32,855 bases of DNA from Corallococcus terminator (lineage in GTDB: Bacteria; Myxococcota; Myxococcia; Myxococcales; Myxococcaceae): positions 1 through 32,855 of the forward strand of contig NZ_RAVZ01000067.1 in assembly GCF_003611635.1 (NCBI RefSeq), written 5' to 3'. Both the position numbers and the translations under genes were made by a program. Positions 1 to 32,855 of this stretch are shown one piece after another; the stretch's first letter is position 1; each line of letters begins with the position of its first letter. The notes beneath the pieces are model-generated. The model saw only the letters and a list, made by a program, of their open reading frames with translations. It ran no database searches and was not told the origin of the DNA.

Positions 1-492
1 GGGCTGGGCCACATGGGGGTGAAGTTCGCACGGGCACTGGGCGCGCACGTCGTGGTGTTCAGCCACACCGACCGGAAGAAGCAGGACGCATTCCGGCTGG
101 GGGCGCACGAGGTGGTCGTGTCGTCAAAGCCGGAGGAGATGGCCGCCCAGGCGGGCAAGTTGGACTTCATCCTGGACACCGTCTCCGCGAACCACGACGT
201 CAACGCCTACCTGGAGCTGTTGAAGCGCGACGGGCATCTGGTCCTCGTGGGGTTTCCGGGGAAGCCGCTGGAGGTGGCCGCCGTCTCGCTCCTGTCCCGG
301 CGCGCGAGCTTCTCCGGCTCCGCCTCGGGCGGCGTGCCGGAGACACAGGCCATGCTCGACTTCTGCGGCGAGCACGGCATCGTCTCCGACATCGAGCTGA
401 TCCCCATCCAGGGCATCAACGACGCCTTCGAGCGGCTTCAGAAGGGCGATGTGAAGTACCGCTTCGTCATCGACCTGAAGAGCCTGGCGTAG
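1..492 (+). CDS. Zinc-type alcohol dehydrogenase, C-terminal part (cut by window start)
   Basis: The reading frame is open from base 1 and encodes the last 163 or so residues of a medium-chain, NAD(P)-dependent alcohol/aldehyde reductase. The first visible residues, GLGHMGVKFARALG, are the dinucleotide-binding glycine loop and helix of the Rossmann fold. They are followed by the SHTDRKKQDAFRLGAHEVV strand typical of the cinnamyl-alcohol-dehydrogenase/YahK group, where a residue in this strand selects NADPH. The C-terminal part (SGSASGGVPETQAMLDFCGEHGIVSDIELI, then a YRFVIDL ending) also matches that group. The zinc ligands lie upstream of the window, so catalysis cannot be judged from here. 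The stop is TAG at 490-492 and a GC-rich inverted repeat follows at once. Substrate is unknown; broad aldehyde reduction is the usual activity of the family. Confidence 0.9.
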   Translation, partial: GLGHMGVKFARALGAHVVVFSHTDRKKQDAFRLGAHEVVVSSKPEEMAAQAGKLDFILDTVSANHDVNAYLELLKRDGHLVLVGFPGKPLEVAAVSLLSRRASFSGSASGGVPETQAMLDFCGEHGIVSDIELIPIQGINDAFERLQKGDVKYRFVIDLKSLA

Positions 493-497
493 CCAGC

Positions 498-527
498 GGG
501 GGCCCGGGTGCGCGAAGCTCGGCCCCC
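498..527 (+). terminator. GC-rich hairpin after the alcohol dehydrogenase
   Basis: GGGGGCC at 498-504 pairs with GGCCCCC at 521-527 across a 16-base loop, starting 6 bases after the stop codon. The right arm could instead pair with GGGGG at 532-536. There is no T-run, so intrinsic termination is only possible, not shown. The hairpin also lies directly before the ribosome binding site of the next gene. Confidence 0.35.
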
Positions 528-541
528 TCACGGGGGACCCC

Positions 542-985
542 ATGGCGGAAGTGATCCACTTCTACAGCGTGACGGATGATTACGGGTGGTGCTCGAACTT
601 CGCGCCCTACCCCATCGAGGCCCGGGGCAAGACCTGGCCCACCACCGAGCACTACTTCCAGGCCCAGAAGTTCCAGGACGCCAAGGACCAGGAGGAGATC
701 CGCCGCGCCAACTCCCCGATGCTCGCGGCGCGCATGGGGAGGGATCGCAAGCGCAAGCTGCGGCGCGACTGGGAGTCGGTGAAGGTGGCCGTGATGCGCG
801 AGGCCCTCCAGGCGAAGTTCACCCAGCACGAGGACCTCGCCCGTCTGCTCCAGGCCACCGGCGATGCGAAACTGGTGGAGCACACCGAGAACGACGACTA
901 CTGGGGCGACGGCGGGGACGGCAGCGGCGGCAACATGCTGGGCCGCCTGCTCATGGAGCTTCGCGAGTCGTCACGGAAGGCGTAG
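542..985 (+). CDS. NADAR family protein (YbiA-like N-glycosidase)
   Basis: This 147-residue protein is a full-length single-domain NADAR protein. Family landmarks are the start IHFYSVTDDYGWCSNFAPYPI, the TEHYFQAQKF segment (residues 35-44), the W121-G122 pair in a DYWGDGGDGSGG loop, and the closing NMLGRLLMELR (131-141). Known members cleave N-glycosidic bonds: YbiA-type proteins hydrolyse reactive early riboflavin intermediates, and other NADAR proteins remove ADP-ribose from guanine. Which reaction applies here cannot be told from sequence. The ATG at 542 has a GGGGGA box 5 bases upstream. The 3' end overlaps the convergent DoxX gene by 35 bases. No DarT-like toxin or riboflavin gene lies next to it in the window. 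Confidence 0.9.
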   Translation: MAEVIHFYSVTDDYGWCSNFAPYPIEARGKTWPTTEHYFQAQKFQDAKDQEEIRRANSPMLAARMGRDRKRKLRRDWESVKVAVMREALQAKFTQHEDLARLLQATGDAKLVEHTENDDYWGDGGDGSGGNMLGRLLMELRESSRKA

Positions 986-1427
986 CGCGCATCGCGAGCA
1001 TCGGGCGGAACGCCGCCCGGTACGTCCAGGCCAGGAAGATTTCGATGGCCAGCAACACGACGGCGAGCCCCGTGCCTTCCGGCGCAAGGAACGCGTGGAA
1101 CGCGAAGATGTTGACGAGGACGGGGGCGATGAGCGCCAGCGCCAGCGGCACGAAGCGGTTGGCCAGCAGCAGCACCGCCACCAGCACCTCCGTGCCCTTC
1201 ACCAGTTGGAACAGGTAGCCGGTGTCCATCATCGCCTTGCTGAAGGCCATGGCCCCTTCCGGGGGAAGCTTCGCCGGCGGCGGCACGAAGTTGAGGAAGC
1301 CATTCAGGCCCGCGAAGAGGAAGAGGGCCCCCATCAACACACGGGCCACCGTGGGCAGGAAGCGGGTCAACGACTTCTTCGGCTGTGCTTCCACTGCGTC
1401 GATCCTGGATGGCGTGGCGGTTCCCAT
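951..1427 (-). CDS. DoxX family membrane protein
   Basis: This 158-residue protein has about four hydrophobic segments. The first, RVLMGALFLFAGLNGFLNF, and the following PPEGAMAFSKAMMDTGYLFQLVKGTEVLVAVLLL pattern are typical of the DoxX/DoxD-like family of small integral membrane proteins. Members are loosely linked to respiratory or sulfur redox complexes, but many have no assigned role, and no specific substrate is suggested here. The start chosen is ATG at 1427, which has AGGAG 6 bases upstream. A longer frame reaching 1568 exists but has no hydrophobic or domain support. The gene converges on the NADAR gene and overlaps its last 35 bases. The 142 bases upstream probably hold its promoter. 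Confidence 0.85.
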   Translation of the reverse strand: MGTATPSRIDAVEAQPKKSLTRFLPTVARVLMGALFLFAGLNGFLNFVPPPAKLPPEGAMAFSKAMMDTGYLFQLVKGTEVLVAVLLLANRFVPLALALIAPVLVNIFAFHAFLAPEGTGLAVVLLAIEIFLAWTYRAAFRPMLAMRATPSVTTREAP

Positions 1428-1569
1428 GACGTGCTCCTGAAGGCGTGCTGCGGGTTCGGGGGTTCGGCGGTTCGGTCGAGGCCCTGCCTCTACATCCACG
1501 TCGACTGAACCGCTTCCGAATCGACATGCCCTCCATTTTTCTCCGCCGGGGGGCCTTCGCCCCCCCACG

Positions 1570-2076
1570 TCACGCCTGGGGGGACACCTGCGGCCGGGTC
1601 TGCCCGCGCAGCTTCACCACCTGGTACGTGGCGCCACTGAGGAACGCCACCAACAGGACCGCCAGCGCCGACTGCACCAGCGGGTGCTGGGGGCTGTCCG
1701 CGAGCGGCTGGCCCGCGGGCAGGCGGGTCAGCGTCTCATTGATGCCCGGCACCAGCAGCACCATGAAGCTGGCCGAGTAGGTCAGCATCCGCAGATAGGT
1801 CGTGGCGCGTCCATCCGCCGGTCGGGGAGCCAGCGCCCCCACCGCCATCAGCAGCAGCGCGAGCAGCCCCAGCCCATGGCCCGGGTTGAAGCCGCCCGTA
1901 CTGGACAGCCCGAAGGACGTCACCACCGACGTCACCATGCTGACGATGTAGGCCTTTCCCACGCGGTTCGTGGGGTCGATCCGCCCGTCGCGCACGAAGC
2001 CCCAGACGCCGAAGACGATGGGAGGAAGACTGACCACGGTGTGGATGATGCCGAGCAGGGACATGGGGTTCGCCAT
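1570..2076 (-). CDS. Small integral membrane protein, unknown family
   Basis: This 168-residue protein is mostly hydrophobic, with about five candidate membrane segments (for example residues 5-27, 42-60, 66-85, 93-112 and 132-152). The N-terminus, SLLGIIHTVVSLPPIVFGVWGFVRDGRIDP, suggests a short membrane-embedded helix pair with a charged loop. I do not recognise a catalytic motif or a zinc-binding anti-sigma motif. It begins 32 bases after the stop of the sigma-factor gene on the same strand, so the two are probably co-transcribed. That position raises the possibility that it controls the sigma factor, or is its target, but the sequence does not settle this. The ATG at 2076 has a GGAG about 8 bases upstream. 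Confidence 0.7.
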   Translation of the reverse strand: MANPMSLLGIIHTVVSLPPIVFGVWGFVRDGRIDPTNRVGKAYIVSMVTSVVTSFGLSSTGGFNPGHGLGLLALLLMAVGALAPRPADGRATTYLRMLTYSASFMVLLVPGINETLTRLPAGQPLADSPQHPLVQSALAVLLVAFLSGATYQVVKLRGQTRPQVSPQA

Positions 2077-2108
2077 GGGAGGACTCCGGACAGCAATGGG
2101 ATTGAAAA

Positions 2109-2627
2109 TCAGGCCAGCAGGTATTCGCGAATCATCACGCGGGCGCGGTGCAGACGGCTCTTCACCGCGGGCACATCCAGTTCCAGGCGCTCGCCAATCT
2201 CGCGGATGGACAGCTCTTCGAAGTCACGCAGCAACACGACCTGCACGTAGTGCGGAGGCAGCGACTCCATCGCCGCCGCCAGATCCATCCGCAGCGAGTC
2301 CGGCGTATGCGCGGCCATCCACTGGTCGACGAGCGCCTCCTCGTACGGGTCCTGCTTGAAGGCGACGCGGCCCAGCCGGCGGCACTCGCGCTGCACCACC
2401 TTGAACATCCAGCCGGAGAACGACGCCAGCTTCCGCACCGCGCCCAGGTGGCGCGCCATCACGAGCAGCGCCTCCTGGACCGCGTCGTCCACGTCGCTGA
2501 TGAGGCAGCGCTGCTGTGCGTACCGCCGGAGGTTCGGGCGGTAGACGTGGAGCAGTTGGACCATCGCGTCGCGGTCCCCGGCGTGGGCCGCGAGCAGCAT
2601 CGCGTTGGGAGGCGTGGGCGAATCCAT
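2109..2627 (-). CDS. RNA polymerase sigma factor, ECF-like (sigma-70 regions 2 and 4)
   Basis: This 172-residue protein has the two-domain layout of an extracytoplasmic-function sigma factor. Region 2 spans roughly residues 25-85 ([12 protein letters not shown], then [17 protein letters not shown] and [16 protein letters not shown]), which binds core polymerase and the -10 element. Region 4 spans about 112-170 ([29 protein letters not shown], then [18 protein letters not shown]), the helix-turn-helix that reads the -35 element. It has no region 3 and no C-terminal extension. The gene is followed 32 bases later by a membrane protein gene. An inverted repeat GGGGAAAATCCCC lies 26-38 bases upstream of the start and might be an operator or part of the promoter. 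The regulon is unknown. Confidence 0.9.
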
Positions 2628-2652
2628 GGCGCTTCTTCGGACCTCGTGCGGC

Positions 2653-2665
2653 GGGGAAAATCCCC
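2653..2665. promoter_or_regulatory. Inverted repeat upstream of the sigma-factor gene
   Basis: GGGGAAAATCCCC is a perfect 6-bp inverted repeat around a single central base, placed 26-38 bases before the ATG at 2627. Its AT-rich core stands out in this GC-rich DNA. It may be a protein-binding site or a short leader hairpin of the sigma-factor mRNA. No regulator has been tied to it. Confidence 0.35.
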
Positions 2666-2782
2666 CTACGCACGATAAGAGGCAGCCACCGGCCGATTGG
2701 ATTCGCGGCCCTGTTTATTTTTTCCGGCCCCCGGCGCCGAAGCGGCCAACCCCTTGGAACCTCAGGCCTTCTCCCCCAGGCC

Positions 2783-4519
2783 TCACCTCCAGAGGTTGGT
2801 GCGCGCCAGCTCCAGCACTTCATTGGTGCGGCCGTTGAGCAGGGCCTTCACGCCGAACAGGGTGAAGCCGGCGGCCATGGCGACGGTGATTTTCGGCGGC
2901 ATCACCAACTCCGCCTTGCTGACGACGGCGTCCACCAGCACGGGGCCCGGCGTCGCGAGCGCCTGCTGCACCGCCGCGTCCACGTCGCCCGGGTCCTCCA
3001 CGCGCAGGCCCTTGATGCCCACGGCCTCCGCCAGCGCGGCGAAGTTGGGATTGCGCAACCCGGTGCCCACGTCGAGCATGCCGCCCACCTGCTGCTCCAT
3101 CGCCACGAAGCCCAGGGAGCTGTTGTTGAACACCACGACCTTGATGGGCAGCTCCAACTGCACGAGGCTGATGAAGTCCCCCATCAACATCGTGAAGCCG
3201 CCGTCCCCGGAGAAGGAGATGACCTGCCGGTCCGGGAAGGCCTTCTGCGCGCCAATCGCCTGCGCCAGCGCGCTGGCCATGGAGCCGTGGTTGAACGAGC
3301 CCACCAACCGCCGCTGGCCCTTCATCGTCGCGTAGCGCGCGGCCCACACCGTGGGCAGGCCCACGTCACAGGTGAAGATGGCGCTGTCGGACGCCTGGAG
3401 GTCGAACGCGCGGGCCACCTGCGGCGGATGGATGGGTTTGCGGCCCACCGAGCCCCGTCCCAGCCCGTCCAGTTCCTCCCGCGTCTTGCGGTAGTGCGCC
3501 AGGGCGCGCTCCAGGTGCTTCGTGTCCTTCTTCGCCTCGATGCGGGGCAGGAGCGCCTGCACCGTGGCGGCCACGCTGCCCACCACGCCCAGGTCCACCC
3601 GCGTGCGCTTGCCGATGTTCTCCGCGCGCAGGTCCACCTGGATGATGTGGGTGTCCGCCGTGTCTGGATAGAACTGCCGGTAGGGGAAGTCCGTGCCCAG
3701 CATCAGGAGCACGTCGCAGTCGATCATCGCCCAGTAGCCGGACGCGTAGCCGATGAGGCCCGTGAGCCCCACGAAGTGCGGGTTGTCCTTCTCCACGAAC
3801 TCCTTGCCCCGGAGCGCGGAGACGACGGGCGCCTGGAGCTTGCGCGCCAGCTCCACCACCTGAGGCCCCGCGCCCTCGCAGCCCGCGCCACACAGCAGCG
3901 TCACTCGCGCCCCGCTGTTGAGCAGCGCAGCCATCTGCTGCACCTGTTCGGCGGAGGGCGTCACCTGGGACGGGGACATCGCCAGGGACTCGGGCGTGGG
4001 AGCCCGAGCGTCCTCCGCCTTCTGGAGCGCGACGTCGCCAGGGAGCACCACCACGGACACGCCTCGCTTGCCCACGGCGTTGCGGATGGCGATCTCCGAC
4101 GTGCGTTGCATCTGGTTGGCCGCGGAGACGAGCTCGCAGTAGTGGCTGCATTCGCGGAAGAGCGACTCCGGATGCGTCTCCTGGAAGTAGCCGGTGCCCA
4201 GCTCCGAAGACGGAATCTGCGCCGCGATGGCCAGCACCGGCGCCCGGCTGCGGTGACAGTCATAGAGGCCGTTGATGAGGTGCAGGTTGCCGGGGCCGCA
4301 GCTTCCGGCGCACACCGCGAGCTGCCCGGTCAGGTGCGCCTCGGCGCCCGCCGCGAAGGCCGCGGCCTCCTCGTTGCGCATGGACACCCATTCGATGTCA
4401 CCGCGCTTGCGCAGGGCCTCGGAGAGGGCGTTGAGGCTGTCGCCCACCACCCCGTAGATGCGCTTCACGCCCGCGAGCGCCAGGACTTCCGCGAACTGGT
4501 CCGCCACCGTCTTCTTCAT
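2783..4519 (-). CDS. poxB: Pyruvate dehydrogenase (quinone) / pyruvate oxidase PoxB
   Basis: This 578-residue, thiamine-diphosphate- and FAD-dependent enzyme oxidises pyruvate to acetate and CO2 and passes electrons to the quinone pool at the membrane. It follows E. coli PoxB closely along its whole length: [18 protein letters not shown] near the start, the cofactor-activating Glu at residue 50, [50 protein letters not shown], the ThDP/Mg motif [12 protein letters not shown] starting at 438 and ending in FNN, and the closing ELARTNLWR. The C-terminal 25 or so residues correspond to the membrane-binding amphipathic peptide of PoxB. ATG at 4519 is preferred over an in-frame GTG at 4528 because GAGGTG lies just upstream of it. 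It stands alone, 129 bases after the dehydrogenase gene on the same strand. Confidence 0.95.
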
Positions 4520-4648
4520 GGTCCACACCTCGCCAGGGCCCGTTCAACGCTTGGCGAAGATGTGCACCGTCCCCACACCCCGCGACCGGGCAGGCGGGCG
4601 TTGCCAAGGCCAGGCTGGCTGCTCGCCCGACCCTGGCGTTCGCGTGGC

Positions 4649-5665
4649 TCAGGGGAAGCCGCTGAGGACGATCTTCCCCACGGTGCGACCGGTCTCCACG
4701 GCCGCGTGCGCGCGACGCAGGTTCGCGGCGGTGATGGGGCCGAAGTCCTGCGCCATCGTGGTCTTGACCGTGCCCGCGTCCACCAGGTCCGCCACGGCGT
4801 CGAGCAGCCGCTGCTGGGAGAGCGGATCCGCGTTGAAGAGCGAGCGGGTGAACATGAGCTCCCAGTGGAGCGCCAGGCTCTTGCGCTTCATCGCGGACAC
4901 GTCGAGCGGCGACTGGGGGTCGTCGATGATGCCCAGTTGCCCGAAGGGCGTCATCGCCTCCACGAGCTGCGGGAAGTGCTGCTCCGTCGCCGTCAGCGCC
5001 AGGACGTAGCGGACGCCTTCCGGCACCACCGCCAGGACCTGCTTCGCCAGGGGCTGCCGGTGATCCACCACGTGGTGCGCGCCCTGGGCGGTGCACCACG
5101 CCACCGTCTCCGGACGCGAAGCGGTTGCGATGACGGTGAGGTTCGTGAGCTGGCGGGCAAGCTGGGTGGCCAGGGAGCCGACGCCGCCCGCGCCTCCCAC
5201 GATGAGCACCGCGTCCTTCGGGCCGCCCTTCTCACGGGAGACCCCGAGCCGTTCGAACAGCAGCTCCCAAGCAGTGATGGCGGTGAGGGGCAGCGCGGCG
5301 GCCTGGGCGAACGACAGGCTGCGGGGCTTGCGGCCGACGATGCGCGCATCGACGACGTGCAGCTCGGAGTTGGTGCCGGGCCGGGCGATGGAGCCCGCGT
5401 AGTAGACCTCGTCCCCGGGACGGAAGCGCTTCACGTCGGCGCCCACGGCCTCCACGACGCCCGCGGCATCCCAGCCGAGCACGCGCGGTTCGGTCTCCAC
5501 CTTCTCCTTGGGGGCGCGCACCTTGGTGTCCACGGGGTTGACGGACACCGCGTGCACGCGCACGAGCAGGTCGCCGGGTCCGGGAGTGGGCGCGGGCAGC
5601 TCCACGTCGACGAGGGCTTCGGGGTGGTCGCTGGGGAGGTACTTGTAGAGGGCAACGGCTCGCAT
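4649..5665 (-). CDS. Zinc-binding-dehydrogenase-family oxidoreductase, quinone reductase-like
   Basis: This 338-residue medium-chain dehydrogenase/reductase belongs to the adh_fam_1 (TIGR02817-like) group. The GroES-like N-terminal domain reads [26 protein letters not shown] and [16 protein letters not shown], followed by [12 protein letters not shown]. The Rossmann domain has the [18 protein letters not shown] loop for NAD(P)H. No full set of catalytic zinc ligands is evident, which fits a quinone or enone reductase rather than an alcohol dehydrogenase. ATG at 5665 has AGGAG 8 bases upstream. The frame runs further upstream without a stop, but that part is only the antisense of the HxlR gene. 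It is divergent from the HxlR regulator with an 87-base gap, an arrangement in which the regulator often controls the reductase in response to electrophiles. Confidence 0.88.
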
Positions 5666-5752
5666 GGGAGTCTCCTTGCGTGCCAACATCGTCCTGAAGG
5701 TGGATGCGGACAAGTACGCACTATTTCGGCCGGTAGGCACGAAAAGGGAACC
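5666..5752. promoter_or_regulatory. Divergent promoter region between the oxidoreductase and HxlR genes
   Basis: These 87 bases must carry both promoters. On the minus strand, TTGTCC and GATGTT at 17-base spacing are a possible promoter for the oxidoreductase. AGTACGCACT is a short imperfect dyad near the middle. No full HxlR/YodB-type operator could be identified with confidence. Confidence 0.4.
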
Positions 5753-6118
5753 ATGGCCCGGCACAAGACCTACGAATGCTCCGCGGGATGCCCTGTCTCC
5801 GCGACGCTGGACCTGATTGGCGGCAAGTGGAAGGGACTCATCCTCTACCACCTGCTCGAAGGCACGCTGCGCTTCGGGGAGCTGCGCAAGTGCATCCCGG
5901 ACGTGACGCAGCGGATGCTGACCCAACACCTGCGCGAGTTGGAGGCGAGCGGGCTCGTGCACCGGAAGGTGTACGTGGAAGTCCCGCCGCGCGTGGAGTA
6001 CAGCCTCACCGCGCAGGGACAGACGCTGCGCGAGGTCATCCTCGCGCTGAAGCACTGGGGTGAAGCGTATCTGGGTCAGAAGGGCCGCAAGCGGACGCTG
6101 ACCGCCGTGGCCCGGTGA
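5753..6118 (+). CDS. HxlR family winged-helix transcriptional regulator
   Basis: This 121-residue DNA-binding protein has the family signature [46 protein letters not shown], split over the first helices, and [27 protein letters not shown] for the recognition helix and wing. It binds DNA as a dimer. The Cys just before Pro-Val (residue 14 of [13 protein letters not shown]) sits at the place where redox-sensing members such as YodB, HypR and QorR carry their thiol, and a second Cys at residue 9 lies close by. A response to quinones or other electrophiles is therefore plausible but inferred. ATG at 5753 has AAGGGA a few bases upstream. It is divergent from a quinone-reductase-like gene, the likely target. 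The frame continues upstream without a stop, but that stretch has no protein-like composition. Confidence 0.9.
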
Positions 6119-6128
6119 CGCGAGACGC

Positions 6129-6647
6129 TCAGAACGGCCGGAGTCCTCCATCTGACCCGAGCGTCCAGGAGGTGTCGAAACCATCCGTGATCGACGTCTC
6201 CGCGCCCTCCTTCTTGCAGGAGAGCAACAGGGAATACGCATCCCTGGGACTCATGCCCGCCAGCTCAATCGCACGAGCCTCGGGATCTTTGAAAACCGCA
6301 TTGTTGACGAGCGCCTCCTGACAGACCCTGGGGGCGACCGCGTGCATGCGATACAGCGCGCTCATCTGGTGGCTTTCTCCCCGGACTCTCATGAAGAACA
6401 ACAGCGCGAACACCACCGAAACCAACGCGACACCGCGTGCCCAGCCCCGCACCCGGAAACACAGCGCCAGGACAGCCAGTGCCGTGGCGATGGACGCGGT
6501 GTAGCGGTCAATCCCCCACAGGTGCAGCAACAAGCCCATGGGAAGCAACGCGAGCCACACAAACCCAACCAGAACAAGCAGCAGCGACACGACCGGCACA
6601 CCGCGCCATCCCAACCATCGCACCCGCAGCTCCTTCCACATCCTCAT
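6129..6647 (-). CDS. Small membrane protein, function unknown
   Basis: This 172-residue protein has three or four hydrophobic segments in its first half (about residues 17-46, 49-66 and 72-88). A soluble tail of about 80 residues follows, containing two cysteines (RVCQEALVNNAVF and LLLSCKKEG). No known domain was recognised. The tail between the cysteines, DPEARAIELAGMSPRDAYSLLLSC, looks helical and could be a small extracytoplasmic domain. Base composition is slightly less GC-rich than its neighbours, with AAC/AAG-rich stretches in the reverse complement. The ATG at 6647 has only a weak ribosome binding site. It lies just 10 bases from the convergent HxlR stop. Confidence 0.7.
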   Translation of the reverse strand: MRMWKELRVRWLGWRGVPVVSLLLVLVGFVWLALLPMGLLLHLWGIDRYTASIATALAVLALCFRVRGWARGVALVSVVFALLFFMRVRGESHQMSALYRMHAVAPRVCQEALVNNAVFKDPEARAIELAGMSPRDAYSLLLSCKKEGAETSITDGFDTSWTLGSDGGLRPF

Positions 6648-6696
6648 GCCAGGAATCTAGCCGCAGGCCCCCCCTGGGAGCCAAGGTCTAATCCCA

Positions 6697-6727
6697 GGCG
6701 GGTGGACCTTCTTCAGGCCCACCCGCC
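6697..6727 (-). terminator. Inverted repeat downstream of the beta-helix gene
   Basis: GGCGGGTGG at 6697-6705 is perfectly complementary to CCACCCGCC at 6719-6727, with a 13-base loop. It begins 21 bases after the stop of the beta-helix gene on the minus strand and lies before the next minus-strand gene. There is no T-tract, so it may act as a Rho-assisted terminator or as an mRNA 3'-end stabiliser. Confidence 0.45.
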
Positions 6728-6748
6728 CGGATTCACCGCATCACCGGC

Positions 6749-8143
6749 TCACAGCACCGTGGTGCAAATGTTCGGCTCGGAGCTGTTGCCCAGCGCATCC
6801 GTCGCCACGGCCGTCACGCCCGACAGCACCGGCAGGGCGAAGGGTACAGTGAGTGAATAGGTGCCCAGCCCCAGGAAGGTGGTTGTCGCCGTCGCGGTCC
6901 CCAGGTACATCTTGTCGTCCTCGCCCAGGATGGCGGGCAGACAACTGGGGCTGCGGTAGAGGTCCACGGTGAAGGTGGACGAAGGCGTGCTGCTCATCGT
7001 CCCCTGGATCAACGTGGTCGAGACCAGGTTGAGGACGGCGTTGATGTCCGGCTTGTTCTGCAAGGTGTTGGGCCCCGTGTCCGGGTCGAACAGGTCGTTG
7101 GCGGTGTTGCCGTCATTGCCCAGGTCGATGCCACGACCGATGTTCTGGTTGCTGGAGTTGCCTCGCACCGTGTTGCGCAGCGACGTTGCTCCGATGACGA
7201 CGACCCCTGGAGCGCCGTTGTAGGCGATGCGGTTGGCCTGACCGGTGGCCACGCCGCCCACCCGGGTGTCCGACGTGTCCTCGATGAACACCCCGCTGCC
7301 CGCATTGCCCAACGGCAACGTCCCCGTCGGATTCGTTCCGATGCTGTTCCCATACAGCGTCGCGAAGCCGGCGCCGTTCTCCAGGTACACGCCATGCGAC
7401 CCATTGCCAGCAATCACATTGCCAGCCCCCGTCACGGCGCCTCCGACGACGGTCAGCGGACCTCCGATGAGGTGGATGCCCGCGTCCCCGTTGCCCAACG
7501 GAGTGGTGCCCGCCGCGGTCGTCCCGATGAAGTTGCCGAGGATGAGATTGCCGCTCGCGCCGGCCGTCACCACGATGCCATCCCCCGTGTTGCCGGAAAT
7601 GACATTCCGGGCACCGGCTGTCACACCGCCAAGGGTGTTATTGGATGAGCTGACGGTAATCCCTACCCCATTGCCCCGGGCAAGGACACCCGTGGCGTCG
7701 GTGCCGATGTAACACCCCTGGATGGTGTTGCCGCCGGAGCCCACCAGGAGCACGCCCGCGGAGAACCGGTTGATCGTGAGGCCCTGGAGGGTGTTGCCCG
7801 AGGAAGCGAACCGGAAGGCCGAGCTGCCGGAGACGATGCCATCCAGTTCGACGACGGGAACACCCGCGTAGCCCGGCTGCGTCGTTCCATCGATGGTCAC
7901 CGTGTCGGTGACCGTGGGCAACGCGGAGAGCACGACGATCGTCCTGATGCCGGCCCCCGGGATGTTGAAGGCGATGGTGTCCGCGCCCGCCGCCGCGTTC
8001 GCGGACGTGAGGGCGGTCCGGAGCGAACCCGCCCCCGAATCCGCCGTGCTCGTCACGGTGAAGGTTGCCGCCAGGAGCGGACCCGGTCCGAGCATTGCCA
8101 GCGTGATGCCCGACAGGGCCAGGGTTTGTGTGAGTTTCGACAT
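6749..8143 (-). CDS. Secreted right-handed parallel beta-helix repeat protein
   Basis: This 464-residue protein begins with a Sec signal peptide (about residues 1-26, hydrophobic core LALSGITLAMLG, cleavage after LLAA). A short TFTVTSTADSGAGSLRTALTSANA segment follows, typical of secreted beta-helix proteins whose repeats begin after an STxDxGxGSLR motif. The middle consists of beta-helix coils with an irregular repeat built around GNxIGTxxxGTxPLGN and NVIxGNxxxGI (about residues 120-340). The C-terminal 100 residues are a beta-rich domain with a Cys near the end (PNICTTVL). Such proteins are extracellular or outer-membrane associated and may bind or cleave polysaccharide; no catalytic site can be assigned. 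ATG at 8143 has AGGAG upstream. It is divergent from a LuxR-type gene. Confidence 0.85.
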   Translation of the reverse strand: MSKLTQTLALSGITLAMLGPGPLLAATFTVTSTADSGAGSLRTALTSANAAAGADTIAFNIPGAGIRTIVVLSALPTVTDTVTIDGTTQPGYAGVPVVELDGIVSGSSAFRFASSGNTLQGLTINRFSAGVLLVGSGGNTIQGCYIGTDATGVLARGNGVGITVSSSNNTLGGVTAGARNVISGNTGDGIVVTAGASGNLILGNFIGTTAAGTTPLGNGDAGIHLIGGPLTVVGGAVTGAGNVIAGNGSHGVYLENGAGFATLYGNSIGTNPTGTLPLGNAGSGVFIEDTSDTRVGGVATGQANRIAYNGAPGVVVIGATSLRNTVRGNSSNQNIGRGIDLGNDGNTANDLFDPDTGPNTLQNKPDINAVLNLVSTTLIQGTMSSTPSSTFTVDLYRSPSCLPAILGEDDKMYLGTATATTTFLGLGTYSLTVPFALPVLSGVTAVATDALGNSSEPNICTTVL

Positions 8144-8210
8144 GGTGCACGACTCCTTGCCTGGAGACGCAACGGCACTGTTCTTGCGCAGGATTGTTTT
8201 CGCGTGCCGC

Positions 8211-8232
8211 TACTTGAGGCGTGTTTCAAGTA
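8211..8232. promoter_or_regulatory. Perfect dyad between the beta-helix and LuxR-type genes
   Basis: TACTTGA at 8211-8217 is the exact reverse complement of TCAAGTA at 8226-8232, separated by 8 bases. It lies in the 210-base divergent region, 68 bases upstream of the beta-helix start and 122 upstream of the LuxR-type start. Its length and symmetry fit a site for a dimeric HTH regulator, and the neighbouring LuxR-type protein is the obvious candidate. The link is inferred. Confidence 0.45.
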
Positions 8233-8353
8233 ACGGAGCGTCCCACCGGGCGACGTCAGCCATTTTCTGTCAGTCATTGAGCGACCGACGGATCCCTGGC
8301 AAGGAAGACAAGACGGGGCCTGTCCAGCGGCGGCGCTGGCAAGGGGGAGGACC

Positions 8354-8656
8354 ATGTCGGATTCCATCGCCAGTGGAGGCGTTGCGCCGCCGGCCGCGGT
8401 GACTCGCGCGGTGGAGGACTTCGCGCGCCTGCACGGGCTCAGCCGGCGCGAGACACAGGTGGTGCTCTTCGCCGCGCGCGGGCTCGCGACGAAGGCCATC
8501 GCGAGCGAGCTGGGCATTGGCTACAAGACCGTCTCGCAGTACTGGACCCGGGCGTGCCAGAAGGTCCGGTGTTCAGGACACGCGGAGCTGCTGGCGGCGC
8601 TGCTGCACCATGCGCTGGAGGCCACGGCGCCCCCCACCGAGCCACACCGGCGCTGA
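8354..8656 (+). CDS. Stand-alone LuxR-type HTH transcriptional regulator
   Basis: This 100-residue protein consists almost only of a GerE/LuxR helix-turn-helix domain (about residues 27-90). The core HGLSRRETQVVLFAARGLATKAIASELGIGYKTVSQYWTRACQKV has the usual LSxRExxVxxxxxxGxxxKxIAxxLGIxxxTVxxYxxRxxxK pattern. There is no receiver, PAS or autoinducer domain, so it acts without a sensor part of its own or with a partner protein. GGGGGAGG sits just before the ATG at 8354. It is divergent from the secreted beta-helix gene, and a perfect dyad lies in the shared upstream region. Control of that gene or of itself is a reasonable guess. Confidence 0.85.
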   Translation: MSDSIASGGVAPPAAVTRAVEDFARLHGLSRRETQVVLFAARGLATKAIASELGIGYKTVSQYWTRACQKVRCSGHAELLAALLHHALEATAPPTEPHRR

Positions 8657-8666
8657 AGACGACGCC

Positions 8667-9323
8667 CTACCCCGCCGCGCGCACCATCTGGAGGACCAGC
8701 ACGAAGTGGAAGCCCGCGCCCACGATGGTCAGCGCGTGGAAGACCTCGTGGTAGCCGAAGACGCCGGGGATGGGGTTGGGGCGCTTGAAGGCATACGCCA
8801 GCGCGCCCGTTGTGTACGCGATGCCCCCGGCGATGATGAGCCCGCCGCCACCGGCGCCCAGCGCGCGGAAGACCTCACCGAAGTACGGCATCATGATCCA
8901 CCCCACCGCGACCGCCAGCGCCGCCGTGATGAACTTCGGCGCGGCCACCCAGAAGAGCGATTGCAGGATGCCGACGAGCGCCCCGACGTAGATGTAGAGC
9001 ATCAGCCGGTTGCCCAGCTCCTCCGGCAGCCCCAGCATCGCGACGGGCGTGTACGTGCCCGCGATGAGCAGGAAGATGGCCGCATGGTCCATCCGCCGCA
9101 TCCACGCTCGGCCCTTCGGTGCCCAGTTCACGCGGTGGTAGGTCGCGCTGATGGCGAACAACCCCACCAGGCTCAACGAATACAGCGCCGAAGCCAGCGC
9201 GGTGCGCGGCGTGGGCGCCAGCGCCACCAGCACCACCCCTGCCCCCACCGCGAACGCCGCCGCCCACTGGTGCAGCACGCCCCGCAGCTTCGGCTTGTCC
9301 AACGCCAGGACCGCCGTGGTCAT
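8667..9323 (-). CDS. PAQR / hemolysin III family membrane protein (YqfA-like)
   Basis: This 218-residue protein has seven predicted transmembrane segments. It carries the three PAQR signature patches: SATYHRVNW in the first conserved loop, MDHAAIFLLIAGTYTPVAM, and GYHEVFHALTIVGAGFHF near the C-terminus. The histidines and aspartate of these patches form the zinc site that in this superfamily supports a putative ceramidase-like hydrolase activity. The bacterial name hemolysin III is historical and does not show that this protein is haemolytic. ATG at 9323 with GGGGTG upstream is preferred over an upstream in-frame ATG at 9449, which would lie inside the TetR gene. It is divergent from a TetR regulator, the likely controller. 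Confidence 0.9.
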   Translation of the reverse strand: MTTAVLALDKPKLRGVLHQWAAAFAVGAGVVLVALAPTPRTALASALYSLSLVGLFAISATYHRVNWAPKGRAWMRRMDHAAIFLLIAGTYTPVAMLGLPEELGNRLMLYIYVGALVGILQSLFWVAAPKFITAALAVAVGWIMMPYFGEVFRALGAGGGGLIIAGGIAYTTGALAYAFKRPNPIPGVFGYHEVFHALTIVGAGFHFVLVLQMVRAAG

Positions 9324-9392
9324 GAGCACACCCCGCGGGCCGCGATATCCTGGAAGACGAAGCACTTCATGACGGTGACGACTCCTCGTCTT

Positions 9393-9408
9393 CCTACGAA
9401 ATGGTAGG
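9393..9408. promoter_or_regulatory. Candidate TetR operator
   Basis: CCTAC at 9393-9397 and GTAGG at 9404-9408 form a perfect dyad with a 6-base spacer, in the 106-base gap between the PAQR and TetR genes. A related half-site, GTAGGTT, recurs at 9434-9440 at the very start of the TetR gene. Dyads of this kind next to a divergent tetR gene are commonly the autoregulatory operator. Confidence 0.45.
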
Positions 9409-9429
9409 TTTCGGGCAGGTAAGTTACGT

Positions 9430-10089
9430 GTGGGTAGGTTCGAGGTCAACTTGAAGAAGAAGCAACGGCTGACGGGCGCGGAGCGCCGGGTCCAGTTGAT
9501 GGAGGTCGGGCGGTCGGTCTTCGCCTCGAAGGGCTACGAGGCCACTTCGATTGAAGAGGTCGCCCAGCAGGCAGGCGTGTCCAAACCCATCGTCTACGAG
9601 CACTTCGGCGCGAAGGAGGGGCTGTACGCGGCCATCGTGGACCGGGAGATGGAGGACCTGGTGGCGCGCGTGTCGCAGCGCATCGCGCAGGGGACGCCCC
9701 GGGAGCGCTTCGAGGAGGCCGTGCTGGCGTTCATGGGCTACGTGAAGGAGGAGCCCGCCGGCTTCGCGGTGCTGACGCGCGACTCACCCACGGCGGTGGC
9801 GCGGCGCGGGCTGACGCGTGTCATCGACGACCTGGCGCAGCGCGTGGGGGACGTCTTCCGCAGCGAGTTCGAGCGCGCGGGCTATTCCTCCAAGGTCGCG
9901 CCCATCTACGCCAACGCGCTTGTCGGCATGGTGACCCAGGTGGGGCACTGGTGGGCCGCGGAGGGCAAGGCGTTCTCCACGGAGAACGTGGCCCGGCATG
10001 TGGCGGCGCTCGGGTGGATGGGATTGCGGCACCTGCCCAAGGACCCCAGCGCGCCCGGCGTGAAGCGTGAGCCGAAGCGGCGGGGTTGA
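9430..10089 (+). CDS. TetR family transcriptional regulator
   Basis: This 219-residue repressor has an N-terminal TetR helix-turn-helix (about residues 17-63): RRVQLMEVGRSVFASKGYEATSIEEVAQQAGVSKPIVYEHFGAKEGLYAAIV. The C-terminal ligand-binding domain is all-helical, with FEEAVLAFMGYVKEEPAGFAVLTRD and a region ending GLRHLPK. Its ligand is unknown. The frame opens with GTG at 9430. A TTG at 9451 with GAGGT 6 bases upstream is an equally good start and would begin the protein at LKKKQRLTGAERR. It is divergent from the PAQR gene and probably represses it and itself through the dyad at 9393-9408. Two overlapping hairpins follow the stop. Confidence 0.9.
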   Translation: MGRFEVNLKKKQRLTGAERRVQLMEVGRSVFASKGYEATSIEEVAQQAGVSKPIVYEHFGAKEGLYAAIVDREMEDLVARVSQRIAQGTPRERFEEAVLAFMGYVKEEPAGFAVLTRDSPTAVARRGLTRVIDDLAQRVGDVFRSEFERAGYSSKVAPIYANALVGMVTQVGHWWAAEGKAFSTENVARHVAALGWMGLRHLPKDPSAPGVKREPKRRG

Positions 10090-10131
10090 GCCCGCGAACC
10101 CGCTGGCGGGCCCGTCCACGCAAGGACGGGC
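10090..10131. terminator. Overlapping hairpins between convergent genes
   Basis: GCCCGC (10090-10095) pairs with GCGGGC (10106-10111). GCCCGTCC (10110-10117) pairs with GGACGGGC (10124-10131) over a 6-base loop. The two stems share two bases, so they compete slightly. They fill the gap between the convergent TetR and lipoprotein genes and could stop transcription from both sides. No T-run is present. Confidence 0.5.
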
Positions 10132-10154
10132 ACCGCCACGAACCTGCGCGGTGA

Positions 10155-10991
10155 TTAGCAGCCGGTCAGCCAGACCTTGAGCGATTCCAGGCGGCGTCCC
10201 CCGCCCGTCGTTCCCGCGATGGCCCCACCCGAGCGCGTGCCCTGCCAGCCAATGCCTTCGACGTGGGCGTTGTAGTTGACCTGGCAGCCAGCGGGAGCCC
10301 CTGACAGCCAGATGCGGACCGCTTCCATCTGGCGGCTCTGGCCCGTCGTTCCGGCGGTGGCACCGTTGGCGTACTCGCCCGTCCACCCCACGCCGCCCAG
10401 GTGCACCGTGTAGTGGATGGACACGCCCGGCATGCTGAGCAGGTACAACTGCAGCGCCTCCGCGCGAAGCTCCAGTCCCCATGTGCCCGACATCACACCG
10501 TCCAGCACCCACTTCTCCCACCCGTAATCCTCGGTGTGAAGCCGGTAGCGGACCCCGGGGTAGCAGTCCATGGCGAGCTGATAGGTGCCGGTCTGGGTGG
10601 AGGTGTTGCCCCGGACCGTCGCGTAATAGGTGCCCGGATGCAGGTAGGCCTGGATGTAGGAAGCGGCCCCCACGCCACTGTCGTTGTCCTCGGCGATGAG
10701 CGTCGTGGTGCTGCTCGGGCCATAGAGCGACAGGTACGTGTCCGTCAGCGTCCCCGCGATCGTCTGGAACCTGCACTTGCCGCCGGCAGCAGAGTAGGAG
10801 TGCGTATACCGGGCGCCCGGCGAGGAGATCTGACCCGACTGCGTCAGCGCCCCCTGGGACGTCTCCAGCACTTCCTGCGCTTCGGGCGCGGCCGGTGCCT
10901 CTTCCAGTTCGGGGCCACAGCCCGTCACCATGAACGCCAGGGCCGCCACGGACATCCACGCACCACGCGCCAGGACCTTGAAACCAATCAT
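10155..10991 (-). CDS. Lipoprotein with PPC-like domain and three ChW-type repeats
   Basis: This 278-residue protein starts with a lipoprotein signal (hydrophobic SVAALAFMV, lipobox VTGC, modified Cys about residue 21). A linker rich in Glu, Ala and Pro follows. Residues 45-135 resemble a bacterial pre-peptidase C-terminal (PPC) domain: SYSAAGGKCRFQTIAG, then YLSLYGPSS and YYATVRGNTSTQTGTYQLAM. The last 140 residues hold three repeats of the clostridial hydrophobic W type. Each has a GW followed by G-A-xAGTTGxxRxLEx(V/L)xxWL. The first is more diverged (TEDYGWEKWVLDGVMSGTWG). ChW repeats are thought to act in surface protein or glycan binding. It is likely anchored in the outer membrane. ATG at 10991 with GGAG upstream fits the lipobox spacing. 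Confidence 0.85.
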   Translation of the reverse strand: MIGFKVLARGAWMSVAALAFMVTGCGPELEEAPAAPEAQEVLETSQGALTQSGQISSPGARYTHSYSAAGGKCRFQTIAGTLTDTYLSLYGPSSTTTLIAEDNDSGVGAASYIQAYLHPGTYYATVRGNTSTQTGTYQLAMDCYPGVRYRLHTEDYGWEKWVLDGVMSGTWGLELRAEALQLYLLSMPGVSIHYTVHLGGVGWTGEYANGATAGTTGQSRQMEAVRIWLSGAPAGCQVNYNAHVEGIGWQGTRSGGAIAGTTGGGRRLESLKVWLTGC

Positions 10992-11265
10992 TGGAGTCTC
11001 CACTCGGATTGAATCGGATTGGGCCGATGTCAGGGCATGCGCCGGTGCGCCAGGGTGGAGGCCGGCCCGACAGGGCACGACGCGGCGACCGCCACCAGGC
11101 GTGGGTTCACGACTTCATGTTCCCGGATGCTCCCCAACAGGGCTTCGGAAGAAAAACGACCACCGTCACTTTTCTTCAAAGAAATCCCAAGAATCCTGCT
11201 TAGACACCGAATCTCTACCTTGAACTGGGACGTGAACGGACGTCGTCAGTCCTCCCCGGACCCGA
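10992..11265. other. 274-base gap upstream of the lipoprotein gene
   Basis: No gene was found here. The stretch 11150-11220 is unusually AT-rich for this genome and contains TTTCTT-CA-AAGAAA (11171-11184), a perfect 6-bp dyad. It probably holds the promoter of the lipoprotein gene and the 3' end of the prpE transcript. No convincing -35/-10 pair was found. Confidence 0.4.
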
Positions 11266-13179
11266 CTACTCCTTGGGTCCCCGCGCCTTCATGGCGGCCT
11301 GGATACCTTCCAGCGCGGTGGGATCCTCGATGGTGGTGAGGTCGCCCGGCTCGCGCGCCTCGGCCACGGCCTGGATGCTGCGGCGCAACAGCTTGCCGGA
11401 GCGCGTCTTGGGCAGGTTGGCCACCAGGTGCACCTGGGCGGGGCGGGCCACGGCGCCCAGCGTGCGGCCCACGGTGTCCATCACCTCGCGCTCCAGCGCG
11501 GCGCGGTCCTCGTCGCGTTGCAGGCGGGTGGGGTCCTTGGGCACGGCGAAGGCCATCACCACCTGGCCCTTGAGGTCGTCCTTCACGCCCACCACCGCCA
11601 CCTCCGCGATGGCCGGGTGACCGCTGATGGCCTCCTCGATTTCACGCGTGCCCAGGCGGTGGCCGGCCACGTTGATGACGTCGTCGGTGCGCCCGAGGAT
11701 GAAGTAGTCGCCGTCCTCGTCGCGCGTGGCCCAGTCGAACGTGTTGTAGACAGGTGTTTCAAAGCTGGAGAAGTAGGTGGAGACGAAGCGCTCGTCGTCG
11801 CCCCACACCGTGGACAGACACCCTGGCGGCAGCGGCGGTTCAATCACCAGCACGCCCTTCTGGTTCGGGGCCGTCACCTCCGCGCCGCTCAGACCATCCA
11901 GCAACTTCACGCGGAAGCCGTAGATGGCCGCGCCGGGAGAGCCCAGCTTGCGCGGACGCGCCTGCACCCCGGGAACGGGCCCGAGGATGGGCCAGCCCGT
12001 CTCCGTCTGCCAGTAGTTGTCCAGCACCTTCGTGGCGGGCAGCGCCTCCGAAATCCACGCGTGCGTGGGCGCGTCCAGCGGCTCTCCCGCGAGGAACAGG
12101 TAGCGCAGGCGGGAGGTGTCGTGGCGCTTCAGGAAGGACGCGTCCTGCTTCTTGAGGACGCGGATGGCGGTGGGCGACGTGAACATCACGCTGACCTTGT
12201 GCTCCTCCACCAGCCGCCACCAGATGCTGGCATCCGGCCGGATGGGCAGGCCTTCATAGAGCACCGTCGTCATGCCATTCAGCAGCGGGCCATAGACGAT
12301 GTACGAGTGGCCCACCACCCAGCCGATGTCGCTGGCCGTGAACATCACCTCGCCGGGCTGGCCCGTGTAGATGTGGCGCATGGAGGCCGCCAGGGCCACC
12401 GCGTAGCCGCCCGTGTCGCGCTGCACGCCCTTGGGTTTCCCGGTGGTGCCGGACGTGTAGAGGATGTAGCTGGGCTCGGAGGACTCCAGCCATTCCACGG
12501 GCACCTGGGCACCTTCGTGCTTCTGGCCCAGCGTGGCGAAGTCCACGTCGCGTCCTGGCGCGAGCGAAGTACCGGGGACGAGCCCCCGGTTGAACACCAG
12601 CACGTGCGCGGGCGGGTGCTGGGCGAGTGTCAGCGCCTCATCCACCAGGGGCTTGTAGGGAACCACCCTGCCGGCGCGCATGCCCGCATCCGCGGTCACC
12701 AGCAGCACGGGTCGTGCGTCGTCGATGCGCATCGCGAGGCTGTGCGCCGCGAAGCCGCCGAACACCACGGAGTGGATGGCGCCCAGGCGCGTGCAGGCCA
12801 GCAGCGTGAAGACAGCCTCGGGCACCATGGGCATGTAGACGATGACGCGGTCGCCGCGTCCCACGCCCAATTCGCGCAGCATGGCCGCCACGCGGTTCAC
12901 CTCCGCGTGGAGCTGCGCATAGGTGTACTGGCGCCGCTGGTCGGTTTCGGTGGACTCGAAGATGAGCGCGGGCTGCTGGGCACGCGTGGCCAGGTGCCGG
13001 TCCACCGCGTTGTGGCACAGGTTGGTGCGGCCCCCGACGAACCAACGCGCGAAGGGAGGGCGCGAGGCATCGAGCACCTGGTCGAACGGGCGCTCCCAGT
13101 CGATGAGGCGGGCCTGCTCGGCCCAGAACGCATCCGGCTGGTCGAGGGAGTGCCGATAGAAGTCCTCGTAGCTGCCCAT
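11266..13179 (-). CDS. prpE: Propionate-CoA ligase (propionyl-CoA synthetase)
   Basis: This 637-residue AMP-forming acyl-CoA synthetase activates propionate to propionyl-CoA through a propionyl-adenylate. It matches PrpE rather than Acs over its full length: SYEDFYRHSLDQPDAFWAEQA at the start, PPFARWFVGGRTNLCHNAVDRHL, the ATP-binding loop YTSGTTGKPKG, SDIGWVVGHSYIVYGPLL, DNYWQTETGWPI and GRTDDVINVAGHRLGTREIEE. PKTRSGKLLRR follows, whose Lys596 is the adenylation lysine that can be acetylated. The ATG at 13179 has GGAG 7 bases upstream; the longer open frame beyond it is non-coding. No prpB, prpC or prpD genes are nearby. The product may enter the methylmalonyl-CoA route or serve as a primer for odd-chain fatty acids. 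Confidence 0.95.
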   Translation of the reverse strand: MGSYEDFYRHSLDQPDAFWAEQARLIDWERPFDQVLDASRPPFARWFVGGRTNLCHNAVDRHLATRAQQPALIFESTETDQRRQYTYAQLHAEVNRVAAMLRELGVGRGDRVIVYMPMVPEAVFTLLACTRLGAIHSVVFGGFAAHSLAMRIDDARPVLLVTADAGMRAGRVVPYKPLVDEALTLAQHPPAHVLVFNRGLVPGTSLAPGRDVDFATLGQKHEGAQVPVEWLESSEPSYILYTSGTTGKPKGVQRDTGGYAVALAASMRHIYTGQPGEVMFTASDIGWVVGHSYIVYGPLLNGMTTVLYEGLPIRPDASIWWRLVEEHKVSVMFTSPTAIRVLKKQDASFLKRHDTSRLRYLFLAGEPLDAPTHAWISEALPATKVLDNYWQTETGWPILGPVPGVQARPRKLGSPGAAIYGFRVKLLDGLSGAEVTAPNQKGVLVIEPPLPPGCLSTVWGDDERFVSTYFSSFETPVYNTFDWATRDEDGDYFILGRTDDVINVAGHRLGTREIEEAISGHPAIAEVAVVGVKDDLKGQVVMAFAVPKDPTRLQRDEDRAALEREVMDTVGRTLGAVARPAQVHLVANLPKTRSGKLLRRSIQAVAEAREPGDLTTIEDPTALEGIQAAMKARGPKE

Positions 13180-13326
13180 GCGTTCACTCCGTCGTGGGTG
13201 GGTGTCCATCACGATAGGGGTGGGCCTGCCGGAGAGGAAACCCTTCGGGTCCACGCGCGGGCGTGGTTGTCCTTCAGGCATCACGCGAGCCCCACGGGAA
13301 TACACACCCGAGCCGCGCCCGCGACC

Positions 13327-13340
13327 CCCGCCTGAGCGGG
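13327..13340 (-). terminator. Small hairpin downstream of the LamG protein gene
   Basis: CCCGC-CTGA-GCGGG forms a compact 5-bp stem with a 4-base loop, 34 bases past the stop at 13374 on the minus strand. No T-run follows. It is a weak terminator candidate in the 194-base gap before prpE. Confidence 0.3.
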
Positions 13341-13373
13341 AGCCCCGGGACGCGGAAGAAGACGGTGCGAACG

Positions 13374-15431
13374 TCAGCAGCCGGCCGGCCTCTGGGTGAG
13401 GGCGTAGACGAAGAGCGCGAAGTTGGCCACGAGCTGGAGGATCACGATGGCCACGTAGGCGCCTCCCGTGGCCCACAGCGCGGCGACCTGCAACAGGAGC
13501 ATGGCGCAGTTGGCGGCGATGGTGAACCAACTGCCCGTCAACACGGCGCCGAAGATCTTGCCCAGGGTCCCCGCCGTGTAGAACGCCTTGATGATCCGGA
13601 TGATGCTGTCGGCGTCCTGGACGGAGCTCTCCGCCACGCTCTTCACCGTGTTGAGCAGGGCGGTGCTCTCCGTGACGGCCTTCTGGATGGGGGAGATGAG
13701 CCGGGCGCCAGCGAAGCCCACACCGAACGCCGCCAGCAGCATGGAGAAGCCGGTCGCGGCCACGGTGACGATCCACCCGATGCACTCGGTGTTGACGCTC
13801 AACTGCATCCGGCCGGCTTCCACCTTGCCCTTCGCGGTGTGGTGGTAATAGACGAAGTGGTTGCCCTCCACCTGGCCGGTGAAGGCGCCCACGGGCGCGC
13901 CACCGGGTCCGCCCACCCGCGCCAGCCCCTGGTACAGGTTGTCGCGGGAGAGCGACCGCATCCGCTCACGCGTCGACTCGGGAAGGGTGGCCAGCAGGGG
14001 CTCCAGGGAAGCAAGGACGGCCTGCGCTTGGTCCTGCGTCAGCAGCTTCTGCGCGGGGAAGGCCACCGGCTGCGCGAAGCTCATCTGGGCGGAGGGCAAC
14101 GGCGGGTCGGCCTTCGCCAGTTGCTGCGCCGCGACGTCCGAGCCCGGGGGCGGCGTGGAGTCCGACGGCGGCGTGACGACGATGCTGGGGGTGGCCGTGT
14201 TGTGGAACAGCGGCGGGTTGCCGGTCACCTGGTTGCTCAGGACGGTGCCGTTCCACGCGTAGTACGCCACGCAGCCGTCGACGTCGCTGGGGTCCTGCGA
14301 CATGTACTGCTGCACCTCGCTGGCGGAGAGCGCCCGGGACCAGAGCCCCGCTGCCTGGAGGTGGCCCTGGAAGTCGTAGGCGGCCCCGCCCGCGACGCGG
14401 GAGCTGGGCTGGGCGCCGAACAGCCAGACGGGCTGCGCCAGCGTCGGCTGGACGACCCCGGGGATCTCCAGGGTGAGTTCGCCGTCCAGATAGAGGATGA
14501 GCGTGCTGCCGTCATAGGTGGCCGCCAGGTGGTGCCACGCGCCGGGGGGCAACCGCGTGATCTTCCCCCAGCCACGCTTGCCGTCGGTGACGTACCCGGA
14601 GGTCTGGAGGTTGTACCCGGTCTCGTCCCACTGCAGGCCCAGCGTGAAGCCCTCGTTGCTGACGCTGTCCAGACACGCGAACAGGGTGTGCGAATCCGCC
14701 TGGTAGGGAGAGGGCGCTTCCAGGTGGAACCACGCGTGCACGCTGAAGGGGCCGCCATCCGCCGACATCGTGAGGCCATCGCGGGGCGAGGGCTGCGCCG
14801 CCGCGTTCACCAGCCGCAGCGACGGGGCCAGCATCACCACCTGCGCGCCGTTCAGGAGGCTGGCCTGGCCCAGGTTGTGTCCGGAGACGTCCACGCTGGA
14901 GCCGTCGCTGAAGCTGTAGCAGGCGGCGAGCGTCGGGTCCGGCTGCGGCACGTCCCACACCGGCTTGAGCTGGTCTCCGGAACGCGCGGCGGACCAGAAG
15001 GCGACGTTGAAGAACTGCGCGTCGCAGCTCATTCCCAGCACGAACGGCGTCGTGCTGCGGGTGATGTTGGACTGGCTCCCTTCGATGAGGACCGTGCCGT
15101 CCACGTACACCGTGTATTCGCCGGCGCTGGTGCCGGTCGACTCGAAGTTGATCAGGACGTACTGCCACTCGTCGGGCCGCAGTTCGAGCCCCGAGAGCTG
15201 ACGCGACGACATGCCCGGGAGGCTGAACGTCAACTGCAGGCCGTGCAGCCCCAGGAACCAGTTCGAGCCGGACCCCAGCAACTTGCCGTCGTAGATTGGG
15301 GCGCGCGGGCGCAGCCAGAAACCGACGGCGTAGGACGTGCTACCGCTCAGGTCGAGCGGGCACTGCCCGCCGAACTGGACGTACTGGCCGTAGCGAACGT
15401 CGGCCGTGCCGTACTGATACATGGGTCGCAT
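13374..15431 (-). CDS. Two LamG-like domains with a hydrophobic, possibly membrane-inserting C-terminus
   Basis: This 685-residue protein has no signal peptide. Residues 10-190 and 205-385 each look like a LamG/concanavalin-type beta-sandwich: YAVGFWLRP, EWQYVLINF, YTVYVDGT, then FSVHAWFHLEAP, AWHHLAATYDGSTLILYLDGEL and AAGLWSRALSASEVQQYM. A Pro/Ser/Thr-rich linker (about 412-432) leads to a helical region (465-505). The final 135 residues alternate long hydrophobic segments (552-580, 620-650, 655-680) with an amphipathic stretch (583-615), and the protein ends in PAGC. The layout, sugar- or surface-binding modules without an export signal plus a hydrophobic tail, recalls pore-forming or effector proteins, but no such family is recognised. 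It is divergent from the SitA-like toxin gene. ATG at 15431 is favoured by GGAG upstream; ATG 15422 is possible. Confidence 0.8.
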   Translation of the reverse strand: MRPMYQYGTADVRYGQYVQFGGQCPLDLSGSTSYAVGFWLRPRAPIYDGKLLGSGSNWFLGLHGLQLTFSLPGMSSRQLSGLELRPDEWQYVLINFESTGTSAGEYTVYVDGTVLIEGSQSNITRSTTPFVLGMSCDAQFFNVAFWSAARSGDQLKPVWDVPQPDPTLAACYSFSDGSSVDVSGHNLGQASLLNGAQVVMLAPSLRLVNAAAQPSPRDGLTMSADGGPFSVHAWFHLEAPSPYQADSHTLFACLDSVSNEGFTLGLQWDETGYNLQTSGYVTDGKRGWGKITRLPPGAWHHLAATYDGSTLILYLDGELTLEIPGVVQPTLAQPVWLFGAQPSSRVAGGAAYDFQGHLQAAGLWSRALSASEVQQYMSQDPSDVDGCVAYYAWNGTVLSNQVTGNPPLFHNTATPSIVVTPPSDSTPPPGSDVAAQQLAKADPPLPSAQMSFAQPVAFPAQKLLTQDQAQAVLASLEPLLATLPESTRERMRSLSRDNLYQGLARVGGPGGAPVGAFTGQVEGNHFVYYHHTAKGKVEAGRMQLSVNTECIGWIVTVAATGFSMLLAAFGVGFAGARLISPIQKAVTESTALLNTVKSVAESSVQDADSIIRIIKAFYTAGTLGKIFGAVLTGSWFTIAANCAMLLLQVAALWATGGAYVAIVILQLVANFALFVYALTQRPAGC

Positions 15432-15692
15432 GGTGTGGGCTCCAGGTTGAGAGGAAGGCCCGCGCCCGGCGGAGGTGACGGGCGTCAGGACCGCCTCCAC
15501 GCAAGAGCAAGGGGCGCGCCATCGCGTGCGCGCTCGTGCTCCCTCGGAGCCGCGCGACGCGAGCACATCGCGTGCGTCCTGGCGTCACGCGGCCGAGTCA
15601 GGCCGGGACGCAAACCGCGAACGGGTTGCTCATTGATGGAGGCATCCCGAGAGAGTGAGTGACAGCATCTCTCTCGGAGGCCTGGAGCGCGG
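15432..15692. other. 261-base divergent gap between the LamG and SitA-like genes
   Basis: No gene is supported here. The region must carry promoters for both flanking genes. Its right end holds a strong hairpin, listed separately. No clear -10/-35 pair was identified by eye. Confidence 0.4.
15647..15677 (+). promoter_or_regulatory. Strong hairpin in the leader of the toxin gene
   Basis: CCGAGAGAG at 15647-15655 pairs perfectly with CTCTCTCGG at 15669-15677 over a 13-base loop. The stem ends 6 bases before the GGAG (15684-15687) that serves the TTG start at 15693, and its last two bases begin another GGAGG. It could be a DNA operator, or an RNA element limiting toxin translation or transcript entry. 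Confidence 0.5.
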
Positions 15693-17135
15693 TTGCCTTT
15701 TCCTCTCGCGAACAGGCGATCATGGGCCATGCGAGCAGGAGCCCTGGTGTTGAGCGTGGCACTACTGACCACGGGATGTGCCTCTCCATCTCCGGGTCCC
15801 GGACGGAGGATGCGGCTGAACCATGCGCGGCACGTGGTTTCGGGTCCTCCGGTGGAGGTACCGGAGCCACGGTCACGGGGTCAGCATCCAGGAGACCTGG
15901 GTGGGCAGGACGCGACGCCGACCCATCAGGCGGTCCTCGATGCCATCGCCGACGTGAAGGGCTCCACGGAGAGCATCGCCCGCGCGTTGTCGAAGCTGGG
16001 TTCGCGCGGCGACTGGGACGTGTTCACCCGTTACACCGACTACGGCTCCCGTCAGTTGCCCTGGCTTCGCGGCGCACAGAGGAGCGTCGCGCTGCTGGCG
16101 AACACGTCCGAAGCGGTCGCGGATGCGGACATGGCGGTGGGCCTGCTGCGGATGACGGGTCCACGGCTCCAGGCCGCCATGTCCGGCGCCATGCTGCTCG
16201 CGGCGTGGCTCGACTTCCTCCGGCTGGCGGAGGCGGTGCGGGAGCAGTGTCCGTTCTATGGGACCGAGCGCCTGTTCGTGGACATGGACCGCGTGCAGAA
16301 GTTGATCGAACCCTCCATGACGGCGCTCGCTTCGCTGGAGCCCGAGCAGGTGGAGGCCACCGCCCGTGCGCTTCCCGTGCTGATGGCGCAGCTCACCCAC
16401 GAGTTCCAGTCCATCCAGGAGGGCGCACGGGTGGCATCGGAGCGCGCGGGGAAGGTCATCGCGGTGGCGCAGTTCATGGAGATGCTCACCCTGGTTTCCA
16501 CCCTGAGGATGTCACTTCCCAGGCTTCCCCCCGCGGCGCCCGCCATGCTTGGCGTGGGACTCGTGATGGGCTCCGGCGGCGTGATGACGGGCACGCGCGT
16601 GGTCGTCTCCGCTGAGTGGGTGGAGAGGATGCGCAGGCTGGTGCAGGCGGGCGTCATCTCCGTGCCCGCCGTCAGCTCCGCCATCCGCATCCACGCCGGT
16701 CAGGTGATGATGGCGCAGCCGAACCGGGAGTTGCCCCAGGGTGTACGCGACGCGCTGGGCGACAGTCCCGAGGTCCGCGGCATGCACGAGACCGGCAGGG
16801 CCGGAGCCGGCATGTCCGATGCGCCGAAGCACCATGTCCTGCCGCGGGAACACCGGGAGTGGTTCGAGAAGCGCGGCTTCAAGGGCGCCATGGATATCGA
16901 TCAGTTCTGCGTCAGGATGGAGAAGTCACACCACGAGGCGATTCACGGTGGAGGCGACTGGCGCCTGGGTCGAATGTGGGCTGGCGAGTGGAACAGGATG
17001 ATCATGGGTCGACTTCGAGACGCAGAATCCGCAGTCGGCAGGATGTTGACGCGAAACGAGATCTTGAACATCGTCGCGGCGCATATGCAGGCGGCCGACA
17101 TTCCGATGAACTTCATTCGGGGAGGACGACGATGA
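15693..17135 (+). CDS. SitA-like polymorphic lipoprotein toxin (TIGR02269/DUF2380 type)
   Basis: This 480-residue lipoprotein has a hydrophobic core ALVLSVALL and lipobox TTGC (Cys about residue 29). A helical middle follows, with a Gly/Ala/Val-rich segment around 290-310. The C-terminal domain carries H380-H381, then WFEKRGF, D401-I-D403, S412-H413-H414 and H418-G-G-G-D-W, and WN at 433-434. This His/Asn-rich HH...H...W-N pattern is that of the myxobacterial lipoprotein family TIGR02269, which is nuclease-like. In M. xanthus, SitA lipoproteins of this design move between kin cells by outer membrane exchange and kill recipients lacking the matching immunity protein. TTG at 15693 has GGAG 5 bases upstream; ATG at 15729 would give a shorter but valid lipoprotein signal. 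The stop overlaps the next start (ATGA). Confidence 0.85.
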   Translation: MPFPLANRRSWAMRAGALVLSVALLTTGCASPSPGPGRRMRLNHARHVVSGPPVEVPEPRSRGQHPGDLGGQDATPTHQAVLDAIADVKGSTESIARALSKLGSRGDWDVFTRYTDYGSRQLPWLRGAQRSVALLANTSEAVADADMAVGLLRMTGPRLQAAMSGAMLLAAWLDFLRLAEAVREQCPFYGTERLFVDMDRVQKLIEPSMTALASLEPEQVEATARALPVLMAQLTHEFQSIQEGARVASERAGKVIAVAQFMEMLTLVSTLRMSLPRLPPAAPAMLGVGLVMGSGGVMTGTRVVVSAEWVERMRRLVQAGVISVPAVSSAIRIHAGQVMMAQPNRELPQGVRDALGDSPEVRGMHETGRAGAGMSDAPKHHVLPREHREWFEKRGFKGAMDIDQFCVRMEKSHHEAIHGGGDWRLGRMWAGEWNRMIMGRLRDAESAVGRMLTRNEILNIVAAHMQAADIPMNFIRGGRR

Positions 17136-17602
17136 CCGACGGCCGTTCCTGGCAGGGCAACTGGAAGGTTCGCCTGCATGAACGGGTCCGCGAGCGGGGG
17201 TTCGCTTCGCTCACCGCTTTTGCCAAGGCCCGTCCCACCGCATCACTGGTGGCGCTGGCCGAAGAGCTGGGCAGGGATGACATCGCAGGGGTCCAGGTGT
17301 TGAGCGGACTGCTCGCCGAAGCGGAACAGCGAAAGCAGGTCACGCGCTTCGAGCGCGATGTGCTCGTGCGCATGTTGTCCCAGGACCTCCCCCATGGATG
17401 GCCCGCCGTACTGGACGACGCGAACCGCTTCGCGGTCGCCAAGGCACTCAGTGGCTGGATTGCCTACACCCCTGAAGACCATCAAGCACGCGCAAGACGG
17501 ATCATGATGGGACTTCTCTCCCATCCGCCTCCACCTGGATGGCGCCCGCTGAGCCCCGACGACGAGCTTCTGCTCACGCTCCTGCCTGACGAAGAAGCCT
17601 GA
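17132..17602 (+). CDS. Putative immunity protein (SitI-like) for the upstream toxin
   Basis: This 156-residue cytoplasmic protein has no signal or membrane segment and is mainly helical. It opens with SWQGNWKVRLHERVRERGFASLTAFAKARPTASLVALAEELG and ends with PPPPGWRPLSPDDELLLTLLP. I do not recognise a catalytic site. Genes of this length and style commonly sit directly behind TIGR02269 lipoprotein genes in myxobacteria. The ATGA overlap with the toxin (17132-17135) and the GGAGG at 17121-17125 show tight coupling. Its expected job is to bind and neutralise the toxin's C-terminal domain in the cytoplasm. That role rests on position and on the known sitA-sitI arrangement, not on a motif. Confidence 0.8.
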   Translation: MTDGRSWQGNWKVRLHERVRERGFASLTAFAKARPTASLVALAEELGRDDIAGVQVLSGLLAEAEQRKQVTRFERDVLVRMLSQDLPHGWPAVLDDANRFAVAKALSGWIAYTPEDHQARARRIMMGLLSHPPPPGWRPLSPDDELLLTLLPDEEA

Positions 17603-17609
17603 GGCTTCT
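17593..17609 (+). terminator. Hairpin spanning the stop codon of the immunity gene
   Basis: AGAAGCC (17593-17599) and GGCTTCT (17603-17609) are perfectly complementary with a 3-base loop that is the TGA stop codon itself. There is no T-run. It may end the toxin-immunity transcript or protect its 3' end. Confidence 0.45.
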
Positions 17610-17779
17610 GGCGTCCTCAGCAGCGCTGCGAATGCTGGGGGCTCACATCACCCGTGACGCTCGCCCAGGGGTGAACACTCCGTGCCCGTCCGCCCTCCGG
17701 CCGGGATGATTTTCCAGCGCAAGACGCTTCCCGTCCGACCCCGGCGCCACCACCTTCGCGCCGAGGAGTCACACACCCC

Positions 17780-19255
17780 ATGGATGCGGACGGCACATCG
17801 GAGTTGGGAGCCGCGAAGGTTCCCCTCGTGTCCACCCAGAAGCAGCAGCGCGTTCGTCGCCCCCCGAAGAAGCTCAAACCCTCACGGCTGCACGAGGTGG
17901 ACTTCCGGAGCGTGGACGAACGCATGGACTCCGGCCGGGCCCTGCGCAAGCGCTGCCCGCGCAGCAGCCACGCTGCGTGGAAGCCGTTCCGGGGCCGCGA
18001 CCCGCTGGCGCAGTTGAAGGAATCCGACGCCACCCGGCTGCCCTGGCTGGTGCCCGTGCGGCACGAGCGCATGTCCGAATCCCCCTTCGCCTTCCTGCGC
18101 GGCACACCCTTCGCCATGGCGCGCGACCTGGCGCACACGCCCCACAGCGGCCTGCGCAGCCAGATCTGCGGCGACGCGCACCTGAGCAACTTCGGCCTGT
18201 TCGGCACGCCCGAGCGCAACCTCATCTTCGACCTCAACGACTTCGACGAGACGCTCCCCGGCCCCTTCGAATGGGATGTGAAGCGTCTGGCCGCCAGCTT
18301 CGTCGTGGCCGCGAAACAGAACGGCCTGGGCGGCCGCTGCGGCAGGAAGGCCGCGCGCAAGGCGGTGGAGTCCTACCGCCTGATGATGCGCGAGCTGACG
18401 ACGCGGAGCCTGCTGGACGTGTGGTCGTTGCACGTGGACGCGAAGGAGCTGCGGCGCGCCGAGTCCGAGGACACCGCGAAGCTCGCCGCAGAAGCCGTGG
18501 AGAAGGCGAAGCGCCGCACCAGTGCGCACGCGGTGGAGAAGCTCACCGTGGAGCGCAACGGCCAGCGCCACCTGGCCTACCAGCCTCCCCTCCTCTTCCC
18601 CCTGTCGGCGGTGAAGATGGATGTGTCCTCCGAGGAGCTGGAGCGGCGCATCAAGGAGCTCACGGTGGGCTACCTCGCGTCGCTGGACGGCGCGGTGCGC
18701 GACCTGTGTCTGCGCTACCAGCGCAAGGAGTGGGGCTTCAAGGTCGTGGGCGTAGGCAGCGTGGGATTGCAGGCCTACGTCGTGCTCTGCGAAGGCAACG
18801 GCGGAAAGGATCCCCTGGTGTTGCAGTTGAAGGAGGCGAAGGCCTCCGTGCTGGAGCCCTACCTGGGCCCCAGTGAGTTCGGCAGCGCGGGGGAGCGCGT
18901 GGTGGTGGGCCAGCGACGCATGCAGGCCTTCTCCGACCTCTTCCTGGGTTGGACGGAAGTGGAGGGCATGGGTGCCTTCTATGTGCGCCAGTTGCGCGAC
19001 ATGAAGGGCGCGCTGGACGCGGAGAAGATGGATGCCCCGGTGTTCCTGGACTACGCGGACGCGTGCGGCTCGACGCTCGCGCGAGCCCATGCGCGCACCG
19101 GGGATGCCGCCCTCATCGCCGGATATCTGGGCAGCAGCGAGCACTTCGATGTAGCCGTCGCGGAGTTCGCCTGCACCTATTCGGATCAGGTGGACGAGGA
19201 CTATGGGCGCTTCATCGACGCCCAGGCGAAGGCCATCGAAGCGCTGGCGGGCTGA
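17780..19255 (+). CDS. DUF2252 family protein
   Basis: This 491-residue protein has the two best-conserved DUF2252 patches, GDAHLSNFG (131-139) and DLNDFDET (151-158), followed by FEWDVKRLAASFVVAAK. The GDxHxxNF plus NDFDE layout resembles the catalytic HxxN and Asp of the aminoglycoside phosphotransferase/kinase-like fold, so a small-molecule kinase-like role is often supposed; none is proven. Later conserved parts are GFKVVGVGSVG, LQLKEAKASVLEPYL, VGQRRMQAFSDLFLGW and the FYVRQLRDMKG strand. The first 45 residues are basic and Lys/Pro-rich and seem disordered. GGAG lies 12 bases before the ATG. It converges on carH with only 9 bases between the stops. Confidence 0.9.
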   Translation: MDADGTSELGAAKVPLVSTQKQQRVRRPPKKLKPSRLHEVDFRSVDERMDSGRALRKRCPRSSHAAWKPFRGRDPLAQLKESDATRLPWLVPVRHERMSESPFAFLRGTPFAMARDLAHTPHSGLRSQICGDAHLSNFGLFGTPERNLIFDLNDFDETLPGPFEWDVKRLAASFVVAAKQNGLGGRCGRKAARKAVESYRLMMRELTTRSLLDVWSLHVDAKELRRAESEDTAKLAAEAVEKAKRRTSAHAVEKLTVERNGQRHLAYQPPLLFPLSAVKMDVSSEELERRIKELTVGYLASLDGAVRDLCLRYQRKEWGFKVVGVGSVGLQAYVVLCEGNGGKDPLVLQLKEAKASVLEPYLGPSEFGSAGERVVVGQRRMQAFSDLFLGWTEVEGMGAFYVRQLRDMKGALDAEKMDAPVFLDYADACGSTLARAHARTGDAALIAGYLGSSEHFDVAVAEFACTYSDQVDEDYGRFIDAQAKAIEALAG

Positions 19256-19272
19256 CACAGGCCTTCAGCCCG
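19248..19272. terminator. Bidirectional hairpin between DUF2252 and carH
   Basis: CGGGCTG (19248-19254) pairs with CAGCCCG (19266-19272) over an 11-base loop. The stem includes the last codons of both convergent genes, so it would form at the 3' end of either transcript. It is the only candidate end for the long carotenoid operon in this gap. Confidence 0.5.
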
Positions 19273-20173
19273 AAAGGCGCGTCCAGTCGTCCTCGTGCAT
19301 GAACAGCCTCACGCCCAGGCGCTCGCACACGTCCGCGTGCGCCTGGGCCGCGGGGCCGCCCACCCAGACGGGCAGCTCCTTCGGCAATGCCTCACGCAAG
19401 CGCCGGAGCACGTCCTCGAACACCGTGGCACCCCGGTTCGTCACCGCCGACAGGCCCACCACGTCCGGACGGGCCCTCGCCACCGTCTCTCCCAGGCCCT
19501 CCGCCGGCACGCGCTGCCCCAGCAGCGTCACCCGCACGCCCGCGTACCGCAGCCGCAGCGCCGCCCCCAGGAGGCCCAGTTCGTGCTCCTCCTCCGGGAA
19601 ACAGGCCAGCACCGCGTGCTTGCGACCTCCCTCGGGCGCGCCGTGCAGCAGGCTCACCAGCCGCTCGCGCACCACCTGCGTCACCAGGTGCTCCTGCGCC
19701 ACCGACAACGTCCCCGCGTGCCAGCGCTCGCCCACCTCGCGCTGCACCGGCACGAGCACGTCCTCGAACGCGCGCAGGGGCGGCAGGGCCGACAACACCT
19801 GGTCCAGGATGCGGGAGACGCGCGGCTGGTCATACGCCTCCGCCGCAGCCATCACCGCCGCGCGCCACGACGTGGGCTGCGCTCCCCCGGCACCACCGGC
19901 CCGTTCCTCCCGGACCGGCGGCTCCGGCACGGTGTCCAGCTCCGCCATCAACTGGGGCAGCAGTTTCGCGGCCTCGCTGATGGCCACGCCTTCGTCCGTC
20001 AGCGCCTTGAGCCGCTTGAGCAGCGCGACGTCGCGGTCGGTGTAGACGCGGTAACCCGCTGGCGTGCGCTCCGGGACGAGCACCCCGTAGCGGCGCTCCC
20101 AGGCCCGGATGAGTTCCACGCGGACCCCTGACAGCTCCGCGGCGATGTGGATGCGATAGGTGCGCTCAGCCAT
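19265..20173 (-). CDS. carH: CarH: B12-dependent MerR-family photoreceptor repressor
   Basis: This 302-residue repressor has an N-terminal MerR winged helix (YRIHIAAELSGVRVELIRAWERRYG, residues 6-30, then YRVYTDRDVALLKRL). A flexible Pro/Gly-rich linker (about 82-100), a helical bundle and a Rossmann-like cobalamin domain follow. All photoreceptor residues known from Thermus CarH are present: the W-x9-EH motif as W151...E161-H162, His152 next to the Trp (the residue that takes over the cobalt in light), and the lower ligand His197 in PEEEHELG. In the dark, AdoCbl-bound CarH tetramers bind the operator; light cleaves Co-C and releases them. It is the last gene of the carotenoid operon, 10 bases after carA, with GGAAG before ATG 20173. 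Confidence 0.95.
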   Translation of the reverse strand: MAERTYRIHIAAELSGVRVELIRAWERRYGVLVPERTPAGYRVYTDRDVALLKRLKALTDEGVAISEAAKLLPQLMAELDTVPEPPVREERAGGAGGAQPTSWRAAVMAAAEAYDQPRVSRILDQVLSALPPLRAFEDVLVPVQREVGERWHAGTLSVAQEHLVTQVVRERLVSLLHGAPEGGRKHAVLACFPEEEHELGLLGAALRLRYAGVRVTLLGQRVPAEGLGETVARARPDVVGLSAVTNRGATVFEDVLRRLREALPKELPVWVGGPAAQAHADVCERLGVRLFMHEDDWTRLSG

Positions 20174-20183
20174 GGTGCTTCCG

Positions 20184-21044
20184 TCACGGTCGGTTCTGGG
20201 CGTTCCTCACCTGCTGCCAGATGGCGATCAGCTCCTCCGCGGACTCCGCGTACTGAGCGCCCAGGGTGAAGAGGGTCTTCAGGTGCTCTCGCGCCCCCGG
20301 ACCGCCTACCACCATCGGCACCGAAGCGCAGGCCTGCAATGACTCCGACAACACCGTGAGGAACTCCTGCGCTTCCCGACGCCGCACGAACGACAACGCC
20401 ACCACGTCCGGCCGCACCTGCACGCAGGCCCCGTGCAACGCCTCCGCGGGCGTGTCCGCCCCCAGCAACGTCACCCGCCAGCCCCGCGCCTTCAGGTGCA
20501 CACCCAGCGCGAGCAGCCCTCCCTCATGGTGGTCTCCCGCCGGGCAGGCCAGGAGTCCCCGGGGCCCGTCGCTCACGCTCACCATGCTCGCGAGCAACAG
20601 GCGCAGCCGCTGCCGCACCAGCGCGGAGGCCAGGTGTTCGCGCGCCACATCCAGGCGCGACGCCATCTCCCGGAGCACGGGAATCAAGAACGTGTCGCAG
20701 AAGGTCGTGGCGTCCAGGTGCTCCCCGGCCTCCTCCAGCACCGCGTCCGCCGCGTCCGCGTCCAGCACCATCACCGCCGCCCAGAAGCGCTCCATCAGCC
20801 GCGAGTCCTGCCGGGCGGACTGCGCGGGCGAGGCGCGCACCTGGGCGATGGCCTCGCTCACCGACAGGCCGCCCTCCATCAACTTCGCCACCCGGCGCAC
20901 GGCCTCCACTTCGTCGCGTGAATAGACGCGGTAGTTGTTCTCGCTGCGCTCCGGACGCGGAAAGCCATAGCGGCGCTCCCAGGCGCGCAGCGTGGCCTCA
21001 CGGATGCCGGTAAGCCGGGCGATGGTGCGGATGCGAAGGCTCAT
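20184..21044 (-). CDS. carA: CarA: MerR-family repressor of the carotenoid operon
   Basis: This 286-residue paralog of CarH has a MerR domain (RIRTIARLTGIREATLRAWERRYGFPRPERSENNYRVYSRDEV) and a C-terminal cobalamin-type domain. The photoreceptor set is only partly kept. The segment LREMASRLDVAREH is three residues shorter than in CarH and lacks both the Trp and its neighbouring His, although E136-H137 remains. The lower-ligand motif reads D171-H-H173 (GDHHEGG). This fits the M. xanthus finding that CarA represses without needing B12 and is instead switched off by the antirepressor CarS, made in light; no carS gene is in this window. Its start overlaps the acyltransferase stop (ATGA). It blocks the crtE promoter in the dark. 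Confidence 0.93.
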   Translation of the reverse strand: MSLRIRTIARLTGIREATLRAWERRYGFPRPERSENNYRVYSRDEVEAVRRVAKLMEGGLSVSEAIAQVRASPAQSARQDSRLMERFWAAVMVLDADAADAVLEEAGEHLDATTFCDTFLIPVLREMASRLDVAREHLASALVRQRLRLLLASMVSVSDGPRGLLACPAGDHHEGGLLALGVHLKARGWRVTLLGADTPAEALHGACVQVRPDVVALSFVRRREAQEFLTVLSESLQACASVPMVVGGPGAREHLKTLFTLGAQYAESAEELIAIWQQVRNAQNRP

Positions 21045-21718
21045 CGGCCCAGACCCCTCGCGGTGTCCCAGCGCTCCGCCACGCCCCGCGCGCCCGTCAG
21101 CTTGCGCGTGAAGCCCTCCAGGTCCGTCGCCTGCGACACCGTGCGCACCACCGACTCCAGCCCGCTCTGGAAGCGAGACAACGGGCCGGCCTCATGGGGC
21201 GTGCCGACCTCCAACAACACGTCCGGCCGCTCGTGCTCGAAGAAGGCATAGCGGATGGCGATGGGCACGCACTCCGCCTTCGCTGCCTTCGCGAGCAGCT
21301 CCACGCCCCGCTCCAGCTTCAGCGGGAAGGCGCCGAAGGGCCGGTGCTCCCCCTCCGGAAAGACACACACGGCGGCGCTCGGCCGACGCAACAATTCCTT
21401 CGCGTACCGGAGCGAGGACAGGGACGACATCGCGTCCTGCTTGCGGATGCTGAACGCGCCCATCTTCGTGTGGAAGGGATAGCGGCGAAGGTTCTCCTCG
21501 TCCATCAGGCAATAGCCATCCCAGCCCGCCACCTGGCAGAGCTGGTGCAGCACGAAGCCATCCCACCAGTTGCAGTGGTTCAGGTAGATGAGCCGGCCCA
21601 CGCCGTCCGCGGGCAGTTCGCCGCGCACCCACAGGCCCCGGAACGTCGAGCGGACCTTCCACCCGATGTACCGGTCCACCGCCCACCCGAAGGGCCCACC
21701 CTTGGCCGCGTGGATCAC
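21041..21718 (-). CDS. Lysophospholipid-acyltransferase-family protein, carotenoid glycoside acyltransferase (orf9)
   Basis: This 225-residue protein has the acyltransferase signature HX4D as H48-CNWW-D53 and the second motif FPEG at 120-123 (VCVFPEGEHRPFG). It matches a PlsC-like, membrane-associated acyltransferase with no full transmembrane helix. In this operon it is expected to transfer a fatty acid from an acyl donor to the sugar of the carotenoid glycoside, giving the esterified end products found in myxobacteria; that substrate is inferred from context. It starts with GTG at 21718, overlapping the crtYd stop (GTGA), and its stop overlaps the carA start. The position matches orf9 of the M. 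xanthus carB operon. Confidence 0.88.
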   Translation of the reverse strand: MIHAAKGGPFGWAVDRYIGWKVRSTFRGLWVRGELPADGVGRLIYLNHCNWWDGFVLHQLCQVAGWDGYCLMDEENLRRYPFHTKMGAFSIRKQDAMSSLSSLRYAKELLRRPSAAVCVFPEGEHRPFGAFPLKLERGVELLAKAAKAECVPIAIRYAFFEHERPDVLLEVGTPHEAGPLSRFQSGLESVVRTVSQATDLEGFTRKLTGARGVAERWDTARGLGR

Positions 21719-22062
21719 GACGTCCGCGCCTCATTGAGACGCAGCAGCGCCGTGAACAGCGCGAGCCCCAGCGACACCAGCACGCTCGTAATCAGGAAGA
21801 AGAGCACCTCCTCCAGCGGCACCACGCCCACGTACACGCCCAGATGGCGACCCGCCCCGAAGTTCCAGATGCCGGTGGAGATGGCCAGGTGGTCCGCGAT
21901 GGACAGGTACACGCCCACGACGAGCGCTGGCGGCAGCACCGCGCGCAGCACCTCGCCGGAGCGAGACTTGTAGTGATTCACCAGCAGCGCCAACTGGATG
22001 CCAATCACGGGCAGCGTCCACCCCAGCAGGTGGATGAGATACGCCCAGCGCGTCTCCATCAT
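21715..22062 (-). CDS. crtYd: Lycopene cyclase subunit CrtYd
   Basis: This 115-residue, three-helix membrane protein is the second half of the heterodimeric lycopene beta-cyclase also found in actinobacteria, archaea and (fused) fungi. The marker motif P82-L-E-E85 (VVPLEEVLFFLITSVLVSLG) lies at the start of the third helix and carries the acidic residues needed for protonation of the carotene. It acts only together with CrtYc. ATG at 22062 overlaps the crtYc stop (ATGA) and has GAGGTG 6 bases upstream; the second ATG at 22059 is less likely. In myxobacteria cyclization takes place at one end only, giving monocyclic carotenoids. Confidence 0.92.
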   Translation of the reverse strand: MMETRWAYLIHLLGWTLPVIGIQLALLVNHYKSRSGEVLRAVLPPALVVGVYLSIADHLAISTGIWNFGAGRHLGVYVGVVPLEEVLFFLITSVLVSLGLALFTALLRLNEARTS

Positions 22063-22445
22063 GGCGACACCTCGCGCGGGCCCAGGGGCCGCTCGACGTG
22101 GACGAGACGGTGCTTCTCGGACGCCCGCGCCTCCGGCTTCTTCGCCAGCACGCGCTCCAGCCGGGCCCGGGCCCACAGGCCCACGAGCAGCGTCTGGAGG
22201 CCGAAGAAGAGGTACTCCTCCAGCGGCAGGTAGCCCAGCTTCACGCCCCAGATGCGCTCCGGGTCGAAGCCCCACAGACCCCACTTCACCGCCATGTTGT
22301 CCCACGGAGACGTGGCCGCGTAGACGACCACGAGCAGCACGCCCATGGGCGCCAGGCCCTTCCACGACAGCGTGCGGCGGTAGCGCACGACCAGGAAGAG
22401 GATGGGCAGCACCACGAACAACCCCAGGAAGCGCGCGTAGGTCAT
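22059..22445 (-). CDS. crtYc: Lycopene cyclase subunit CrtYc
   Basis: This 128-residue membrane protein has three hydrophobic helices (about residues 5-20, 31-50 and 73-95) and the cyclase motif P74-L-E-E77 (GYLPLEEYLFFGLQTLL). SPWDNMAVKWGLW in the loop before it is also typical of CrtYc. A basic tail of about 30 residues is cytoplasmic. It pairs with CrtYd to form the active lycopene cyclase. The start overlaps the glycosyltransferase stop and the stop overlaps the crtYd start, so equal amounts of both subunits are likely. The two subunits are separate here, as in M. xanthus and many actinobacteria, and not fused. Confidence 0.92.
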   Translation of the reverse strand: MTYARFLGLFVVLPILFLVVRYRRTLSWKGLAPMGVLLVVVYAATSPWDNMAVKWGLWGFDPERIWGVKLGYLPLEEYLFFGLQTLLVGLWARARLERVLAKKPEARASEKHRLVHVERPLGPREVSP

Positions 22446-23560
22446 CCCGGGCCTCCACTCCACTGCGACGCCACCCGCACCATGCGCCCTCCCGCGTGAA
22501 GCGCGTACGTGTGTCCGCGCCACGTCACCGTTCCCTGCCGCTTCAGCGAAGCCCCGAAGGCCGTCAGCAACAGCACCTCCCCCAGCAGCCAGTCCGTCAG
22601 CGCATGGCCTCGCGCCTCCTCGCCGGGCACGTGGCTCAGCGCGGAGAGCCGCAGCGACAGGAGCGTGCGCACGGCGACCAGGGCCCCTACCGCCAGCCAC
22701 ACCGAAGGCTCGCCCAGGGCCGCGGCCAGCAGCAGCAGGGGAAGCGTGGGCGTGAAGAGCAGCGGCACCGTGGGGTACAGGCCCGGCCGGTGGCTCGCAA
22801 GCACCTGCATCCAGCGCGTGAAGCGCTCCAATGGCGCGCGCCAGGAGGTTTCGGACGCCATGGGTACCCAGGCGGGCGCGGGGCTCAGCGCCACGTCCAG
22901 CCCCCGCGCGTGCAGGCGCTTCGCCAGCTCCAGGTCCTCGCCGATGTGGTCCGACAAGCCACGCAGCTCCTCCACCGCCCTCGCGGACAACCCGAGCGCC
23001 TTGCCACACACGGCCTGCGCGCCCGCGCTCATCGCATGCAGCGCGCGAAAGCTGTGGTGCGTGTAGCGCAGCAGCCCCGCCATCGCACGCCCTGCCGCAT
23101 CCATCGCGCCCACGGGCGTGGGGGCGGCGGTGCTCAGCGCAGCGCCCGCCACCAGCGAGGACGCCAGGCCCTCCACCAGCGCCCCCGTCACCGCCACGTC
23201 CGCGTCCACCGCGAGCACCACCCGCCCGCGCGTGTCCAACGTGTCCAGCGCGTAGAGCAGGTGCCCCACCTTGCGGTTGGGACAGACGGGGTCGCTCGGC
23301 AACCACCGGACGCCTTCGGCCAGCCGGGGGCGGTAGGGCGACAGCACCACCTGCTCCAGCACGCCCGCGTAGTCGATGGGGCGCGCCAGATTCTCCAGTT
23401 CCTGCGGCGTGGGCGCATCCACCGGGCGCAGCAGCAGCACGGACGGAAGGACTTGCGTGGCCGGGGTGGGCGCACGGCGCAGGAGCCGCGCGAGCGCCAC
23501 CGCGCTGAAGCCTCCGGCCATCCCTGCCCACCCGAGCGCGATGAAAGCGAGTGCGCTCAT
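22442..23560 (-). CDS. Family 2/21-type membrane glycosyltransferase (carotenoid glycosyltransferase, orf6)
   Basis: This 372-residue protein has an N-terminal membrane anchor, a GT-A catalytic domain and C-terminal hydrophobic helices (about 262-285 and 286-305). Catalytic landmarks are NRKVGHL (95-101), the DAD metal site at 119-121 (VLAVDADVAV), GEDLELAKRL (207-216) with the general-base Asp, and RFTRW at 246-250. This is the (Q/R)xxRW motif of processive and ceramide-glucosyltransferase-like enzymes. In this operon it should attach a sugar to the C-1' hydroxyl made by CrtC. The acceptor is inferred. It occupies the orf6 position of the M. xanthus carB operon, and overlaps crtC and crtYc by four bases each. 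Confidence 0.88.
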   Translation of the reverse strand: MSALAFIALGWAGMAGGFSAVALARLLRRAPTPATQVLPSVLLLRPVDAPTPQELENLARPIDYAGVLEQVVLSPYRPRLAEGVRWLPSDPVCPNRKVGHLLYALDTLDTRGRVVLAVDADVAVTGALVEGLASSLVAGAALSTAAPTPVGAMDAAGRAMAGLLRYTHHSFRALHAMSAGAQAVCGKALGLSARAVEELRGLSDHIGEDLELAKRLHARGLDVALSPAPAWVPMASETSWRAPLERFTRWMQVLASHRPGLYPTVPLLFTPTLPLLLLAAALGEPSVWLAVGALVAVRTLLSLRLSALSHVPGEEARGHALTDWLLGEVLLLTAFGASLKRQGTVTWRGHTYALHAGGRMVRVASQWSGGPG

Positions 23561-24507
23561 ACCGCCCGCTCCACGCGCGTGCGGAAGTGCGCCATCCAGC
23601 GGATGAAGGGCGAATGGAAGCGGCGGAAGTCCGCCACCTCACCCATCGTGTCCAGCGCACCCCGACGCGACTCCAGCCGCGCGTAGAAGGGCGACGACTC
23701 CAGGAGGCGCGGCGCGCCCACCACCTCGTTGCCCGCGTGCAGATGCGAAGGGACGCGCAGTCCCCAGCCGGTGATGTTCGTGGGCCGGGCCTCGGGGTGC
23801 GGGCCGCGCTCGCACACCACGCCGGACGGTCCCGCCATCAGGCGCAGCGGCGCCACGCCATCCGGCAGGTGGTAGTCCACCACCGTGTGGGTCTTGTGAT
23901 GCGTGCGCGCCCAGTGCCACCCGGACAGCCGGTCGCCCAGCAACTCCTGGCCGTGGTTGGTGTCGTGGTAGCCCATGCCTTCGGCCGCCACGTCCATCGT
24001 GGACACCTCCAGCCGGGCCTCCGAACGCGGAGCCAGCACCTGCCAGTAGTGTGGCAGCCCCGGCATGAGCTGCATTTCCATGCCCCGGGGTGTCAGCGGC
24101 CGGAGCGTCAGGCTGGCGCGCACCGGGCGGCCCCACGGTGCCGTCCCGTCGTCCACGTCCATGCGCACCGTGCCGTCCTGGGCATGGTTGAGCGTGGAGC
24201 GACCGATGCGCAGTCTTCCGGGCCCTTCCACCTGCGCGCGCGGGTACTCACTGAGCACCCACAACCTGCGCACACCCCGGTGGTAGAGCGCGAAGTTCAC
24301 CGCGCTGTGCTCCTGCGGAAGGCCCCCGCGCCGCGCCGCCACCGAGTAGCGCGGCGAGAAGAGCGAGCCCAGCATGAAGATGCACACCGCGCTGTAGTCC
24401 CCCGCGGTGACGTCCGCGTAGAACCAGCGGTAGGCCCCCGCCGCATCGGGCAGCGCGGGCAGCGCGGGGACTTCTGGCAGCAGTGGGTGCGCGAGCATGG
24501 ACGTCAT
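23557..24507 (-). CDS. crtC: Carotenoid 1,2-hydratase (hydroxyneurosporene synthase)
   Basis: This 316-residue protein adds water across the terminal C-1,2 double bond of an acyclic carotene end, giving the tertiary hydroxyl later glycosylated. CrtC landmarks are AYRWFYADVTAGDYSAVCIFMLGSLFSPRY (residues 25-54), HSAVNFALY, the acid GMGYHDTNHGQ segment (about 178-188) and GWHWARTHHKTHTVVDY. The fold is the two-domain lipocalin-like beta barrel of the family. No membrane segment is present. It overlaps both neighbours by ATGA (24504-24507 and 23557-23560). Substrate order relative to CrtD cannot be told from sequence. Confidence 0.93.
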   Translation of the reverse strand: MTSMLAHPLLPEVPALPALPDAAGAYRWFYADVTAGDYSAVCIFMLGSLFSPRYSVAARRGGLPQEHSAVNFALYHRGVRRLWVLSEYPRAQVEGPGRLRIGRSTLNHAQDGTVRMDVDDGTAPWGRPVRASLTLRPLTPRGMEMQLMPGLPHYWQVLAPRSEARLEVSTMDVAAEGMGYHDTNHGQELLGDRLSGWHWARTHHKTHTVVDYHLPDGVAPLRLMAGPSGVVCERGPHPEARPTNITGWGLRVPSHLHAGNEVVGAPRLLESSPFYARLESRRGALDTMGEVADFRRFHSPFIRWMAHFRTRVERAV

Positions 24508-25955
24508 GCGCTCCCCCGTAGGTGGGCGGAGGCCATCTCCGCGGCGAACCGGCCCGACAACATCACCAGCGGCACCCCGCCGCCCGGGTGCGTACCGCCG
24601 CCCGCGAAGAACAGGCCCGGCGTGCCGCCCCGGATGCGCGGACGACGGAACGGACCGAAGCGGCCGTGCGGCAGGAAGCCGTAGATGGAACCCCCGGGCG
24701 CACCCTGCGCCGCCAGGTCCACCGGCGTGCGCTGGCCCACCACGCGCGTCTTCCCCTTCAGGGCAGGGTAATGCTGGAAGAGCTTGTCGAACATCTGCGT
24801 GCGCACGCGCTCCGCCATCGATTCCCAGTCGCGCTCCGCCTGTTCGGCCTGCGAGGCGCCCACCGGCATGGCCGGCGCGTTCACCATCACGAACAGGCCC
24901 GTGCGGCCCAGCGGCGCCATGCTCGGGTCGGTGGCGGACGGGTTGCAGAAATACACCGTGGGGTCCGTCGCGAGCTGACCCGCGAAGAGTTCCTCGAACT
25001 CGCGCCGGTAGTCCCCGCCGAAGAGCACCGTGTGGTGCGGCAGGGCCGGCCGTCCCTCCACCTCCAGCAGCAGCACGAAGCCGGACAGCGACAGGGGCTC
25101 GGAGTCGCGGCGCAGCGACGCCAGCGGATCCGCGTTCACCACCACGCTGTCGAACAGCTCCTGGCCTGGGCCCACGCGGTAGCCCTCGGAGGTCCGCTCG
25201 AAGCGGGCGCGCGTGTCCAGATGCACCGTGGCGCCCTGCCGCCGCACCGCATCCCCCAGGGCCGCCACCAGCGCGCCGATGCCGCCCTTCACGTGGTGCA
25301 CGCCGTACGCATGTTCGATGTGCGGGATGAGCGCGAACGCCGCGCTGGACGCGTAGGGAGAGCCGCCCGCGTAGGTGGCGAAGCGGCCCACGTACTGCCG
25401 CAGGTGCTGCGTCTGGAAGTGCTTCGTCGCCAGCGTGTGCAGCGTGTCCAACTGCATCCCCGCCAGCATCGCGCCGATGCCCCGACGGGCCACGCGCGCC
25501 ATGAAGCCGGGCATGCCTTCGAAGGGGGCCTCCAGGTAGGGCTCGCCCGCCGCGCGCCAGATGGCCGCGGCCTCCGCGTAGAACGAGTGCACGCCCTTGC
25601 GCTCACCGGGGCGCAGCTCGGCGGCGCTGTCCGCCATCCGCTCCAGGTCCTTGTACGCGGTGAAGCCGCACCCGTCCGTGAAGCGGTAGGCGCACTGCGG
25701 CTCCAACTCCGTGAACGGGGGCAGCAGGTCCAGCGCGTCCAGCTTCTCGAAGGTGCCCCGCACCAGCGCCGGCAGCGTCAGCAGCGTGGGCCCCGTGTCC
25801 AGCGTCAGCCCCTGCACCGTGACGGCCTGCGCCTTGCCGCCCAGGGACGGGCTGCCCTCGAACAGCGTCACCGCGTGGCCCTCCTTCGCCAGGAGCCCCG
25901 CCGCGGTCAGCCCGCCAATGCCGCCGCCAATCACCGCCACGCGCGAGGTCTTCAT
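24504..25955 (-). CDS. crtD: CrtD-like carotenoid desaturase
   Basis: This 483-residue CrtI-family FAD enzyme has the N-terminal dinucleotide fold VAVIGGGIGGLTAAGLLAKEGHAVTLFEG (residues 6-34) and the C-terminal family end FFAGGGTHPGGGVPLVMLSGRFAAE. The GGGTHPGGGVP form is characteristic of CrtD (C-3,4 desaturation of hydroxylated carotenes) rather than phytoene desaturases, which usually read GASTxPGxGxP. It should introduce the 3',4' double bond that lengthens the chromophore towards torulene-type products. It corresponds to the fourth gene of the M. xanthus carB operon. ATG at 25955 overlaps the crtB stop (ATGA). A longer open frame upstream is antisense-like and was ignored. Confidence 0.88.
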   Translation of the reverse strand: MKTSRVAVIGGGIGGLTAAGLLAKEGHAVTLFEGSPSLGGKAQAVTVQGLTLDTGPTLLTLPALVRGTFEKLDALDLLPPFTELEPQCAYRFTDGCGFTAYKDLERMADSAAELRPGERKGVHSFYAEAAAIWRAAGEPYLEAPFEGMPGFMARVARRGIGAMLAGMQLDTLHTLATKHFQTQHLRQYVGRFATYAGGSPYASSAAFALIPHIEHAYGVHHVKGGIGALVAALGDAVRRQGATVHLDTRARFERTSEGYRVGPGQELFDSVVVNADPLASLRRDSEPLSLSGFVLLLEVEGRPALPHHTVLFGGDYRREFEELFAGQLATDPTVYFCNPSATDPSMAPLGRTGLFVMVNAPAMPVGASQAEQAERDWESMAERVRTQMFDKLFQHYPALKGKTRVVGQRTPVDLAAQGAPGGSIYGFLPHGRFGPFRRPRIRGGTPGLFFAGGGTHPGGGVPLVMLSGRFAAEMASAHLRGSA

Positions 25956-26989
25956 CCCGGACCTCCCGTGCCCGTGGACAGCAGCGGCGCGGACGGCGCC
26001 AACAGCGGCATGGCCGTGTCGGCCTCCCGCAGCACCGCGCGGGGGCGCACGAACGCGGCCGTCGCCAGCGCCAGCTTGCGGCCCTTCGTGGTGTGGGCCC
26101 GCGCGCTGAACACGTCGTAGTCCCGCGCTTCGATGTCGCGCAGGATGTCGCCGTAGATGCCGCCCATCAGCCGCACCATGCGCTGGCTTCCGAAGCCGGT
26201 GAGGTACTTCACGCCGCCCGCCGCTCGCGCGTAGTACGCCCGCGAGCGCTGGATTTGAAAGCGCATGAAGTCGCGCCACCGCGCATCCACCTGGCCCCGG
26301 CGCAGGTCGTCCTCGGTGAGCCCGAAGGCGCGCAGCTCCTCCGCGGGCAGGTACACCCGGTCGCGCTGCAGGTCCTCGCGCACGTCGCGCAGGATGTTGG
26401 TGAGCTGCATGGCGCGGCCCAGGTCCGCCGCGGGCTCCACCGCGCGTTCGTCCTCGCAGCCCAGCACCGGCGTCAGCATCAACCCGACAACACCTGCAAC
26501 CCGGTAGCAGTACAGCTCCAGCTCGTCCCAGGTCTCATAGCGGCGCTTCGTCAGGTCCATCTCCATGCCGGAGATGAGGTCCTGGAAGGGCTGCTCCGGG
26601 ATTCTGTAGAGGTGGATGGTGTGGCGCAGCGCCGCGAACTCGCTGGGCTCCCACGGCGACGGCGCGTCGGCTGCGGGCTGCCGCGAGGCCGGAGGCCCCA
26701 GCTCCTTCGAGGCCAGCTCCGGCAGGGGCAGGTACACCTCCGCCACGCGCTCGCGCGCCCGGGCCAGCCGCGTGGGCAGGTCCAGGGGCGAGCCCTCCAG
26801 CGCGCTCTCGCCCGCGTCCACCAGGTCGTCCAGGCGCCGGCAGAAGGCATACAGCGCGAAGGCCGCCTTCTTGCGCTGTCCGAAGAGCAGGTACGAGGCG
26901 AAGAAGAAGCTCTTCGCGTGGTGGCGCGTGACGACGCGCGCGCGCCGGTAGCCCTGCGCGATGAGCGTCGGGGATTCGGTGACGCTCAT
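25952..26989 (-). CDS. crtB: Phytoene synthase
   Basis: This 345-residue squalene/phytoene synthase condenses two geranylgeranyl diphosphates to 15-cis-phytoene via prephytoene diphosphate. Both Asp-rich Mg-diphosphate motifs are present: D54-D-L-V-D58 (YAFCRRLDDLVDAG) and D202-V-R-E-D206 (TNILRDVREDLQRDRVYLP). SFFFASYLL, YCYRVAGVVGLML and YYARAAGG also match. A Pro/Ala-rich insertion at about residues 91-117 is not part of the core and is probably a surface loop. ATG at 26989 overlaps the crtIa stop and has GGAGGTGG upstream. It is likely membrane-associated, next to the desaturases. Confidence 0.95.
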   Translation of the reverse strand: MSVTESPTLIAQGYRRARVVTRHHAKSFFFASYLLFGQRKKAAFALYAFCRRLDDLVDAGESALEGSPLDLPTRLARARERVAEVYLPLPELASKELGPPASRQPAADAPSPWEPSEFAALRHTIHLYRIPEQPFQDLISGMEMDLTKRRYETWDELELYCYRVAGVVGLMLTPVLGCEDERAVEPAADLGRAMQLTNILRDVREDLQRDRVYLPAEELRAFGLTEDDLRRGQVDARWRDFMRFQIQRSRAYYARAAGGVKYLTGFGSQRMVRLMGGIYGDILRDIEARDYDVFSARAHTTKGRKLALATAAFVRPRAVLREADTAMPLLAPSAPLLSTGTGGPG

Positions 26990-28530
26990 GCCGCCACCTC
27001 CACGGGAGCTGGCGTCTCCGTGCGCGGCGACAGCGTCACGCCTTCCTTGCGGGCCCAGGTGACGAGCCGCTCGGTGACGAGCCGCGCGGAGATGAGTACC
27101 GTGGGCAGGCCCGTGCCCGGCTGGGTGGAGGCGCCCACGAAGAAGAGGTTCTTCACCTTCGGATCCACGTTGGCAGGACGGAAGGGGCCCACCTGGAAGA
27201 AGTTCTGCGCCAGCCCGAACGCGCTGCCACGCGCCAGGTTGTACGTGCCCGCCCAGTCGTCCGGGGTGAACACGCGCTCCACCTCGATGTCCGCCTCCAG
27301 GTTGGGGAAGCCCAGCTCGCCCAGGCGCTGGAACACCTTCGCGCGCACCTTCGGCCCTTCCGTCTTCCAGTCCAGGTTCGCGTGCTGATGCGGCACCGGC
27401 ACGAGCACGTAGAGCGAATCCTTGCCCTCCGGCGCCAGCGACGGGTCCGTGTGCGAGGGCACGTTGACGTAGAAGCTGGGGTCCTCCGGCACGCGGAAGC
27501 GTTTGAAGATGTCCTCGAAGGAGCCCGCGTAGTCGCGGCCGAACATCACGTTGTGGTGCAAGAGCTCCGGGACCTTCTTCTTCATGCCCAGGTAGAGCAT
27601 GTAGCCACTGGAGGTGAAGCGCAGCTTCTTGTCGCGCTTGAACGGCGCGTCCTTCGGGTCGAGCAGCTTCTCGTACGCATACGGCAGGTCCGCGTTGCAC
27701 AGCACCGCGTCCGCGGGCACCACCTCCCCGCCGACAAGGCGCACGCCCGTGGTGCGGCCCCTTTCGGTGAGGATGCGCTCCACCGGCGCGCCGTAGTGCA
27801 GGCGCACGCCCTCCTCGCGCGCCAGCCGCTCCAGCGCAAGGGGAATGGCATACAGGCCGCCCTTGGGAAACCAGATGCCCACGCCCAGCTCGGTGAAGGG
27901 CAGCAGGCCGTACACGGCCGGGGATTCGAAGGGGGACACGCCCAGGTACATGGTCTGGAACGTCATCGCCGCGCGCAGGCGGTCGTCCTCGAAGAAGCGG
28001 CTGACGTCCGCGTACATGCGGCGGTGCGCGCGGGCCTTGAAGATCTTCGCCAGCACGCTGGGGGCGAAGTAGTCGGTGATGCCGTCGAAGTTGCGGCCGA
28101 CGAAGTGGTCCAGGCTGATGCGGTACTGGGTGCGGCCCTGCGCCAGGAAGGACAGGTAGCGCTGGAAGCTGCCGGGCTCCACGCGCTCCAGCTCGCGGCC
28201 CATGGTGCACAGCTCGGAGGTGAAGGTGACGTCGGACCCGTCCCGGAAGTGCACCCGGTAGTTGGGGTCACAGCGCATCAACGTCAGGTAGTCCTCGATG
28301 CGACGGCCGAGCGCGCGGAAGGTCTCCTCGAACACCTCCGGCATCAGCACGATGGTGGGCCCGATGTCCCACGTGAACCCGTCCACCTGGAGCTGGTTGC
28401 ACCGCCCACCCGGGCCGCGCGTCTTCTCGAAGACCTGGACGTCGAAGCCCTGCCGCGCGAGCCTCGCCGCGGCGGCCAGTCCGCCCACCCCCGCGCCCAC
28501 CACCACCACCCGCTTGCCTTGTGTGCTCAT
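26986..28530 (-). CDS. crtIa: Phytoene desaturase CrtIa
   Basis: This 514-residue CrtI-type FAD enzyme has the N-terminal VVVVGAGVGGLAAAARLARQGFDVQVFEK fold (residues 8-36), GGRCNQ and GFTWDIGPTIVLMP. The C-terminal signature is VGASTQPGTGLPTVLISARL. It desaturates 15-cis-phytoene. In M. xanthus, CrtIa was reported to stop near zeta-carotene and to isomerise cis to trans, with a second, unlinked enzyme CrtIb finishing lycopene; the same division is expected here since the other desaturase in the operon is CrtD-like. ATG at 28530 has GAGG 8 bases upstream. The gap after crtE is 10 bases. Position 2 in the operon matches M. xanthus. Confidence 0.92.
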   Translation of the reverse strand: MSTQGKRVVVVGAGVGGLAAAARLARQGFDVQVFEKTRGPGGRCNQLQVDGFTWDIGPTIVLMPEVFEETFRALGRRIEDYLTLMRCDPNYRVHFRDGSDVTFTSELCTMGRELERVEPGSFQRYLSFLAQGRTQYRISLDHFVGRNFDGITDYFAPSVLAKIFKARAHRRMYADVSRFFEDDRLRAAMTFQTMYLGVSPFESPAVYGLLPFTELGVGIWFPKGGLYAIPLALERLAREEGVRLHYGAPVERILTERGRTTGVRLVGGEVVPADAVLCNADLPYAYEKLLDPKDAPFKRDKKLRFTSSGYMLYLGMKKKVPELLHHNVMFGRDYAGSFEDIFKRFRVPEDPSFYVNVPSHTDPSLAPEGKDSLYVLVPVPHQHANLDWKTEGPKVRAKVFQRLGELGFPNLEADIEVERVFTPDDWAGTYNLARGSAFGLAQNFFQVGPFRPANVDPKVKNLFFVGASTQPGTGLPTVLISARLVTERLVTWARKEGVTLSPRTETPAPVEVAA

Positions 28531-28540
28531 GGACGTGTCC

Positions 28541-29629
28541 TCAGGAAGCGCGGCGCGCGAGACGGGCGATGAGGGCATCCAGCAGGTCCCTCATGCCATG
28601 GGAGTTGGGCAGTGCCTGCAGGCCCCGACGCGCCGAACGCGACGCCCGCTCCACCGCGCGCTCACACGCGACACGGCCTCCGAACGACTCCACCAGCGCA
28701 CGGGCCCGGGCCAGCGCCTCCGCGTCCTTCTGCTCCACCGGCAGCGCCCACAACCGCTCCAGCTCTTCGCGGCCCGCGGGCGTGGCGCGCACGTAGGCCG
28801 CCATCAACGGGAAGGTGCGCTTGCCCTGCGTGAAGTCACCGTCGCACGCCTTGCCCGCCACCGACGCGTCACCAAACAGGCCGATGAGGTCGTCGCGAAG
28901 CTGGTAGGCGAGCCCCACCGAACGGCCCACCTGCTCCAGGCCTTTCTTGAGCGTTTCATCCGCGCCGCCCAGCATCGCGCCGCACACCAGCGGGGCGCTG
29001 AAGCCGTAGCGCGCCGTCTTGAGGTGGGCCACGCGCAGCGTCTGGAAGAGCGTCACCTCCGACAGCGGCATGCGCGACAGGTCCAGGTCCAGGTACTGCC
29101 CCGCGGCCGTGTGCCGGCACACGCCCAGGTAGTACTGCACCACGCGAGTGACGCCCGGCAGCTCCGACTCCAGCATCGCCTCCAGCGAGCGCGCGAAGAG
29201 GTGGTCCCCCACGACGATGGCCAGGTCCTCGCCCTGCCGTCCCGGGGCCAGCATCCGGTGCAGCACCGGCCCACCCCGCCGCAGCGCCGCCTGGTCCGCC
29301 ACGTCGTCGTGGATGAGCAGGAACGTGTGCAGCAGCTCCAACCCGGCCGCGAAGCCCCACAGGCCCGGAGGCACCGCCGTGCTCTCCCGCGCCAGCCCAT
29401 GCCCCGCGAGCACCAACGCCGGCCGCAGCCGCTTGGCGGGCCGCAGCGCGTAGTCCCGCGCCTGCTCCATGGCGCGCGACCAGCGGGGGTCCAGCGAGGC
29501 CTCGTCCGGCAGTTCGAACAGCAACCCGAGCGCCGCCTCCACCCGTGCCTGCACGAGCTGCAGCCAGGCCTGCTCCGGAGGCGCCACATCCGAGGGAGCC
29601 TGCTGCACGTTGGGAAGCGAGATGGCCAT
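28541..29629 (-). CDS. crtE: Geranylgeranyl diphosphate synthase
   Basis: This 362-residue all-helical prenyltransferase elongates allylic diphosphates with isopentenyl diphosphate to C20. The first Asp-rich motif is LLIHDDVAD (DD at 108-109) with R117-R118 nearby. The second motif region is AYQLRDDLIGLFGD (DD at 246-247), which has DDxxG in place of the common DDxxD, as in several actinobacterial and myxobacterial enzymes. The DFTQGKRTFP loop (265-274) is conserved. It is the first gene of the carotenoid operon. ATG at 29629 is chosen because the longer frame to 29740 would begin inside the operator. A GGAG lies 10 bases upstream of this ATG. Confidence 0.94.
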   Translation of the reverse strand: MAISLPNVQQAPSDVAPPEQAWLQLVQARVEAALGLLFELPDEASLDPRWSRAMEQARDYALRPAKRLRPALVLAGHGLARESTAVPPGLWGFAAGLELLHTFLLIHDDVADQAALRRGGPVLHRMLAPGRQGEDLAIVVGDHLFARSLEAMLESELPGVTRVVQYYLGVCRHTAAGQYLDLDLSRMPLSEVTLFQTLRVAHLKTARYGFSAPLVCGAMLGGADETLKKGLEQVGRSVGLAYQLRDDLIGLFGDASVAGKACDGDFTQGKRTFPLMAAYVRATPAGREELERLWALPVEQKDAEALARARALVESFGGRVACERAVERASRSARRGLQALPNSHGMRDLLDALIARLARRAS

Positions 29630-29676
29630 ACAGCGGATCTCCGAAGTCGGGAGCACGGCAGCAGCCTTTCCAGCTA

Positions 29677-29706
29677 GAGGTAGCGTTTGCGTCCAGCGAT
29701 TGTCAA
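29677..29706 (-). promoter_or_regulatory. Promoter of the carotenoid operon (P_B)
   Basis: On the minus strand a perfect TTGACA (29706-29701) is followed after 18 bases by TACCTC (29682-29677), or after 17 bases by CTACCT. This is a vegetative-type promoter with a good -35 and a poor -10, in line with a strongly repressible promoter. It would start transcription near 29670, about 40 bases before crtE. The -35 overlaps one operator half-site. Confidence 0.7.
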
Positions 29707-29734
29707 GGCTATGTCTAAGGTTTGTGAGAACCTT
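29705..29734. promoter_or_regulatory. CarA/CarH operator
   Basis: Three half-sites start exactly 12 bases apart: AAGGCT (29705-29710), AAGGTT (29717-29722) and AACCTT (29729-29734). The last two form a perfect dyad with a 6-base spacer, about -64 to -47 relative to the predicted crtE transcript start. The first overlaps the -35 TTGACA. This bipartite layout, a distal palindrome plus a site over the -35, is what is known for the CarA operator of M. xanthus. Binding here is inferred. Confidence 0.7.
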
Positions 29735-29752
29735 GTACACGGGAGGCTCCCA

Positions 29753-30316
29753 ATGAAAGCGTGGATCACGAGTGCGTTGACGGTGACCCTGGCGGCGGGG
29801 AGCGCGAGTGGCGCGCCTCCGACTCCGGAGCCGGTGGATGCGACCCTGAGCACCTCCAAAGGCGAGCGCGTGCGCCTGTCACGATGGCGAGGCAAACCCG
29901 TCATCTTGTTCTACGAGGACAAAGACTCCACGGCCCTCAACGCGCCCCTGAAGGAGGAGTTGTTCGCTCGCGGGCGCGAGCGGGGCCTCCTTCAAAGTGC
30001 CTGGGTGGTCGCGGTCGCCAATTTGGAAAAGTACGACTTCTTCCCCGCGAGGGAGATTGCCCTGTCGTACGTAAGGGACGAGGAGAAGAAGGCCGGAGTC
30101 CCCATCCTGGTCGACCTGGAGGGCACCCTGGGACAGGCCCCCTGGAAGCTGCCCACCAAGACGTCCAATGTGATGCTGTTGGACGCGGAAGGGTCGTTGG
30201 TCTTCCGACACTCGGGCCGCATGAAGCCGGAGGACCGGGCGCGCTTCTTCGTCGCGCTGAGCGGACTGGTGGGCCAGGACCTCACGACGGAAGCGGTGAC
30301 GGAGGCCCAGCCGTGA
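29753..30316 (+). CDS. Exported redoxin-like protein (YtfJ-like), no active-site cysteines
   Basis: This 187-residue protein has a Sec signal peptide (ITSALTVTLAAGS, cleavage about ASGA at residue 21) and then a thioredoxin-like fold: LSRWRGKPVILFYEDKDS, AWVVAVANL, GVPILVDLEGTLGQAPWKL and SNVMLLDAEGSLVFRHSGRM. The mature part has no cysteine at all, so it cannot act as a thiol-disulfide redoxin. The layout recalls YtfJ of enterobacteria, whose role is unknown. ATG at 29753 has GGGAGG upstream. It is divergent from crtE, and a possible promoter (TTGCGT at 29687, TATGTC at 29710) runs through the CarA/CarH operator. Its stop overlaps the start of the next gene (GTGA). Confidence 0.82.
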   Translation: MKAWITSALTVTLAAGSASGAPPTPEPVDATLSTSKGERVRLSRWRGKPVILFYEDKDSTALNAPLKEELFARGRERGLLQSAWVVAVANLEKYDFFPAREIALSYVRDEEKKAGVPILVDLEGTLGQAPWKLPTKTSNVMLLDAEGSLVFRHSGRMKPEDRARFFVALSGLVGQDLTTEAVTEAQP

Positions 30317-31230
30317 AGGTGGCGTGCACGGGCGCCAGCGGCTTCCTGGGCCCAGGGCTTGTCCAGGGTTTGTTGGATGCGGGCCACACCGTGCACGTGC
30401 TCAGCCGCAACGTTGAACACGCCCTGTCCAGGCTGCCCTCCGGGGTGACGGGCTCCTTCTTCGACGGGAGCACGCCGCTGTCACCGGACGCGCTGGCTGG
30501 CGCGGAGGGCGTGGTGCACCTGGCCGGGGAGCCGGTGGACCAGCGGTGGACCCACGAGGCCAAGCAGCGCATCCACGCAAGCCGGGTGGAGGGGACGCGC
30601 GTGCTGGTGGAAGCGATGAAGCAGGCAGGCTCGGTGCGGCACTTCGTCTGCGCCTCGGCGGTGGGCTTCTACGGCGGCGCGCGCGAAGGGCAGACGCTGA
30701 CGGAAGAGGACGCGCCCGGCGACGACTTCCTCGCCCACGTGTGCCAGGGCTGGGAGGCGGAGGCACTGCGCGCGGCGGAGGCAGGCGTGCGCACGGTGCG
30801 GCTGCGCATCGGCGTGGTGCTGCACCCGGCGGGCGGCGTGCTGCACCGGATGCTGCCGGTGTTCCGCATGGGCGCGGGTGGACGGGTGGGCCACGGGCAC
30901 CAGTACGTGAGCTGGGTGCACCGCGAGGACCTGCTCGCGCTGATGCGCTTCGCGCTGGAGCACCCGACGTTGGAAGGCGCGGTGAACGCCACGTCGCCGG
31001 AGCCCGTCACCAACGCGACGTTCGCGCACACGCTGGGCGCGGTGCTGGGGCGGCCAGCGGTGTTGCAGGTGCCGGGCTTCGTCCTCAAGGCGCGCTTCGG
31101 GGAGATGGCGCGCGTGGCGCTGGAGGGCCAGCGGGTGATGCCCCGGCGCGCGCTGGAGGCAGGCTTCCAGTTCCGCCACCCTGACCTGGGCGGGGCGCTG
31201 CGCGAGCTGCTGCCCCACGAGGGGGCCTGA
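30313..31230 (+). CDS. TIGR01777-type NAD-dependent epimerase (SDR39U1/YfcH-like)
   Basis: This 305-residue extended short-chain dehydrogenase-like protein has the NAD(P) loop GASGFLG (residues 7-13), VVHLAGEPV, SRVEGTRVLVEAM and SAVGFYGG, where the usual catalytic Tyr region reads YGGAREGQTLTEEDAPG. It ends in the DUF1731-like domain PALEAGFQF-type segment (LEGQRVMPRRALEAGFQFRHPDL). Members are common in bacteria and lack a proven substrate. The start is GTG at 30313 with GGAGG upstream, overlapping the redoxin-like gene's TGA. The pair is thus a two-gene operon divergent from the carotenoid operon. A sugar or lipid role for it in pigment assembly is only speculation. Confidence 0.9.
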   Translation: MKVACTGASGFLGPGLVQGLLDAGHTVHVLSRNVEHALSRLPSGVTGSFFDGSTPLSPDALAGAEGVVHLAGEPVDQRWTHEAKQRIHASRVEGTRVLVEAMKQAGSVRHFVCASAVGFYGGAREGQTLTEEDAPGDDFLAHVCQGWEAEALRAAEAGVRTVRLRIGVVLHPAGGVLHRMLPVFRMGAGGRVGHGHQYVSWVHREDLLALMRFALEHPTLEGAVNATSPEPVTNATFAHTLGAVLGRPAVLQVPGFVLKARFGEMARVALEGQRVMPRRALEAGFQFRHPDLGGALRELLPHEGA

Positions 31231-31423
31231 AGACCTCCGGGGCTCCTGCACCGACCTGGACGAGGCGCCGCGCGACCTGCTGGCGGACACGCCTCCAGCC
31301 CCGTCGCCTCGCTCCCGCATGCCGACGCGATGTCCGCGGGTGGACGCGGATCCGCCACGCGACGATGCGCGGCCGACGTGGAGCCCCCTCGCTCCATCGC
31401 GGTGCGTACAGTGCACGTCACGC

Positions 31424-32473
31424 ATGGACACGCAGACGCTGGAAGCACGCGCGCGCCGCGAGGGCACGCCGCTCATCGATGGAGACACCGCCACCTTCGT
31501 GTGGAAGGGCGCAAGCCGCGTCTTCCTCCAGGGGGACTTCCAGGACTGGCAGGGGACGCCCCTGCCGCTGGAGCGCGTGGGCAAGGGCCTGTGGGCGCGG
31601 TCGCTGGCGCTGCCGGAGGATGCCTACGTCGAGTACGCACTCCAGGACGCGAAGGGCCGCCGCGTGCGCGACGCGTTCAACGAGCGCCGCTCCGACAACG
31701 GCTTCGGCGGCTTCAACCACTGCTTCTGGATGCCGAAGGGACAGCCCACGACGCTGAACCAGCGCGTGCGCGGCGTGCCCCGGGGCCGCGTGACGCGCCA
31801 TCAAGTGGACACGCACGAGTGGGCCGTGGGCAGCAAGCGCGCGGTGGCCCTCTACGCGCCGCCGGTGCCGGGGCCCGTGCCGCTGATGGTGGTGCTGGAC
31901 GGCGACGACTACCTGGAGCGCGTCCAACTGCCCACGCTGGTGGACAACCTGATCGCACTGAACCGCATGCGTCCGGTGGCGATGGCCTTCGTGTCCAACG
32001 GAGGAGAAGCGCGCACCGCCGAGTACGCCTGCAGCGAGGCCACCGTCGCCTTCCTGGAGCGCCGCGTGCTGCCCCTGGCGCGCGAGAAGCTGTCCCTGGT
32101 GGACGAGCAGCGCACGCCGGGCGTGCACGCGGTGCTGGGCTCCTCCCTGGGAGGCCTGATGGCGCTCTTCGCGGCCCAGCGCCTGCCGCGCACCTTCGGC
32201 CGCGTGCTGTCCCAGTCCGGCGCCTTCTCCATCGAGGGCACCGACATGGTCGTCTTCGACCTGGCGCGGCGACCGGCCCAGCCGCCGCTCCACGTCTGGA
32301 TGGACTGCGGCCACTTCGAGGGCCTGCTGGACGGCAACCAGCGCCTCCTGCCCGTCCTCCATGCGGCCGGACACCGCGTCACGTCCCGGACCTACAATGG
32401 CGGACACAATTATCCGGCCTGGCAATGCGATCTGCCGGCCGGTCTGGAAGAATTGTTCTCGACTTCTGGATGA
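31424..32473 (+). CDS. Alpha/beta-hydrolase esterase with N-terminal beta-sandwich domain (enterochelin-esterase-like)
   Basis: This 349-residue protein has an N-terminal E-set/CBM48-like domain (about residues 22-105: ATFVWKGASRVFLQGDFQDW, then LWARSLALPEDAYVEYALQD). An alpha/beta hydrolase of the Fes/esterase-D type follows. The nucleophile is S241 in GSSLGG, H328 (YNGGHNYPAW) is the catalytic His, and D294 (VWMDCG) is a candidate acid. The same layout is found in ferric-enterochelin esterase and in feruloyl/acyl esterases. No siderophore genes are close, so the substrate is open. No signal peptide is visible. ATG at 31424 lacks a good ribosome binding site; an in-frame ATG at 31319 would add 35 atypical residues. 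A terminator follows at 32512. Confidence 0.88.
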   Translation: MDTQTLEARARREGTPLIDGDTATFVWKGASRVFLQGDFQDWQGTPLPLERVGKGLWARSLALPEDAYVEYALQDAKGRRVRDAFNERRSDNGFGGFNHCFWMPKGQPTTLNQRVRGVPRGRVTRHQVDTHEWAVGSKRAVALYAPPVPGPVPLMVVLDGDDYLERVQLPTLVDNLIALNRMRPVAMAFVSNGGEARTAEYACSEATVAFLERRVLPLAREKLSLVDEQRTPGVHAVLGSSLGGLMALFAAQRLPRTFGRVLSQSGAFSIEGTDMVVFDLARRPAQPPLHVWMDCGHFEGLLDGNQRLLPVLHAAGHRVTSRTYNGGHNYPAWQCDLPAGLEELFSTSG

Positions 32474-32727
32474 CGCGGCGCGGCGGTCCACCGAGGTTCC
32501 GTCCAGAGCGGAAGGCCAGTGAGAACAAGGGGTTGGCCTTTTTAGAAAGCGCTCAAAACGAAATGATCCGGGATTGATCCACGGCTTTGACGCGGCGAGC
32601 GGGCAGCCGGACAGGGCGTGTGGACTCCGGGGCTACGCAACATGGGGGTGGGCTGGTGCGATAACCGATGTAGGTGCGCATCCTGACGCGAGCACCGCGT
32701 CGGCCCCCCCCGCCCTGGAGTTTCGTC
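32474..32727. other. 254-base gap, probable promoter of the last gene
   Basis: No gene is supported. The left part holds the terminator listed above. The part 32540-32580 is AT-rich for this genome. A minus-strand open frame covers much of the region but has no ribosome binding site, codon bias or domain support. Confidence 0.4.
32512..32543 (+). terminator. Intrinsic terminator after the esterase gene
   Basis: AAGGCCA (32512-32518) pairs with TGGCCTT (32534-32540) over a 15-base loop and is followed by more T residues (32541-32543). It begins 39 bases after the stop codon. It is the only hairpin in the window with a T-tract. Confidence 0.6.
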
Positions 32728-32855
32728 ATGTCCCGCGTCGATGGTGGCAACCGCCCGTCCCCCCCCCACGAAGCGCTCGGAGTTCGAGCGGGGTGACGCC
32801 ACGCGCGAGAAGCCGGCCTCCACCGCCCAGGCAAAGACGCCCGCCAACGCCACGG
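32728..32855 (+). CDS. 5' end of an unidentified gene with a C9 tract (cut by window end)
   Basis: ATG at 32728 has GGAG 9 bases upstream and begins MSRVDGGNRPSPP. After the run of nine C (32759-32767), this frame meets a stop at 32794-32796. The frame reached by dropping one C reads TKRSEFERGDATREKPAST and stays open to the window end. It looks like the disordered, charged N-terminus common in myxobacterial proteins of unknown function. Alternatively, ATG at 32741 starts the open frame directly (MVATARPPPTKRSEF) but has no ribosome binding site. So either the C-run length is wrong or variable, or the downstream ATG is used. Confidence 0.5.

Follow-up and report, generated by a model that had tools for sequence, protein, structure and literature searches.

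The region upstream of crtE in Corallococcus terminator contains both 6-bp half-sites with a 12-bp period and 11-bp direct repeats, and it is flanked on its other side by a divergently oriented gene. The locus raises the question of which of these repeats is the working unit of an operator for the regulators CarA and CarH, and of which genes that operator would control. We examined this in the window (the whole stretch of 32,855 nucleotides that was analyzed), in the 10.35-Mb genome to which it belongs, and in related genomes. The features are listed in Table 1.

Table 1. Positions of genes, repeats and promoter elements in the window
Feature	Position	Strand	Remarks
carH	19265..20173	-	MerR and B12-binding domains; Wx9EH = WHAGTLSVAQEH
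carA	20184..21044	-	MerR and B12-binding domains, no Wx9EH
crtE	28541..29626	-	Encodes a polyprenyl (GGPP) synthase; heads the carotenoid operon
crtE -10, TACCTC	29677..29682	-	18 bp from the -35; identical to the -10 mapped at M. xanthus PB (PMC8156234)
Candidate divergent -35, TTGCGT	29687..29692	+	Predicted from conservation only
dr5, TCGCTGGACGC	29689..29699	-	AC of the motif retained in 58/63 operators
DR4, AGCCTTGACAA	29700..29710	-	Contains the crtE -35; intact in 63/63 operators
crtE -35, TTGACA	29701..29706	-	Within DR4; invariant in 63 operators
Candidate divergent -10, TATGTC	29710..29715	+	17 bp from TTGCGT, over DR3/DR4; predicted from conservation only
DR3, ACCTTAGACAT	29711..29721	-	Intact in 62/63 operators
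Perfect inverted repeat, AAGGTT-N6-AACCTT	29717..29734		Found in two genera only
dr2, GGTTCTCACAA	29722..29732	-	T lost; holds most of AAGGTT; full motif in only 16/63 operators
DR1, CCCGTGTACAA	29733..29743	-	TnnACA intact here and in 51/63 operators
Divergent gene	29753..30316	+	187 aa, probably secreted, cysteine-free, thioredoxin-fold-like; weak YtfJ and AhpC-TSA matches

The crtE promoter and its repeats

Read on the crtE sense strand from 29743 down to 29689, the sequence is CCCGTGTACAA GGTTCTCACAA ACCTTAGACAT AGCCTTGACAA TCGCTGGACGC, which on this minus strand constitutes five tandem 11-bp repeats of the form nnnnTnnACAn, in the order DR1-dr2-DR3-DR4-dr5, over a total of 55 bp. DR1 and the tandem pair DR3-DR4 are intact, and dr2 and dr5 each have one mismatch. 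The -35 hexamer TTGACA falls within a repeat (DR4), and the gene order of the window places the array upstream of crtE in an operon that ends with carA-carH. Searching the 10.35-Mb genome for three tandem TnnACA motifs with at most one mismatch returned one site, in three overlapping registers, and this tandem-pattern search found no second operator elsewhere in the genome. The degeneracy of dr2 and dr5 may count against certainty over how many of the repeats are used.

An array of five nnnnTnnACAn repeats in the order DR1-dr2-DR3-DR4-dr5, with TTGACA in DR4, has been published for Myxococcus and C. coralloides (PMC9304148). The Pcrt (PB) promoters of Myxococcus xanthus and C. coralloides share with the C. 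terminator promoter the 55-bp length of the array, the TACCTC -10, a dyad upstream of the -35, and an operon with crtE first and carA-carH last (PMC9304148; PMC8156234). They differ from it by single bases in dr2 and dr5, and DR4 begins with AGCCTT in C. terminator versus ACCCTT in most relatives from the genus Myxococcus.

The preliminary description of this promoter had instead singled out three half-sites, AAGGCT, AAGGTT and AACCTT, and these are indeed found on the plus strand at 29705-29710, 29717-29722 and 29729-29734, with a start-to-start spacing of exactly 12 bp. AAGGTT-N6-AACCTT is, as described, a perfect dyad, present in a single copy in the 10.35-Mb genome, and AAGGCT overlaps the minus-strand TTGACA (29706-29701) by two bases. 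The repeats, their coordinates and their spacing are confirmed, and the interpretation given to the half-sites is partly supported. The identification of the site as a CarA/CarH operator holds, with an inverted repeat that agrees with the original bipartite description in M. xanthus; the span 29701-29734 proposed for it is too short, the element extending from 29689 to 29743.

Periodicity of the array

When the 55-bp element was compared with itself, matching was significant at lags 11 (0.455; shuffle p = 0.0017) and 22 (0.515; shuffle p = 0.0008). It was not significant at lags 12 (0.326; shuffle p = 0.14) and 24 (0.323; shuffle p = 0.20). Compared with DR3, DR4 has its CCTT one base further along, indicating that the 12-bp spacing of the half-sites is a by-product of the 11-bp array. 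In the preliminary description, this spacing was taken to suggest that the MerR domains of a tetramer lie along almost a single face of the DNA. Assuming 10.5 bp per turn, a 12-bp step rotates by 51 degrees and an 11-bp step by 17 degrees, and since the 12-bp step is so far out of phase, the same-face argument suits a period of 11 bp better.

In both Cystobacter and M. xanthus, the published footprints fall on the 11-bp repeats. Protection recurs every 10-11 nt along a single face of the DNA and depends on repeats being in tandem, and CarA and Cystobacter CarH give similar patterns whether palindromes are present or absent (PMC9304148). The 12-bp spacing is therefore an incidental reading of an 11-bp array. 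CarA is a dimer and so is Cystobacter CarH (PMC9304148), the only Cystobacterineae CarH studied in vitro, and a tetramer is thus not assured.

Conservation among relatives

We retrieved the sequence upstream of crtE from 74 relatives; 63 operators, including that of the window, align without gaps, and these span eight genera. Mean information is 1.70 bits in the motif columns and 1.06 bits in the rest of the element. Further out in the family, most genera have 11-bp arrays in the same gap, and some of these genera lack carA. The 12-bp triplet has a much narrower distribution. All three half-sites are intact together in 15 of the 63 operators, 14 of which belong to C. terminator's own genus; counted by genome, the triplet is kept in 14/16 genomes of that genus, in 1/27 of the genus that includes M. 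xanthus (g19), and in none elsewhere.

These data bear on two other accounts of the site. The first is that a CarA/CarH tetramer places one of its MerR domains on each of the three 12-bp half-sites. Although the half-sites and their spacing are exact and the triplet is retained in the genus, we consider this account extremely improbable: lag 12 does not rise above chance, successive sites would be rotated by about 51 degrees, the triplet is nearly confined to one genus, and the published units are 11 bp long and bound by proteins that are dimers (PMC9304148). The second account is that CarA dimers recognize inverted repeats, with AAGGTT-N6-AACCTT as a high-affinity site, as in the original two-palindrome proposal of 2004 for M. 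xanthus (PMC9304148). This dyad is unique in the genome, and a perfect dyad is found in 28 of the 63 operators, all of them from two genera that have CarA. However, where positions in the dyad arms have changed, 83 cells are broken and 1 is compensated (the genomes are related, so cells are not independent events); the arms do not show the co-variation expected of a palindromic MerR-type operator. Moreover, a perfect dyad is missing from CarA-bearing genomes of genera g3 and g7, and CarA binds the palindrome-free Cystobacter operator in the same way (PMC9304148). The palindrome is thus an unlikely recognition unit, albeit one that may have some role in C. terminator's own genus, where it is perfect in 15/16 genomes. 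Taken together with the published footprints, the comparison indicates that the working unit is the 11-bp direct repeat, of which there are five, rather than three 12-bp half-sites.

Several individual operators differ in detail. In M. xanthus AM003 (L081, G078), the right arm of the dyad is AACCCT and the palindrome is imperfect, with DR1, DR3 and DR4 intact. A record named Comamonas sp. KCTC 72670 (L045) contains a Myxococcus-like crtE region, and its name looks wrong. The crtE promoter spacer is 17 rather than 18 bp in L096, L097, L099 and L100, one base having been lost between the conserved CGCAA and the -10; the spacing of the candidate divergent promoter described below is unaffected.

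The carotenoid operon and its regulators

The operon is intact in the window, with a minus-strand gene order that runs from crtE to carA-carH, and the nearest named crtE, from C. praedator, is 94% identical. Pfam domains and the Wx9EH motif WHAGTLSVAQEH in the translation identify the carH product as a CarH photoreceptor; against the NCBIfam CarH model it scores 130 of 400 bits, below the cut-off. The CarH paralogue encoded upstream of carH, without Wx9EH, is identified as CarA. Presence of Wx9EH in CarH and its absence from CarA are expected of a B12-dependent and B12-independent pair (PMC8156234). The genome also encodes a CarF-type lipid desaturase.

Partial copies of carA were observed in some relatives. 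Citreicoccus-type genomes (g5) have only a fragment resembling the carA C-terminus next to carH (G014:C40:85552-85908 and G015:C5:799506-799664), one with an internal TGA, and carA appears to be decaying in them, judging from these remnants. Another genome encodes a second partial CarA downstream of carA-carH (G028:C1:2967772-2968197), 79% identical over residues 1-142.

Proposed mechanism

We are highly confident that the site is the Pcrt operator, in which 11-bp repeats are bound by CarA and AdoCbl-CarH to give light-relieved silencing of the crtE-to-carH operon; this judgment leaves out the divergent promoter considered below. The repeats, the operon and the regulators are read directly from the DNA sequence, and we infer binding and light control at the C. 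terminator operator by analogy with M. xanthus and Cystobacter. Dark occupancy by CarA and AdoCbl-CarH, breakage of AdoCbl by light, and removal of CarA by CarS are established in M. xanthus (PMC8156234). The Cystobacter CarH operator has the same position and the same 11-bp tandem repeats, and in contrast to the C. terminator operator it has neither palindromes nor an accompanying CarA, and its second repeat is intact and its first degenerate (PMC9304148).

In the dark, CarA and AdoCbl-loaded CarH would occupy the 11-bp repeats, with each DNA-binding domain taking one repeat and all of them lying on one face of the DNA. Occupancy of DR4 would mask TTGACA from RNA polymerase, and the crtE-to-carH operon would be silent. 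Light would break AdoCbl in CarH and lift CarH repression, and CarS, induced through the CarF/CarQ route, would remove CarA. The 12-bp half-sites and the dyad would represent a local sequence variant atop the repeats and not a recognition unit.

A divergent thioredoxin-like gene

The operator lies inside the 126-bp gap between crtE and the divergent gene. The divergent gene has its ATG 9 bp away from DR1, and most relatives have 7-12 bp here. Its ribosome site, GGGAGG, abuts DR1, so transcription of the gene has to begin either inside the operator or past it. Homologues are present in 80 of 96 family genomes, and they co-occur with crtE: 79 genomes have both, 11 have neither, and 5 and 1 are mixed (Fisher p = 6e-10). 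The two genes are divergent in all 48 genomes checked, with start codons 91-277 bp apart, and within the order a single genome outside the family has a homologue. The protein has a signal-peptide-like start. It resembles YtfJ and AhpC-TSA (TlpA- and ResA-like) thioredoxin-fold proteins, with best fold matches to ResA-/TlpA-type proteins, but its sequence contains no cysteine, its profile matches are weak and under the Pfam cut-offs, and its thioredoxin-like model is of low confidence (pLDDT 58.7).

Translation from an in-frame ATG inside the operator was considered and rejected, as the frame from operator to gene shifts among relatives. In the carA-less g6 genomes (L125-L128), CTG replaces ATG at the usual start of the divergent gene; if the upstream in-frame ATG is used there, DR1 falls within the coding sequence.

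A candidate divergent promoter

A candidate promoter for the divergent gene, TTGCGT-N17-TATGTC, overlaps the operator; its spacer falls in the 16-18 bp range sought for a sigma-A promoter. Its -35 columns lie at the dr5 edge and in the crtE promoter spacer, with 1.66-1.85 bits over CGCAA, although this conservation might reflect the operator edge instead. Of 79 gaps, 61 contain TTGC-N17-TAT on this strand, compared with 3 on the other strand and 0.5 expected, in genomes that are related and not independent; more distant genera have variants such as TTGCAG-N17-TATAGA and TTGCGC-N17-TATAAT. A promoter built on TTGTCA (29700-29705) was also considered for the divergent direction and rejected, its -10 position not being conserved. 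Scans with a fixed sigma-70 consensus and a weight matrix detected no significant promoter on the plus or the minus strand of the window, and in single genomes the matrix placed neither the candidate divergent promoter nor the mapped-type crtE promoter above shuffles. Since these scans also missed the promoter that matches the mapped M. xanthus one, they are uninformative here.

On this pattern of conservation, we lean slightly towards the same operator covering the candidate divergent promoter and thus controlling the thioredoxin-like gene. The operator may instead act on crtE only, the divergent gene having an independent promoter or being reached by read-through and its adjacency being incidental. 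This is plausible, if on the doubtful side: the matrix score of the divergent promoter is not significant, and searching the open literature library for light control of the divergent gene turned up no publication, but the abutting Shine-Dalgarno requires a transcript start that lies inside or past the operator, the association of the gene with crtE, in presence and in position, is almost complete, and TTGC-N17-TAT is conserved.

Control in both directions has a counterpart in Sorangium cellulosum, where Pcrt Sc1 and Sc2 likewise have one array between divergent genes, over both promoters (PMC9304148). The partners in Sorangium are carotenoid genes whose light control has been measured (PMC9304148), whereas here the partner is a thioredoxin-like gene whose control is predicted from sequence. 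Divergent control by CarH is known in Sorangium, and for C. terminator's own group the open literature library yielded no report of it.

Implications

The eight-genera comparison shows that selection retains the 11-bp direct repeat and not the palindrome or the 12-bp half-site, and so puts a familiar B12/light operator back in its proper register. The operator type itself is already known, and the sole new element is the bidirectional reading: it is somewhat probable, in our judgment, that the Cystobacterineae Pcrt operator is bidirectional, its 11-bp CarA/CarH repeats repressing both the carotenoid operon and a conserved, crtE-linked gene for a probably secreted, cysteine-free thioredoxin-like protein. 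If true, that gene would be an unrecognized member of the light/B12 regulon, and the conserved divergent gene is a new candidate for the myxobacterial light response.
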